Under the pieces are notes generated by a model that was given only the letters and a program-made list of their open reading frames with translations, made no database searches and had not been told where the DNA came from. From Pseudomonas sp. FP198 (GTDB lineage Bacteria > Pseudomonadota > Gammaproteobacteria > Pseudomonadales > Pseudomonadaceae), in contig NZ_CP117452.1 of NCBI RefSeq assembly GCF_030687895.1, positions 4,704,501 through 4,768,500 of the forward strand: a DNA stretch of 64,000 nt, read 5' to 3'. Below, one piece after another: positions 1 to 64,000 of the stretch (positions within the stretch are counted from its first letter, which is position 1; every line of letters begins with the position of its first letter). The position numbers and the translations under genes were made by a program.

Positions 1-52
1 TCCCACAGGGGACTGTGGGTGAACACAACACTCATGCCCGCCGAAGATCCAA

Positions 53-141
53 TGTGGGAGCGAGCCTGCTCGCGAATACGGTCTCACATTCACATTGATG
101 TTGGCTGAGCCACCGCTTTCGCGAGCAGGCTCGCTCCCACA
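53..141. repeat. REP pair (REPIN-like), GCGAGCAGGCTCGC family
   Basis: Two copies of a 24-base REP sequence face each other: one at 53-76 reading TGTGGGAGCGAG..., its reverse complement at 118-141. They lie just downstream of the HlyD adaptor stop codon. Such paired REPs are typical of Pseudomonas fluorescens intergenic regions and are moved by RAYT transposases, none of which is in this window. The pair could also fold at the 3' end of the efflux transcript. Confidence 0.85.
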
Positions 142-146
142 GGGGC

Positions 147-1010
147 TCAGCGCTTGTCGTGGAGTTCTACCACCACCGTACAGGTCATCCCCGCCGCCAG
201 CAGCACGCCATCCGGCACTTCATCCAGATGAATACGTACCGGCACCCGCTGGGCCAGGCGCACCCAGTTGAACGTCGGGTTCACGTCGGCGATCAGTTCA
301 CGGCTCTCCGGGTTGTCGCGGTCGTAGATGCCCCGGGAGATACTTTCCACGTGCCCCTTGAGCCGTTCGCCACTCATCAACTGCAACTGCGCGGCATCGC
401 CGACGTGCACCTTGGGCAACTTGGTCTCTTCGAAGAAGCCATAGACCCAGAACGAATTCATGTCCACCACGGCCATCTTCGCCTCGCCGATGCGCGCATA
501 GTCGCCACGGTGCACATTGAGGTTGGTGACGTAGCCGTCCACCGCCGCACGGACCTCGGTGCGAGCCAGGTTCAGCTCGGCCGCCTCCAGCTGCGCCTGG
601 GCGTGCTGGTAATCAGCCAGGGCCGAGTCGGCGATATTGCTGGCGTCGTCACGGTTTTCCCGGGAAATCACCAGGCTGTCCAGGTCGGCGCGCCGATGGG
701 CATTGACCTTGCGCATTTCCCAGGTGGCCTTGCGTGACGCCACCAGCGAACGCGCCTGCTTGACCGCAATCCGGTAATGCTCGGGGTCGATGCGCATCAG
801 CAAGTCACCCTTCTTGACCAACTGGTTGTCGCGCACCGGCACCTCGATCACTTCGCCGCTGACGTCGGCGGCGACATTGATGATGTCGGCCCGTACCCGG
901 CCATCGCGGGTCCATGGGGTGTTCATGTAATGCACCCACAATGTCCGGCCGATCCACAGCGCAAGCGCCAGTACCAACAGCGTCGCCAGCAGGCTGAAAA
1001 ATTTCTTCAT
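147..1010 (-). CDS. HlyD-family efflux adaptor (AaeA/EmrA-like)
   Basis: A 287-residue periplasmic adaptor that would join an inner-membrane pump to an outer-membrane channel. An N-terminal membrane anchor lies at about residues 5-25, followed by the characteristic stretch YMNTPWTRDGRVRADI. A lipoyl-like half-motif, an alpha-hairpin (about 75-150) and a beta-barrel domain (about 185-285) come next. It ends a minus-strand operon behind an outer-membrane lipoprotein, a FUSC pump and a DUF1656 protein, matching the aaeXAB plan with an added outer-membrane factor. By analogy with Aae pumps the substrate may be aromatic carboxylic acids or other toxic organics, but the sequence does not show this. 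Confidence 0.85.
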   Translation of the reverse strand: MKKFFSLLATLLVLALALWIGRTLWVHYMNTPWTRDGRVRADIINVAADVSGEVIEVPVRDNQLVKKGDLLMRIDPEHYRIAVKQARSLVASRKATWEMRKVNAHRRADLDSLVISRENRDDASNIADSALADYQHAQAQLEAAELNLARTEVRAAVDGYVTNLNVHRGDYARIGEAKMAVVDMNSFWVYGFFEETKLPKVHVGDAAQLQLMSGERLKGHVESISRGIYDRDNPESRELIADVNPTFNWVRLAQRVPVRIHLDEVPDGVLLAAGMTCTVVVELHDKR

Positions 1011-1020
1011 CGCATCGATC

Positions 1021-1221
1021 TCAACGGTAGACCGTCAGCGCCAGCGCGCCGAACAGGCAAGTGAACAGGCTCAGGCGCAACAGCGCCGGATGCCAGAAAA
1101 AACGGTACAGATCCAGCCCCGAGAGGAAACGATCCAACGCCCAGGCGAGGCCGGCGGCGATGAAAAACAGCAGGGTCATGGTCGGCATGTATACGCCGTG
1201 GAAGGCGATCTCACGGAGCAT
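1021..1221 (-). CDS. DUF1656 small membrane protein (AaeX-like)
   Basis: A 66-residue inner-membrane protein with two predicted membrane segments and the usual DUF1656 start MLREIAFHGVYMP. I start it at this Met, because the longer frame back to 1251 lies entirely inside the FUSC gene and adds nothing family-like. The start overlaps the end of the FUSC gene by 11 bases and the stop is 10 bases before the HlyD gene, so it is tightly coupled to both. DUF1656 proteins accompany FUSC/HlyD efflux pairs; their molecular role is not settled. Confidence 0.85.
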   Translation of the reverse strand: MLREIAFHGVYMPTMTLLFFIAAGLAWALDRFLSGLDLYRFFWHPALLRLSLFTCLFGALALTVYR

Positions 1222-3391
1222 GTTCAGGTTCCTGGGGCAGCGACGCGGCATAAGCCGCCAAGGGTGATTGCCGGTCCAGCAGCGAGGTGCGGATGAAGTG
1301 CAGGTAGCTCTTTACCCGGCGCAGGGCGGAAGTGTCGAAATGCGCGGCGAAAGGTTCGTCGGTAGCCTGGACCCGGCTGATGGCCTGGTCCACCGCGACC
1401 AGGGCACGCTCCAGGTTGTTCTGGCCGGGCTGGCGGAACAGCCGCACCAGCGCCCGCCCCATCACCCGGATTGCCTGGCGCCATGGCTGGCTTTCGGCAT
1501 AGGCCGGATGCACCGGCAGCGTCGCCTGTTCCTTACGCAACTCGATGATCGCGTGGCCGACTTCCAGCACCACGAACATCCAGCGCAGCAAGTCCCATTG
1601 CACCCGGGGCTGCCCCGCCGCCAGCCCGTAGGCCTGGTGCAGCAGATCGCGGGTACGGCTCTCGAATCCCGACGCCAGGCCCTTGAGCTTGCCACTGATG
1701 GCGAACACCACTTGTTCGCGCAGGTCCTGTTCAAGCCGGCGCCACATCCAGCGGCTGTTGGGCGGCAGGATGATCGCCCCGGCAGCCGCACACACCAGCA
1801 TGCCAAGGATCATCGCGAGGTAGTCGTTGATGAAGGCGTAGGGGTTGTAGACCGTCAGGTTGTCCGGCACCGAGCCGGTGCTGAAAAAAATCAGCAGGCC
1901 CAGCCCCACCCCGGCATATTGCGCACGTGAGCTGAGGAACGCGCCCAGCATTATCACCGGCGCCAACATCACGCAGAGCAAGGGGAAGCCGTCGATCAAC
2001 GGGAAGATGAAGAACATCTCGACGAACCCGATCAACGCCCCGAACAACGTGCCGCAGGCCATCTGGAACGCCATGCGCTTGGGGTTCGGCGTGGCGGCCG
2101 ACAAGCCCACGGTGGCGGCGGCGATCATCGTCATGGTCGCACCGCTCGGCCAGGCCGTGGCGACCCAATAGCTGCCCAGCACCACCAGGATGAAGGCGGC
2201 ACGAAAACCCGCAGCCGCGGCGGCCAGGCCATTGGTCTGCGACACGAAGGGTTCGTCCCAGCGCTCACGTTCGTGGCGGTGATCGGCCAGTGACGCGTGG
2301 GTCTGGGCGTAGCCATGCAGGTCTTCGACGAAGCGATACAGCAACTCGTATGCAGTATGGAAATCCAGCTGCTGTGCCTCACTGGGATCCGTCTCTTGAA
2401 ATTGTCCCCGCAACTGGCGCACCCGGGCTGGCAAGTCGGCCTTGTAGGCCGCCAGCGCCGCCGCCAGGCGCGTCGCATCGGCGTCGGTCAAGGCCCGCGC
2501 GCTGAAGCCGTCGAGCAATTCGGCGAGGGTTTGCAAGCCGGGTTTGATCGCGTCCACCACCGCATCCGCCGCGCCATTGCGCAAGCGTTCAAGCAACTGA
2601 TGCAGGGCGTTGAAGCGCGTGGTAACGCCCATGAATTCGCTGTTCAGGCGACTGAGCCGACCATTGCGCCGACGCATGTGCGGGTCTTCGAACACGGTCA
2701 CGCTGCGCAGGCTTTCCAGGCCCACCGCCTCGGCGATGAAAGCGACGTTGCGTGCCTCGAATGCCTCGGGCTGGCTGCGCCCGCGCAAGCCATCGGTGAC
2801 GAACAGGGCGAACACGCCAAAGCGCTGGTAGAGCGCGTTGCGCATGGCCGCGCTCGCGGTTTGCGGCAGGATTGCAGCGCTGACCGCAGTGGCGCAGAGA
2901 ATCCCCAGGGCAATCTCCAACACCCGCCACATCGCCGCCATGAAAGCCCCTTCCGGATGGGCCAGGGCCGGCAGGCCGATCATCGCCGCGGTGTACCCGG
3001 CCAGCACAAAACCGTAGGCGCGAAAGTTGCGATAACGCGCCGCGCCGGCCGAACAGATGCCGACCCAGATCGCCAGGCAGCCGAGGAATAATTCGGTGTT
3101 CTGGGCAAACAGGGCGATCAGCGCCACCATCACCGCCGAGCCGGCCAGGGTGCCGAGCAGGCGATAGAAACTCTTGGCAAAGACTTGGCCACTCTGGGGC
3201 TGCATGACGATGAACACGGTGATCATCGCCGTACGCGGTTGCGGCAACTCCAGGCGCATCGCCAGCCACAGGGTCAGGAACGCGGCGAGCAATACCTTGA
3301 AGATGTAGACCCAGGTCACCCCATCGCTGCGGGCCCAATCGAAAAAGCCACGGCGCCATTCGAGGCGATGAAACCGAAGTAAATACGTCAC
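1211..3391 (-). CDS. FUSC-family efflux transporter (AaeB-like)
   Basis: An inner-membrane pump of about 726 residues with the two-part FUSC/AaeB layout. A cluster of membrane segments near the N-terminus (LLAAFLTLWLAMRLELPQ and following) precedes a soluble middle region, a second membrane cluster (about 375-520) and a C-terminal cytosolic domain. I choose a GTG start at 3391 giving VTYLLRFHRLEWRRGFFDW. The frame stays open to 3529, but those extra 46 residues mostly translate a REP element and are unlikely to be real. It follows the outer-membrane factor by 11 bases and overlaps the DUF1656 gene. The exact start is uncertain; the family call is firm. Confidence 0.85.
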   Translation of the reverse strand: MTYLLRFHRLEWRRGFFDWARSDGVTWVYIFKVLLAAFLTLWLAMRLELPQPRTAMITVFIVMQPQSGQVFAKSFYRLLGTLAGSAVMVALIALFAQNTELFLGCLAIWVGICSAGAARYRNFRAYGFVLAGYTAAMIGLPALAHPEGAFMAAMWRVLEIALGILCATAVSAAILPQTASAAMRNALYQRFGVFALFVTDGLRGRSQPEAFEARNVAFIAEAVGLESLRSVTVFEDPHMRRRNGRLSRLNSEFMGVTTRFNALHQLLERLRNGAADAVVDAIKPGLQTLAELLDGFSARALTDADATRLAAALAAYKADLPARVRQLRGQFQETDPSEAQQLDFHTAYELLYRFVEDLHGYAQTHASLADHRHERERWDEPFVSQTNGLAAAAAGFRAAFILVVLGSYWVATAWPSGATMTMIAAATVGLSAATPNPKRMAFQMACGTLFGALIGFVEMFFIFPLIDGFPLLCVMLAPVIMLGAFLSSRAQYAGVGLGLLIFFSTGSVPDNLTVYNPYAFINDYLAMILGMLVCAAAGAIILPPNSRWMWRRLEQDLREQVVFAISGKLKGLASGFESRTRDLLHQAYGLAAGQPRVQWDLLRWMFVVLEVGHAIIELRKEQATLPVHPAYAESQPWRQAIRVMGRALVRLFRQPGQNNLERALVAVDQAISRVQATDEPFAAHFDTSALRRVKSYLHFIRTSLLDRQSPLAAYAASLPQEPEHAP

Positions 3392-3402
3392 GGAAGGCCT
3401 AC

Positions 3403-4998
3403 TCAGAATCGTGGCGAAGGAGCTTGCTCCCGCTTGGGTGCGCAGCACCCACCTGAAGGGACGGCGCGGCACCCATCTGAAGAACCTGGGGCTGCTTCGC
3501 AGCCCAGCGGGAGCAAGCTCCCTCGCCACGGGGCATCGCTTGCCACAGGCATGTCGCTGCCGGCCTCCAGTCCGCCGCCCAATGCGGTGACCAGGTCGGC
3601 ATGGGCGCTCAACCGCGCGGCGTCTACCTGCTGTTGCACCTGTTGTTGCTTGAACAGCAGGCTCTGGGCGTTGAGTACGTTGAGGTAGTCGGTAAGCCCC
3701 CGCTGGAACGCCACCAGCGCGATGTCGTAGGTGCGCTGGGCGGCGGCCACCGATTCGGCGGCGAAGGCCTGTTGCTTGTCCATCGACTCACGGCGGATCA
3801 ACTGGTCGGAAATGCTCCTGAGGGCACTCACCAGCGTCTGGTTGTAGTGCACCACGGCGATGTCATAACCCGCCGCAGCCTCGCCCAACTCGCCACGCAG
3901 GCGTTCGCCATCGAAGATCGGCAGCGAAATGGCCGGGCCGACGTTGTAGGTGAGCTTCTTGCCGGTCAGGAACTCCAGCGCCCCACCGCCAGTAGCCATG
4001 TAACCCAGGCTACCGACCAAGTCGACGTTGGGGTAAAAACCCGCGCGAGCCACCTCGACCCCATGGGCCTGGGCTGCTACTTGCCAGCGCGCGGCAACCA
4101 CATCCGGGCGCTGGCCGAGCAGTTCGGCGGGCAATGCCGATGGCAGTTTCAACGGAGCCCCCAGCGCCAGAGTCGGCCGTTGCAGGCGCGCGCCGTCGCC
4201 CGGGCCCTTGCCGGCCAGCGCCGCCAATTGATTGCGGCTCAGGGCAATGGCTTCGTCGAGGGCATCGAGCTGACGGTGGGTTTCCGGCAATGGCGCCTGG
4301 GCCTGGCTGACTTCGAAATGGGTGCCGATGCCACCGTCCAGGCGCTTCTGCGCCAGTTCGAGGATCTGCTCTTGCTGATGGAGGGTCGCGGCGACGATGT
4401 CGCGCTGGGCGTAATGCAGCGAAAACCGGATGTAGGCGCGCACGATGTTGTCCTGCAATTCCAGCTGCGCCTGCCGCGCCTCGGCGACGCTGGCATGGGC
4501 CAGGTCGACGGCCCGCTCGCTGGCGCTGCGCTCGCGGCCCCACAGGTCCAGGGCGTAGCTCAAGCCCAGGGCGGCGTTGTTGTCCCACGTGGTGGTGTTG
4601 GCCAGTTCGCCAGGGCCATAGAACTGATCGGTGGGCCAGTTGTGGCGCTTGAGGGCCGACTCGCCATTGATCTGCAGCGACTCGGCGGCCTCGGCGACAC
4701 CCGCCATGGCCTTGGCCTGGCGCACCCGAGCGACGGCCATGGCCAGGCTCGGGCTGTCTCGCACAGCCAGGTCGATCCAGCGATCCAGCTGCGGGTCACC
4801 ATAGACTTTCCACCACTGACGGGTCGGCCAGTGAGCGTCGCGGGCGGCCTCGCGTATCGCCGTATCGGTCGCCAACTGGTTGGCCGACAAGAGCTCGCCT
4901 TGCGGCGCGATCCCTCCCATCCCGATACAGCCGCTGAGGGTCAGCGTCAAAACCCAAACACTGAGAGTCTTCAGCTCTCTGCTGATGCAACGCGGCAC
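3403..4998 (-). CDS. Outer-membrane efflux lipoprotein, NodT family
   Basis: A TolC-like outer-membrane channel with a signal peptide ending in the lipobox LSGC (lipidated Cys about residue 24 from a GTG start at 4998). The frame is open to a Met at 5058, but the GTG gives a compact signal peptide. Two outer-membrane-efflux repeats with long helices follow (about 60-270 and 285-480). The last 43 or so residues, after LEAGSDMPVASDA, are translated from a REP element, so the natural C-terminus seems to have been replaced. It is the first gene of the minus-strand efflux operon, divergent from a LysR gene. Length is about 531 residues, against a more usual 470-490. Confidence 0.85.
   Translation of the reverse strand: MPRCISRELKTLSVWVLTLTLSGCIGMGGIAPQGELLSANQLATDTAIREAARDAHWPTRQWWKVYGDPQLDRWIDLAVRDSPSLAMAVARVRQAKAMAGVAEAAESLQINGESALKRHNWPTDQFYGPGELANTTTWDNNAALGLSYALDLWGRERSASERAVDLAHASVAEARQAQLELQDNIVRAYIRFSLHYAQRDIVAATLHQQEQILELAQKRLDGGIGTHFEVSQAQAPLPETHRQLDALDEAIALSRNQLAALAGKGPGDGARLQRPTLALGAPLKLPSALPAELLGQRPDVVAARWQVAAQAHGVEVARAGFYPNVDLVGSLGYMATGGGALEFLTGKKLTYNVGPAISLPIFDGERLRGELGEAAAGYDIAVVHYNQTLVSALRSISDQLIRRESMDKQQAFAAESVAAAQRTYDIALVAFQRGLTDYLNVLNAQSLLFKQQQVQQQVDAARLSAHADLVTALGGGLEAGSDMPVASDAPWRGSLLPLGCEAAPGSSDGCRAVPSGGCCAPKREQAPSPRF
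3413..3531. repeat. REP element, GGGAGCAAGCTCCC family, inside gene end
   Basis: Inverted copies of GGCGAAGGAGCTTGCTCCCGC (about 3413-3440) and its reverse complement (about 3505-3531) surround a GC-rich stem. The second REP family of this window is also seen at 51630-51673 and 59276-59390. It lies at the junction of the outer-membrane factor and FUSC genes and is read as protein at the end of the former. Confidence 0.75.
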
Positions 4999-5061
4999 GG
5001 GGGCAATATTCCTGAGGTGGAGAGGCAAGAAGAGATAAAGAATTTCGCCCTGGAACACACC

Positions 5062-5150
5062 TGTGGGAGCGAGCCTGCTCGCGGAAGCGGCCGGCCAGAC
5101 GCACCGAGGACAACTGTGGTGCCTGTTTCGCGAGCAGGCTCGCTCCCACA
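5062..5150. repeat. REP pair (REPIN-like), GCGAGCAGGCTCGC family
   Basis: Two inverted 24-base REP copies (5062-5085 and 5127-5150) separated by about 40 bases. They lie upstream of the outer-membrane lipoprotein gene, within the divergent region shared with the LysR gene. The position may place the pair within the 5' leader of the efflux operon. Confidence 0.85.
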
Positions 5151-5224
5151 GGATCCAGGACTGGCGGCAATTCTAGGCATCGCCCCCAACGGCGATAAGC
5201 CGACCTTTCTGCGAATCTTTGTTA

Positions 5225-5241
5225 CCGTTATCGTGATAATC
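5225..5241. promoter_or_regulatory. Candidate LysR operator in divergent region
   Basis: A short palindrome, TTATCGTGATAA at 5228-5239, lies about 70 bases upstream of the LysR start and between the two divergent genes. LysR-type regulators usually bind an AT-rich interrupted dyad in such a place. Only the dyad is seen; its use as an operator is inference. Confidence 0.3.
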
Positions 5242-5308
5242 CATTAGTCGGGGTCCCGCATCTCTGTAACTTCATGTCACAATTTGACACCTCCCAAGAG
5301 AGCCCTCC

Positions 5309-6277
5309 ATGGACACTTTGCAAAACATGCGTGCGTTCAGCTGTGTTGCCGAAGCCGGCAGCTTCACCGCCGCCGCCGCGCAACTCGACACCACCACGGC
5401 CAACGTCTCGCGCGCGGTTTCCAACCTGGAAGCGCATCTGCAAACCCGTCTGCTCAACCGCACCACTCGCCGCATCGCCCTGACCGAAGCCGGCAAACGC
5501 TACCTGCTGCGGTGCGAGCAGATCCTGGCGTATGTCGAAGAGGCGGAAGCCGAGGCCAGCGATGCCCATGCGCGCCCGGCCGGGCAACTGAAAGTTCATA
5601 CCATGACCGGCATCGGCCAGCATTTCGTCATCGATGCCATCGCCCGTTATCGCAAGACACACCCGGACGTGACCTTCGACCTGACCCTGGCCAACCGGGT
5701 GCCAGACATCCTCGACGAGGGCTACGACGTCTCGATCGTACTCGCCAGCGAGTTACCGGATTCCGGCTTCGTGTCCCAGCGCCTGGGCATCACCTACAGC
5801 ATCGTCTGCGCGTCGCCCGCCTACGTGAAGGCCAGCGGCTGCCCGCAGAAGCCCAGCGATCTGCTGAACCACGCCTGCCTGCGCCTGGTCAGCCCGGTCA
5901 TTCCGCTGGAGAAATGGGTGTTCGACGGCCCGGAAGGCCAGGAGATGGTCACCATCAACAGTTCACCGTTTCTGGTGAATTCCGCCGATGCGATGAAAAC
6001 CGCGATCACCAGCGGCATGGGCGTGGGCGTGCTGCCGGTGTACGCCGCCATCGAAGGCTTGCGCAACGGCACGCTGGTGCGGGTCATGCCCAACTACCGT
6101 TCCCAGGAACTGAACCTCTACGCCATCTACCCTTCGCGCCAGTACCTGGATGCGAAGATCAAGACGTGGGTCGAATACCTGCGAGGCTCGTTGCCGGAAA
6201 TCCTCGCGGCGCACCAGGCCGAACTGACGGCCTATGAATTGAGTGGAAGCTTGACGGGGACACGGGTCGCGAACTGA
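5309..6277 (+). CDS. LysR-family transcriptional regulator
   Basis: A 322-residue LysR regulator. The N-terminal winged helix-turn-helix (residues 1-62, MDTLQNMRAFSCVAEAGSFT through LLNRTTRRIALTEAGK) is followed by a linker helix and a periplasmic-binding-like effector domain (about 90-295). It is divergent from the outer-membrane factor/FUSC/DUF1656/HlyD operon, the usual arrangement for a regulator of its neighbour, as with AaeR and aaeXAB in enterobacteria. It therefore probably controls that efflux operon in response to a small aromatic or organic effector. The effector cannot be read from the sequence. Confidence 0.9.
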   Translation: MDTLQNMRAFSCVAEAGSFTAAAAQLDTTTANVSRAVSNLEAHLQTRLLNRTTRRIALTEAGKRYLLRCEQILAYVEEAEAEASDAHARPAGQLKVHTMTGIGQHFVIDAIARYRKTHPDVTFDLTLANRVPDILDEGYDVSIVLASELPDSGFVSQRLGITYSIVCASPAYVKASGCPQKPSDLLNHACLRLVSPVIPLEKWVFDGPEGQEMVTINSSPFLVNSADAMKTAITSGMGVGVLPVYAAIEGLRNGTLVRVMPNYRSQELNLYAIYPSRQYLDAKIKTWVEYLRGSLPEILAAHQAELTAYELSGSLTGTRVAN

Positions 6278-6305
6278 ATCCGCGACCGCGCACCGAGGGG
6301 AAAAA

Positions 6306-6563
6306 TCAGCGTTTGCCCATCGAACGGCGCGTGCCGGGAGGCGCGGCGCCGGGGGTCTTGGTATGGCCATTCTTCGCGCCATTCTTGTACCACGGTTGCT
6401 GGCCGGCACCTTTGACCGCCGCCAGTTCGCCTGGTTTGAACGGGAACTTGAAGGCTGGAATCGGCGCCTTGTCGTCGGCGGCGCTGGAAACATCGCTGTC
6501 GGTCTGGCCGGACGGCTCGCCGTTCGGGAGCTCGTCCGCAGGCGATGGTATCGGGGAAATCAT
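6306..6563 (-). CDS. Small hypothetical protein
   Basis: An 85-residue protein starting MISPIPSPADELPNGEPSG and ending in a basic tail GTRRSMGKR. It is rich in Pro, Lys and Gly, with no membrane segment or known domain that I recognise; the middle part PAFKFPFKPGELAAVKGAG looks the most constrained. The open frame extends to 6704, but the Met at 6563 gives the compact form. It is convergent with the LysR gene, with 28 bases between the stops, and divergent from the beta-lactamase. It may be a pseudomonad-specific conserved protein; no function is proposed. Confidence 0.6.
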   Translation of the reverse strand: MISPIPSPADELPNGEPSGQTDSDVSSAADDKAPIPAFKFPFKPGELAAVKGAGQQPWYKNGAKNGHTKTPGAAPPGTRRSMGKR

Positions 6564-6780
6564 GTAAGGCTCCGGGCGGTAGGCCGGGCTCGGTAAGTGA
6601 GCCGCGAAAGCCGGCAGTATAACCCGCTCCGCTGTCGTGATCGTCACACCAAAGGCAGACCCCGCATGTTTATTGCTACCCAAGGAGCAGCGCTGACTGC
6701 TCATACCATTCCCGGAAACGTCCTACACGGTCGCGTTGGTAGAATCAGCCCCCTCCAATCATCCGCCAAGGATCAATCGC

Positions 6781-7647
6781 ATGCGCTCACTTTGCCGCGT
6801 CACTGCCGGACTCTTCCTGTCAGCGTTCACCAGCCTGTCTCTCGGTGCTCCCCTGACTCAGCTGAAAGCATATGAAGCGCCACCGGCATGGTTGACACCC
6901 ATAGCGCCACTGCGCATCAGTGATAACGTCTGGCAGATCGGCACCGCCAGCCTCACATCCCTATTGGTAAGGACACCGGACGGTCTGGTGCTCATCGACG
7001 GAGGCATGCCGCAGCAATCGACTTTGACGCTGGATAACATCCGCCGATTGGGGATGAACCCGAGCGATGTTCGCTACATTTTCCACAGCCATGCCCATAT
7101 CGATCACGCCGGACCATTGGCTGCCATTCGAGAAGCTACCGGGGCCACCCTGGTGAGCAATGCCGAATCGGCCGCGCTATTGCAACGTGGCGGCGCGGGC
7201 GACTTGCACTTCGGCGACCGTATGAATTACCGCCCTGCTCATGCTGATCGACTGGTTCAGGATGGCGAAACAATCGAACTCGGCGCGATGATTTTCACGG
7301 TGCACTTCACTCCTGGGCATACGCCCGGCAGCATGAGTTGGACCTGGTCCGATACCCGTGACGGCAAACCGCTTCGCATGGCATATGTGGACAGCCTGAG
7401 CGCTCCAGGCTACAAACTCGCCCAAAACCCGCGTTATCCGAAACTGGTGGAGGCGTTCCGCAGCAGCTTTGCCCGGGTTCGCGCCTTACCCTGCGACCTG
7501 CTCCTCACGCCTCATGCAGAAGGTAGTGGCTGGGACTATGGAAATGCAGCGGCCCCCCACCCAAAGCCCATGAGCTGTGCCGACTATGCGGATGACGCCG
7601 AGCGAAAGTTTGAGCAGAACCTGGCAGAACAATCAGCAACTTCATAA
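6781..7647 (+). CDS. Subclass B3 metallo-beta-lactamase
   Basis: A 288-residue secreted zinc beta-lactamase. A signal peptide (about 1-22, ending SLSLGA) precedes the metallo-hydrolase fold. All zinc ligands of subclass B3 are present: HAHIDH supplies H104, H106, D108 and H109, the His of PGHTPGS is H180 and the His of TPHAEGSG is H245. The B3-typical VDSLSAPGY loop follows the second ligand set. I start at ATG 6781, with AAGGA about ten bases upstream, rather than at 6736. Enzymes of this kind hydrolyse penicillins, cephalosporins and usually carbapenems in the periplasm. No AmpR-type regulator is adjacent. It has more AT-ending codons than its neighbours by eye, hinting at a separate history. 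Confidence 0.88.
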   Translation: MRSLCRVTAGLFLSAFTSLSLGAPLTQLKAYEAPPAWLTPIAPLRISDNVWQIGTASLTSLLVRTPDGLVLIDGGMPQQSTLTLDNIRRLGMNPSDVRYIFHSHAHIDHAGPLAAIREATGATLVSNAESAALLQRGGAGDLHFGDRMNYRPAHADRLVQDGETIELGAMIFTVHFTPGHTPGSMSWTWSDTRDGKPLRMAYVDSLSAPGYKLAQNPRYPKLVEAFRSSFARVRALPCDLLLTPHAEGSGWDYGNAAAPHPKPMSCADYADDAERKFEQNLAEQSATS

Positions 7648-7673
7648 CCAGCCCACATCCAAAAAGCTCCAAA

Positions 7674-7728
7674 CTGTCACCCGTGTCAGCTGGAAGTCAC
7701 TTTCCTGACCGAGTGACAGCGCTATAAC
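7674..7728 (+). promoter_or_regulatory. Nested dyad and -10 upstream of the RND operon
   Basis: CTGTCAC at 7674-7680 pairs with GTGACAG at 7713-7719, and inside it GTCAG at 7685-7689 pairs with CTGAC at 7705-7709. A -10-like TATAAC follows at 7723-7728, about 55 bases before the adaptor ATG. The double dyad beside the promoter of an operon encoding its own two-component system suggests an operator for that response regulator. There is no T-run, so a terminator is less likely. Confidence 0.4.
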
Positions 7729-7784
7729 GTAGGCTCACGCAATTGCACGCTCCAATCCAATCACATTGCCCTGGCGCCCTCCGG

Positions 7785-8942
7785 ATGCAAATAAAAAAGA
7801 AAACCGCCTTGCTCGCCCTGTGCTTGATTTTCCTGGCGGCCCTAGGCCTCTGGTACGCGCTGAAACCCGCCGCCACGCGGGTCGTGTCGCCTACTGCCAC
7901 TCCGGTGCGTGTGGTCAATGTGATAGAGCAGGATGTGCCGCGCTTCGCCAGTGGCATCGGCACGGTATTGTCGCTGCACAGCGTGGTGATCCGTCCGCAG
8001 ATCGACGGCATCCTCACCAGGCTGTTGGTCAAGGAAGGGCAACTGGTCAAGAAGGGGGACCTGCTGGCGACCATCGATGATCGCTCGATCCGCGCCAGCC
8101 TCGACCAGGCCCGCGCCCAGCTCAGCGAGAGCCAGGCGCAACTGGCCGTGGCCCAGGTCAACCTCAAGCGCTACAAGCTGCTGAGCGTCGATGACGGCGT
8201 ATCGAAGCAGACCTACGACCAGCAACAGGCGCTGGTCAACCAGCTCAAGGCCACTGCCCAGGGTAACCAGGCGGCCATCGATTCGGCGCAGGTGCAGCTG
8301 TCCTACACGCAGATCCGCTCGCCGGTGAGCGGTCGCGTCGGCATTCGCAACGTGGATGAAGGCAACTTCCTGCGCACCAGCGACACCGAGGGCCTGTTCA
8401 CGGTGACCCAGATCGACCCGATCGCCGTGGAGTTCTCCTTGCCCCAGCAAATGCTGCCGACCCTGCAGCGATTGATCGCCGCCCCGGACCAGGCCTTGGT
8501 CAAGGCCTACATCGGGGCTGACGGCGTGACCGGGGAATTGCTCGGCGAGGGACGGCTCAGCCTCATCGACAACCAGATCAACACCAACACCGGAACCCTG
8601 CGGGCCAAGGCCGAATTCAATAACGCCGCGCAACGGCTGTGGCCGGGGCAACTGGTGACGCTGAAAATCCAGACCGCCATCGACAAGGGCGCCCTGGTGG
8701 TACCACCCACCGTGGTCCAACGCGGGCTGGAGCAACATTTCGTCTATCGGGTCAAGGGCGACAAGGTCGAAAGCGTGCCGGTGCAGATGGTTTACCAGGA
8801 CAGCGACAGGCACATCATCAAAGGCGTGAACGCCGGCGATCAGCTGGTGAGTGACGGCCAGTCACGGCTCAAGCCCGGCGCCAGTGTCCAGGTGCTCAGC
8901 GATCCGCCCGCCCTCGCCAAGACCGGGCAGACGCAGCCATGA
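7785..8942 (+). CDS. RND efflux periplasmic adaptor (MdtA/AcrA-like)
   Basis: A 385-residue membrane-fusion protein. An N-terminal membrane anchor (about 5-25) leads into a lipoyl half (LLVKEGQLVKKGDLLATID), a long alpha-hairpin (about 95-165), the second lipoyl half (SYTQIRSPVSGRVGIRNVDEG), a beta-barrel and a membrane-proximal domain. I take the ATG at 7785 (MQIKKKTALL) over the one at 7743 because it starts directly at the anchor. Its stop overlaps the permease start by four bases (ATGA). It would link the RND permease to an outer-membrane channel, which is not encoded in this operon. Confidence 0.9.
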   Translation: MQIKKKTALLALCLIFLAALGLWYALKPAATRVVSPTATPVRVVNVIEQDVPRFASGIGTVLSLHSVVIRPQIDGILTRLLVKEGQLVKKGDLLATIDDRSIRASLDQARAQLSESQAQLAVAQVNLKRYKLLSVDDGVSKQTYDQQQALVNQLKATAQGNQAAIDSAQVQLSYTQIRSPVSGRVGIRNVDEGNFLRTSDTEGLFTVTQIDPIAVEFSLPQQMLPTLQRLIAAPDQALVKAYIGADGVTGELLGEGRLSLIDNQINTNTGTLRAKAEFNNAAQRLWPGQLVTLKIQTAIDKGALVVPPTVVQRGLEQHFVYRVKGDKVESVPVQMVYQDSDRHIIKGVNAGDQLVSDGQSRLKPGASVQVLSDPPALAKTGQTQP

Positions 8943-11900
8943 AGGGCCGCGGCTCGATATCGGCGTGGTGCATCGACCACCCCATCGCCACGGTGCTGCT
9001 GACGTTCGCCCTGGTGTTGCTGGGGTTGATCGCCTTTCCCCGCCTGCCCGTCGCGCCTCTGCCCGAGGCGGAATTCCCGACCATCCAGGTCAACGCCCAA
9101 CTGCCCGGCGCCAGTCCCGAAACCATGGCATCGTCCGTGGCGACCCCGCTGGAGGTGCAGTTCAGCGCGATTCCCGGCATTACCCAGATGACCTCAAGCA
9201 GTGCGTTGGGCTCGACCAACCTGACCCTGCAATTCAGTCTCGACAAGAGCATCGACACCGCCGCCCAGGAAGTGCAGGCGGCGATCAACACCGCCGCCGG
9301 CAAGCTGCCCAATGACATGCCGAACCTGCCGACCTGGCGCAAGGTCAACCCGGCCGACAGCCCGGTGCTGATCCTCAGCATCAGCTCCGACCTGATGCCA
9401 GGCACCGAACTGAGTGATTACGTCGAGACGCTGCTCGCCCGCCAGATCAGCCAGATCGACGGCGTCGGACAGATCTATATCACCGGCCAGCAGCGGCCGG
9501 CGATCCGGGTCCAGGCCTCGGCCGACCGGCTTGCCGCCATCGGCCTGACCCTCGCCGATATCCGCCAGTCCCTGCAGCAGGCCAGCCTCAACCTGGCCAA
9601 GGGCGCGCTCTATGGCGAGTCGAGCATTTCCACCTTGTCCACCAACGACCAGTTGTTCAAGCCGGAGGAATACGGCGAGCTGATCGTTGCCTACCGGGAC
9701 GGCGCACCGGTCCACCTCAAGGACATCGCCAAAGTCGTCAACGGTTCGGAAAACGCCTACGTGCAGGCCTGGTCCGACGATCAGCCCGGCGTCAACCTGG
9801 TGATCTTCCGCCAGCCGGGGGCGAACATCGTCGAGACGGTCGACCGCATCCAGGCGGCGCTGCCAACCCTGGAAGCCATGCTGCCGGCCGCCATACAGGT
9901 CAAGGTGATGATCGATCGCACCCAGACCATTCGCGCTTCGCTGCATGAAGTGGAAATCACCCTGCTGATCGCGGTGCTGCTGGTGGTGGCGGTGATGGCG
10001 CTGTTCCTGCGCCAGCTCTCGGCGACGCTGATTGTCTCGGCCGTGCTCGGGGTGTCGCTGACCGCCAGTTTCGCCCTGATGTATGTGATGGGTTTCAGCC
10101 TCAACAACCTGACCCTGGTGGCGATCGTCATCTCGGTGGGGTTCGTGGTGGACGACGCGATCGTGGTGGTGGAGAACATCCACCGGCACCTGGAAGCCGG
10201 CGATGGCATGCGCGAGGCGGCGATCAAGGGCGCCGGGGAAATCGGCTTCACGGTGGTGTCCATCAGTTTCTCGCTGGTGGCGGCGTTCATTCCGCTGCTG
10301 TTCATGGGCGGTGTGGTCGGGCGGCTGTTCAAGGAATTTGCCCTGACCGCCACTTCGACCATCCTGATTTCCGTCGTGGTGTCCCTGACCCTGGCGCCGA
10401 CCCTGGCCGCCTTGTTCATGCGCGCCCCGAAGCACCACGCGCATGCCAGGCCGGGTTTCGGCGAGCGCCTGCTCGGCTGGTACGAACGCGGCCTGCGCCG
10501 GGCCCTGGCCCATCAGAAACTGATGATCGGCGTGTTCGGCCTGACCCTCGCCCTCGCGGTGGTGGGCTACGTGTTCATCCCCAAGGGCTTCTTTCCGGTC
10601 CAGGACACCGGCCTGGTGCTGGGCACCAGCGAAGCGGCCGCCGACATCTCGTTCCCGGACATGGTGGCCAAGCACAAGGCCCTGGCCGAAATCGTCGCCG
10701 CCGACCCGGCAGTGCAGACCTTCTCGCACTCCGTCGGCGTCTCGGGCAACAACCAGACCATCGCCAACGGCCGCTTCTGGATCGCCCTCAAGCCTCGGGG
10801 CGAACGCGATGTATCGGCCAGCGGCTTCATCGACCGGATCCGTCCCAAGTTGCTGAAGATTCCCGGCGTTGTGCTGTACCTGCGGGCCGGGCAGGACATC
10901 AACCTCAGCTCCGGCCCGAGCCGCGCCCAGTATCAATACGTGCTCAAGAGCAATGACGGGCCGACCCTCAACGCCTGGACGCAGAAACTCACCGACAAGC
11001 TGCGCAGCATTCCGGCATTTCGCGACATTTCCAACGACTTGCAACTGGGCGGCAGCATCACCCACATCAACATCGACCGCAGCGCGGCGGCACGTTTCGG
11101 CCTCACCGCCAGCGATGTCGACCAGGCGCTCTACGACGCTTTCGGCCAGCGGCAGATCAATGAATTCCAGACCGAGACCAACCAGTACAACGTCATCCTG
11201 GAACTCGACACCCAGCAACGCGGCAAGGCCGAAAGCCTGGCGTATTTCTATCTGCGCTCGCCGCTGAGCGGGGAAATGGTCCCGCTCTCCGCCCTCGCCC
11301 GCTTCGACGCACCAACCAACGGCCCGCTGTCGATTGCCCACGACGGCATGTTCCCGGCCGCCAACCTGTCGTTCAACCTTCCGCCGGGCGTGGCGCTGGG
11401 GGATGCGGTGCGCCTGCTCGACCAGGCCAAGAACGAGATCGGCATGCCCGCCGCCATCACCGGCAGCTTCCAGGGCGCGGCCCAGGCGTTCCAGAGTTCG
11501 CTGAAAAGCCAGCCGTGGCTGATCCTCGCCGCGTTGGTGGCGGTGTACATCATCCTCGGCGTGCTCTACGAGAGTTTCGTCCATCCGTTGACGATCATTT
11601 CCACGTTGCCCTCGGCCGGCCTCGGCGCGTTGATCATGCTCTGGCTGTTGGGCCAGGATTTCTCGATCATGGCGCTGATCGGCCTGGTGCTGCTGATCGG
11701 CATCGTCAAGAAGAACGGCATCCTGATGATCGACTTCGCCCTCGATGCCCAGCGCAACGGTGGGATGACGCCGCAGGAGGCGATCTTCCAGGCCTGCCTG
11801 ACGAGGTTCCGTCCGATCATGATGACGACCCTGGCCGCCCTGCTCGGCGCCCTGCCGCTGATGCTCGGCTACGGCCCCGGAGCCGAATTGCGCCAGCCAC

Positions 11901-12052
11901 TGGGCATCGCGGTGGTCGGTGGCCTGCTGGTGAGCCAGGCACTGACCTTGTTCACCACGCCGGTCATATACTTGTGGCTGGAGCGATTGTTCCATCGGCC
12001 CGCGCCTCGACCCGGTTCTGCGCCGACGGCGGCGCTGGCAAATGCAGACTGA
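8939..12052 (+). CDS. RND multidrug efflux permease (MdtB/MdtC-like)
   Basis: A 1037-residue inner-membrane proton/drug antiporter with twelve membrane segments in two halves, each with a large periplasmic loop. The proton-relay pair lies in FVVDDAIVVVENIH (Asp405-Asp406). That block and the overall length fit the hydrophobe/drug branch (HAE-1, closest in feel to MdtB/MdtC), not the longer heavy-metal CzcA/CusA branch. Only one permease is present, unlike the MdtBC heterocomplex. It overlaps the adaptor by four bases and is followed nine bases later by a response regulator, so pump and regulator probably share a transcript. Confidence 0.9.
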   Translation: MKGRGSISAWCIDHPIATVLLTFALVLLGLIAFPRLPVAPLPEAEFPTIQVNAQLPGASPETMASSVATPLEVQFSAIPGITQMTSSSALGSTNLTLQFSLDKSIDTAAQEVQAAINTAAGKLPNDMPNLPTWRKVNPADSPVLILSISSDLMPGTELSDYVETLLARQISQIDGVGQIYITGQQRPAIRVQASADRLAAIGLTLADIRQSLQQASLNLAKGALYGESSISTLSTNDQLFKPEEYGELIVAYRDGAPVHLKDIAKVVNGSENAYVQAWSDDQPGVNLVIFRQPGANIVETVDRIQAALPTLEAMLPAAIQVKVMIDRTQTIRASLHEVEITLLIAVLLVVAVMALFLRQLSATLIVSAVLGVSLTASFALMYVMGFSLNNLTLVAIVISVGFVVDDAIVVVENIHRHLEAGDGMREAAIKGAGEIGFTVVSISFSLVAAFIPLLFMGGVVGRLFKEFALTATSTILISVVVSLTLAPTLAALFMRAPKHHAHARPGFGERLLGWYERGLRRALAHQKLMIGVFGLTLALAVVGYVFIPKGFFPVQDTGLVLGTSEAAADISFPDMVAKHKALAEIVAADPAVQTFSHSVGVSGNNQTIANGRFWIALKPRGERDVSASGFIDRIRPKLLKIPGVVLYLRAGQDINLSSGPSRAQYQYVLKSNDGPTLNAWTQKLTDKLRSIPAFRDISNDLQLGGSITHINIDRSAAARFGLTASDVDQALYDAFGQRQINEFQTETNQYNVILELDTQQRGKAESLAYFYLRSPLSGEMVPLSALARFDAPTNGPLSIAHDGMFPAANLSFNLPPGVALGDAVRLLDQAKNEIGMPAAITGSFQGAAQAFQSSLKSQPWLILAALVAVYIILGVLYESFVHPLTIISTLPSAGLGALIMLWLLGQDFSIMALIGLVLLIGIVKKNGILMIDFALDAQRNGGMTPQEAIFQACLTRFRPIMMTTLAALLGALPLMLGYGPGAELRQPLGIAVVGGLLVSQALTLFTTPVIYLWLERLFHRPAPRPGSAPTAALANAD

Positions 12053-12061
12053 GGCCGGGCC

Positions 12062-12736
12062 ATGCGCGTTCTGATCATCGAAGACGAAGAAAAAACCGCC
12101 GACTACCTGCACCGCGGCCTGACCGAACAGGGTTACATCGTGGATGTGGCAGGGGATGGCGTCGAAGGGCTGCACCTGGCCCTGGAAAGCGATTACGCGG
12201 TGATCGTGCTCGACGTCATGCTGCCGGGCCTCGACGGCTTTGGCGTGCTGCGGGCCCTGCGCGCCCGCAAGCAGACGCCGGTCATCATGCTCACCGCCCG
12301 CGAACGGGTCGAAGATCGCATCAAGGGTCTTCGCGATGGTGCCGACGATTATCTGGGCAAGCCGTTCTCCTTCCTGGAGCTGGTGGCCCGCCTGCAAGCG
12401 CTGACTCGCCGCAGCAGCGGCCATGAACCGGTGCAGGTGAGCATCGCCGACCTGTGGATCGACCTGATCAGCCGCAAGGCCAGTCGCGCCGGGCAGCGCC
12501 TGGACCTGACCGCCAAGGAGTTTTCATTGCTCAGCGTGCTGGCTCGCCGCCAAGGCGAGATCCTTTCGAAAACCGCGATTGCCGAAATGGTCTGGGACAT
12601 CAATTTCGACAGCGACGCCAACGTCGTCGAAGTGGCGATCAAACGCCTGCGGGCCAAGCTCGACGGGCCCTTCGAGCACAAACTGCTGCACACCATCCGA
12701 GGGATGGGTTATGTGTTGGAGAATCGCGGTGAGTAA
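12062..12736 (+). CDS. OmpR-family response regulator (CusR/CzcR type)
   Basis: A 224-residue response regulator. The receiver domain (1-115) has the acidic pair E7/D8, the phospho-acceptor Asp51 in IVLDVMLPG and the conserved Lys in LGKPF. The C-terminal winged-helix domain (about 125-220) ends with TIRGMGYVLE. It is most like the heavy-metal group CusR/CopR/CzcR. It follows the RND permease by nine bases and overlaps the sensor kinase gene by eight, so it probably regulates its own operon. The inducing signal is not known; a metal is only one possibility given the drug-type pump. Confidence 0.9.
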   Translation: MRVLIIEDEEKTADYLHRGLTEQGYIVDVAGDGVEGLHLALESDYAVIVLDVMLPGLDGFGVLRALRARKQTPVIMLTARERVEDRIKGLRDGADDYLGKPFSFLELVARLQALTRRSSGHEPVQVSIADLWIDLISRKASRAGQRLDLTAKEFSLLSVLARRQGEILSKTAIAEMVWDINFDSDANVVEVAIKRLRAKLDGPFEHKLLHTIRGMGYVLENRGE

Positions 12737-14090
12737 CAGCATCGCCCTGCGCCTGAGCGGCATGTTCACGCTGGTGGCGGCGCTGGTGTTCCTGTTGATT
12801 GGCGGCGGCTTGTACCAGCAGGTCGGAAAAGGCCTCGGCCTGTTGCCGGAGGCGGAGCTCGATGCCCGCTACAGCGTGCTGGAGTCTACCGTCGGCCGCT
12901 ATGGCACGCCGGAGCACTGGGTCAAGATCAACAACAAGCTGCGCTTGCTCGGCGAAGAGGATAAACGCATCCACTTCTGGATCGTCAGCGATGACCCGCG
13001 CTTTGAATACGGTAACCCCGATGCACAGATCCGTGCCTTCGCCGCAGGTCCATTGGGCAAGCGTGACCTGAAGCTGGCGACGCAGCATTACCCGATGAAA
13101 GTGCTGGTGAGCCAGTTCCCGGCCAAGGACCAGCGACCGCCGCTACGGTTCATGATCGGTATCGACACCGAGACCTTCTACCAGACTCAGCATCGTTTGC
13201 TGGTCGCGCTGGTGAGCCTGGCGATCGTCGGTGTGCTGCTGGCCTCGTTGCTGGGCTACTGGGTGGCGCGCATCGGTCTCAAGCCACTCATCAAGTTGTC
13301 GGATGAAGCCCGGCGCCTGGCCCCGCCCCGGCTCACCGGGCGCTTGAAACTGTCGCCGCTGCCACCGGAACTCAACCAGTTCGTCAGTTCCTTCAACGCA
13401 ACCCTGGACCGCGTCGAGCAGGCGTATTCAAGGCTGGAGTCATTCAACGCCGACGTTGCCCATGAACTGCGCTCGCCGCTGACCAACCTGATCGGCCAGA
13501 CCCAGGTGGCGTTGACCCGTGGGCGCTCGGCAGAGCATTACTTCGAAGTGCTGCAATCGAACCTGGAAGAGCTGGAGCGACTGCGCTCGATCATCAACGA
13601 CATGCTGTTCCTGGCCAGCGCCGACCAGGGCAGCAAGGCCACCAAGCTGACCACGACCTCCCTGGCCGATGAGGTAGCGACCACCCTCGATTACCTGGAC
13701 TTCATCCTGGAAGACGCCCAGGTCCAGGTTCGCGTCAGCGGCGACGCCCAGGCCAGTATCGAGATCGCCCACCTGCGCCGGGCCTTGATCAATCTGCTGA
13801 GCAACGCCGTCCAGCACACCGCGCCCGGCCAGGTGATCGACGTGGACATCGAAGCCTCCGGCGACCAGGTCATCCTCGGCGTCACCAATCCCGGCGAGCC
13901 TATCGCCGGCGAACACCTGCCGCGCCTGTTCGAGCGCTTCTACCGGGTCGACGTCTCCCGCAGCAACAGCGGCGCCAACCACGGCCTGGGCCTGGCCATC
14001 GTCAAGGCGATTGCGCTGATGCACGGCGGCGATGTATTCGTGCGCAGCGACCGTGGCGCCAACACCTTCGGGATCCGCTTGCCGGCCTGA
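12729..14090 (+). CDS. Sensor histidine kinase (CusS/CzcS type)
   Basis: A 453-residue membrane kinase starting at GTG 12729, inside the end of the response regulator gene. Two membrane segments (about 8-28 and 157-180) enclose a periplasmic sensor of about 130 residues. A HAMP segment is followed by the H-box VAHELRSPLTNLIGQ with His245. The N-box is LINLLSNAVQHT, and the G-box region is NPGEPI...FERFYRVD...HGLGLAIVKAI, in the style of the CusS/CzcS heavy-metal sensor group. It pairs with the adjacent regulator; the periplasmic domain presumably senses the pump's inducer. Confidence 0.9.
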   Translation: MSNSIALRLSGMFTLVAALVFLLIGGGLYQQVGKGLGLLPEAELDARYSVLESTVGRYGTPEHWVKINNKLRLLGEEDKRIHFWIVSDDPRFEYGNPDAQIRAFAAGPLGKRDLKLATQHYPMKVLVSQFPAKDQRPPLRFMIGIDTETFYQTQHRLLVALVSLAIVGVLLASLLGYWVARIGLKPLIKLSDEARRLAPPRLTGRLKLSPLPPELNQFVSSFNATLDRVEQAYSRLESFNADVAHELRSPLTNLIGQTQVALTRGRSAEHYFEVLQSNLEELERLRSIINDMLFLASADQGSKATKLTTTSLADEVATTLDYLDFILEDAQVQVRVSGDAQASIEIAHLRRALINLLSNAVQHTAPGQVIDVDIEASGDQVILGVTNPGEPIAGEHLPRLFERFYRVDVSRSNSGANHGLGLAIVKAIALMHGGDVFVRSDRGANTFGIRLPA

Positions 14091-14146
14091 GGAGCAAGCC
14101 CGCCCCGACAAAATTCCTCTGGCATACGCCCACCCAAGGACAACAC

Positions 14147-14170
14147 TGTGGGAGCGAGCCTGCTCGCGAA
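14147..14170. repeat. Single REP copy
   Basis: One 24-base TGTGGGAGCGAG...GCGAA REP, without the inverted partner seen elsewhere, lies between the sensor kinase and the diguanylate cyclase genes. Confidence 0.8.
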
Positions 14171-14327
14171 GGCGGCCGTCCATTCAACCTCGATTTCCTT
14201 GCAATAAGCCACGATGTGGATTGCTCAATTTCAGTGTCACAAGCACAATCTTGCAAAAGGCCAGCATTGTCTGATGCCAGTCATCCGCTGTTAAAGATGA
14301 GCAGCCTATGGGAAGGATCCCAGCCAC

Positions 14328-15833
14328 ATGACAATGCAGATCGGAATCATGAGCGCGAGCAGTGCAACACCCGGCAACATCCCGCTTTCGATACGTTCGG
14401 AACGGGTCCTCGTTTTGGCCAGCTCGCTGGTTGTCATTGCCATCGTAGGTATCGTGACGTTCCTGCTGATCCGTGAACACGCCAGCGCGCAGCAGGCAGC
14501 GACACGCGCGGCGAGCAACATTGTGCAGTTGATCGATGCCGACGTGCTGCGCAACGTCGAACTCTACGATCTTTCGCTGCAAGGCCTGATTGCCGCAGCG
14601 AAACGCCAGGATCTAAAGGACGTTTCGCCAACGATCCGTCAGCTCGCCCTGTTCGACCGCGCCACCGCAGCCCCTTATAAAGGCGACATATTGCTGCTCG
14701 ACAAGCGCGGCGACGTGGTCGCCGATTCCGCTTCAGTCGAACCGCGCAAGGGCAATTACGCCGATCGGGAATATTTCCAGTCCCATCTGCAGGATTCGGG
14801 CCCGGGCATGAAGATCAGCCGCCCGTTCCGGGCCCGGAGCAGTCCGCACGATTGGCGTATCAGCTTCAGCTACCGCTTGAACGATGACCGCGGCGAGTTC
14901 ATGGGCGTGGCCGAGGCCGCGATGCGCCTGGGCTACTTCAGCCAGCTCTTCAAGAGCTTGAACATCGGCCATGGCGGCACGGTGAACCTGGTCAGCCGCG
15001 ACGGGATCCTGTTGGCTCAGGAGCCGCCTCTGGCCGAGGACATGGTCGGCAAGGATTTCAGCAGCCGACCGAACTTCGTGCGGATCCTGCGCGAAGGCGA
15101 TGGCAGTTTCACCAGCGTGTCCAGCGTGGATCAGAAGCAGCGGCTGTACACCTTTTCCCAGGTAGGTAATCTGCCGCTGATCGTCGTGGTCGCGCTCTCT
15201 TCCCAAGAGGTTTTCGCGTCATGGCAACGCACGGCGGTGCTGGTCAGTGGCGCCACGGGCGCGCTGTGCTTCAGCTTGCTCTGGCTCACCTGGCTGCTGC
15301 GTCGGGAATTGAGACGCCGGCACACCGCTGAACGGGAACTGGCCCTGCTGGCATCCGTCGACCCGCTGACAGGCCTGGCCAACCGGCGGACGCTGGACCA
15401 GACGCTGCAACTGGAGTGGCTGCGCGCCCAGCGCTCCGGTCAACCGTTATCGATCCTGATGATCGATGCCGACCACTTCAAGGCGCTCAATGATCGCCTG
15501 GGCCACCAACGCGGTGACGAGGCGTTACGGACCCTGGCGCAACTGATCGGCGAGTACGTGCGCCGACCGGCCGACCTGGCGGCGCGTTATGGCGGCGAGG
15601 AGTTCTCGGTGGTGCTGCCGGAGACGACGACCGCAGGAGCGTTCACCATGGCGCAAAACATTCGCGAAGCCGTTGAGCAGCTGCCCGGCGAATTGACCAT
15701 GACCGTCAGCATCGGCATCGCCACCTGGGCCCAAGGGCCCTATGACGAACTCGATCAATTGTTGCTCGCCGCTGACAAGGCGCTTTACCAGGCCAAGGCC
15801 AGTGGACGTAATCGGGTGGTTTGCGCGATGTAA
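14328..15833 (+). CDS. Membrane diguanylate cyclase (Cache-GGDEF)
   Basis: A 501-residue enzyme making cyclic di-GMP from two GTP. A first membrane segment (about 26-48) and a second (about 300-322) enclose a periplasmic sensor of about 250 residues that looks like a double-Cache domain (KGDILLLDKRGDVVADS, YADREYFQ). The cytosolic GGDEF domain has the active motif GGEEF at 422-426 and an RxxD inhibition site (Arg413 to Asp416) exactly five residues before it, so it should be active and product-inhibited. Its stop is followed by a small hairpin; it converges on lpxC. The ligand is unknown, possibly a small organic or amino acid. Confidence 0.88.
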   Translation: MTMQIGIMSASSATPGNIPLSIRSERVLVLASSLVVIAIVGIVTFLLIREHASAQQAATRAASNIVQLIDADVLRNVELYDLSLQGLIAAAKRQDLKDVSPTIRQLALFDRATAAPYKGDILLLDKRGDVVADSASVEPRKGNYADREYFQSHLQDSGPGMKISRPFRARSSPHDWRISFSYRLNDDRGEFMGVAEAAMRLGYFSQLFKSLNIGHGGTVNLVSRDGILLAQEPPLAEDMVGKDFSSRPNFVRILREGDGSFTSVSSVDQKQRLYTFSQVGNLPLIVVVALSSQEVFASWQRTAVLVSGATGALCFSLLWLTWLLRRELRRRHTAERELALLASVDPLTGLANRRTLDQTLQLEWLRAQRSGQPLSILMIDADHFKALNDRLGHQRGDEALRTLAQLIGEYVRRPADLAARYGGEEFSVVLPETTTAGAFTMAQNIREAVEQLPGELTMTVSIGIATWAQGPYDELDQLLLAADKALYQAKASGRNRVVCAM

Positions 15834-15864
15834 GGCAGCCGTAAACTTGTGACATGGAGTTCTC

Positions 15865-15894
15865 TGTGGAGCGGGGATAAATCCCCTCTCCACA
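15865..15894. repeat. 30-base hairpin, GGGGATAAATCCCC core
   Basis: A near-perfect stem-loop: GTGGAG and GGGGAT pair with ATCCCC and CTCCAC around a two-base loop. It sits 31 bases after the diguanylate cyclase stop and resembles the third type of short palindrome common in P. fluorescens intergenic DNA. It may also help end the diguanylate cyclase transcript. Confidence 0.5.
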
Positions 15895-15926
15895 AAAGCT
15901 CTCGCCACATCCCAAACACCCGCCAT

Positions 15927-15975
15927 AAAAAAAGGCCACCCGAAGGCAGCCCTTAAAAAACTAGAGAGGTTTTTT
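15927..15975 (-). terminator. Terminator of lpxC / dcw cluster
   Basis: On the minus strand, just after the lpxC stop, GGCUGCC-UUCG-GGUGGCC forms a seven-pair stem with a stable UUCG loop, followed by seven T residues (15933 down to 15927). A second weak A/T hairpin (15955-15975) precedes it. This is a good intrinsic terminator for the dcw transcript. Confidence 0.8.
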
Positions 15976-15977
15976 GC

Positions 15978-16925
<948 letters not shown>

Positions 16926-17001
16926 TCAACAAAGGCTGGCGATGATAGCAGACCAGACCTTTGCTGAACACCAATCACCCGTATACCCCTGATACATTCC
17001 A

Positions 17002-18195
17002 TCAATCGGCCTGACGACGCAGGAATGCCGGGATGTCCAGGTAATCCAGATCGTCTTGCGGATTCATCTTCGCGGCAGTCGCAGCACCGGCCTGGGCCTG
17101 GTTGCGCATGACGGTCGGACGGTCCAGGTCACGGTAGTTCACCGCGGGAGCTTCCTGACGAGCGGCAGCTTGCTGCTGTGGCTGCGAAGCCATGGCGGTC
17201 TGCACGGTGTTGTCGATCACCTTCATCGGTTTCTCGATTTTCGCGCCCAGGCCAGTGGCAACCACGGTCACGTGCAGTTCGTCACGCATGTCCGGATCGA
17301 TCACGGTGCCGACCTTGACCATCGCGTGGTCGGAAGCGAACGCCTCGATGATGCTACCCACGTCGGAGTACTCGCCCAGGGACAAGTCCGGACCGGCGGT
17401 GATGTTCACCAGGATGCCGCGGGCGCCCTGCAGGTTCACATCTTCGAGCAGCGGGTTGCGGATGGCCGCTTCGGTGGCTTCGCGTGCACGGTTCGGACCG
17501 CTGGCGCAGCCGGTGCCCATCATCGCCATGCCCATTTCGGACATCACGGTGCGTACGTCGGCAAAGTCGACGTTGATCATGCCCGGACGCTTGATGATGT
17601 CGGAGATACCGCGAACGGCACCGGCCAGTACGTCATCGGCCTTGGCGAAAGCCGACAGGAGGCTGGCGTCCTTACCGAGGATGGTCAGCAGCTTCTCGTT
17701 GGGGATGGTGATCAACGAATCGACGCTTTCGCTCAGCGCGCGGATGCCTTCATCGGCGATCTGCATGCGCTTGCGGCCTTCGAACGGGAACGGACGGGTC
17801 ACCACCGCAACGGTGAGGATGCCCATTTCCTTGGCCACTTCGGCAATGATCGGCGCTGCACCGGTACCGGTACCGCCGCCCATGCCAGTGGTGATGAACA
17901 CCATGTTGGTGCCAGCCAGGACTTCAGCGATGCGCTCGCGATCTTCCAGGGCAGCCTGACGGCCAACCTCGGGATTCGCGCCGGCACCCAGGCCTTTGGT
18001 CACGCCGGTACCGAGTTGGAGGATGGTCCGCGCGCCGATGTTTTTCAGCGCCTGAGCATCGGTGTTGGCGCAGATGAACTCAACGCCTTCGATGTTGCTC
18101 TTGACCATGTGGTTGACAGCGTTGCCGCCGCCACCGCCGACACCGATTACCTTGATAACCGGGCTGGCGGGGATGTTGTCTACGAGTTCGAACAT
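17002..18195 (-). CDS. ftsZ: Cell division GTPase FtsZ
   Basis: FtsZ, 397 residues, the tubulin-like GTPase that forms the Z ring. The tubulin signature GGGTGTG is at 106-112. The globular domain ends at about 317 and a Gln/Ala-rich linker follows. The conserved C-terminal peptide LDYLDIPAFLRRQAD binds FtsA, ZipA and other partners. It follows ftsA by 97 bases, with several Met-region features typical of pseudomonads (MFELVDNIPASPVIKVIGVGG). Nothing is unusual. Confidence 0.98.
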   Translation of the reverse strand: MFELVDNIPASPVIKVIGVGGGGGNAVNHMVKSNIEGVEFICANTDAQALKNIGARTILQLGTGVTKGLGAGANPEVGRQAALEDRERIAEVLAGTNMVFITTGMGGGTGTGAAPIIAEVAKEMGILTVAVVTRPFPFEGRKRMQIADEGIRALSESVDSLITIPNEKLLTILGKDASLLSAFAKADDVLAGAVRGISDIIKRPGMINVDFADVRTVMSEMGMAMMGTGCASGPNRAREATEAAIRNPLLEDVNLQGARGILVNITAGPDLSLGEYSDVGSIIEAFASDHAMVKVGTVIDPDMRDELHVTVVATGLGAKIEKPMKVIDNTVQTAMASQPQQQAAARQEAPAVNYRDLDRPTVMRNQAQAGAATAAKMNPQDDLDYLDIPAFLRRQAD

Positions 18196-18292
18196 TTTCC
18201 CTCTCCTTTCATTCTCTAGTTTTTTCGCCTACTGCGTTTGTTGCCGTCTTGCAACGCCGGGCCTGAAACCCGACGCCTGAATCTGAAATCGT

Positions 18293-19552
18293 TTAGAAAT
18301 TGCCCTTCACCCAAGCCTGGAGCCGCTCGAACAGCGGTGCCTTGGGCTCTTCGCTGCTGTAGCTGTCACGGCTGCCGATGCCCGAGAACGAGATCCCGTC
18401 GGACTGCTTTTGCAGGCCGTACATCAACAGGCCCACGCCAGTCGAATAGATCGGGTTGCGCACCACGTCATCCAGGCCCTTGACGCCATGGGGCACGCCC
18501 AGGCGCACCGGCATGTGGAAAATCTCTTCGGCCAGCTCGACCGCGCCTTCCATCTTCGACGTACCGCCGGTCAGCACGATGCCGGCCGGGATCAGGTCTT
18601 CGTAGCCGCTGCGGCGCAGTTCGGCCTGGATCAGCGTGAACAGTTCGTCGTAGCGCGGCTCGACCACTTCGGCCAGGGCCTGGCGCGACAGTTCGCGCGG
18701 TGGCCGGTCGCCGACGCTCGGCACCTTGATGGTTTCACCGGCACCGGCCAGCTTGGCCAGGGCGCAGGCGTAACGGATCTTGATTTCCTCGGCGTACTGG
18801 GTCGGGGTGCGCAGCGCCATGGCGATGTCGTTGGTCACCTGGTCGCCGGCAATCGGGATCACTGCCGTGTGGCGGATGGCGCCTTCGGTGAAGATCGCGA
18901 TGTCGGTGGTGCCGCCGCCGATGTCGACCAGGCACACGCCGAGTTCTTTCTCGTCGTCGGTCAGCACCGAGTAGGCCGAAGCCAGTTGCTCGAGGATGAT
19001 GTCGTCGATTTCCAGGCCGCAACGGCGTACGCATTTCTCGATGTTCTGCGCGGCGTTCACGGCGCAGGTGACCACGTGGACCTTGGCTTCCAGGCGTACC
19101 CCGGACATACCCAGGGGCTCGCGTACGCCTTCCTGGTTATCGATCACGTAATCCTGCGGCAGGGTGTGCAGCACCCGCTGGTCGGCCGGAATCGCCACGG
19201 CCTGGGCCGCGTCGAGTACGCGCTCAAGGTCGGCGGAGCTGACTTCACGGTCCCGAATCGCCACGATGCCGTGGGAGTTCAGGCTGCGGATGTGATTGCC
19301 CGCGACACCGACGAACGCCGAGTGGATCCGGCAACCGGCCATCAGCTGCGCTTCTTCGATGGCGCGCTGGATCGATTGCACGGTGGACTCGATGTTCACC
19401 ACCACGCCTTTCTTCAAGCCACGGGACGGGTGTGTACCGATCCCGACGATGACCAGCGTGCCGTCGTCCGCGACCTCGCCTACCAGCGCTACCACCTTGG
19501 AAGTGCCGATATCCAGACCGACGATCATTTTTCCGCTTTGCACGTTTGCCAT
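18293..19552 (-). CDS. ftsA: Cell division protein FtsA
   Basis: FtsA, 419 residues, an actin-like ATPase that tethers FtsZ to the membrane and recruits later divisome proteins. The start MANVQSGKMIVGLDIGTSKV is the phosphate-1 region, and VCLVDIGGGTTDIAIF the phosphate-2 loop. The adenosine motif is GIVLTGGTSKMEG. The last residues, LFERLQAWVKGNF, form the amphipathic membrane-targeting helix. It lies 15 bases after ftsQ. Confidence 0.98.
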   Translation of the reverse strand: MANVQSGKMIVGLDIGTSKVVALVGEVADDGTLVIVGIGTHPSRGLKKGVVVNIESTVQSIQRAIEEAQLMAGCRIHSAFVGVAGNHIRSLNSHGIVAIRDREVSSADLERVLDAAQAVAIPADQRVLHTLPQDYVIDNQEGVREPLGMSGVRLEAKVHVVTCAVNAAQNIEKCVRRCGLEIDDIILEQLASAYSVLTDDEKELGVCLVDIGGGTTDIAIFTEGAIRHTAVIPIAGDQVTNDIAMALRTPTQYAEEIKIRYACALAKLAGAGETIKVPSVGDRPPRELSRQALAEVVEPRYDELFTLIQAELRRSGYEDLIPAGIVLTGGTSKMEGAVELAEEIFHMPVRLGVPHGVKGLDDVVRNPIYSTGVGLLMYGLQKQSDGISFSGIGSRDSYSSEEPKAPLFERLQAWVKGNF

Positions 19553-19567
19553 GGGTCCTGCCTCTTC

Positions 19568-20434
19568 TTAATTCTTCGCGACGGCGGGTTCGGCCGTCGT
19601 CGGCGCTACAGGTTCCCGCCAGCCAACAGCGAGGCCGTTGGCGTAGCGCAGATCGATGCGCGCAATGTTCGTAATCTGTTCTTTGAGCGTCTTGTCATAG
19701 ATGGCAATGAAGCGGCGCATCTTTTCCACCAGGTTGCCGCGCCCGAGCAACAGCTCGATGCCCGGTCCCGAGCTGCCCGCGCCAGTGGTCAGGAACCAGC
19801 TGCCGCGCTCACGCAATTCCAGGCGCGCGATGGAGAAGCCCATTGGCCGCAACATCTGACTCAACACCTGGTATTGCTGCATCACTTGCTGCTGGGCCCG
19901 CTGTGGACCGAACAGTTGTGGCAAATGTTCATAATTGGCCAGCTCCCGTGGCGTAAACGCCTGGCCCTGGTTGTTCAACAGCGACTCGTCGCCCCAACGG
20001 GCCACCGGCAACTGCTCTTCCAGACGAATCGACACCTGGTCCGGCCATACCCGCCGCACTTCGGCGTGGGCGATCCAGGGCATCTGCTCCAGCTCGGTGC
20101 GCATCCCCGCCAGGTCGATGGTGAAGAAGCTCGACGCGACGAACGGAGCGATCCGCTGCTGCACCGCCTGCTGGCTGATGTAGCTCAGGTCACCCTGGAC
20201 GTTGATCCGGGCGATCGGCCGATCGGCATAAGGCAGCAGCCGTTGCGCGCCTTCATACGTGCCGAACCCCAATACCACCAGCATCACCGGCCAGAACAAA
20301 CTCTTGAGAAAGCCGAAATTGGCTTTCGGCAAGCGCGCCGACATCGGCTCTTTGGCCACCATTCGGCTGGCACCCCGCGGCACCGGCTTGCGACCGGGTG
20401 CGGATGGCTGATGACGAAGCGATGCACCTTGCAT
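19568..20434 (-). CDS. ftsQ: Cell division protein FtsQ
   Basis: FtsQ, 288 residues, a bitopic inner-membrane protein that links FtsA-side and periplasmic divisome parts through FtsB/FtsL. A basic cytosolic tail is followed by a membrane segment at about 45-62 ([14 protein letters not shown]). The POTRA domain ([20 protein letters not shown]) and the beta domain follow. Three bases separate it from ddlB. The N-terminal cytosolic part has several possible Met starts (positions 1, 25 and 31); I keep the longest because it abuts ddlB. Confidence 0.95.
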
Positions 20435-20437
20435 GGC

Positions 20438-22852
<2,415 letters not shown>

Positions 22853-22860
<8 letters not shown>

Positions 22861-23923
22861 GGGCCACCTCCAGGCAGGTATCGACCACTTGGGCCGTGGC
22901 ATCGGGTTTGGCCAGGCGGCGCGCGGCGCGGGCCATGTCTTCAAGTGTTTGCGGCTGCATCAAGACCTCTGTCAGGCGCGCGGCTAGATCCGCGGCGCCA
23001 GTCGTTCTTTGTGGCATCAGGAAGGCAGCGCCTTCGCGGGCCAAATAATCGGCGTTGCGGGTCTGGTGATCGTCGATGGCGTGGGGCAAAGGCACCAGCA
23101 TCGAGGGCAGACCGGCGGCAGCCAGTTCACTGACGGTCAGCGCGCCTGCGCGGCAGACCACCAGGTCGGCCCAGCCATAGGCTTGGGCCATGTCTTTGAT
23201 GAAAGGCTGCACTTGCGCCTCGACGCCAGCGGCGCGATAGCGCTCGGCGGTCACTTCATCGTGGTTTTTGCCAGCCTGGTGAAACACTTCAGGGCGCAGT
23301 TCGGGGGCGACCTGGGACAAGGCTTCGGGCAGCAGTTTGTTCAACGGTTCCGCGCCCAGGCTTCCGCCCAGGATCAGCAAACGCGCCTTGCGTCCGGCCA
23401 GGGCCGGGCGCGGTGTATCGAGGAACAGCTCCGTGCGCACCGGGTTACCGGTGGTGCGACGGCTGCCCGACAGGGTAAAGGTGTCGGGGAAGGCTTCACA
23501 CACTCGGGCGGCCAACGGCACCAGTAACCGATTGGCGGTACCGGCGACCGCGTTCTGCTCGTGAACGATCACCGGCACACCGGCCAATTTTGCCGCGACG
23601 CCGCCAGGACCGGTCACATAACCGCCGAAGCCGACGACACACACCGGCCGCAGCCGACGGATGACCGCCCGCGCCTGCCAGATCGACTTGAGCAGCATCA
23701 GCGGCGCCTTGAGCAGCGACAGCTTGCCTTTGCCCCGCAGTCCACTGGCGTTGATCCGATGCAGCTCGAGGCCGGCGGCGGGTACCAGTTCATTCTCGAT
23801 GCCACGCGGCGTGCCGAGCCAGTGCACGGTGTAGCCGCGCGCCTGGAACTCCCGGGCACAGGCCAGCGCCGGGAATACATGCCCGCCGGTTCCGCCCGCC
23901 ATGATCAGCACGTTAGCGCCCAT
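22853..23923 (-). CDS. murG: UDP-GlcNAc : lipid I N-acetylglucosaminyltransferase
   Basis: MurG, 356 residues, a peripheral membrane glycosyltransferase of the GT-B fold that turns lipid I into lipid II. The first glycine loop [14 protein letters not shown], the second [14 protein letters not shown] and the acceptor/donor motif region LILGGSLGA are all present. [21 protein letters not shown] lines the UDP-GlcNAc site. The ATG at 23923 overlaps the ftsW stop by 11 bases. Confidence 0.97.
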
Positions 23924-25130
23924 GAGTCGGCTCCTCGGCGAAGTCGCTTTCATGGAATTCCATTTCTTCACTGCCCAGGTGGGTTCGACTTTCCCACTCG
24001 ATGCGCAGCAACAAGCCGAGGCAGGCACAGCAGATCACCAGGGAGCTGCCGCCATAACTGAGGAACGGCAGCGTCAGGCCCTTGGTCGGCAGCAGACCGA
24101 CGTTCACCCCGATGTTGATCAGGAACTGGCCGATCCACAGGAACGACAGGCCGTACGCCACGTAGGCGGCAAAGAACTGCTTGGCCTTCTCGGCCCACAA
24201 GCCGATGTACATGCCGCGCACACAAACGAAGACGAACAGCGCGACGGTGCACAGGGAACCCACTACCCCCAGCTCCTCGGCGAGAACCGAGAACACGAAG
24301 TCGGTGTGGGCTTCCGGCAGGTAGAACTGCTTTTGCACACTGTTGCCCAGGCCCACGCCCAGCCACTCGCCGCGACCGAAGGCGATCAGCGCCTGGGTCA
24401 ACTGGTAGCCGGAACCGAACTGGTCGGCCCACGGATCGGTAAAGGTGATCAGGCGCGCCATCCGGTACGGCTGGGCCTGCACCAGGACGGTCACTGCCGC
24501 GAACGCCAGCGCAACCATCAGGGTGAAGCGGAACAGCCCGACACCGCCGAGGAACAGCATTGCCGCCGCCGCGCCCATCATCACCACCGTCGCGCCGAAG
24601 TCCGGTTCCATCAGCAGCAGGCCGGCCATCGGCAGCAGCACGATGAACGGTTTGAAGAAGCCCATCCAGCTCTCGCGCACTTCTTTCTGGCGACGCACCA
24701 GGTACCCGGCGAGGTAGATCACCACAAAGACCTTGGCGATTTCCGAAGGCTGCACGTTGAAGAAGCTGAAGCCGATCCAGCGCATGGAGCCGTTGACCTC
24801 GCGGCCGATACCCGGCACCAGCACCATCACCAGCAGGCCGAAGGCACCGAGCAGCATCAGCCAACCCAGGCGTTGCCAGGTGGCGATCGGCACCATCATG
24901 GTGACAATGCACGCGCCCAGGCCGATCACCAGGTAAATCAGGTGGCGGATCATGTGGTAAAGCGTGTTGCCCGATTGCACGGCGGCCACTTCCGACGAGG
25001 CGGAGGTGATCATCACCAGGCCCAGGCCGAGCAGCGCCAGGCAGCCGGCGAGCATCGGAAAGTCCAGGTCGATACCACGACCGGTAATCAGCGGCGACGG
25101 GTACGGCTTGATGATGTTCATCAGGCTCAT
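23913..25130 (-). CDS. ftsW: Septal peptidoglycan polymerase FtsW
   Basis: FtsW, 405 residues, a SEDS-family glycosyltransferase that polymerises lipid II at the septum with FtsI. Ten membrane segments run from FPMLAGCLALLGLGLVMITS to the C-terminus. The SEDS blocks QPSEIAKVFVVIYLA, EPDFGATVV and LPFLSYGGSSL are intact. I use the ATG at 25130, which overlaps the murD stop in an ATGA; the reading frame extends upstream only through murD. Confidence 0.96.
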   Translation of the reverse strand: MSLMNIIKPYPSPLITGRGIDLDFPMLAGCLALLGLGLVMITSASSEVAAVQSGNTLYHMIRHLIYLVIGLGACIVTMMVPIATWQRLGWLMLLGAFGLLVMVLVPGIGREVNGSMRWIGFSFFNVQPSEIAKVFVVIYLAGYLVRRQKEVRESWMGFFKPFIVLLPMAGLLLMEPDFGATVVMMGAAAAMLFLGGVGLFRFTLMVALAFAAVTVLVQAQPYRMARLITFTDPWADQFGSGYQLTQALIAFGRGEWLGVGLGNSVQKQFYLPEAHTDFVFSVLAEELGVVGSLCTVALFVFVCVRGMYIGLWAEKAKQFFAAYVAYGLSFLWIGQFLINIGVNVGLLPTKGLTLPFLSYGGSSLVICCACLGLLLRIEWESRTHLGSEEMEFHESDFAEEPTHGR

Positions 25131-26473
25131 GCCAAGTCCTCCGCAGCCCGGGCGAACAGTTGCCCGCGCTCTTCGTAGTTCTTGAACATGTCGAAACTGG
25201 CGCAGGCCGGCGACAACAGCACGGCATCGCCCGGTTGCGCGAGGGCACGGGATTGCTGCACGGCTTCGTCCAGCGAGGCGACGCGAACCTGCGGCACGGC
25301 ATCGCCGAGGGCCTGGGCGATCAGTTCGCGATCGCGGCCCATCAGCACCACGGCTCGGCAGTTGGCCGCCACTGGATCGCGCAGGTCTTTGAAATCGGCA
25401 CCCTTGCCGTCGCCACCGGCGATCAGCACGAGCTTGCCCTGGATGTCCGCGCCGAGGCCTTCGATGGCAGCCAGGGCAGCGCCAACATTGGTGGCCTTGG
25501 AATCGTTGTACCAGGCCACGCCATCCAGGTCGCGCACCCACTGGCAGCGGTGTTCGAGCCCGGCAAAGCTGCGCAGCGCCGAGAGCATGGCGTCGAACGG
25601 CAGCCCGACGGCATGCCCGAGGGCCAGCGCGGCCAAGGCATTGGCCTGGTTATGGGCGCCGCGAATCTTCAGTTCGCGCACCGGCATCAGGTTCTGGAAT
25701 TCGAAGGCCAGATACTTCTCGCCGTTCTCTTCGCGCAAACCGAAGCCTTTGAAATCCGGAGCGCCGAGACCGAAAGTCCAGCACGGCAGCCCTTCGCTCA
25801 TCAGCGGACGGGTCAAGGCGTCCTGGCGGTTGAACACCACTTGCCGGGCGCCACGGAAAATCCGGTGCTTGGCCAAGTGGTAGGCCGGCAGGCCGCTGTA
25901 GCGGTCCATGTGGTCTTCGCTGATGTTGAGCACGGTGGCCACTTCAGCGCCAAGGTGATCGGTGGTCTCGAGCTGGAAGCTCGACAGTTCCATGACGTAC
26001 AGCTCGACCTCGTCGCTGAGCAGATCCAGCGCCGGGGTACCGAGGTTGCCACCCACGGCGACACGCTTGCCGGCCGCCGCAGCCATTTCACCGACCAGCG
26101 TGGTGACGGTGCTTTTCGCATTGGAACCGCTGATGGCGATAATCGGTGCCTTGGCGTTGCGCGCGAACAGCTCGATATCGCCGGACAATTTCACGCCACG
26201 GGCGGCGGCAGCCTGCAGGGCCGGGGTCGCCAGGGCCAGGCCGGGGCTCACGTAGAGCTCGTCGGCGCGGCACAGGAACTCGACGTCCAGCTCGCCACAA
26301 CGCACATCCACCTGTGGATAGTCACGACGCAGCGTGGCCAGCTCAGGTGGATTTTCCCGCGTATCGGCGACGGCAAACGACACGCCCCGGTTCGCCAGGA
26401 AGCGAACCAGGGACATGCCGCTCTTGCCGAGGCCGACAACGATGCGGAAGTGGTCAGAAGCGATCAGGGACAC
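25127..26473 (-). CDS. murD: UDP-N-acetylmuramoylalanine--D-glutamate ligase
   Basis: MurD, 448 residues, adds D-Glu to UDP-MurNAc-L-Ala. The N-terminal nucleotide-binding domain (VVGLGKSGMSLVRFL), the central ATPase domain and the C-terminal domain (YNDSKATNVGAALAAIEGL) are complete. The ATP loop at 116-122 reads GSNAKST where most Mur ligases have Gly in place of Ala119. It starts five bases after mraY and ends in the ATGA shared with ftsW. Confidence 0.97.
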   Translation of the reverse strand: MSLIASDHFRIVVGLGKSGMSLVRFLANRGVSFAVADTRENPPELATLRRDYPQVDVRCGELDVEFLCRADELYVSPGLALATPALQAAAARGVKLSGDIELFARNAKAPIIAISGSNAKSTVTTLVGEMAAAAGKRVAVGGNLGTPALDLLSDEVELYVMELSSFQLETTDHLGAEVATVLNISEDHMDRYSGLPAYHLAKHRIFRGARQVVFNRQDALTRPLMSEGLPCWTFGLGAPDFKGFGLREENGEKYLAFEFQNLMPVRELKIRGAHNQANALAALALGHAVGLPFDAMLSALRSFAGLEHRCQWVRDLDGVAWYNDSKATNVGAALAAIEGLGADIQGKLVLIAGGDGKGADFKDLRDPVAANCRAVVLMGRDRELIAQALGDAVPQVRVASLDEAVQQSRALAQPGDAVLLSPACASFDMFKNYEERGQLFARAAEDLA

Positions 26474-26478
26474 TCGTT

Positions 26479-27561
26479 CTACCTCAGCTTCAGGGTGGCA
26501 AGGCCGACCAACACGAGAATCACGGTGATGATCCAGAAACGGACGATCACGCGCGGCTCGGGCCAGCCCTTGAGTTCAAAGTGGTGGTGGATCGGCGCCA
26601 TGCGGAATACCCGGCGGCCGGTCAATTTAAAGGAAGCAACCTGAATGACGACTGACAGGGTCTCCATCACAAATACGCCGCCCATGATGAACAGGACGAT
26701 TTCCTGGCGAACGATAACGGCGATGGTACCCAGGGCCGCGCCCAGCGCCAGCGCACCGACGTCGCCCATGAAGACTTGCGCCGGGTAGGTGTTGAACCAG
26801 AGGAAGCCCAGGCCGGCACCGATCAGCGCGCCGCAGAATACGATCAGCTCGCCCGCCCCCGGCACATAAGGAATCAGCAGGTACTCGGCGAATTTCACGT
26901 TACCCGACAGGTAGCAGAAGATCCCCAGCGCACCACCGACCATCACCGTCGGCATGATCGCCAGGCCATCAAGGCCGTCGGTGAGGTTGACAGCGTTGCT
27001 CGAACCGACGATCACCAGGTAGGTCAGCACGATGAAACCAGCGCCCAGCGGGATGCTGTAGTCCTTGAGCATCGGCAGGATCAGGGTGGTTTCCACCGGC
27101 GAGGCGGCGGTCATATAAAGGAAGATCGCCGCGCCGAGGCCGAACACCGACTGCCAGAAATATTTCCAGCGGCTTGGCAGCCCACGGGAGTTCTTCTCGA
27201 TAACCTTGCGGTAGTCGTCGACCCAGCCAATGGCGCCGAAAAACAGCGTCACCAGCAGCACGACCCAGACGTAACGGTTCGCCAGGTCGGCCCAGAGCAA
27301 GGTGCTGATACCGATGGACGACAGGATCAGCGCGCCGCCCATGGTCGGGGTGCCGGATTTGGACAGATGCGACTGCGGGCCGTCGTTACGAACCGACTGG
27401 CCGATCTGCAGGTTCTGCAGGGTGCGGATCATCCACGGGCCCAGGAACAGCGACAACGACAACGCGGTCAGCACACCGAGAATCCCGCGCAGGGTCAGGT
27501 ACTGGAAGACCGCGAAGCCTTTGTGGAACTGTTGCAGGTACTCCGCTAGCAGCAGCAGCAT
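26479..27561 (-). CDS. mraY: Phospho-N-acetylmuramoyl-pentapeptide transferase
   Basis: MraY, 360 residues, the integral membrane enzyme that makes lipid I from UDP-MurNAc-pentapeptide and undecaprenyl phosphate. Ten membrane segments are predicted. The catalytic Asp-rich blocks are WVDDYRKV and [11 protein letters not shown], with the C-terminal [14 protein letters not shown] use the ATG at 27561, sharing one base with the murF stop (TAATG). The frame open to 27822 is just the murF gene in another frame. Confidence 0.97.
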
Positions 27562-28928
27562 TAATGTTTCTCCATACGGGTGCCGCACAAAGCCGCAACG
27601 ATGTTTTCCATCGCCGCACTGCGTGAGCCCTTGATCAATAGGGTGGTGTTCGGGTCTTGCTCGGCGCCCAGGGCCTGGATCAGCTCGGCCTGGGTGGTGA
27701 AATGCTGTGCGTGCTCGCCAAACGCCGCCACGGCGTGGGCCATCATCGGGCCGACGGCGTACAGCGCATCGACCTTGCCGCGCGCGTAGGCACCAACATC
27801 GTGATGGCCTTGTTGTGCCCACTCGCCCAGTTCACCGATATCCCCGAGCACCAGCACGGTGCGACCGGAGAAACCGGCAAGGATATCCACAGCGGCGCAC
27901 ATGGACGTCGGGTTGGCGTTGTAGGTGTCGTCGATGACGCGCATGCCGTTGCTCGCCAACTGCGCGACGCTGCGGCCCTTGACCGGTTGTACGGCGTTCA
28001 ACCCGGCGACAATGCCCGGCAACGACACGCCCAGTGCATGGGCGGCGGCCGCGGCGGCCAGGGCGTTGGCAACGTTATGCGTGCCAAGCAGATTCAACTG
28101 CACGCGCTCCGCGCCGTCAGGGCTGTGCAGGTTGAAAGCCGGGCAACCACGGGCGTCGCGATCCAGGTCGCTGGCGTAGAAATTCGCCGCCAGGTTGCTC
28201 AGGGCGAACGTCAGCACCTTGCGCTCCCCGGCCCGGGTCTTCCAGATTTCGAAGGCTTTGTCGTCGAGATTGAGCACGGCGACGCCATCGTCAGCCAGCC
28301 CTTCGATGATCTCGCCCTTGGCCTCGACAATTTTCTCGGGGCCGCCGAACTCGCCGACATGGGCGGTCCCGGCGTTGTTGAGCACCGCCACGTGAGGCTT
28401 GGTCATGCCGACCGTGTAGGCAATCTCGCCGAGCCGCGAAGCGCCGAGCTCGATGACCGCGGCGCTGTGCTCCGGCGCCAGTTCGAGCAGGGTCAAAGGC
28501 ACGCCGAGGTCATTGTTCAGGTTGCCACGGGTCGCCAGGACCGGACCGCGCGTGCGCAGGATGCTCGCGAGCATTTCCTTGACCGTGGTCTTGCCGCTGG
28601 AACCGGTGATGGCCGCGACCGGGTTGGCAAACGCCGCGCGATTCAGCGCACCGAGCTGGCCCAGGGCCTGGCGAGTGTCACTGACCAGCAACTGCGGCAG
28701 CGTGCTGTTGCTTACTTCCCGCTCGACCAGTGCCGCGACCGCGCCTTTGGCTGCCACCTCGTTGAGGTAATCGTGACCGTCGAAGCGCGGCCCGGCCAGG
28801 GCGACGAACAACTGCCCCGGCGCGATCGCCCGGCTGTCGATGCTGACGCCGTCGAACGAGGCGTCCGCGGCGATCAGGCGCGCATTCAAAGCGTTGGTCA
28901 GCTCGCTGAGCTTCAAGGCCTTAAGCAT
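27561..28928 (-). CDS. murF: UDP-MurNAc-tripeptide--D-Ala-D-Ala ligase
   Basis: MurF, 455 residues, completes the UDP-MurNAc-pentapeptide in the cytosol. The ATP loop [14 protein letters not shown], the central motif [14 protein letters not shown] and the C-terminal block [16 protein letters not shown] are typical. It overlaps murE by eight bases and mraY by one. Confidence 0.97.
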
Positions 28929-30383
28929 GGGCCACCTCCCATGCGGTCAGGGCGTGATCGGCTTCCACCAGATCGGAAAAGGCCTGGCGCACGCCGTTTA
29001 TTTCCTGGTAGTCCTCGTGCCCCTTGCCGGCCAGGACGATGACGTCGTCCGCCGAAGCGCTGGCGATCAATTGGGCAATGGCCTGGCCACGCCCGGCCAC
29101 GAAGGTGACGTTGTCCACCTCCGAGAATCCGGCGCGGATGTCGTCGAAAATGCGCGCCGGATCTTCACTGCGCGGATTGTCATCGGTGACCAGCACGCCA
29201 TCGGCCAATCGTTCCACAACCTCGGCCATCAACGGGCGCTTGCCGCGATCACGATCGCCGCCGCAACCGAACAGGCAGAGCAGTTTGCCCTTGGCATGCG
29301 GACGCAGGGCCGTGAGGACTTTTTCCAGTGCATCGGGGGTGTGCGCATAGTCGACCACCACCAGCGGCTGGGCTCCGCCGCCCAGGCGCTGCATGCGGCC
29401 GGCCGGACCTTCGAGTTTCGGCAGCACCTTGAGAATTTCGTCCAGGGCATAGTCCAGCCCGAGCAAGGCGCCAATGGCGGCCAACACGTTGCTCAGGTTG
29501 AAACGCCCCAGCAAGGTACTGCGCAAGTGGTGTTCGCCCTGGGGCGTGACCAGCGTGGCGCGCACGCCTTCGTCATCGAACTGCGCCTGACGGATATAAA
29601 GGTAGGCGCTGGGGTCTTCCTGGCTGTAGGTGATCAACCGGGACTCGCGTTGCTCGGCGGCCAGTTGGCGGCCGAACTCGTCATCAATGTTGATGACCCG
29701 GCACTTCAGGTCGTTCCAGGCGAACAGCCTGGCCTTGGCTTCGCCGTAGGCTTGCATGGAGCCGTGGTAGTCCAGGTGATCCCGGGACAGGTTGGTCAGC
29801 ACCGCGACGTCGAATGCCAGTGCAGTGACGCGACCTTGATCGAGGCCGTGGGAAGAGACTTCCATCGCCACGGCCTTGGCGCCGGCCTTTTTCAGGTCGG
29901 CCAGGGTCGCCTGCACGGCAATCGGGTTCGGCGTGGTGTGCAGGCCGCTTTGCAGCGCGCCATGGAAACCGTTGCCCAGCGTCCCGACGATGCCGCAATG
30001 CTGGCCGAGCAGATCCAGCGCCTGCGCCACCAACTGGGTGACGCTGGTCTTGCCGTTCGTGCCGGTCACGCCGATCAGGTTCAGGTGACGGCTCGGTTCG
30101 CCATAAAAACGCCCGGCGATGTCCGACAGCTGCGCCGCCAGTCCCTTGACCGGGATCAGCGGAACATCGGTGATCGGCAGCACGGTTGCGCCGTTCACTT
30201 CATAAGCCACCGCCGCCGCGCCGCGCTTCAAGGCGTCGGCGATGTGGTCACGGCCATCGAAACGGGCACCCGGCACCGCCAGGAACAGGTCTCCGGCGCG
30301 TACGTCGCGGCTGTCGAGGGCCAGTTCGCGAATCAGCAGGTCATGCCCGGCGTGGGCAAAAATCTTGTTCAGGCTCAGGGACA

Positions 30384-30384
<1 letters not shown>
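28921..30384 (-). CDS. murE: UDP-MurNAc-L-Ala-D-Glu--2,6-diaminopimelate ligase
   Basis: MurE, 487 residues, adds the third stem-peptide residue. The ATP loop is VTGTNGKTSVTQLV. The motif DNPRSEDP marks a meso-diaminopimelate enzyme, not a lysine one, as expected for a Gram-negative wall. It shares one base with the ftsI stop (TGATG) and overlaps murF by eight bases. Confidence 0.97.
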
Positions 30385-32412
<2,028 letters not shown>

Positions 32413-32416
<4 letters not shown>

Positions 32417-33360
32417 CGCAATTTCTCCGCGACACGCATGACGGCGCTACGGGCGCGTGGGTTGGCCTTGAGCTCGGCTTCGGAGGCGAACTGCGCTTTG
32501 CCATGAATCTTGATTTTCGGTACGAAGGCCTCGAAACGCACCGGCAGATTGCGCGGCAGGTTATCGGCTTCGCCTTTGGTGAGCTTGCGCATGAACAGCT
32601 TGACGATACGGTCTTCCAGGGAATGGAAGCTGATCACCACCAGGCGCCCACCGATTTCCAGCGCCTCGAGAGCGGCTTCGAGACCGGCCTCAAGATCACC
32701 CAATTCGTTGTTGACGTGGATACGCAGCCCTTGGAAAGCCCGGGTCGCCGGGTTCTTGCCTTTTTCCCAGGCAGGGTTGGCAACCTTCAGCACTTCGGCC
32801 AGATCACCGGTACGCTCGAACGGCTTGATGTCGCGACGCTCGACCACCGCGCGCGCCATGCGCCCGGAAAAACGTTCCTCGCCGTATTCCTTGAACACGC
32901 GGGCGATTTCTTCTACGGACGCGGTATTGACGAACTCAGCCGCGCTGATGCCACGGGACGGATCCATGCGCATGTCCAGCGGACCGTCGTTAAGAAAACT
33001 GAAGCCGCGCTCCGGGTCGTCCAGCTGCGGCGAAGACACGCCCAGGTCAAGCAACACGCCGCTGACCTTGCCTGCCAGGCCGCGTTGGGCGACTTCCGAA
33101 CCCAGCTCCGCAAAGCTGCGCTGCACAACGACAAAGCGGCCGTCTTCGGCCGCTAGCGCTTGCCCGGTGGCAATCGCTTGAGGATCCTTGTCGAACCCCA
33201 GCAGCCGTCCGTCCGGACCGAGCTGGCTGAGAATCAGCCGGCTATGCCCGCCACGCCCGAACGTGCCGTCCAGATAGCAGCCATCAGGACGTACGGCGAG
33301 AGCCTCGACGGCTTCGTCAAGCAGTACGGTGATGTGGTTAAAGCCGCTATCAGTAGTCAC
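32413..33360 (-). CDS. rsmH: 16S rRNA m4C1402 methyltransferase
   Basis: RsmH (MraW), 315 residues, methylates N4 of C1402 in 16S rRNA using S-adenosylmethionine. The cofactor loop is [16 protein letters not shown], with the family blocks [20 protein letters not shown] and [15 protein letters not shown] ([17 protein letters not shown]) and [13 protein letters not shown]. RsmI, which acts on the 2'-O of the same nucleotide, is encoded 2 kb away. The ATG overlaps the mraZ stop by four bases. Confidence 0.97.
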
Positions 33361-33812
33361 AGGATCAAATCACGCAGTTCATCAGGCATGGCGCCCGGTT
33401 GTTGAATAGCAGCAAGGTCGGCGGCAGAAACCGCGTTCCAGGCATCTTCGTCCCACAGCTGGAACTTGTTCAGTTGGCCCACCAGCATCGCGCGCTTGTC
33501 CAGCTTGGCGTACTCGCGCAGACGCGGCGGCACCAGGAAACGACCGCTGCCGTCGAGTTCGAGGTCGACGGCATTACCGATCAGCAAGCGTTGCAGGCGA
33601 CGGTTCTCCTCCCGCAGCGAAGGCAGTGCGCGCAGTTTGGTTTCGATGATTTCCCACTCATCAAGAGGGTAAACACATAAACATGGATCAACGGCGTCGA
33701 TCGTGACGATTAACTGCCCCGAACTTCGCGAAACGAGCTCGTCACGATACCGGCTCGGCATGGCGAGACGGCCTTTTGCATCGAGACTGATAGCGTTAGC
33801 TCCGCGAAACAC
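33357..33812 (-). CDS. mraZ: Transcriptional regulator MraZ
   Basis: MraZ, 151 residues, a DNA-binding protein with two SpoVT/AbrB-like swapped-hairpin domains, each with a [16 protein letters not shown] or [15 protein letters not shown] signature. It represses the dcw promoter by binding short direct repeats. It begins at a GTG (33812), with GGAG about ten bases upstream. It is the first dcw gene, and three repeats fitting its operator lie just upstream at 33855-33881. Confidence 0.95.
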
Positions 33813-33854
33813 GTCAGCGTTTCTCCACTTTTTGGCGTTTTACCTTCAAAAAAA

Positions 33855-33881
33855 CCCACTTCATGCCACTTTCCGCCACTT
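33855..33881 (-). promoter_or_regulatory. MraZ operator: three 10-base direct repeats
   Basis: On the minus strand three copies of AAGTGG start exactly ten bases apart, giving GTGGN separated by five-base spacers. That is the spacing of the E. coli MraZ operator (three TGGGN repeats with five-base gaps). They lie just downstream of the -10 element, where bound MraZ would block initiation. MraZ binding is inferred from the known family. Confidence 0.75.
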
Positions 33882-33887
33882 GCGCAC

Positions 33888-33917
33888 ACTATAGGAATGC
33901 GCCCACCGCACCGTCAA
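33888..33917 (-). promoter_or_regulatory. Sigma-70 promoter of the dcw cluster
   Basis: On the minus strand the -35 TTGACG (33917-33912) and the -10 TATAGT (33893-33888) are separated by 18 bases. Transcription would start near 33881, giving an mraZ leader of about 70 bases that includes the MraZ-type repeats. Confidence 0.7.
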
Positions 33918-34120
33918 GGCACGGAATGAAGGAAAAGCCTTATAGATCGGAGATTTAGGAGCGTTTCAGGAGGGGTAACAAGAAACTGACGTAGGAAAAT
34001 TCGCCTTAACTCGAAGACACACAGGGGACTGCGCGTAGAAGTTAAAGTGATTTATCAAGAGTAAGATTTTTTTGATCTTAGGAACTGCTTCTGCCATTGA
34101 TTTCGGCAGGGAGGGAAAAG

Positions 34121-34474
34121 GTGGAGAGTCGATCTGTAAGCCGGGTTCTGTCTTGAACAGTCATTCGTCTACGATGGCCATCACTGGACATCTTTAGCAA
34201 CCTACCCGGTCCCAGCGCGGGCCACGCCTTGGGACCCTATTTGGTCTTGCTCCAAGTGGGGTTTACCTAGCCACGAACTGTTGCCAGTCGTGCGGTGCGC
34301 TCTTACCGCACCTTTTCACCCTTACCGGCGCCGAAGCGCTTAGGCGGTTATTTTCTGTGGCACTTTCCGTAGGCTCGCGCCTCCCAGGCATTACCTGGCA
34401 CTTCGCCCTATGGAGCCCGGACTTTCCTCCCCCCCCTAATTTTCATAGAGGGCAGCGACTGTCCGATCGACTCT
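34121..34474 (-). ncRNA. rnpB: RNase P RNA, class A
   Basis: The catalytic RNA of RNase P, which trims tRNA 5' leaders. On the minus strand the 5' end AGAGTCGATCGGACAG pairs with the 3' end GATCGACTCTCC to form helix P1. The conserved block GGAAAGTCCGGGCTCC lies soon after the 5' end, and AGAACCCGGCTTACAGATC is near the 3' end. Length is about 354 bases, right for pseudomonads. Ends are assigned from the P1 pairing and may be off by a few bases. It lies between rsmI and mraZ. Confidence 0.95.
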
Positions 34475-34548
34475 CCGCCGCGAAGGTTAACGGTAGCGCG
34501 CCCGAAGAACAAGCGCTAAAAGCCCTTGGCCAGCTTGGCGCGCCGGTT

Positions 34549-35430
34549 TCATTGGGCCTTCTGTTTATCCAGCGCAGCCTGATACAGCACATTCTTGCGC
34601 TCGCCGGTGATCTGCGCGGCGAGGGCCGCCGCCCGCTTGAGGGGCATTTCCTCCAGCAACAGATCGAGGATGCGCATCGCTTCGCCGCTGACCGCGTCTT
34701 CGTCCTGGGGCGGCGTCCAACCCGCGACCAGCACCACACACTCGCCACGCTGCTGATCGCTGTCGCTTTCGACAAACGCACGCAGTTGTGCCAGAGGCAG
34801 CCCTTTCAAGGTCTCGAAAGTTTTCGTCAGTTCCCGGGCGAGCAGTGCCTGGCGCTCGGGACCGAACACCAGCTCCATGTCCTGGAGACATTCGAGGATA
34901 CGGTGCGGCGCCTCATAAAAGATCAGCGTTCGAGGCTCTTCCTTTATAGCTTCCAGGCGCGCTCGTCGCCCCACGGCCTTGGCCGGCAGGAAACCTTCGA
35001 AGATAAACCGATCCGACGGCAAGCCGGCCGCCGACAATGCCGCGATCAATGCGCAGGCACCTGGCACCGGCACTACATTGACGCCGGCAGCTCGGGCCTG
35101 ACGCACCAGGTGGTAACCCGGATCGGAAATCAGCGGCGTGCCGGCGTCGGAAATCAGCGCCACGTTGTCGCCGGCGAGCAAACGGGTAATGAAACGACTG
35201 CCTTCGTCCCGTTCGTTATGTTCATGGCAAGCTGCCAACGGCGTTGAAATACCGAAGTGCTGCAGCAGACGCTGGGAGTGGCGTGTGTCTTCGGCGGCGA
35301 TAAGGGCGACCTCGCCAAGGATCTTCAGCGCGCGGGCACTGATATCGTCCAGGTTGCCGATGGGCGTCGCCACCACGTAAAGCGAGCCGGCAGCGGAATT
35401 CAAAGCACCTGGAGCAGTCAAAGCGCACAC
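34549..35430 (-). CDS. rsmI: 16S rRNA 2'-O-ribose C1402 methyltransferase
   Basis: RsmI, 293 residues, a tetrapyrrole-methylase-fold enzyme that methylates the 2'-O of C1402 in 16S rRNA. The start of the fold is SLYVVATPIGNLDDISARAL. The central block LISDAGTPLISDPGYHLV and the C-terminal ARELTKTFET are also typical. It is divergent from lpoA, as in many gamma-proteobacteria. A -10-like TACAAT (35457-35452, minus strand) lies about 25 bases upstream. Confidence 0.96.
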   Translation of the reverse strand: MCALTAPGALNSAAGSLYVVATPIGNLDDISARALKILGEVALIAAEDTRHSQRLLQHFGISTPLAACHEHNERDEGSRFITRLLAGDNVALISDAGTPLISDPGYHLVRQARAAGVNVVPVPGACALIAALSAAGLPSDRFIFEGFLPAKAVGRRARLEAIKEEPRTLIFYEAPHRILECLQDMELVFGPERQALLARELTKTFETLKGLPLAQLRAFVESDSDQQRGECVVLVAGWTPPQDEDAVSGEAMRILDLLLEEMPLKRAAALAAQITGERKNVLYQAALDKQKAQ

Positions 35431-35650
35431 CTCATGATCATAAAAGTGGACATTGTAGCGTGTGCCGCCATTCTCAGCCGCTCACATTAGCCCTCGTGGC
35501 GAGGTCAGACTCCTGAGTGAGCAGGCTCTTTGTGCTGCAATGCACGCTTTGAAATACCTAAATTGATCGATTCACACCACTAACATCGCGCCCCGGCCAG
35601 TGCTTGGGTACAATTCGACGCTAATTTGATCTCGTATCAGGAACACTTAC

Positions 35651-37462
35651 ATGATCGCTTGCCTGCGGCTGCTCTCCGCCCTCTGCCTCGCTGCCCTCCT
35701 GGCGGCTTGCGCCAGCTCGCCCTCGTCCAGCCTTGGCGAACTTCCACGGACCCCGGACGCCAGTATCGAGCAATTGCTCGAACAGGCCGCACAGAGTAAA
35801 AACCCGGAACAAGCCGCCCTGCTGCGCTTGAGCGCCGCCGACCTGGCCTACCGCCAGGGCAATGCCGGCCAGTCCGCGCAGATCCTGCAACAAGTGCCGA
35901 TGGAGCAGCTCAAGCCCGGCCAGCAGATTTTCGCCAACACGCTGTCGGCCGAACTGGCGATGACGCGCAACCAGCCCAAGGCCGCACTGACTTCGCTGAG
36001 CCATCCGAGCCTGCAGCACCTGAGCGAAATGCCCGTGGAGCAGCAAGTCCGCACCGGTACCGTCCGCGCTCGCGCCCTGGAGGCCGATGGTCAGACCCTG
36101 GCCGCTGCTCGCGAGCGGATCTTCATTGCTCCGCTGCTGGAAAACGAAGCGCAGACAAAAAATCACGAAGCCATCTGGACGCTGATCGCCTCGCTCCCCA
36201 CCGATCAACTGCAACCGACCACTGCCGACGATCTCGGTGGCTGGCTGAGCCTGGCCAAAGCCGTGAAAACCGCCGGCACCCTGGAGCAGCAGCAAGCAGC
36301 CATCGACAGCTGGCGCGAACAGAACCCGAAACACCCTGCCGCACTCCAGTTGCCGACGCCGCTGGTCAAGCTCAAGGAGCTGGCAAGCCAGCCACTGGGC
36401 AAGATCGCCGTGCTGCTGCCGCAGAATGGCCCGCTGGCCGCGGTCGCAAAAGCTCTGCGCGAGGGCTTCATGGCCGCGCATTACCAGGCCCAACAGGCCG
36501 GGCAGAAGCCGCCGAGCATCCAGTTCTATGACAGCGCCAGCCTGACCTCGATGGACGAGTTCTATCGCAAGGCCCAAGCCGACGGCGTACAGCTGGTGGT
36601 CGGCCCGTTGGAAAAACCATTGGTCAAGCAGATCAGCACCCGCCCGCAATTGCCGATCACCACCCTGGCGCTGAACTACAGCGAAGGCGAACAAGGCCCG
36701 CCGCAACTGTTCCAGTTCGGCCTGGCGCCTGAAGATGAAGCCCGCGAAGTCTCCCGGCGCGCCCGCGCCGACGGCCTGCATCGCGCAGCCGTGATGGTGC
36801 CGAAAGGCGAATGGGGCGATCGCGTCTTGAAAGCCTTCAGCCAGGATTGGCAGACCAATGGCGGGACCATCATGGCAATCGAACGTGTCGACCAGCCGGT
36901 ACAACTGGCCCAGCAGATCGCCGACATGTTCCAGCTGCGCCAGAGCGAAGGTCGCGCCAAGAGCCTGCAAAGCACGGTAGGCACCGCGGTCGCGGCGCAG
37001 CCATCGCGTCGCCAGGACATCGAGTTCATTTTCCTCGCGTCTACCCCGCAGCAGGCCCAGCAGATCAAGCCGACCCTGAACTTCCAGTACGCCGGTGACG
37101 TGCCGGTCTACGCGACCTCCTCGGTGTTCAGCGTCAGCGGCGACCAGAACCAGTACAACGACATGAATGGCGTTCGCTTCTGCGAAACCCCATGGCTGCT
37201 CGACGCGAACGATCCGCTGCGCCAGCAGGTCACCGCGCAGTGGCCCCAGGCGGCCGGCAGCCTGGGCCGGCTGTACGCGATGGGCGCTGATGCCTATCGC
37301 CTGGCTCCACGCCTCGGCCAGCTCAAGGCACTGCCGGACAGCCGCATCGAAGGCCTGTCGGGCAGCCTGGCTGTCTCCCCGACCCAGCGCGTGCAACGTC
37401 AACTCCCTTGGGCGCAATTCGTCAACGGCCAGGTCCAGCGCCTGCCGGACACCCCGCGCTGA
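35651..37462 (+). CDS. lpoA: Penicillin-binding protein activator LpoA
   Basis: A 603-residue outer-membrane lipoprotein of the LppC/LpoA family. A signal peptide with lipobox LLAAC is followed by an N-terminal TPR-like helical domain (about 35-230). The C-terminal part (about 245-600) is a periplasmic-binding-protein-like domain starting at KIAVLLPQNGPLAAVAKALREGF. In E. coli LpoA activates PBP1a; in pseudomonads the partner may differ, since LpoP serves PBP1b there. It heads lpoA-yraN-gmhA-dolP, the same order as in E. coli; its TGA overlaps the yraN ATG by one base. Confidence 0.92.
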   Translation: MIACLRLLSALCLAALLAACASSPSSSLGELPRTPDASIEQLLEQAAQSKNPEQAALLRLSAADLAYRQGNAGQSAQILQQVPMEQLKPGQQIFANTLSAELAMTRNQPKAALTSLSHPSLQHLSEMPVEQQVRTGTVRARALEADGQTLAAARERIFIAPLLENEAQTKNHEAIWTLIASLPTDQLQPTTADDLGGWLSLAKAVKTAGTLEQQQAAIDSWREQNPKHPAALQLPTPLVKLKELASQPLGKIAVLLPQNGPLAAVAKALREGFMAAHYQAQQAGQKPPSIQFYDSASLTSMDEFYRKAQADGVQLVVGPLEKPLVKQISTRPQLPITTLALNYSEGEQGPPQLFQFGLAPEDEAREVSRRARADGLHRAAVMVPKGEWGDRVLKAFSQDWQTNGGTIMAIERVDQPVQLAQQIADMFQLRQSEGRAKSLQSTVGTAVAAQPSRRQDIEFIFLASTPQQAQQIKPTLNFQYAGDVPVYATSSVFSVSGDQNQYNDMNGVRFCETPWLLDANDPLRQQVTAQWPQAAGSLGRLYAMGADAYRLAPRLGQLKALPDSRIEGLSGSLAVSPTQRVQRQLPWAQFVNGQVQRLPDTPR

Positions 37463-37824
37463 TGCCCGACCGATCGCGCCAGCAAAGCGGCAGGGATGCC
37501 GAGAGCCTCGCCCTCGAGCATCTTGAGCAACACGGCCTGCGACTGCTGGCGCAAAACTGGCTGTGCAAACGCGGCGAGCTGGATCTGGTCATGCTTGACG
37601 GCGATACAGTAGTATTCGTCGAAGTCCGCTACAGAAAAAATACCCAATGGGGTGGCGCGCTCGACAGCATTGACCAGCGCAAGCGCCAGAAGCTGGTTTT
37701 CGCCGCGCAGTATTTCCTGCAACGCGAGTCTCGCTGGGCCGATCATCCTTGTCGCTTCGACGTGGTTGCCATCGATAGCAACGTCGACCAACTGAATTGG
37801 CTGCAAAACGCCTTCGACAGTTGA
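37462..37824 (+). CDS. yraN: YraN family protein (UPF0102)
   Basis: A 120-residue protein of the UPF0102 family, with an endonuclease-like fold. The conserved region is GELDLVMLDGDTVVFVEVRYRKN, whose E...D...ExR pattern recalls the PD-(D/E)XK/Holliday resolvase-type core, and it continues ALDSIDQRKRQKLVFAAQYFLQ. I start at ATG 37462, which shares a base with the lpoA stop. Its function is not established; association with lpoA and diaA homologues is widely conserved. Confidence 0.9.
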   Translation: MPDRSRQQSGRDAESLALEHLEQHGLRLLAQNWLCKRGELDLVMLDGDTVVFVEVRYRKNTQWGGALDSIDQRKRQKLVFAAQYFLQRESRWADHPCRFDVVAIDSNVDQLNWLQNAFDS

Positions 37825-37897
37825 GCGCAGCCGAGCCGGACACCTTCACTCAACTTTTTTGCTCTTTGCTTTGCGCGCCGCACATTTGTGCCGATAA

Positions 37898-39090
<1,193 letters not shown>

Positions 39091-39113
39091 TATCGAGCTC
39101 TGATTCGCTCAAG

Positions 39114-39156
39114 AAAACGGCGCTTGCTCCGCGATGGAGAGGCGCCGTTTTTTTTG
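39114..39156 (+). terminator. Terminator of the lpoA-dolP operon
   Basis: AAAACGGCGC (39114-39123) pairs with GCGCCGTTTT (from 39142), and the stem runs directly into an eight-base T run. A small inner stem, GCTCC/GGAG-like, fills the loop. Confidence 0.88.
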
Positions 39157-39165
39157 GGATGTTGA

Positions 39166-39544
39166 TTGGGTGGTGTGTATATCCGTTGCTGCGGTTATGG
39201 CGGCTTATGGTTTCGCTTTTACAGCGACTCACTTTTATGAAGCCCGGAAGCCGGCCGAGTCAAAAGTAAGCAAAACGCTTTTGCCCCACCACTTGGCGCC
39301 TCGCCTGGGCTCGGCATGCCCTCACTCCGGCATTGCTCCGTGGGCCCGCCGCGAAGGGCCGTCCCTGGCCCAGCGCGGCTATCCCGGCATCCATGCCGGA
39401 GTGAGGGCACACCGAGCCCAGGCGAGGTGCCGAGTGGTGGGGCAGAAGCGCTTTGGTTACTTTCACGCTTTTTGAAAGTGACTCGCCGTAAGGGCGAAAC
39501 CATTAGTAGCCGCAACCGCAGCAACGGATATACACACCACCCAA
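39166..39544. repeat. Long inverted-repeat element, 379 bases
   Basis: The outer 31 bases are perfect inverted repeats: 39166-39196 (TTGGGTGGTGTGTATATCC...) and 39514-39544. Further inside, the arms match imperfectly: GCCTCGCCTGGGCTCGG (left) against CCGAGCCCAGGCGAGG (right), and CCCTCACTCCGGCAT against ATGCCGGAGTGAGGG. The centre is near 39355. No transposase is encoded. It could be a non-autonomous (MITE-like) element or one of the larger intergenic repeats described from P. fluorescens genomes. A target-site duplication is not evident. Confidence 0.85.
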
Positions 39545-39621
39545 CCCCACAAAAAAAATGCCCGCATCTCACGACACAGGCATTTTTCTCAACCAAGTAA
39601 CCAGCCTTCACACAGACCCGA

Positions 39622-40032
39622 TCACTTCACCACTTTCAAACTCGGCCGCCCGCTAGGACGCGGCGGCTCGTCATCAGGCGGCAAGTCATCATCCGCCTCG
39701 AACTCTTCCTCACCATCCAACGGCACTTCCAGCTCGAATACCATGCCCTGGCCATTCTCCCGGGCATAGATCCCCAGGATGGAAGCAATCGGCACGTACA
39801 GCGTATGCGGCACCCCACCGAAGCGCCCCTCGAAACTGACCGCATCGTTGTCCATGTGCAAATGACGCACAGCGGCTGGCGATACGTTCAAGACAATTTG
39901 CCCGTCATTGGCAAAACCCTGCGGCACCTGTACCGACGGATACTCGGCATTGACCAGCATGTGCGGGGTGCAATCGTTGTCCACAATCCACTCGTAGAGC
40001 GCGCGGACCAGATAAGGTCGACTGGAGTTCAT
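39622..40032 (-). CDS. sspB: ClpXP protease specificity-enhancing factor SspB
   Basis: SspB, 136 residues, delivers ssrA-tagged proteins to ClpXP. The folded substrate-binding domain (1-105; RPYLVRALYEWIVDNDCTPHMLV, VSFEGRFGGVPHTLYVPI) is followed by an acidic flexible linker. The C-terminal RPSLKVVK tail docks on ClpX. It lies 16 bases after sspA in the usual sspAB operon. Confidence 0.96.
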   Translation of the reverse strand: MNSSRPYLVRALYEWIVDNDCTPHMLVNAEYPSVQVPQGFANDGQIVLNVSPAAVRHLHMDNDAVSFEGRFGGVPHTLYVPIASILGIYARENGQGMVFELEVPLDGEEEFEADDDLPPDDEPPRPSGRPSLKVVK

Positions 40033-40048
40033 AGCGGCTCCCTAAGCC

Positions 40049-40666
40049 TTAGCGCATGTCACGTTCGACACCAGACAGACTCGCCTGGAAAGCCTCACGC
40101 GCAAATTGGCGCTCCATATAATCAAGCAACGGCTTGGCGGGCCGTGGCAGTTCGATACCCAGGATCGGCAAACGCCAGAGTATGGGCAATAGGCAGCAAT
40201 CCACCAGACTTTGTTCCTCACTGAGGAAAAACGGCTTGTCGACGAACAGCGGCGACACGCCAGTCAGGCTTTCGCGCAATTCCTTGCGCGCCACGACCCG
40301 CGCCGGCTCCTTGGTCCTGGAATCCAGGATCAGGTCCACCAACCCGCACCAGTCACGCTGGATGCGATGGATCAGCAAACGACTGTTGGCACGCGCGACC
40401 GGGTACACCGGCAGCAAAGGCGGATGCGGATAACGCTCATCCAGGTATTCCATCACCACCGTCGACTCCCACAATGCCAGGTCACGATCGACCAGCGTGG
40501 GCAGGCTGCCGTAAGGGTTCACCTCGATCAGCTTCGGCGGCTGACGGCCCGCTTCGACGTAAATGATCTCGGCGCTGACACCCTTCTCGGCCAGTACGAT
40601 ACGTACCCGGTGGGAATAGTGGTCGGCGGGGTCGGAGTAACAGGCCAACCGATTGGTCACGCCCAT
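40049..40666 (-). CDS. sspA: Stringent starvation protein A
   Basis: SspA, 205 residues, a GST-fold protein that binds RNA polymerase. The thioredoxin-like N-terminal part ([42 protein letters not shown]) and the helical C-terminal part are typical. The GST catalytic residue is absent, as in other SspA proteins. In pseudomonads SspA affects stress survival, virulence and alginate regulation. First gene of sspAB; petC ends 152 bases upstream. Confidence 0.96.
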
Positions 40667-40712
40667 GGCGATCCTCCTCGCTTGTTGAAATTATCGAAAA
40701 ACGGAAAAACGA

Positions 40713-40789
40713 GCGCGCCCAGAGGGCGTCTCCCGTAACCACCTGGCCGACCAGGCTCGTTACACCTTCAGAGACGCCCTTGGGCGCGC
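40713..40789 (-). terminator. Long-armed inverted repeat between petC and sspA
   Basis: GCGCGCCCAGAGGGCGTCTC (40713-40732) and GAGACGCCCTTGGGCGCGC (40771-40789) are almost exact inverted copies around a 38-base loop. The loop has its own small hairpin CCTGGCCGACCAGG. Read on the minus strand the stem is followed by CGTTTTTCCGTTTTTC, so it probably ends the petABC transcript ahead of sspA. Confidence 0.65.
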
Positions 40790-40818
40790 ACGATTAACAG
40801 CAACGGCTTACAGCTTTA

Positions 40819-41601
40819 TCAATGCACGTCTTTCCAGTATTCACGCTTGAGCAGATAAGCGAATACGAAGAAGAACGCCAGGTACAGCAATACATACGTA
40901 CCGATGCGCTGATGTTCCAGCTTCACCGGGTTGGCCGAGTAGGCCAGGAAGGTCACCAGGTTCTTGACCTTCTCGTCGAACTGCTCCGGGGTCAGGCTGC
41001 CGGAGTTCGGCACGATGGTCAGCTGGTCGCAGGCTTCATGGGTCAAAGCGGTGCCGGTCAGCGGATCATATTGCTTCTTGCCGTCCTCGACGATCTGAAC
41101 CTGCTTGCAGCCTATCACCTGACGACCCTGCAGGCCGACCAGAACGTTCGGCATGCCGACGTTCGGGAAGACCTTGTTGTTCACACCCCATGGGCGCGCA
41201 GGGTCTTCATAGAACGAACGCAGGTAGCCATAGAGCCAGTCGGTACCACGCACGCGCGCCACCAGGGTCAGGTCGGGCGGCGCCGCGCCGAACCAGGTCT
41301 TGGCATCGGCTGGCTGCATGCCGATGTTCATGTGGTCGCCCAGCTTGGCGCCGGTGAACACCAGCTTTTCGAGCATCAGCTCATGGGGAATGCCCAGGTC
41401 ATCGGCCACGCGCTCGTAGCGTTGGAACTTGGCGCTGTGGCAGCCCATGCAATAGTTGGCGAAAGTACGGGCGCCGTCCTGCATGGCCGCTTTGTCGGAA
41501 ACGTCGATGTCGACTTTTTCCAGCTCCGGACCACTCGATGTGGACGCGAAGGACAGGACAGGCAAAGCAGCAAGAATCAGTACAGAAAATAGCTTTTTCA
41601 T
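40819..41601 (-). CDS. petC: Ubiquinol-cytochrome c reductase, cytochrome c1
   Basis: Cytochrome c1, 260 residues, carries electrons from the Rieske protein to soluble cytochrome c in complex III. A signal peptide (1-19) precedes the haem attachment motif CMGCH (51-55). A C-terminal membrane anchor (about 233-252, VLLYLAFFFVFAYLL) holds it in the inner membrane. It shares one base with the cytochrome b stop and is the last gene of petABC. Confidence 0.96.
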   Translation of the reverse strand: MKKLFSVLILAALPVLSFASTSSGPELEKVDIDVSDKAAMQDGARTFANYCMGCHSAKFQRYERVADDLGIPHELMLEKLVFTGAKLGDHMNIGMQPADAKTWFGAAPPDLTLVARVRGTDWLYGYLRSFYEDPARPWGVNNKVFPNVGMPNVLVGLQGRQVIGCKQVQIVEDGKKQYDPLTGTALTHEACDQLTIVPNSGSLTPEQFDEKVKNLVTFLAYSANPVKLEHQRIGTYVLLYLAFFFVFAYLLKREYWKDVH

Positions 41602-42812
41602 CAGCCAGTCACCCTTTCCGGAACCGGTTTGGTCTTCTCGAGCCTGGTGTAGAACGGCATCAGAATGAAGTAGGCGAAGTACAGGAAGGTGCAGACCTGC
41701 GACAGCAGCGTCCGGCCCGGTGTCGGCGCCAGCACACCCAGCACGCCGAGGATCACGAACGAGATGCAGAACACCCAGAGCCAGATCTTGCTCAGCCAGC
41801 CCTTGTAGCGCATCGACTTGACGGGGCTGCGGTCCAGCCAGGGCAGGACGAACAGCACGGCAATCGCGGCGCCCATGGCAATTACGCCCAGCAGCTTGTC
41901 GGGAACCGCCCGCAGGATCGCGTAGAACGGGGTGAAGTACCAGACAGGGGCAATGTGCTCAGGGGTCTTGAAGGCGTTGGCCTGTTCGAAGTTCGGCTTC
42001 TCGAGGAAGTAGCCGCCCATTTCCGGGAAGAAGAACACGATCGAACAGAAGATGAACAGGAAGACCACCACGCCGACGATGTCTTTCACGGTGTAGTACG
42101 GGTGGAAGGCGATGCCATCCAGCGGTACGCCGTTCTCGTCCTTGTGTTTCTTGATGTCCACGCCGTCGGGGTTGTTCGAGCCGACTTCATGCAGCGCCAG
42201 GATGTGCAGCACCACCAGGCCGAGGATCACGATCGGCAAGGCCACGACGTGCAAGGCGAAGAAGCGGTTCAGGGTAATGCCCGAGATCAGGTAGTCACCG
42301 CGGATCCACTGGGTCAGGTCGTCGCCGATGACCGGGATCGCACCGAACAACGAGATGATCACCTGGGCGCCCCAGTAAGACATCTGGCCCCACGGCAGCA
42401 GGTAGCCCATGAAGGCTTCGGCCATCAGCGCCAGGTAGATCAGCATGCCGAACACCCACACCAGCTCACGCGGCTTCTGGTACGAACCGTAGAGCAGGCC
42501 GCGGAACATGTGCAGATAGACCACGATGAAAAACGCCGAGGCGCCGGTGGAGTGCAGCAGACGCAGGATCGAGCCGTACTCGACATCACGCATGATGTAC
42601 TCGACGGAGGCAAACGCTTCCTCCGCCGACGGGGTGTAGCTCATGGTCAGCCAGACACCGGTAACGATCTGGTTGACCAGGACGAGCAAGGCCAGGGAGC
42701 CAAAAAAGTAGAAGAAGTTGAAATTCTTCGGCGCGTAATACTTGCTGAGATGGTCTTCCCACATCTTGGTCGCGGGAAAGCGCGCATCAAACCAGTCCAT
42801 TAATTTGCTCAT
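41601..42812 (-). CDS. petB: Ubiquinol-cytochrome c reductase, cytochrome b
   Basis: Cytochrome b, 403 residues, the quinol-oxidising membrane core of complex III. Eight or nine membrane segments include the haem-ligand helices with His residues (YLHMFRGLLYGSY, HVVALPIVILGLVVLHILALH). The Qo-site block is the PEW-like stretch in PEHIAPVWYFTPFYAILR. I start at ATG 42812 (MSKLMDWFDARFP); it shares one base with the petA stop. Confidence 0.96.
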   Translation of the reverse strand: MSKLMDWFDARFPATKMWEDHLSKYYAPKNFNFFYFFGSLALLVLVNQIVTGVWLTMSYTPSAEEAFASVEYIMRDVEYGSILRLLHSTGASAFFIVVYLHMFRGLLYGSYQKPRELVWVFGMLIYLALMAEAFMGYLLPWGQMSYWGAQVIISLFGAIPVIGDDLTQWIRGDYLISGITLNRFFALHVVALPIVILGLVVLHILALHEVGSNNPDGVDIKKHKDENGVPLDGIAFHPYYTVKDIVGVVVFLFIFCSIVFFFPEMGGYFLEKPNFEQANAFKTPEHIAPVWYFTPFYAILRAVPDKLLGVIAMGAAIAVLFVLPWLDRSPVKSMRYKGWLSKIWLWVFCISFVILGVLGVLAPTPGRTLLSQVCTFLYFAYFILMPFYTRLEKTKPVPERVTG

Positions 42813-43405
42813 CACGCTTTCTCCGTATCGACGCCAACGACAATGATGTCGTCCGACTCATAGGAATGCGGGGGAACTGGCAGGTTCAGAGGTGCAGGCT
42901 GCGATTTGTAGACGCGACCGGCCAGGTCATAGTGGGAGCCGTGGCATGGGCAGAAATAACCACCGACCCAGTCTTTGCCCAGGTCGGCGGGCGCCACTTC
43001 GGGACGGAACGTTGGCGAGCAACCCAGGTGAGTGCAGATCCCGATCAGCAGCAGGACTTCCGGCTTGATCGAACGGGTTTCAGGGTTGACGTATTCCGGT
43101 TGGACCGAGTTCTTGGAAGAGGGATCGGACAGCTGGCCCTCGATCTTTTTCAGATTCCCCAGGATCTCCTCTGTACGGCGGACGATGAATACCGGCTGGC
43201 CGCGCCACTCAGCAATCATCTGCTGGCCTGGCTCGATCTTGCTGACATTCACTTTCACCGGTGCGCCTGCGGCTTTCGCCTTGGCACTGGGAAACCATGA
43301 CCCCACGAACGGGACCGCAGCCCCCACCGCTCCTGCAGCACCCACCACGGATGTGGCTGCTACCAGGAAGCGACGCCGGCCTGCATTCACGCCGTCATTG
43401 CTCAT
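42812..43405 (-). CDS. petA: Ubiquinol-cytochrome c reductase, Rieske iron-sulfur subunit
   Basis: Rieske protein, 197 residues. An N-terminal twin-arginine-like signal anchor (RRRFLVAATSVVG) holds it in the membrane. The [2Fe-2S] ligands are Cys124 and His126 in CTHLGC and Cys152 and His155 in CPCHGS, with Cys129 and Cys154 for the disulfide. First gene of petABC; it feeds the aerobic and denitrifying respiratory chains. Confidence 0.97.
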   Translation of the reverse strand: MSNDGVNAGRRRFLVAATSVVGAAGAVGAAVPFVGSWFPSAKAKAAGAPVKVNVSKIEPGQQMIAEWRGQPVFIVRRTEEILGNLKKIEGQLSDPSSKNSVQPEYVNPETRSIKPEVLLLIGICTHLGCSPTFRPEVAPADLGKDWVGGYFCPCHGSHYDLAGRVYKSQPAPLNLPVPPHSYESDDIIVVGVDTEKA

Positions 43406-43487
43406 TCAGTCCTCTCCCATCAGCTTTGTGGCCTGTTAAATCAGGCGTCTACTAAGTAAAAATCTGAACTTATAAAAATTTTGCCGA

Positions 43488-43516
43488 ATGGTAATGAAAA
43501 CCCCCAATTCTGACAA
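43488..43516 (-). promoter_or_regulatory. Candidate petABC promoter
   Basis: On the minus strand TTGTCA (43516-43511) and TACCAT (43493-43488) are 17 bases apart, about 85 bases upstream of the petA ATG. The -35 is good; the -10 is only fair. Confidence 0.4.
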
Positions 43517-43604
43517 GGTAATTACCCAGCGGCCAAACCGCCAGGCCTTGTAGTATAGGGGCTCTACGAATGTGGCAAGTTGTCACAGAGCAATTATTTC
43601 GCGC

Positions 43605-43646
43605 ATAAAAAAAACGCCCAGCTCCGTGAGGAACTGGGCGCCTTTT
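43605..43646 (-). terminator. Terminator of rplM-rpsI
   Basis: CGCCCAGCTCC and GGAACTGGGCG form a long stem around a four-base loop just after the rpsI stop. On the minus strand it runs into an eight-base T tract. Confidence 0.9.
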
Positions 43647-43662
43647 GAACGCGGAAGCGAAA

Positions 43663-44055
43663 TTAACGCTTCGAGTACTGCGGACGCTTACGCGCTTTAC
43701 GCAGACCGACTTTCTTACGTTCTACTTCGCGAGCATCGCGAGTTACGAAGCCAGCTTTACGCAGGGCGCTGCGCAGAGTTTCGTCGTAATCCATCAGGGC
43801 GCGAGTGATGCCGTGGCGGATTGCGCCAGCCTGGCCACTTACACCACCACCGATAACGGTGACGTAGATGTCGAACTTCTCGACGGTCTCGGTCAGTTCC
43901 AGCGGCTGACGAACTACCATGCGGGCAGTTTCGCGGCCGAAGAAGTTATCCAGGGAGCGGTTGTTGATGGAGATGTTGCCAGTGCCCGGACGCAGGAAAA
44001 CGCGTGCGGTTGCAGTCTTGCGACGGCCAGTGCCGTAATTTTGAGTCGCCGACAT
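43663..44055 (-). CDS. rpsI: 30S ribosomal protein S9
   Basis: S9, 130 residues, whose C-terminal tail reaches the ribosomal P site and contacts tRNA. The start is [21 protein letters not shown], the middle [15 protein letters not shown] and the basic end [12 protein letters not shown]. It follows rplM by 14 bases in the universal rplM-rpsI pair and is closed by an intrinsic terminator. Confidence 0.98.
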
Positions 44056-44069
44056 AATGAACTATTCCG

Positions 44070-44498
44070 TTAAAACTTCAGTTCTTGGGGCTGCTGAGCA
44101 GTATGAGGGTGAGCAGCGCCCGCATAAACCTTCAGCTTACGATACATGTCGCGACCCAGTGGGTTTTTAGGCAGCATGCCTTTAACCGCGGTCTCGATCA
44201 CGCGCTCAGGGGCTTTGGCGATCAGCTTTTCGAAGTTGATCGACTTGATGCCGCCAGGAAAACCGGAGTGGGAGTAGTACATTTTGTCAGTGGTTTTAGC
44301 GCCAGTAACACGTACTTGCTCGGCATTGATCACGACGATGTAGTCACCGGTGTCAACGTGAGGGGTGTACTCAGGCTTGTGCTTGCCACGCAGACGGCTC
44401 GCGATTTCGGTGGCCAGACGACCCAGGGTCTGACCAGCAGCGTCGACGACAAACCAGTCGCGCTTTACTGTTTCCGGTTTAGCAGTAAAAGTTTTCAT
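44070..44498 (-). CDS. rplM: 50S ribosomal protein L13
   Basis: L13, 142 residues, an early-assembly protein of the large subunit. Signature stretches are [37 protein letters not shown] and [20 protein letters not shown]. In E. coli L13 represses its own operon through the mRNA leader. The leader here, about 35 bases, has a GCCGCC/GGGCGGC-rich stretch that could fold. Confidence 0.98.
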
Positions 44499-44539
44499 TC
44501 TTTATAGCCTCAGGGGCCGCCCTGTAAATTAGACGGCGG

Positions 44540-44568
44540 ATCTTACTGAATAGTGCGTACTTTGACAA
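44540..44568 (-). promoter_or_regulatory. Candidate rplM-rpsI promoter
   Basis: On the minus strand TTGTCA (44568-44563) and TAAGAT (44545-44540) are separated by 17 bases, with the start of transcription expected near 44533, about 35 bases before the rplM ATG. Confidence 0.6.
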
Positions 44569-44743
44569 GTCAAAGGCAGCCGGATACAGACGCTTTCGGG
44601 GGCTCGGGTCGGCGCGTCCGTTCAACGGCAAGATTCTTCGGCGGCGGCGCATCACTTCCACTGCAGAAAGAGGTGCGCAATTATGCAGATTGCGAAAAAT
44701 ATTTCAACCTGCTTTTATGATTGTTTTGCCCAAGGAGTCCCCG

Positions 44744-45784
44744 ATGGACTATCGCAAGCTAGGCCGTACCGATCTGAATGTCAGCGCCTTGTGCCTCGGA
44801 ACCATGACCTGGGGCGAGCAGAACAGCGAGGCAGAGGCGTTCGCCCAGATTGAACGCGCCAAGGGTGCCGGGATCAATTTCCTCGACACCGCCGAGATGT
44901 ACCCCGTGCCGCCGAAGGCCGAGACCTACGCCACCACCGAGCGTTATATCGGCAGTTATTTCAAGAGCCGTGGCGACCGCGCCGACTGGATCCTGGCCAG
45001 CAAGATCGCCGGCCCGGGCAATACCATCGACTATATCCGCGACAAGAATCTCAAGCACAACCGCCGCCACATCGTCGAAGCGCTGGACGCCAGCCTCAAG
45101 CGCCTGCAGACCGACTGGATCGACCTGTACCAACTGCACTGGCCGGAGCGCAGCACCAATTTCTTTGGCCAATTGGGCTACACGCACAAGGCCGACGAGG
45201 ATTTCACACCTCTGGAGGAAACCCTCGAAGCCCTGGACGAACAGGTCCGTGCCGGCAAGATCCGCCATATAGGCCTGTCCAACGAGACGCCGTGGGGCAC
45301 CATGAAATTCCTCGCCCTGGCCGAAGCCCGCGGTTGGCCTCGCGCGGTGTCGATCCAGAACCCGTACAACCTGCTCAACCGCAGCTTCGAAATCGGCTTG
45401 GCGGAAATCGCCATTCGCGAGCAATGCGGCCTGCTGGCCTATTCGCCCCTGGCGTTCGGTTTCCTGTCGGGCAAATACGAAAACGGCGCACGGCCCGCCA
45501 AGGGCCGCCTGACGCTGTACAGCCGCTTCATGCGTTACTTCAACCCGCAATCGGAAGCCGCCTGCAGCCGCTATGTGGCACTGGCCCGCGAACACGGCCT
45601 GGACCCGGCGCAGATGGCCCTGGCATTTGTCACCCAGCAGCCGTTCGTGACCAGCAACATCATCGGCGCCACCACGCTGGAGCAACTGGACAGCAACATC
45701 GCCAGCTTCGACCTGAAGCTGTCGGATGAGGTGCTGGCGGGAATCGAGGCGATTCACAAGGACCAGCCGAATCCGGCGCCTTGA
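44744..45784 (+). CDS. NADP(H)-dependent aldo/keto reductase, Tas-like
   Basis: A 346-residue aldo/keto reductase close to E. coli Tas in length and motifs. The N-terminal strand is MDYRKLGRTDLNVSALCLGTMTWG. The catalytic Asp and Tyr occur in NFLDTAEMYPVPPKAET and the Lys in ILASKIAGPG. The conserved His region is QLHWPERSTNFFGQ. I start at ATG 44744 behind AAGGAG rather than at 44690. Tas can complement starvation-tyrosine auxotrophy in E. coli, but its natural substrate is unclear. It is a single gene, divergent from rplM. Confidence 0.9.
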   Translation: MDYRKLGRTDLNVSALCLGTMTWGEQNSEAEAFAQIERAKGAGINFLDTAEMYPVPPKAETYATTERYIGSYFKSRGDRADWILASKIAGPGNTIDYIRDKNLKHNRRHIVEALDASLKRLQTDWIDLYQLHWPERSTNFFGQLGYTHKADEDFTPLEETLEALDEQVRAGKIRHIGLSNETPWGTMKFLALAEARGWPRAVSIQNPYNLLNRSFEIGLAEIAIREQCGLLAYSPLAFGFLSGKYENGARPAKGRLTLYSRFMRYFNPQSEAACSRYVALAREHGLDPAQMALAFVTQQPFVTSNIIGATTLEQLDSNIASFDLKLSDEVLAGIEAIHKDQPNPAP

Positions 45785-45800
45785 TTGATTCATAGGCCCC

Positions 45801-45893
45801 TTCGCGAGCAGGCTCGCTCCCACACTGGCTTTTTGTCTGACCGCCACGTTGCGATCGACACAAAACCCATGTGGGAGCGAGCCTGCTCGCGAA
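45801..45893. repeat. REP pair (REPIN-like), GCGAGCAGGCTCGC family
   Basis: Inverted 24-base REPs at 45801-45824 and 45870-45893 lie between the converging aldo/keto reductase and acyl-CoA dehydrogenase genes. Here the copies face outward, opposite to the pair at 53-141. Confidence 0.85.
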
Positions 45894-45918
45894 AGCGATC
45901 TGACATCCAGCGCAATAA

Positions 45919-47055
45919 TCAAAGCGACCGCGCAATAATCTCCTTCATGATTTCGTTGGTCCCCGCATAGATTCGCTGCACCCGCGCATCAGCCCACGCC
46001 CGGGCGATCGGATATTCCCACATGAAACCGTAGCCGCCATGCAGCTGCACGCATTCATCGAGCACCTTGCATTGCAGGTCGGTGCCCCAGTACTTGGCCA
46101 TCGCCGCCGTCGGTACATCGAGCTTGCCCTGCAGATGAAGCTCCAGGCAGCGGTCGACGAAGACCCGGCCGATCTGGATCTCGGTGGCCATTTCCGCCAG
46201 TTTGAAGCGGGTGTTCTGGAAATCCGCGATGGATTTGCCGAACGCCTTGCGGTCACGGGTGTAATCCAGCGTCCATTGCAGCGCCGCTTCGGCCGAGGCC
46301 AGGCCACCGATGGCGACGGTCAGGCGCTCCTGAGGCAGTTCCTGCATCAGGTAGGCGAAGCCCATTCCGGCCTGGCCCAGCAGATTTTCCTTCGGCACGC
46401 GGACATCCTGGAAGAACAGCTCCGACGTGTCCTGGGCCTTCATTCCGACTTTCTCCAGGCGCTTGCCCTTTTCAAAGCCCGGCGTGCCCGCCTCCACCAG
46501 GAACAGACTGGTGCCTTTGGCCCCCGCCTTCGGGTCGGTCTTGGCGACGACAATGACCAGGTCGGCCAGGAAGCCATTGGTAATGAAGGTCTTGGAACCG
46601 TTGATCACGTATTCATCGCCGTCGAGCACTGCGGTGGTCTTCACGCCTTGCAGGTCGGAACCGGCACCCGGCTCGGTCATGGCGATGGCCGTGACCATTT
46701 CGCCGGACACCAGTTTCGGCAGGTATTTGTGCTTCAACGCTTCGCTGCCGTAATGGAGGATGTACGGCGCGACGATATCGGAGTGCAACGAGAAACCGAT
46801 CCCGGTCAGCCCCAGGCGGCCGATTTCCTCGATCACCACCGTGCTGTAGAGAAAATCCGCCTCCAGTCCGCCGTAGGCCTCCGGCAGGTGCGAGCACAGC
46901 ATCCCCGCCTCCCCGGCTTTGTTCCAGAGCTGGCGATCGATGTGCCCCTGTTTTTCCCACTGGCTGTGGTACGGCACGGCTTCTTTCTCAAGGAAGGATC
47001 GTACGGTGTCGCGAAACAACTCGTGCTCGGGGCTGAACAGGGCTCTGGGGATCAT
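45919..47055 (-). CDS. Acyl-CoA dehydrogenase (long-chain/isovaleryl type)
   Basis: A 378-residue FAD enzyme oxidising an acyl-CoA to the 2-enoyl-CoA. The substrate/FAD motifs are AMTEPGAGSDLQG, VINGSKTFITNG, RKAFGKSIADFQ and CVQLHGGYGFMWEYPIARAW. The usual medium-chain catalytic Glu is Ala here (IYAGTNEIM). The likely base is instead the Glu in PQERLTVA, the arrangement of isovaleryl-CoA and long-chain dehydrogenases. I start at ATG 47055 (MIPRALFSPEHELFRDT); longer frames cross the divergent promoter. It is divergent from a GlxA-type regulator. The substrate is unknown. Confidence 0.88.
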   Translation of the reverse strand: MIPRALFSPEHELFRDTVRSFLEKEAVPYHSQWEKQGHIDRQLWNKAGEAGMLCSHLPEAYGGLEADFLYSTVVIEEIGRLGLTGIGFSLHSDIVAPYILHYGSEALKHKYLPKLVSGEMVTAIAMTEPGAGSDLQGVKTTAVLDGDEYVINGSKTFITNGFLADLVIVVAKTDPKAGAKGTSLFLVEAGTPGFEKGKRLEKVGMKAQDTSELFFQDVRVPKENLLGQAGMGFAYLMQELPQERLTVAIGGLASAEAALQWTLDYTRDRKAFGKSIADFQNTRFKLAEMATEIQIGRVFVDRCLELHLQGKLDVPTAAMAKYWGTDLQCKVLDECVQLHGGYGFMWEYPIARAWADARVQRIYAGTNEIMKEIIARSL

Positions 47056-47200
47056 GGCGCACCTTTGGTTATTGTTGGACGTGGTTATCCGACAGAGCCT
47101 AAGCCTGCGGCGTACGACAGGACACTGGACACATCCGACAAAAAATAAGACGATCCAGCCGTCTGGTGACCACTTTCCCCTATAAAAATAAAGATGAGTT

Positions 47201-48196
47201 ATGTCCATGCACGCCTCCACGCCCTTGCGGCGCGTCAGCATCCTGGCAGTCGACCGGGTTTTCGCTTCCACCCTCATGCAAGCCAAGGATTTTTTCCACC
47301 TGGCCAGCCTGCGCTACGGCAAACAGCTTGGCCACGGCCTGACCCCAGCGTTCGAAACCCGGCTGGTCAGCCCTGACGGCAAGCCAGTCAACAGCTTCAG
47401 CGATGTGCTCATGCCGGTGGACGGTGGCCTCGAAAATACCGATGTGATCATCCTGCCGGCGTTCTGGGATGACTTCGCCACGCTCTGCCAACGTTATCCC
47501 CAGGTCCTGCCCTGGCTGCGCGAACAACACGCTCGCGGCGCGGTGCTCTGCGGCGAAGCCACCGGAGTATTCTGGCTGGCCGAGGCCGGGCTGCTCGATG
47601 GCAAGGAAGCCACCACCTACTGGCGCTTCTTCAATGCCTTCAAGGAGCGTTTCCCTCAGGTGCACCTGAACCAGGACAAGCACCTGACCGACGCTGACAA
47701 CCTGTTCTGCGCCGGCGGCACCACCTCGGCCTGCGACCTTTACATCTACTTGATCGAACGCTTCTGCGGCGCCAACGTCGCCCAGGCCGTGGCGCGGGAC
47801 ATCCTGTATGAAGTGCAACGCAACTATTCGCCGGGACGCATCGGCTTTGGCGGGCAGAAACTGCATCAGGACGTGATCATCCTGCAGATCCAGCAATGGC
47901 TGGAGGAGCATTTCGCCGACAAGTTCCGCTTCGAGGACGTCGCCCGCGAGCACGGCATGAGCATCCGCAATTTCATGCGCCGCTTCCAGACCGCCACCGG
48001 CGACAAGCCCTTGCACTACCTGCAACGCCTGCGGATAGAAACCGCCAAGGGCCTGCTGTCCGGCAGCCGCAAGAGCATCAAGACGATCAGTTACGAAGTC
48101 GGCTACGACGACGCGAGCTTTTTCGCACGACTGTTCCGGCAACACACCGACCTGTCTCCGAACCAGTACCGGCAGCAATTCCAGCAGGCGGCGTGA
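47201..48196 (+). CDS. GlxA/AraC-family regulator with DJ-1/PfpI-like domain
   Basis: A 331-residue regulator. The N-terminal DJ-1/PfpI-like domain (about 10-190) has the elbow region VLCGEATGVFWLAEAGLLDG. The C-terminal AraC domain (about 225-325) has two helix-turn-helix motifs: RFEDVAREHGMSIRNFMRRF, then IKTISYEVGYDDASFFARLFR. It is divergent from the acyl-CoA dehydrogenase, separated by 145 bases, and probably controls it. Relatives often sense amino-acid-derived or quaternary-amine metabolites. A second in-frame ATG six bases later (MHASTPLRR) is an equal candidate start. Confidence 0.85.
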   Translation: MSMHASTPLRRVSILAVDRVFASTLMQAKDFFHLASLRYGKQLGHGLTPAFETRLVSPDGKPVNSFSDVLMPVDGGLENTDVIILPAFWDDFATLCQRYPQVLPWLREQHARGAVLCGEATGVFWLAEAGLLDGKEATTYWRFFNAFKERFPQVHLNQDKHLTDADNLFCAGGTTSACDLYIYLIERFCGANVAQAVARDILYEVQRNYSPGRIGFGGQKLHQDVIILQIQQWLEEHFADKFRFEDVAREHGMSIRNFMRRFQTATGDKPLHYLQRLRIETAKGLLSGSRKSIKTISYEVGYDDASFFARLFRQHTDLSPNQYRQQFQQAA

Positions 48197-48221
48197 GCCC
48201 GACGCTGAACGCTAATTCCAT

Positions 48222-48311
48222 TGTGGGAGCGAGCCTGCTCGCGAAGACGATGTGTCAGCTTGCATGGTTGCTGAACATGCTCGCCTCTTCGCGAGCAGGC
48301 TCGCTTCTACC
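48222..48311. repeat. REP pair, one copy degenerate
   Basis: A full REP at 48222-48245 faces an inverted copy at 48288-48311 whose outer end has changed (TCGCTTCTAC in place of TCGCTCCCAC). It is in the gap between the GlxA-like regulator and the nitrilase gene. Confidence 0.8.
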
Positions 48312-48447
48312 GTTGATTTCCGCTCATTCATCTTGGGAGATGCCCTACAAACCACACGGAAACGGCTGACTTACGCTCCACGCCCGTTTCGCCTCTTATA
48401 AACACGCCATTAAACAGCGTGAATAAAAATAAAAAGAGGTTTCTTGA

Positions 48448-49335
48448 ATGAGCGAGCCAACCAGTCCTGTCCGCGTAGCGGTTGTGCAATTCGACCCTCA
48501 GGTCGGCGTAAGGAATCATGAGCAGAACCTGCATCACAGCCTTGCGCTGGCGTTGGAGGCGGTAAACGGCGGAGCGAATCTCATCGTTCTGCCCGAGCTG
48601 TCAAATACCGGCTATTTCTTCAGCAACCGACAGGATGCGTTCGAACACTCCGAATTGGTCCCCAACGGGCCAAGCGTGCAAGCCTGGAAGGACTTCGCGC
48701 GCCAGCACAAGATTTACCTGGTGGCCGGCTTGACGGAGCGCGAGGGCATGCGGCTTTTCAACACCGGTGTTCTGTTGGGGCCAGACGGTTTTATTGGCAA
48801 GTACCGAAAAGCCCATTTGTGGAACCTGGAGAAACTCTGGTTCACACCAGGAGACCTGGGTTTTCCAGTGTTCGAAACCCCGATAGGCCGCATCGGAATG
48901 CTGATCTGCTGGGACATCTGGTTTCCGGAAGTGCCGCGAATCCTGACCCAGCAAGGCGCGGACATCATCTGCAGCCTGAACAACTGGGTCTGGACGCCCC
49001 CGCCGCTGTTTGATGACGCAGGCAAGTGCATGGCGTCATACCTGACCATGACGGCGGCACACGTCAATAACGTGTTCATTGCAGCGGCAAGCCGCATCGG
49101 CGAAGAACGCGGTGCCCGCTATCTGGGCTGTTCTCTGATCGCCGGCACCAACGGTTGGCCGATTGGCGCGGTGGCCTCCGCCGACCAGCAGGAAGTGCTG
49201 TTCGCCGACATCGACCTGACCAGTTCCCGTAGCGCCGCCATCTGGAACAACCTGAACGACCTGCACCGTGATCGGCGTTCGGATCTCTACGATCCGATGC
49301 TTGGTTATACCCAGCACCCTCTCCTGCCGCGCTGA
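48448..49335 (+). CDS. Nitrilase-superfamily carbon-nitrogen hydrolase
   Basis: A 295-residue hydrolase with the Glu-Lys-Cys triad: Glu50 in VLPELSNTG, Lys121 in KYRKAHLWN and Cys154 in LICWDIWFPE. The fold and length suit an amidase, carbamoylase or omega-amidase branch more than a true nitrilase; I cannot name the substrate. A good AAAGAGG site lies upstream. It heads an operon with a duplicated membrane protein (13 bases later) and an asparaginase. It has no signal peptide, so it acts in the cytosol, perhaps on an amide brought in by the membrane protein. Confidence 0.85.
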   Translation: MSEPTSPVRVAVVQFDPQVGVRNHEQNLHHSLALALEAVNGGANLIVLPELSNTGYFFSNRQDAFEHSELVPNGPSVQAWKDFARQHKIYLVAGLTEREGMRLFNTGVLLGPDGFIGKYRKAHLWNLEKLWFTPGDLGFPVFETPIGRIGMLICWDIWFPEVPRILTQQGADIICSLNNWVWTPPPLFDDAGKCMASYLTMTAAHVNNVFIAAASRIGEERGARYLGCSLIAGTNGWPIGAVASADQQEVLFADIDLTSSRSAAIWNNLNDLHRDRRSDLYDPMLGYTQHPLLPR

Positions 49336-49348
49336 GGGGGCTTATCCT

Positions 49349-50542
49349 ATGGAATCCATAAACGAAAAACGCCAACGCCGGTATACCGCTCGGTCATCGC
49401 TGGATCTTGCAGTGATCCTGTTGATGCTCGGCGCGCTGTCGCTGATCTGGCTTTCTTTCATGAGCCTCGCCTCCTGGCCCGACTACGGCCACATGGTGTC
49501 GAATTTGCCACAGCCAACCTCATGGCTACGCTGGGTGGTGGGAGACATCAGCGAAGTCGCCTTTTATAAGCATGAATTTGCGTCCATCGGACTGCTGGCG
49601 GGTGCCTACCTGGCATACCGGGCCAATGAAACGGGAAAGGCCTGGCAAGGATTTCCAATCTGCTACGGCAGCGGCCTGTGGCCGTGGGTCGTCGCCAGCT
49701 CGCTGCTTGGGCTCTTGCTCAGCAACCTGTTATGGGGCTGGACCGTGACGGCCACCGCCTGGCAACCGACCTTTGCCGCATTTGTTTCATTGCCGGCGGC
49801 GATGGTGCTGATGTTTGGCGGTGGCTGGAAAGTGGCGATCAACGGCGCAGTCATGGGTGCACTGCTGGTTACGCCGGCGTGCTTGTTGCTGGTCAACTAC
49901 GTCTGCAATCCTCTGGGTTTGCCGGCAGTGATCGGCAACGTCTCGGGGATGGCTGTCGCCAGCGTCATGGCATTTCTGCTCTGCCGTTATGTGCCAAGCC
50001 TGGTGAGTTCGCAGGCGACCATGGAACCGTCCGATACGCCATCAAGGCCCACGCCCAGCCGTGCACCCGACTACGGTGTCGTCTGGAGCTTGCGCCGAGT
50101 CCTGGCGGATTTTTCCGAAGCGCCATTCTTCGGCAATGAATGGGCGAGCCTTGGACTGATATCGGGCGCCTTGCTGGCTTATGCCTTGAACCCGATGAGC
50201 CCGGTCTACGGCTCGGGCTTGCTGCCGCAACTGATCGCTGCACAAGCGTTGACCTCGGCCTTGGGCGTGATGATCTGGCGTCGACAGTGGCGGTTACGGG
50301 GATGGTATCCCACCTATATCCCGCTGGTATCGGTCGTGCCTGCCGCGGTTCTGACCTACGGCGGCAGTTGGCCGGTGATTGTCTCCAGCGCCTTGCTGGG
50401 CGCACTTGTGGCGCCACCGCTGGCGTGTGCGATCGCCAAGAGACTGCCCACTGACATGCACGGTTTCATTGCGAATGTCCTGTCCATGGCCATCAGTACC
50501 TTGCTCATCATTCCGGTCATCGGTCACCTGATAGCCAACTGA
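49349..50542 (+). CDS. Uncharacterised membrane protein with duplicated halves
   Basis: A 397-residue polytopic membrane protein that I do not recognise. It has about ten hydrophobic segments in two similar halves of roughly 165 residues. Each half has an acidic amphipathic lead-in (GDISEVAFYKHEFASIGLLAG; ADFSEAPFFGNEWASLGLISG) and a YGSGLWP or YGSGLLP turn. Each then has a long hydrophobic run with MFGGGWKVAINGAVMGALL or TYGGSWPVIVSSALLGAL. The layout suggests a transporter or channel. Position between two amide hydrolases suggests uptake of their substrate. I chose ATG 49349 (MESINEKRQRRYTAR), 13 bases after the nitrilase stop. Confidence 0.75.
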   Translation: MESINEKRQRRYTARSSLDLAVILLMLGALSLIWLSFMSLASWPDYGHMVSNLPQPTSWLRWVVGDISEVAFYKHEFASIGLLAGAYLAYRANETGKAWQGFPICYGSGLWPWVVASSLLGLLLSNLLWGWTVTATAWQPTFAAFVSLPAAMVLMFGGGWKVAINGAVMGALLVTPACLLLVNYVCNPLGLPAVIGNVSGMAVASVMAFLLCRYVPSLVSSQATMEPSDTPSRPTPSRAPDYGVVWSLRRVLADFSEAPFFGNEWASLGLISGALLAYALNPMSPVYGSGLLPQLIAAQALTSALGVMIWRRQWRLRGWYPTYIPLVSVVPAAVLTYGGSWPVIVSSALLGALVAPPLACAIAKRLPTDMHGFIANVLSMAISTLLIIPVIGHLIAN

Positions 50543-50616
50543 GCCGTCCACTTCCACGGCTGCATCTCGACCGGTAGGCGGTTGCAGCCATTTATTGCAA
50601 ACAAGCGAGGTATCAC

Positions 50617-51603
50617 ATGGACTTGCCCAACCTGAGCATCGCTTCACTCGGCGGCACCGTGAGCATGCAGGCCCGGGTCTTCGGAGAAGGAGTGGTCCCG
50701 GCCGTCAGCGGCGCAACCCTGCTGGCTTCGGTACCGGAGTTGAGAACCCTGGCCCGCGTCACCGTCGAAACACTTCGGCTGTTGCCCAGCGCCTCATTGA
50801 GCTTCGAGCATTTATTGAGCGCGCTGCGCTGGGCGAACGCTCAGATCGAGCAAGGTGCGGTGGCGGTTGTCCTCACTCAGGGCACCGACACGCTGGAGGA
50901 ATCCGCCGCATTTTTCGATCTCCTGTGGGACCACGACGAACCCCTGGTGCTTACTGGAGCGATGCGTTCCGCAGCCCAGACAGGCGCCGACGGACCGGGC
51001 AATCTGCTGGATGCCTGCCAGGTCGGCTTGGCCGAGAACAGCTGGCGACGTGGCGTTCAGGTGGTCATGAACGGGCAGGTTCATTCGGCGCAGGCGGTTC
51101 GCAAAACCGATTCGATGGCACTGCAGGCTTTTTCTTCGCCCGCCGTAGGCCCGGCAGGCTTGTTACTGGAGGGTGAGGTTCACTATTTCCACCCTCCACG
51201 CGAACGTCACATCTTGCCGTTGCCACAGCGCTCGACGCACAAGGTTGCGCTGTTACAAGCGTCGCTGTCTGCCGACAGCCTGCTGCTGGAGAACGTTCTC
51301 GCGCTGGGTTACGACGGGCTGGTGATCGCCGGTTTCGGTGCTGGACACGTTTCTGAAACCTGGGCTGAAAAAATTGACGCCATTGCCAGAAAAATCCCGG
51401 TGATTGTTGCGACCCGCTGCGACTCCGGCTCAACGGCTCGCTCGACTTACGGCTTCAAGGGCGGCGAGATGGATCTGGTTAAAAGAGGCGCTTCGATGGC
51501 CGGTTTTGTCTGCCCACGCAAATCGAGGATCCTCTTGTGGCTGCTGATCGGTTGCCAGCGACAAGATGACTTGGCTCGCTATCTGAGGCTTCTGCAGTAT
51601 TGA
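50617..51603 (+). CDS. L-asparaginase family protein
   Basis: A 328-residue asparaginase/glutaminase-fold amidohydrolase. The first catalytic Thr is Thr14 in ASLGGTVSM. The second set is TQGTDTLEESA (Thr89, Asp90), and the conserved block VLTGAMRSAAQTGADGPGNLLDA follows. The C-terminal domain has VIAGFGAGHVSE. There is no signal peptide, unlike periplasmic type II enzymes, so it should be cytosolic. It hydrolyses Asn or a related amide. It is the third gene after the nitrilase and membrane protein, with a 74-base gap that could hold a separate signal. GGTVS replaces the usual GGTI(A/S). Confidence 0.85.
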   Translation: MDLPNLSIASLGGTVSMQARVFGEGVVPAVSGATLLASVPELRTLARVTVETLRLLPSASLSFEHLLSALRWANAQIEQGAVAVVLTQGTDTLEESAAFFDLLWDHDEPLVLTGAMRSAAQTGADGPGNLLDACQVGLAENSWRRGVQVVMNGQVHSAQAVRKTDSMALQAFSSPAVGPAGLLLEGEVHYFHPPRERHILPLPQRSTHKVALLQASLSADSLLLENVLALGYDGLVIAGFGAGHVSETWAEKIDAIARKIPVIVATRCDSGSTARSTYGFKGGEMDLVKRGASMAGFVCPRKSRILLWLLIGCQRQDDLARYLRLLQY

Positions 51604-51629
51604 GGGTTGCCTGGACCGGATCGGCGGGG

Positions 51630-51673
51630 GGCTGCTGCGCAGCCCAGCGGGAGCAAGCTCCCTCGCCACGGGT
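51630..51673. repeat. REP element, GGGAGCAAGCTCCC family
   Basis: A GGGCTGCTGCGCAGCCC hairpin and GCGGGAGCAAGCTCCCTCGCC form one unit between the converging asparaginase and zapE stops. It is the same family as the copies at 3413-3531 and 59276-59390. Confidence 0.75.
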
Positions 51674-51694
51674 TTTGTGCTGCGGTTGTATTAC

Positions 51695-52789
51695 CTACGG
51701 TTTATGCGCCCGCGACAGGAATTCGTGGGATTGCATCTCCAGCAGGCGGCTGAGGGTCCGCTGGAATTCGAAGTTCAGGCGACCGCCGGTGTAGAGGTCC
51801 TTGAGCTCGACTTCAGCCGAGATGATCAGCTTCACGTTGCGGTCGTAGAATTCGTCGACCATGTTGATGAAACGGCGGGCGATGTCATCGGTGGTGACGC
51901 TCATCTGCTCGACGCCGCTGAGCAGCACGGCGTGGAAGATCTTGCCCAACTCGATGTAGTCGTTCTGGCTGCGGGGGCCGTCGCACAACTCACGGAAGTC
52001 GAACCAGGCCACGTCGTCGCAGGTGCGGATCGCACGGATTTCGCGGTTTTCGATGATCAGCACATCGTTTTCCACTGCCTGGGTGCATTCCGGCGTCAAG
52101 GCGCGGAAGCTCTTGCGCAGGCTTTCTTCAGCGGCGGCGTCCAGCGGGAAATGGAACAGCTCCGCTTGCTCGAGGTGACGCAGGCGATAGTCCACGCCGC
52201 TGTCGACATTGACGATTTCGGTGTGTTCCTTGATCAGCTTGATCGCCGGCAGGAAGCGCGCCCGCTGCAGACCGTCCTTGTACAGGCCGTCGGGGACGAT
52301 GTTCGAGGTGGCGACCAGGGTCACGCCGTTCTTGAACAGCTCTTCCATCAGCGTGCCAAGGATCATGGCGTCGGTGATGTCGGAAACGAAAAACTCATCG
52401 AAGCAGATCACCCGAGTCTCGGCGGCGAAGCGCTTGGCGATGAGGGTCAGCGGGTTCTTCTCGCCGCCCAGGGTCTTCATTTCTTCGTGCACGCGCTTCA
52501 TGAAGCGGTGAAAGTGCGTCCGGGTCTTTTCCTTGAAAGGCAGCGCTTCGAAGAAGGTGTCCACCAGGTAAGTCTTGCCACGGCCGACGCCACCCCAGAA
52601 GTACAGGCCCTTGACCGGTGTCTGGTCTTTTTTGCCGAACAGCTTGCCCAACAAGCCTGGCTTGTTGTTCGACGCGGCGACCAGGTCGTCGTACAGGCGC
52701 TGCAAATGCCGCACGGCCGTTTCCTGGGCTGCGTCGTGGAAGAATTCCGGGCGTTTCAGATCAGCTTGATATCGTTCTAGGGGCGTCAT
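51695..52789 (-). CDS. zapE: Cell division-associated ATPase ZapE (AFG1-like)
   Basis: ZapE, 364 residues, an AFG1-family P-loop ATPase that in E. coli joins the constricting Z ring. Walker A is GGVGRGKT at 66-73, Walker B is VICFDEFFVSD and the sensor region is TLVATSNIVPDGLY. I start at ATG 52789 (MTPLERYQADLKRPEF) over the Met five residues earlier. It is monocistronic on the minus strand. Confidence 0.93.
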   Translation of the reverse strand: MTPLERYQADLKRPEFFHDAAQETAVRHLQRLYDDLVAASNNKPGLLGKLFGKKDQTPVKGLYFWGGVGRGKTYLVDTFFEALPFKEKTRTHFHRFMKRVHEEMKTLGGEKNPLTLIAKRFAAETRVICFDEFFVSDITDAMILGTLMEELFKNGVTLVATSNIVPDGLYKDGLQRARFLPAIKLIKEHTEIVNVDSGVDYRLRHLEQAELFHFPLDAAAEESLRKSFRALTPECTQAVENDVLIIENREIRAIRTCDDVAWFDFRELCDGPRSQNDYIELGKIFHAVLLSGVEQMSVTTDDIARRFINMVDEFYDRNVKLIISAEVELKDLYTGGRLNFEFQRTLSRLLEMQSHEFLSRAHKP

Positions 52790-52849
52790 ATTCGTTAGCA
52801 AGGCAACAAAAACGGGCCGTCACTGTAGCGATGGCCCAGAGGAATGGCA

Positions 52850-52871
52850 ATCGGCCCTTATTCGGGCCGAT
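52850..52871 (-). terminator. Possible trpS terminator hairpin
   Basis: ATCGGCCC and GGGCCGAT form an eight-pair stem with a six-base loop about 20 bases after the trpS stop. The T-richness that follows is weak, so the call is tentative. Confidence 0.4.
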
Positions 52872-52889
52872 GGTCGGGAACGCCTTCAA

Positions 52890-54245
52890 TCAATCCTGGG
52901 CAGGCGTCAGTGCCACGCGCAACGCATCGATGGCCGCGTCTCGGGCGGTACTGTCGGCAAAGGCCGGGCTGTGGGCCACGCATTCGCCGTCGAGCCAGAC
53001 GCTGAAACTCAGTTCATCGCTGCGCACGTCCAAGGGCTGGCCAGATTGCAATTGCTTGGTCACCTGGCCAGCGGTCTTGCCGTCGGCGAAGTTGTTCGAA
53101 AGCAACAACTGCTCGCCATCGGCAGAAAGCAGGCGGAAGCGGAAACTGCCGTCATCGTCGCGGAAGCTGACGAAGCGCGCAGCCTTGGCCGCTTTCTTTT
53201 TGGTCTGCGTTGCCACTTGCACCTGGCTGACGAAAGACCGCAGGCCAACTGCCTCGCGCAGTTCATCGAGGAACGGCGTTGCTACGGCCCGGGCTTTTTT
53301 CGCGCCCAGTTGCAGGATGTCTTCAAGGTCCGCCGGGCGTTCGATCAACTGGTGGTACCGCTCGCGCGCTTCACCCAACTGGTCGTCGAGCAGTTGGAAC
53401 AGACGATTTTTCGCCTCGCCCCAACCCAGGCCTTGCAGCAGTTCGCTACGGAACGCGGCGCACTGCTCGGCACTGGCGAAGGCCTGGAACAGCGTGAACA
53501 GGTGTGAGTTGTCCGGGTCCTTGGCTTCGCCCGGCGCGCGCGAGTCGGTGACGATCCGCGAGATCGCGTCCTTCATGTCCTTGGCGCTGCTGAACAACGG
53601 AATGGTGTTGTCGTAGCTCTTGGACATCTTGCGGCCATCGAGGCCCGGCAACGTGGCGACGCTTTCCTCGATCAGCGCCTCGGGCATGGTGAAGAACTCC
53701 CTGCCCTTGCCGAACAGGTGGTTGAAGCGCTGACCGATGTCCCGCGCCATTTCCACGTGCTGGATCTGGTCGCGACCGACCGGCACCTTGTGGGCGTTGA
53801 ACATCAGGATGTCGGCCGCCATGAGGATCGGGTAACTGTAGAGGCCCATGGTGACGCCGGCGTCCGGGTCTTCGCCGGTCTCGACGTTCTTGTCCACCGA
53901 CGCCTTGTAGGCGTGGGCACGGTTGAGCAGGCCCTTGGCGGCGACGCAGGTCAGCAGCCAGGTCAGTTCCGGGATTTCAGGGATATCGGACTGCCGATAG
54001 AACGTCACGCGGTCAACATCCAGGCCACCGGCCAGCCAGGTCGCGGCGATTTCCAGGCGCGAGCGCTGGATGCGCAGCGGCTCATCACATTTGATCAGGG
54101 CGTGGTAATCGGCCAGGAAATAGAACGAATCGGCATTGCTTTCGCGGCTGGCGAGGATCGCCGGACGGATGGCGCCGGCGTAGTTGCCCAGGTGCGGGGT
54201 GCCGGTGGTGGTGATGCCGGTCAGGATACGGGTACGAGTCGTCAT
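52890..54245 (-). CDS. trpS: Tryptophanyl-tRNA synthetase with C-terminal extension
   Basis: TrpS, 451 residues, a class I aminoacyl-tRNA synthetase charging tRNA-Trp. The HIGH-type motif is TGTPHLGNY (14-22) and KMSKS is at 206-210. The catalytic and anticodon parts end near residue 340. A Lys-rich linker (TKKKAAKAA) leads to a further domain, 357-447, with two similar units: [20 protein letters not shown], then [19 protein letters not shown]. These look like the YegP/DUF1508 small beta fold. The E. coli enzyme (334 residues) lacks it; pseudomonad TrpS proteins are commonly this long. Confidence 0.94.
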
Positions 54246-54269
54246 GGGTTATCGCTTGTCAGACTGCTG

Positions 54270-54899
54270 TCAATTCGAGAGGCGCGGCAGGAGCAGATCC
54301 TTGAGATCAGTCAGCTTGCCATGAAAAAAGTGTCCGCATTCTGCCACTTTCAGCAGCTCATGGGGGCGCTGGAGCGCGTCGGACCATGTGTAGACAAGTT
54401 GGGGATCGACCACTTCGTCGGTTTCCGGCTGGATCACGGTCAATTCGCCGCTGGTCGGCAGGGGCGCTTGTGCATCCAGGCGCATTACCGCCGGAGCAAC
54501 CATGAACAGGTGCTTGAGCGCCTGGCCTTGGGCTTCCAGGCGTCCGCCAAGGGTGGCGGCGACGAAGCCGCCGAAGGAAAAACCAAACAGGGTCAGGGGC
54601 AGCTGCGGGTATTTTTCCAGCAACCAGGCGGCCGCGGCCTGGGCATCGTCCACTTCGCCGGTGCCCATGTCATGGCTGCCGGCACTGGCGCCGACGCCGC
54701 GATAATTGAAACGCAACGTAACCAGGCCGGCGTCGCGGGCGGTGCGTTGCAGGGTCGAGACCACTTTGTTGAGCATGGTCCCGCCCTGTACCGGGTTGGG
54801 ATGGCAGATCAGCGCCAGGCCACGGGGCGCTTCGCTGTCCAGGTACAAGGCTTCCAGTTGGCCGACCGGGCCATCGATGACTACAGGGGTTTCGCGCAT
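54270..54899 (-). CDS. Alpha/beta hydrolase
   Basis: A 209-residue serine hydrolase of the short alpha/beta family. The oxyanion region is LICHPNPVQGGTMLNKVV and FNYRGVGAS. The nucleophile elbow is GFSFGG, a later Asp is in QPETDEVVDP and the His is in ECGHFFHGKL, so the triad is complete. I start at ATG 54899 (MRETPVVIDG), two residues after another Met. It is 24 bases upstream of trpS on the same strand and may be co-transcribed. The substrate is unknown. Confidence 0.85.
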   Translation of the reverse strand: MRETPVVIDGPVGQLEALYLDSEAPRGLALICHPNPVQGGTMLNKVVSTLQRTARDAGLVTLRFNYRGVGASAGSHDMGTGEVDDAQAAAAWLLEKYPQLPLTLFGFSFGGFVAATLGGRLEAQGQALKHLFMVAPAVMRLDAQAPLPTSGELTVIQPETDEVVDPQLVYTWSDALQRPHELLKVAECGHFFHGKLTDLKDLLLPRLSN

Positions 54900-55047
54900 A
54901 AGCAAGGGAAAGAACTCCGTGACCCCGAATAGGGTCGACTCGTCTAGCTAAAAGTCTGTGCCTGGCATGATTGCGATGTTCTTCGCGGTATACAGCGCAG
55001 GTCCGAGCCGTTAACGTAAAGCAAAGCCGTTTATAGAGGAAGGACTC

Positions 55048-55485
55048 GTGGAACACTCGCTCTTAGTTTGGCTGTTGCCGACTCTTGCCCTGGTTGCCGG
55101 TGTCGCCATTGGTTTCCTGATTGCCCGACTGCTGCCTAACGCGGTGCCCAACAGCACCCAACGTCAGCTCGACGACATCCAGGAACGTTTCGACAGTTAC
55201 CAGAATGAAGTGGTGACCCACTTCAACAGCACCGCTTCCCTGGTGAAAAAGCTCACCCAGAGCTACCAGGAAGTCCAGGATCATCTGTCCGAGGGCGCCA
55301 ACCGCCTGGCCCTGGACGAGCAGACGCGCCAGCGCCTGCTGGCTGCCCTGCAAGCCGACACGGCGCAGACGCCACGGGAGCGCCTGACCCCGCCGAAAGG
55401 GATCCAGGAACCGCCACGGGACTACGCCCCCAAGGCCCCGAATTCCCCGGGGATGCTGGATGAGCATTACGGTTTGAAGAAGTAA
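55048..55485 (+). CDS. YhcB/ZapG-family envelope and division protein
   Basis: A 145-residue protein of the DUF1043 family. A single N-terminal membrane segment (about 7-28) is followed by a cytosolic coiled coil (STQRQLDDIQERFDSYQNEV onward) and a Pro-rich, disordered C-terminus. E. coli YhcB (ZapG) affects cell shape, division and envelope balance. It starts at GTG 55048 behind AGAGGAAGG, and a strong terminator follows. Confidence 0.88.
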   Translation: MEHSLLVWLLPTLALVAGVAIGFLIARLLPNAVPNSTQRQLDDIQERFDSYQNEVVTHFNSTASLVKKLTQSYQEVQDHLSEGANRLALDEQTRQRLLAALQADTAQTPRERLTPPKGIQEPPRDYAPKAPNSPGMLDEHYGLKK

Positions 55486-55500
55486 TTTTCCAGCAACACC

Positions 55501-55541
55501 AAAAAGCCCGCCCGATCGCATGATCGGGCGGGCTTTTTATT
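55501..55541 (+). terminator. Terminator after the yhcB-type gene
   Basis: AAAAAGCCCGCCCGATC and GATCGGGCGGGCTTTTT form a long perfect stem around a four-base loop, with A and T tracts that would allow termination from both sides. Confidence 0.92.
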
Positions 55542-55615
55542 GCCTCAAAAATCTCCCTGTGAAGTTTCCCCTGTGGGAGCGAGGCATGCGCAGATGTGGC
55601 GTCCGCCAAAGCCTG

Positions 55616-55704
55616 TGTGGGAGCGAGCCTGCTCGCGAAGGCGCCGGCATATCCAACATCACCGGCTCAGGCAGACCGCTTTCGCGAGCAGGCTCGCTCC
55701 CACA
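55616..55704. repeat. REP pair with extra partial copy
   Basis: Inverted REPs at 55616-55639 and 55681-55704 lie between the yhcB-type gene and doeD. About 45 bases before, at 55571-55592, a broken copy (CTGTGGGAGCGAGGCATGCG) remains, evidence of an older insertion. Confidence 0.85.
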
Positions 55705-55755
55705 GTCTGGTCGTGGTGAATATCAATCCTGCGCCCACCGACAATCTTTTGTAGT

Positions 55756-57141
55756 TCAAGCCAACACCTCTTCCGCCACCTGGTCGACAGCCCCTTTGGT
55801 GATGTCGACGATCAGGTCGGCGTCTTCGCGGGTCAGGATCAGCGGCGGAGCGAAGCCCAGGATGTCGCCGTGGGGCATGGCGCGGGCGATCATGCCGCGT
55901 TCCAGGCAGGCGGCCGAGACCTTGGGGCCGACCTTGAGTGTCGGGTCGAACGCCGTACGCTGTTCACGATCGGCCATGAACTCCACCGCCGCCAGCATGC
56001 CGTCACCGCGCACTTCGCCCACCAGCGGATGGCCTTCGAGGGTTTCGCGCAAACGACGGTTGAGGTAACCACCGACGTCTTCGGCGTTGGCCATGAGGTT
56101 TTCCCTTTCGAGGATATCCAGGTTGGCCAGGGCCGCCGCCGCGCAGATCGGGTGTCCGGAGTAAGTCCAGCCATGGCCCATCGCACCTTCGACCTGGGAG
56201 GCTTTTTCGATCACGCTCCAGACCTTTTCACCGATGATCACCGCCGACAACGGCGCGTAGGCGCTCGTCAGTCCCTTGGCAGTGGTGATCAGGTCCGGCT
56301 GCATGCCATAGCGCTGGCAGCCCATCTTCGAACCCAGGCGACCAAACGCGCAGACCACCTCATCGGCGATCAACAGCACGTCGTATTTGTTCAGCACGGC
56401 CTGGATCGCAGCCCAATAACCGGCGGGCGGAACGATGATGCCACCGGTGCCCATCACCGGTTCGCCGATGAACGCCGCCACCGTGTCCGGGCCCTCGGCG
56501 AGAATCATTTTCTCCAGCTCATCGGCGCAATAGCGCACGAAGGCCGCTTCGTCCATGCCCACCGGGGCCTTGCGATACCAGTGTGGGCAGACGGTGTGCT
56601 TGACCCCCTCCGCCGGCAGGTCGAAGTGCTGGTGAAACGCCGGGAGCCCGGTCAGGCTGCCGGTCATGATGCCCGAGCCGTGGTAGCCACGGTCCCGTGA
56701 AATGATTTTCTTCTTCCGGGGCCGGCCCAGCACGTTGTTGTAGTAACGCACCAGTTTGATCTGGGTTTCGTTGGCGTCGGAGCCGGACAACCCGTAATAA
56801 ACCTTCTTCATCCCTTCCGGCGCCCAGTCCATGATGCGGCTGGACAGCTCGATGATCGCCTCGCTCGAATGGCCGACGTAGGTGTGGTAGTAGGCCAGTT
56901 CCTTGGCCTGCTTGTAGATGGCGTCAGCCACCTCGGTACGCCCGTAGCCGATGTTCACGCAGTACAGGCCAGCAAAGGCGTCGATGAACTCACGCCCTTC
57001 GTGATCGCGAATGCGGATGCCCGACGCGCTCTTGATGATCCGTCCCTTGAGCGCGCCGCTGGCGTGGTCATGGGCATGGGTCGACGGGTGCATGAAATGC
57101 GCGCGGTCTTGTTCGAACAGCGTGTTGAGTTCTTGGCTCAT
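55756..57141 (-). CDS. doeD: Diaminobutyrate aminotransferase DoeD (class III)
   Basis: A 461-residue class III PLP aminotransferase. Lys289 in TTAKGLTS binds PLP and Asp260 in LLIADEV holds the pyridine nitrogen; GLSGSDANETQIKL is the phosphate region. Family members act on omega-amino acids. In ectoine-degrading clusters the DoeD protein moves the 4-amino group of diaminobutyrate to give aspartate semialdehyde. I start at ATG 57141, overlapping the doeC stop by four bases. The specific name rests on the neighbours (doeC, doeX, doeA, doeB); a beta-alanine or GABA aminotransferase could not be excluded by sequence alone. Confidence 0.82.
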   Translation of the reverse strand: MSQELNTLFEQDRAHFMHPSTHAHDHASGALKGRIIKSASGIRIRDHEGREFIDAFAGLYCVNIGYGRTEVADAIYKQAKELAYYHTYVGHSSEAIIELSSRIMDWAPEGMKKVYYGLSGSDANETQIKLVRYYNNVLGRPRKKKIISRDRGYHGSGIMTGSLTGLPAFHQHFDLPAEGVKHTVCPHWYRKAPVGMDEAAFVRYCADELEKMILAEGPDTVAAFIGEPVMGTGGIIVPPAGYWAAIQAVLNKYDVLLIADEVVCAFGRLGSKMGCQRYGMQPDLITTAKGLTSAYAPLSAVIIGEKVWSVIEKASQVEGAMGHGWTYSGHPICAAAALANLDILERENLMANAEDVGGYLNRRLRETLEGHPLVGEVRGDGMLAAVEFMADREQRTAFDPTLKVGPKVSAACLERGMIARAMPHGDILGFAPPLILTREDADLIVDITKGAVDQVAEEVLA

Positions 57142-58625
57142 GCGGACTCTCCTGGGAACTGGCCTTGATGGTGCAGGCAAAAGTATTTGGTTTCGACAAA
57201 GGGCTCGAAGCCCTCGGTGCCGCCTTCGCGGCCGAGGCCGGAGGCTTTCATGCCGCCGAAGGGAATCGGATGACCGGTGAACTTGACGCCGTTGACGGCG
57301 ACCATGGCGTGGTCGAGACGACGCATCAGTGGGTAAATGACATCCAGGCGATTGGAGCAAATATAGGCGGCCAGTCCGTATTCGGTGTCATTGGCCAGTT
57401 CGATGGCATCGTCCAAGGTGTCGAACGGCATCACCCCGGCGATGGGCGCGAAGTTCTCTTCACGGTAGATGCGCATCTTCGGCGTGACGTCGGCCAGCAC
57501 GGTCGGTTGATAGAACAACCCGCCCAGAGCATGAGCCTCGCCACCGGCCAGGCGTTGGGCGCCAAGGGCCAGGGCGTCGGCGACGCGGTCGGCGGTCGCA
57601 TCGAGCGCCGCCTGGTGCATCAACGGCCCGACATCCACCGCCTGTTCCTGTTGATCAACCATTGCCGGCCCGACCCGCAAGGCACGCACCGCGGCGGCGA
57701 AACGACTGAGAAACGCCTGATACACCGGGCGCTGCACCAGGATCCGGTTGGCCGCGCAGCAATCCTGACCCGAGGTCTGGAATTTCGCCTCGACAGCGAC
57801 TTTGACTGCCAAGGCCAGATCGGCATCCGCGCAGACAATGAACGGCGCATTGCCGCCCAGTTCCAGGGCGACTTTTTTCACGTCATGGGCCGCTGCTTGC
57901 AGCACCAGTTTGCCGACCCGGGTCGAGCCGGTGAAACTCACCGAACGCACGCGGCGGTCCTTGACCAGGGTCTCCATGGTCATCTGCGGCTCGCCCAATA
58001 CCACGTTGAAGACGCCGGCAGGAAAGCCTGCCTCCTCGGCCAGTTGCGCCAGGGCCAACGCCGAGTAAGGCGTTTCATGGGCCGGCTTGACCACCACGGT
58101 GCATCCGGCGGCCAGCGCGGCGGCAGCTTTGCGGGTAATCATCGCCGAGGGGAAGTTCCAGGGTGTGAGCAGCGCGCAGACGCCCACTGGTTCCTTGACC
58201 GTGCCCAAATGAGCGTTCGGGATATGGCTGGGAATGTTCTGGCCATAGAGGCGCCGGGCCTCCTCGGCGAACCATGGGATGAAACTTGCGGCATAGGCGA
58301 TTTCGCCACGGGACTCGGCCAGCGGCTTGCCCTGCTCCAGGCTGAGGATTCGCGCGAGGTCTTCGCTGTGTTCGCTGATCAACGCCGCCCAGCGCCGCAA
58401 TATCGCGCCGCGAGTCTCCAGGCTCTGCTCGCGCCATGCGGGAAACGCGCGATGCGCCGCGTCCACTGCCGCGACGATCTGAGGTTGATCGAGCATCGGC
58501 ACATGGCCGATAACCGTACGGGTGGCAGGGTTTTGCACCGCGATGCTCTGGCCGCTGTCGCTGTGGACCCAATGGCCATCGATGTAGCAAAGCGCTTTGA
58601 ACAGCAGCGGGTTTTGATAAGGCAT
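57138..58625 (-). CDS. doeC: Aspartate-semialdehyde dehydrogenase DoeC (GabD-like)
   Basis: A 495-residue NAD(P)-dependent aldehyde dehydrogenase of the succinate-semialdehyde group. The catalytic residues are Glu255 in LELGGNAPF and Cys289 in SGQDCCAANR, with the cofactor block TPWNFPSAMITRK and FTGSTRVGK. In the ectoine pathway DoeC oxidises L-aspartate beta-semialdehyde to aspartate. I start at ATG 58625 (MPYQNPLLFKALCYIDG). It overlaps doeD. As a lone gene it would be called gabD; the cluster argues for doeC. Confidence 0.82.
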   Translation of the reverse strand: MPYQNPLLFKALCYIDGHWVHSDSGQSIAVQNPATRTVIGHVPMLDQPQIVAAVDAAHRAFPAWREQSLETRGAILRRWAALISEHSEDLARILSLEQGKPLAESRGEIAYAASFIPWFAEEARRLYGQNIPSHIPNAHLGTVKEPVGVCALLTPWNFPSAMITRKAAAALAAGCTVVVKPAHETPYSALALAQLAEEAGFPAGVFNVVLGEPQMTMETLVKDRRVRSVSFTGSTRVGKLVLQAAAHDVKKVALELGGNAPFIVCADADLALAVKVAVEAKFQTSGQDCCAANRILVQRPVYQAFLSRFAAAVRALRVGPAMVDQQEQAVDVGPLMHQAALDATADRVADALALGAQRLAGGEAHALGGLFYQPTVLADVTPKMRIYREENFAPIAGVMPFDTLDDAIELANDTEYGLAAYICSNRLDVIYPLMRRLDHAMVAVNGVKFTGHPIPFGGMKASGLGREGGTEGFEPFVETKYFCLHHQGQFPGESA

Positions 58626-58755
58626 GACGTTCACTCCAGACCGTTTGCGTGAATCCATGCTAGGGCTGCCGCGCTTCTGTTATCGGCTGTTTGCACGGGC
58701 TCGGACCTTGGTTTTTTTCTGGAAATACCCTGCCGGAAAATGTTTTCTGCGGTGT

Positions 58756-59235
58756 TCAGGATGACGGCGTGAGCTCCGCCGGCAAGGCGCCAACGGTCTT
58801 GATGGTCTTGGTGACGATGTAGGTGAAGTAGCGTTCGATGCCGAGGTCTTCAAGCAACAGTTGATCAACGAAGCGCTGATACGAATCGACGTCTGGCGCC
58901 TGGATCATCGCCAGGTAATCCACACCGCCGCCGGTGGCGTAGCAGAACACCACTTCGGGCGCGGCGAGCAGGCGTTGCTCGAAACGGCGCATGTCCTGGG
59001 CGGTGTGCCGGGCCAGGGTGATTTCCACCAGCACCTGCTGGCGCTTGAACACCGCGCCCCAGTCGATCTGCGCCCGGTAGCCGATGATCAGCCCCGCCGC
59101 CTCCAGTTTGCGCACCCGTTCCCAGGCCGGAGTCACCGACAGGTTGATCGCCTCGGCGAGGCTCGACTTGGTGATCCGCCCATCCTCGGCGAGGATTTGC
59201 AGGATCTTCAGGTCGTAGCGATCGAGCTTGTGCAT
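58756..59235 (-). CDS. doeX: Lrp/AsnC-family regulator DoeX
   Basis: A 159-residue Lrp/AsnC regulator. The N-terminal helix-turn-helix (MHKLDRYDLKILQILAEDGR to LAEAINLSVTPAWERVRKLE) is followed by the RAM ligand domain (about 70-145, VFCYATGGGVDYLAMIQAPD). The Halomonas doe cluster includes a homologous AsnC-type regulator, DoeX. This gene lies between doeB and doeC, on the same strand. It would respond to an amino-acid-like pathway intermediate. A REP element separates it from doeB. Confidence 0.85.
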   Translation of the reverse strand: MHKLDRYDLKILQILAEDGRITKSSLAEAINLSVTPAWERVRKLEAAGLIIGYRAQIDWGAVFKRQQVLVEITLARHTAQDMRRFEQRLLAAPEVVFCYATGGGVDYLAMIQAPDVDSYQRFVDQLLLEDLGIERYFTYIVTKTIKTVGALPAELTPSS

Positions 59236-59275
59236 GGGCCGGGCTCTCCAGAGAATTCAGACATCACACCGCCCC

Positions 59276-59390
59276 TGTGGCGAGGGAGCTTGCTCCCGCT
59301 GGGCCGCGCAGCGGCCCCATTTCAGCTCCGCGATAGCCCAGGCCAAAAAGCGACGACTGCTTCGCAGCCGAGCGGGAGCAAGTGGGTGTG
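59276..59390. repeat. REP element, GGGAGCAAGCTCCC family
   Basis: TGGCGAGGGAGCTTGCTCCCGC at about 59276-59297 faces a truncated inverted partner ending GCGGGAGCAAG at about 59383. The core holds GGGCCGCGCAGCGGCCC. It fills most of the doeB-doeX gap and could attenuate read-through. Confidence 0.75.
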
Positions 59391-59404
59391 TCAGTTGAGG
59401 GGTA

Positions 59405-60406
59405 TCAAGCCAACACATCCGCGATCACCACCAGCGTATCGCCACACTGCACCAGCCCGGGAAAGTGCCGGGCCGCCAGCAGGCCGCTGCGGGCGGCGCG
59501 GTATTCAACCGGGGCGACGCCGCTGCGGGTGGTGTCATGAATGCGCGCCACCACCTCGCCCCGGATGACGTTTTCACCGAGGTCGCGGCACATTTCCAGC
59601 AAGCCGTTGTGCTCGCTGGCGATGAAGCAACTGGCGTCCGGCATGTCGAGCACCAACGAGGGCTGCAGCTCGATCGAGCCCCGCAAAATGCCCGCGTGGA
59701 TCAGCAGGTTGCGCACCCCACGCTCGGCAATCGCCACGCTGCGAGCCGTGGAAGAACCACCGCCGCCCAGCTCGGTGGTGACGAACACCTTGCCCTGGGA
59801 TTCGGCCGCCGTGTCGTACATCGACCCGGCATCCAGCTCCAGCATGCGCATGCAATACGGCGCGTTGAACGCCAGCATCGCGGCCTCGCAGCGCGCCTGT
59901 TGCTGTTTGTCCGGCAATACGTGGCAGGCGGCGAACGGCAGGAAATCCAGGGTCCGCCCACCGGAATGGATGTCCAGGACAATGTCGGCCAAGGGCAGCA
60001 GAGTGCGGTTGAAATAGTCGGCGATTTTCTCGGTGACCGTGCCGTCGGGCCTACCGGGAAAACTGCGATTGAGGTTGCCCTTGTCGATCGGCGAAGTCCG
60101 GCGCCCGGCATGGAAGGCCGGGGTGTTCATGAACGGCACGATGATCACCCGCCCGCTGACCTCTTCGGCGGTCAGCTGCTGGGCCAGCTTGCTCAGCGCC
60201 ACCGGGCCTTCGTATTCATCGCCGTGGTTGCCACCGCTGAGCAGCGCGGTCGGGCCGCTGCCGCGCTGGATCACGGTGATGGGGATCATCACCGCGCCCC
60301 AGGCCGAATCGTCCCGCGAATACGGCAGCTTGAGAAAACCGTGCTGCACGCCTTCGCGGCTGAAGTCGACCGTGGCGCTGATGGGATTGCTGGGCAATTC
60401 GCGCAT
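59405..60406 (-). CDS. doeB: N-alpha-acetyl-L-2,4-diaminobutyrate deacetylase DoeB
   Basis: A 333-residue zinc deacylase of the succinylglutamate desuccinylase/aspartoacylase family. The zinc ligands are His61 and Glu64 in GGNHGDEYEG and His147 in DIHSGG. An Arg-rich substrate stretch is NRSFPGRPDG. DoeB (EutE) removes the acetyl group of N-alpha-acetyl-diaminobutyrate, the product of DoeA. The start follows the doeA stop by three bases, so the two are translated together. Confidence 0.9.
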   Translation of the reverse strand: MRELPSNPISATVDFSREGVQHGFLKLPYSRDDSAWGAVMIPITVIQRGSGPTALLSGGNHGDEYEGPVALSKLAQQLTAEEVSGRVIIVPFMNTPAFHAGRRTSPIDKGNLNRSFPGRPDGTVTEKIADYFNRTLLPLADIVLDIHSGGRTLDFLPFAACHVLPDKQQQARCEAAMLAFNAPYCMRMLELDAGSMYDTAAESQGKVFVTTELGGGGSSTARSVAIAERGVRNLLIHAGILRGSIELQPSLVLDMPDASCFIASEHNGLLEMCRDLGENVIRGEVVARIHDTTRSGVAPVEYRAARSGLLAARHFPGLVQCGDTLVVIADVLA

Positions 60407-60409
60407 GGC

Positions 60410-61600
60410 TCAATCCTTCACGAACAGTTGACGAGGCACCTTGCACAGCGTCTCGACGCCGGTCTCGGTGATCAGGATGCTCTCGGTGATTTCCAGGCCC
60501 CAATCGTCCATCCACAGCCCCGGCATGAAGTGGAAGGTCATGCCCGGCTGCAACACGCTGTTGTCGCCGGGACGCAGGCTCATGGTGCGCTCGCCCCAAT
60601 CCGGCGGATAACTGATACCGATGGGGTAGCCACAGCGGCTGTCCTTGTGGATGCCGAATTTTTCCAGCACCTTGAAAAACGCCACGGCGATATCGCCCGT
60701 GGTGTTGCCCGGCTTGGCCGCGTCCAGGCCGGCGGCGATGCCTTCGACCACGGCTTTTTCGCCGTCGAGGAAATGCTGCGGCGGCTTGCCCAGGTAAATG
60801 GTGCGCGATAGCGGGCAGTGGTAACGCTTGTAGCAGCCGGCGATTTCAAAGAAAGTGCCAGCGCCTTTTTCGAACGGCGAATCATCCCAGGTCAGGTGCG
60901 GTGCGCTGGCGTCGGCGCCGGTGGGCAGCAGCGGCACGATGGCCGGGTAATCGCCGCCATGGCCGTCGGCACCGAGGATGCCGCTGCTGTAGATCTCGGC
61001 CACCAGTTCATTCTTGCGCATGCCCGGCTCGATGCGTTCGAGGATCCGGCTGTGCATGTTCTCGACGATGCGCGCGGCGATGCGCATGTAGGCGATTTCC
61101 TGCGGCGACTTGACCGCGCGCTGCCAGTTCACCAGGCCCACCGCGTCCACCAGCTTCGCCTCGGGCAGGTGTTTTTGCAGCGACAGGTACGCGGCGGCGC
61201 TGAAGTAGTAGTTGTCCATTTCCACGCCGATGCTCAGCGCGCCCCAGCCACGGGCGATGATCACCTCGCGAGACAGGTAGTCCATGGGATGACGCTCGCG
61301 GGACTGCACGTAAATGTCCGGATAACCGACGATGTTGTCGGCCTGCATGAACACCGTGCGCTTCGCCCCGTTGGCATCCTGGCCGCGCCCGAACCACACC
61401 GGCTCGCCGTCCAGCGCCAGCAGCACGCACTGGTGCACATAGAACGACCAACCGTCATAGCCGGTGAGCCAGGCCATGTTCGACGGATCGGTGACCAGCA
61501 GCAGCTCCAGGCCCTGGGCCTGCATCGCCGCGCGAACCTTTGCCAGGCGCTGGGCGTATTCCTCCCGCTGGAACGGAAGATTGACGACTATCTCTGACAT
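60410..61600 (-). CDS. doeA: Ectoine hydrolase DoeA (M24 family)
   Basis: A 396-residue protein of the M24 creatinase/aminopeptidase fold, about the size of Halomonas DoeA. The N-terminal creatinase-like domain (DPSNMAWLTGYDGWSFYVHQ) is followed by the pita-bread domain. The latter contains DGHGGDYPAIVPLLPTGADA, AGTFFEIAGCYKRYHCPLSRT and a C-terminal MPGLWMDDWGLEITESILIT. It opens the ectoine ring to N-alpha-acetyl-diaminobutyrate. Between eutC (41 bases before) and doeB (3 bases after). Confidence 0.9.
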   Translation of the reverse strand: MSEIVVNLPFQREEYAQRLAKVRAAMQAQGLELLLVTDPSNMAWLTGYDGWSFYVHQCVLLALDGEPVWFGRGQDANGAKRTVFMQADNIVGYPDIYVQSRERHPMDYLSREVIIARGWGALSIGVEMDNYYFSAAAYLSLQKHLPEAKLVDAVGLVNWQRAVKSPQEIAYMRIAARIVENMHSRILERIEPGMRKNELVAEIYSSGILGADGHGGDYPAIVPLLPTGADASAPHLTWDDSPFEKGAGTFFEIAGCYKRYHCPLSRTIYLGKPPQHFLDGEKAVVEGIAAGLDAAKPGNTTGDIAVAFFKVLEKFGIHKDSRCGYPIGISYPPDWGERTMSLRPGDNSVLQPGMTFHFMPGLWMDDWGLEITESILITETGVETLCKVPRQLFVKD

Positions 61601-61641
61601 CCACCTGCCCTCTGTTCAATGACACGAATAAACAAATCGAT

Positions 61642-62634
61642 TCAACGACCGAACGCAAAACCCTTGCCCGCCGCCCGCGCCCGCTCGAACGCCAGATTGG
61701 CGATGGCGGTGTCCTGGGCGCCGGTGCCGGTCAGGTCGCAAAGCGTCACTTGCGCCGCATCGGAGCGCCCGAGCTGCTGGCCCGCCAGCACTTGCCCGAG
61801 TTCCATCAAGGCCATGTCGTCACGGACAAAGCCGGCCGCCAAGGCATGGCGCAGTTCGCCGAGCACGCGGGTCTGGCTGAGGCGATCGGCGACATAGCAG
61901 TCGATGGCGGCCAGGGCCTGTGGGGAAATTTCGTTCTTGTGCTCCGCGTCCGAGCCCATCGCGGTGATGTGCAGGCCCGGGTGCAAGTGACGGGGCTCGA
62001 TCAGCGGCTCGCGGCTGGGCGTGCAGGTGATCGCGATGTCAATGCCCTCAAGGGCAGCGTCGATGGAGCTGCAGGGCGTGACGGCAAGACCGCTGTCACG
62101 CGCCAGTCCATCACTGAACGCCTTGGCCTTTTGCGCATCCCGCGCCCAGACCCGTACCTCGTCGATCGGCCGCACCAGGCGCAGCGCCTGGAGCTGCAAC
62201 GCCGCCTGCTCGCCGGCCCCGATCAACGCCACGCTGCGGCTTTGCTCGCGAGACAGGCAACGCGCCGCCACCGCCCCGGCCGCAGCGGTGCGCACGGCGG
62301 TGAGGTAGCCATTGTCGAGCAGCAGCGCCTCCAGCAGACCGGTACGCGCCGAGAGCAGCATCATCATGCCGTTGAGGCTGGGCAGGCCGAGCTTGGGATT
62401 GTCGAAGAAACCCGGACTGACCTTGATGGCGAAGCGCTCCAGACCCGGCAGGTAAGCGGTCTTCACATCCACTTCGCCGTTGTGCTCGGGAATGTCCAGC
62501 CGCAGGATCGGCGGCATCGCCACGGCCGCGGTGGCCAGCAGCACGAAGGCCTGCTCGATGGCGTCGATGCTGGCCAGGTCGAGGGCCACGCAACTGCGCA
62601 GGTCGGCCTCGCTCAATAGGGTGACTTCACTCAT
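61642..62634 (-). CDS. eutC: Hydroxyectoine utilisation protein EutC (cyclodeaminase-like)
   Basis: A 330-residue protein of the ornithine cyclodeaminase/mu-crystallin family. The Rossmann motif is VALIGAGEQAALQLQAL, preceded by MMMLLSARTGLLEALLLDNGYLT. In ectoine clusters EutC acts with EutA and EutB to convert hydroxyectoine-derived intermediates into the ectoine route. It starts 21 bases after eutB. No eutA is visible in the window, which would be unusual for full hydroxyectoine use. Confidence 0.87.
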   Translation of the reverse strand: MSEVTLLSEADLRSCVALDLASIDAIEQAFVLLATAAVAMPPILRLDIPEHNGEVDVKTAYLPGLERFAIKVSPGFFDNPKLGLPSLNGMMMLLSARTGLLEALLLDNGYLTAVRTAAAGAVAARCLSREQSRSVALIGAGEQAALQLQALRLVRPIDEVRVWARDAQKAKAFSDGLARDSGLAVTPCSSIDAALEGIDIAITCTPSREPLIEPRHLHPGLHITAMGSDAEHKNEISPQALAAIDCYVADRLSQTRVLGELRHALAAGFVRDDMALMELGQVLAGQQLGRSDAAQVTLCDLTGTGAQDTAIANLAFERARAAGKGFAFGR

Positions 62635-62655
62635 AACAGGCTCCGTTGTGGGTTA

Positions 62656-63627
62656 TCAGGCGTTGGCGCCGGCGATCACGCGGGCATGTTGTTCGGTGTC
62701 GACGTTGCGCCCGCTGACCACCACCACGATCGGTCCGCGCGGTTCGACCAGGCCGTCGAGCAACGCCGCGATGCCCACCACGGCGGCACCTTCGAGCACC
62801 AGGCGTTCGTAGTGATAGGCGTGGCGCAGGGCATTGGCGATCGAGGCTTCCGAGAGCAAGTGCACGTCATCGGCCAACTGCCGGGTCATGGCGAAGGTGT
62901 AGCGGTTGTCCAGGCCGATGCCGCCGCCAAGAGAGTCCGCCAGGGTCGGCAGTTCTTCGACTTCCAGCGGCTGGCCGGCGGCGAGGCTGGCGTGCATCGC
63001 GGCGCCTCGCGCCATGCTGATGCCGTGGACTTGAATGGCTGGATTGGCGCTTTTCAGGGCCAGGCCCACACCGGCGAACAGGCCGCCGCCGGACAATGGC
63101 ACCAGCACCTGGGCCACATCCGCCTGCTGTTCGAGGATCTCCAGGCCAAGGGTGCCTTGGCCGGCGATGATTGCGGGATGATCGAACGGCGGCAGGAAGG
63201 TCGCGCCCTGCTCGCGGGCGATGCGTTCGGCTTCGCGCTGGGCGTCGTCCTGGGACTGGCCGACGATGCATACCTCGGCACCCAGGTCGCGGATCGCTTG
63301 GACCTTGTTGGCCGGCACCAGGTTCGACAGGCAGATGATCGCCCTCACACCCTGTTGCGAGGCGGCATAGGCGAGCGCCCGGCCATGATTGCCGGTCGAT
63401 GCGGTGACCACGCCGCGGGCCTTCTGTTCGACGCTGAGCTGCGCCACGGCATTGCTGGCGCCGCGCAGCTTGAAGCTGCCGGTGACTTGCAGGGACTCCA
63501 GCTTGAGGGACACGGGCACGCCCATCAGTCGCGACAGGCTTGGGGAATACTCCATGGGCGTACGCCGCACCAGCGACTCGATGCGCTGGCGAGCGAGGTA
63601 GATGTCCTGAAGCTGCAACCCTGTCAT
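62656..63627 (-). CDS. eutB: Hydroxyectoine utilisation dehydratase EutB
   Basis: A 323-residue PLP enzyme of the threonine/serine dehydratase group. Lys53 in SFKLRGASNA binds PLP, SGGGLFAG is the phosphate-binding glycine loop and ASTGNHGRALAYA is the substrate loop. In ectoine clusters EutB is the dehydratase acting on the hydroxylated intermediate. It is the first gene of the seven-gene catabolic block, so the promoter should lie in 63628-63730. On its own it could be a threonine dehydratase; the eutC-doeAB context decides. Confidence 0.87.
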   Translation of the reverse strand: MTGLQLQDIYLARQRIESLVRRTPMEYSPSLSRLMGVPVSLKLESLQVTGSFKLRGASNAVAQLSVEQKARGVVTASTGNHGRALAYAASQQGVRAIICLSNLVPANKVQAIRDLGAEVCIVGQSQDDAQREAERIAREQGATFLPPFDHPAIIAGQGTLGLEILEQQADVAQVLVPLSGGGLFAGVGLALKSANPAIQVHGISMARGAAMHASLAAGQPLEVEELPTLADSLGGGIGLDNRYTFAMTRQLADDVHLLSEASIANALRHAYHYERLVLEGAAVVGIAALLDGLVEPRGPIVVVVSGRNVDTEQHARVIAGANA

Positions 63628-63735
63628 GACCGCGTCCCGAGCCGATGTGTTGGGCGCAGTCTAAGAGGGCTGGATTGTGCTGATGAATGTACTAGGGCAA
63701 TTTAGTGATGAAGTTCCAAAGTCACCACAGATCCC

Positions 63736-63825
63736 TGTGGGAGCGAGCTTGCTCGCGATGAGGCCCTCAGTTCCGACATCCCTGCTGGCTGTCAAACCGC
63801 TATCGCGAGCAAGCTCGCTCCCACA
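63736..63825. repeat. REP pair, GCGAGCAAGCTCGC variant
   Basis: Inverted REPs with an AAGCTT-like centre (GAGCTTGC and GCAAGCTC) replace the AGGC/GCCT centre of the other copies. The arms end in GCGATGAG and CTATCGC rather than GCGAA, so this is a distinct subtype. Confidence 0.85.
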
Positions 63826-63870
63826 GTCTGGACTGGCTCGCCCAGATTCAGAGGCCGCCGGAAATCCCCT

Positions 63871-63959
63871 TGTGGGAGCGAGCCTGCTCGCGAAAGCCGT
63901 CTACCCATCACATCAATGCTGGATGTGCTGCCGCCTTCGCGAGCAGGCTCGCTCCCACA
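63871..63959. repeat. REP pair (REPIN-like), GCGAGCAGGCTCGC family
   Basis: Inverted REPs at 63871-63894 and 63936-63959, the standard subtype of this window, lie 46 bases beyond the variant pair. Confidence 0.85.
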
Positions 63960-64000
63960 GGATTATTGTTCGCGTTATCAAAAATCATGAATCTGCGGAT

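Follow-up and report, generated by a model that had tools for sequence, protein, structure and literature searches.

What do three adjacent genes of Pseudomonas sp. FP198, encoding a nitrilase-superfamily amidase (nit), a duplicated membrane protein (mem) and an asparaginase-family amidase (asn), do together? We favour, with moderate confidence, the explanation that nit-mem-asn scavenges nitrogen from a small amide by means of a facilitator (mem) and two cytosolic amidases. The window, that is, the whole stretch of 64,000 nt analysed here, covers positions 4,704,501-4,768,500 of the forward strand of NZ_CP117452.1 (GCF_030687895.1). As the preliminary description had stated, the three genes are co-directional with a tight first junction: nit (48448..49335, 295 aa), mem (49349..50542, 397 aa) and asn (50617..51603, 328 aa) all lie on the + strand, with 13 nt between nit and mem and 74 nt between mem and asn. 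The ATG at 49349 was taken as the start of mem by agreement with its relatives. A promoter and terminator scan found no promoter-like sites, and the five terminators found, against 3.5 expected from shuffles, were not clearly above the shuffles; because these scans gave no clear signals, operon status rests on the spacing. No conserved RNA element reached the Rfam gathering score between 47000 and 52000. Upstream lies a regulator gene (47201..48196, + strand) of the AraC family with a DJ-1/PfpI-like domain, of the GlxA/FtrA type (PF12833, E = 8.5e-22; PF01965, E = 2e-6). The stretch between it and nit (48197..48447, + strand) is the place of a flavoenzyme gene in most relatives. An ortholog of the regulator (at least 80% identity) was present in 57 of the best 80 of 163 loci, and the gene was absent where the unit occupies other chromosomal places; it is a possible regulator of the trio. 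A subtilase gene was rejected as a member of the unit, being present in two loci only. Searching by title and abstract opening, in a coverage that mostly excludes subscription journals, we found no literature on the trio; PMC3596284 is cited as further literature.

The first gene encodes a nitrilase-fold hydrolase with an intact triad, in line with the earlier claim. PF00795 scored 184 bits against a cut-off of 23.2 (E = 3.8e-54), which places nit in the nitrilase superfamily, and E50, K121 and C154, which from knowledge of the superfamily we take to be the Glu-Lys-Cys catalytic triad, were invariant in 13 aligned sequences. The nearest solved relatives were 3ivz, 1j31, 6ypa and 7ovg. Against the NCBIfam equivalog for the archaeal nitrilase, nit scored 212 bits with a cut-off of 500. 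AguB (156 versus 410), AmiE (59 versus 427), formamidase (70 versus 406) and deaminated glutathione amidase (63 versus 355) were rejected on their equivalog cut-offs. The genome has separate paralogs for AguB, deaminated-glutathione-amidase-like and DavA-like enzymes, the last labelled by its position beside a DavB-like gene. Certain nit homologs are placed in quite different clusters, which counts against our explanation.

The third gene was described as an asparaginase-like amidase without signal peptide, and this description holds. Its product begins MDLPNLSIASLGGT with the catalytic Thr already at residue 14, too early for a signal peptide to precede it. Judged from both asparaginase domains (PF00710, E = 3e-46; PF17763, E = 3e-22) and from the catalytic residues T14, T90, D91 and K163, which alignments show to be kept, asn is a member of the asparaginase family. 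These domains and residues are shared with type II L-asparaginase (TIGR00520), but asn differs from it in its score (182 bits versus a cut-off of 314), in having no signal peptide and in Ala59, which stands at the Gln position of the aligned L-asparaginase 5k4g. Among 112 loci, asn was present in 83 and is optional; the 29 loci that lack it count against our explanation. These 112 loci comprise 79 of the best 80 of 163, 32 from another collection and the window, with some species possibly represented in both collections; 13 shorter loci lie outside the count.

The polytopic membrane protein had been called unrecognised and duplicated, and both points were confirmed. Its halves align with each other (probability 99.3, E = 3e-20, 37% identity). 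No Pfam family scored above its cut-off, no NCBIfam or PHROG model matched, and a PDB sequence search gave nothing significant, with one match at E = 0.38; the assignment to a known unrelated family that might have overturned the earlier view did not come true. Weak matches to ThrE (PF06738) occurred in 18 of 29 mem members (best E = 8e-4) and count against our explanation. We rejected mem as a ThrE exporter, since the match is weak and the window protein lies below the cut-off (15.1 versus 26.3 bits); ThrE was also missing from the fold-match lists for mem, where its absence proves nothing. When AlphaFold models of mem were compared with known structures, all 16 top matches were urea transporters. 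The protein is thus predicted to have a urea-channel fold over its whole length, and shares this predicted fold and the two-fold repeat with the PF03253 family (UT-A/UT-B, dvUT).

It differs from urea transporters in lacking a Pfam match, significant homology to them at the profile level and LPxxTxPF, which we take to be the urea transporter signature. PF03253 did not appear among the matches of the 29 mem members at E up to 10, and hhalign of mem against 14 PF03253 members gave probabilities of 1.9 and 2.5, that is, no sequence-profile link; this, like the missing strict signature, counts against our explanation. The mem profile scored 25.1 over 116 columns against these 14 urea transporters, at a probability of only 2.5. 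This score exceeded all 60 column shuffles (maximum 23.3) and the reversed profile (21.1); nine other single membrane proteins reached at most 21.5, these controls being single sequences rather than alignments, and two single urea transporters, at 22.3 and 17.1, did no better than the controls. Ten of the 14 family sequences contain LP..[TS].PF; the window protein lacks the strict form and has LPAVIGNV and LPTDMHGF, and 39 of 130 mem members match a looser LP....P[FY]. The protein carries SEVAF at residues 68-72 and SEAPF at 256-260. Alignments that are not significant put these in register with the family pore motif [Q/E]-[V/I]-x-[F/L] (present in 10 of the 14 members used) and place their Glu at the position equivalent to the urea transporter Glu. 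This Glu was invariant in 130 mem sequences, while Phe72 is replaced by Ser in three Rhodococcus/Prescottella proteins and Phe260 by Ala in one. A separate, true PF03253 member is encoded elsewhere in the genome.

The genes nit and mem occur together more often than by chance. Among 149 sampled Pseudomonas genomes, mem was found in 49 and nit in 56: nit was present in all 49 mem-positive genomes versus 7 of the 100 mem-negative ones (Fisher p = 3e-32, shared ancestry ignored). The seven of 56 nit-positive genomes without mem, and one Pseudomonas genome with an extra mem without nit, count against our explanation. The unit was found at several different chromosomal places. A sample of the phylum gave mem in 2 of 398 genomes, in Pseudomonas only, and the flavoenzyme likewise in 2 of 398, its second match being weak (E = 2e-21) and outside the genus; mem was not found in 79 genomes of one order, a search run without a positive control. 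Confinement of the trio to Pseudomonas, which the phylum sample had suggested, was refuted by plasmid searches, in which the trio or close variants turned up far outside the genus, so the co-occurrence called for by the preliminary description extends beyond close relatives. In Actinobacteria the same three families recur in a different gene order. Amidase-type genes of different families adjoin mem in five of six non-Pseudomonas records; the exception is an Arthrobacter plasmid with no known amidase found within 7 kb, which counts against our explanation. Elsewhere, relatives of nit have ABC importers of the amide/urea type as partners, together with another C-N hydrolase; the latter is labelled amidase or urease, labels on plasmids being those of the incompletely annotated records unless Pfam-named, and the amidase signature PF01425 is confirmed for Phyllobacterium only. 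That such an amidase-signature enzyme, of another fold, stands in the place of asn suggests that the second hydrolase has a function and is not just carried along by descent, although the second hydrolases, not being orthologs of each other, could also reflect chance recruitment. Of the import proposed earlier, amide salvage with mem as porter agrees with the predicted urea-channel fold and with the ABC-paired relatives of nit; for nitrile import there was no evidence.

In most relatives the unit starts with a flavoenzyme gene upstream of nit, similar to flavin amino-acid oxidases/monooxygenases, and the window is a reduced form of this unit. Of 112 loci, 87 had at least a trace of the gene, which was intact in 70 of them. 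In the remaining 17 it was broken, incomplete or reduced to a trace; here one locus (L108) is cut by a contig end, another (L118) is a partial match and the breaks may partly be draft-assembly errors. Such genes raise the alternative of an internal route from amino acid to amide, in which the flavoenzyme would oxidatively decarboxylate an amino acid, nit and asn would hydrolyse the amide, mem would move amide or ammonia outward, and the window would hold what is left of a unit in decay. We regard this as rather unlikely. In its favour, tryptophan 2-monooxygenase is the best solved relative of the flavoenzyme, and the flavoenzyme-positive genomes (38 of 149 at E = 1e-100) all fall within the 49 mem-positive ones. 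In the lysine enzyme, according to PMC5832979, Arg, Tyr and Trp hold the amino acid and an Asp selects basic side chains; the flavoenzyme keeps the corresponding R121, Y507, W284, W509 and W610, with Phe287 at the Asp position. The genome also holds elsewhere a neighbouring flavoenzyme-nitrilase pair that resembles DavBA. Against this route, a tblastn search of the window at E = 1e-8 found no flavoenzyme, and 17 of 112 loci have the gene in a broken or incomplete state, whereas among 125 loci nit is shortened in just two and mem likewise in two (L132 and L133). The disruption of mem in these last two counts against our own explanation. No plasmid record, mem-bearing ones included, matched the flavoenzyme at E up to 1e-30, a genome without mem (G421) holds fragments of the flavoenzyme and asn, and sequence cannot separate oxidase from monooxygenase activity.

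Use of beta-cyanoalanine or another nitrile, with nit as nitrilase or nitrile hydratase yielding asparagine and asn converting it to aspartate, appears very unlikely. The pairing of nit with an asparaginase-family enzyme would suit it, as would the nitrilase model nearest to nit in NCBIfam and the nitrilase label of 3ivz, and a PinA/asparaginase precedent reportedly exists in P. fluorescens SBW25; yet nit falls far below the cut-off of that nitrilase model, the hydrolase that accompanies its relatives elsewhere bears an amidase or urease label, asn has Ala59 for Gln, and both the predicted urea-channel fold and the AmiC/AmiR-like genes found with relatives favour amides. We consider it very unlikely that the genes are neighbours by descent, nit-mem being one unit and asn another, held together mainly through Pseudomonas ancestry while mem moves something unrelated. 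The loci without asn agree with such a history, as does the Pseudomonas-Paenarthrobacter identity of only 31% for asn versus 65% for nit, but the several chromosomal places of the unit, the reordered families of Actinobacteria and the varied amidase-type genes beside mem speak against it.

In the nitrogen-scavenging unit that we favour, mem would serve as a urea-channel-like facilitator through which the amide crosses the inner membrane, with a predicted fold and a putative substrate and direction. The Cys-Glu-Lys amidase nit, whose family and catalytic residues were identified, would convert the amide to acid and ammonia in the cytosol, and asn might cleave the product at a further amide group or act on a companion amide. 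A compound with two amide groups, like malonamide or succinamide, would call on both enzymes, and nit and asn may cleave one molecule stepwise. In most relatives, the upstream flavoprotein, of the amino acid oxidase/2-monooxygenase superfamily, could form the amide inside the cell from an amino acid, which opens an internal source; the FP198 genome has no ortholog of it, so here the amide would have to enter the cell or arise in some other reaction. A bolder and unlikely extension is that mem founds a new amide-channel family with the urea-channel fold, which amidase operons in at least two phyla have exchanged in place of AmiS and ABC importers, and that in Pseudomonas it serves a self-contained route: a flavoprotein 2-monooxygenase would form a diamide from a neutral amino acid, e.g. 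glutamine or asparagine, and nit and asn would then release a dicarboxylate and two ammonia from it. If the favoured explanation is right, a membrane family that the searched sequence libraries do not recognise would acquire both a fold and a probable function, and urea-channel-type proteins would be seen to serve amide use as well as urea. Amidase operons of similar make-up would then rely on three unrelated kinds of amide importer (ABC, AmiS/UreI and urea-channel-like), a clean case of porter exchange, and a substrate class would be indicated for a set of unassigned nitrilase-family and asparaginase-family enzymes.

Among known systems, the unit of relatives resembles the lysine 2-monooxygenase/5-aminovaleramide amidase pair (DavBA) and tryptophan 2-monooxygenase/IaaH, since its nitrilase-superfamily gene directly follows one for a flavoenzyme of their superfamily. 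However, this flavoenzyme is 26-30% identical to the genome's own DavB-like enzyme in two matched stretches and lacks the Lys-selecting Asp of lysine 2-monooxygenase, and in the window no flavin monooxygenase stands beside nit. Neither DavBA nor IaaMH is known to include an equivalent of mem or asn. As in the aliphatic amidase systems for acetamide use, amiEBCRS and amiE-amiC-amiR-ABC, a nitrilase-superfamily amidase lies beside a dedicated amide porter, predicted in the case of mem, and relatives of nit lie with AmiC/AmiR-like genes and an ABC importer. An amiE-amiC-amiR-ABC operon is described in PMC13209695 for a strain with measured acetamidase activity. Scanned with Pfam, the upstream regulator and seven genes flanking the trio (44717-57141) included no AmiC, AmiR, AmiS or ABC gene. 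Unlike amiEBCRS, the unit in the window combines a porter of predicted urea-channel fold with a second amidase of the asparaginase family.

The host genome of the window (G000:C1:4704501-4768500) is a single contig of 5.86 Mb, and its relatives mark it as a Pseudomonas. On its forward strand nit, a nitrilase-superfamily hydrolase (48448-49335), is followed after 13 nt by the membrane protein mem (49349-50542) and, after 74 nt, by the asparaginase-family gene asn (50617-51603), all three being co-directional. An AraC-family regulator on the same strand (47201-48196) forms the upstream flank and an AFG1-like ATPase gene, called zapE here, the downstream flank on the opposite strand (51695-52801). 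Residues E50, K121 and C154 of nit did not vary across 13 sequences. Both asparaginase domains are present in asn, with T14, T90, D91 and K163 retained, and its start lies too near the catalytic Thr to allow for a signal peptide. For mem, nothing above cut-off was detected in Pfam; NCBIfam and PHROGs gave no family, and a sequence search of the PDB gave no significant relative. AlphaFold models predict a urea-channel fold. In the phylum sample, many PF03253 urea-transporter domains were not stand-alone proteins but sat at the N-terminal end of larger open frames, some 560-810 residues long (L144-L148, L150-L161, L166).

Within Pseudomonas, mem was present in 49 of 149 genomes and nit in 56, including all 49 with mem. 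The asn gene was found in 36, of which 35 belong to the mem-positive genomes and the remaining one is a remnant; the flavoenzyme, a PF01593 gene, occurred in 38, every one mem-positive. Genome G421 (L178) carries fragments of flavoenzyme and asn without mem and nit, and is a case of a dying unit. Further counts cover 112 loci, each of at least 10 kb (79 from the best 80 of 163 loci, 32 from further genome searches, and the window). The nit-mem distance was at most 40 nt in 110 loci, asn was found in 83, and the four-gene set with intact flavoenzyme in 56. The unit sits at several different chromosomal sites, and in 10 divergent loci the mem and asn frames share 1-4 nt. In L117 and L122 mem is separated from nit, yet within one cluster; these two related loci also hold a PF00082 subtilase-family gene within or beside the unit, at differing positions (L117:14878-16023, L122:10525-11763). 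One genome with a complete fmo-nit-mem-asn set (fmo, flavoenzyme) has a second, stand-alone mem adjoining a UPF0149 gene (L104:5967-7148).

The flavoenzyme (633-659 aa) lies upstream of nit in most relatives; it was intact in 70 of the 112 loci, while 17 held a broken or partial copy or a mere trace and the other 25, including the window, gave no match. It had no match in the 64-kb window and no ortholog in the window's own genome. Its position in relatives is occupied in the window by two inverted stretches in the araC-nit gap (48220-48312; gcgagcctgctcgcgaag and cttcgcgagcaggctcgc), which we take to resemble the dispersed palindromes common in Pseudomonas. An adjacent pair elsewhere in this genome, a flavoenzyme (588-residue frame) and a nitrilase-family gene (G000:C1:566697-569063; L001, L089, L090), resembles DavBA (lysine 2-monooxygenase and 5-aminovaleramide amidase). 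Broken or reduced copies were seen in L012, L023, L026, L029, L046, L063, L069, L085, L113, L119, L124, L126, L129, L131 and L133. By contrast, nit and mem are almost always intact. Either this step of the unit has been lost several times over, or draft errors account for some of the breaks. Between araC and the flavoenzyme, L035 and L046 contain a GlxA/FtrA-type AraC regulator with a second gene, a pair that in L115 lies on the other side, between asn and zapE (L115:11728-13568). The second gene looks like an MBL-fold hydrolase; a Pfam search of its frame in L115 gave no match.

The nearest solved structure to the flavoenzyme is tryptophan 2-monooxygenase. Active-site residues were mapped via the host genome's own DavB-like protein onto the lysine oxidase/monooxygenase site, as described in PMC5832979. 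On that basis R121, Y507 and the three tryptophans W284, W509 and W610 are retained. Phe287 takes the position of the Asp responsible for selecting basic side chains, and Ala570 that of the cage Phe; the flavoenzyme therefore probably binds a non-basic amino acid. Since the gene adjoins an amidase, an amide is a more natural guess for its product than a keto acid.

Outside Pseudomonas, close nit orthologs (62-65% identity) were found on plasmids of Paenarthrobacter, Embleya, Phyllobacterium, Variovorax and Streptomyces. The Paenarthrobacter order is asparaginase-nit-mem, with 43% identity for mem and 31% for the asparaginase. Phyllobacterium has nit-mem-amidase-tautomerase; in Variovorax, nit-amidase-tautomerase comes after an amide/urea-type ABC importer. 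In the Streptomyces and Embleya regions, a tblastn search using this study's genes matched nit alone. Only 6 of 72,556 plasmid records contained mem (E <= 1e-5): Phyllobacterium, Paenarthrobacter, two of Rhodococcus, Prescottella and Arthrobacter. In five it adjoins an amidase-type gene (by record labels in Rhodococcus and Prescottella); none was found within 7 kb of the Arthrobacter copy.

Seven genomes in the Pseudomonas genus sample had nit without mem. In L171-L175 nit has no unit partner at all, adjoining a UPF0149 gene in L174. L176 and L177 have the order nit-binding protein-permease-permease/ATPase-ATPase-asparaginase-AmiC-like gene; AmiR comes next in L176, where the whole region was scanned; for L177 the scan covered three genes, and asn gave a match. 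Among plasmid relatives of nit, 17 regions were read and 15 were annotated, gene identities being record labels. An amide/urea-type ABC importer lay beside nit in 8 of the 15 (H4, H5, H6, H10, H13, H16, H20, H29). Five of these eight had an ANTAR gene, and four of the five also had a gene labelled for a binding domain, which is how AmiC would show up in labels. The second hydrolase was a urease in three regions, an amidase in four (H16, as fragments, H20, H28, H29) and an asparaginase in one (H26). H9, H14, H15 and H23 had other neighbours, among them M24 peptidases, glutamine amidotransferases and amidohydrolases, and thus nit relatives are not bound to one system. In all five further genome regions a Variovorax-like binding protein flanked nit on each side. 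On Ancylobacter and Paracoccus plasmids (L186, L192, L197) urease-labelled genes came directly after a nit relative with its amide/urea-type ABC importer; urea may be a product there, or the importer may be shared.

The analysis shows how the genes are arranged, which families they belong to, their catalytic residues, the fold predicted for mem and the linkage in two phyla; substrate, direction and order of steps are inferred. The route probably runs from mem through nit to asn: an amide would enter via mem, nit would free a first ammonia and asn a second. The best evidence for mem as a porter is the ABC importer found in its place around the same hydrolases. Because an amidase of another fold replaces asn elsewhere, the second enzyme is suggested to act on a second amide bond and not on asparagine specifically. 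Beside this stands Ala59 of asn, aligned with a Gln of asparaginase that touches the alpha-amino group.

Known amide operons combine a nitrilase-superfamily amidase with AmiC/AmiR and AmiS or an ABC porter. PMC13209695 describes one with an ABC transporter, in a strain whose acetamidase activity was measured. Our literature search, covering titles and abstract beginnings, returned no description of a nit-mem-asn unit. Compared with the known amide operons, the unit in the window stands apart in porter, second hydrolase and neighbouring regulator.
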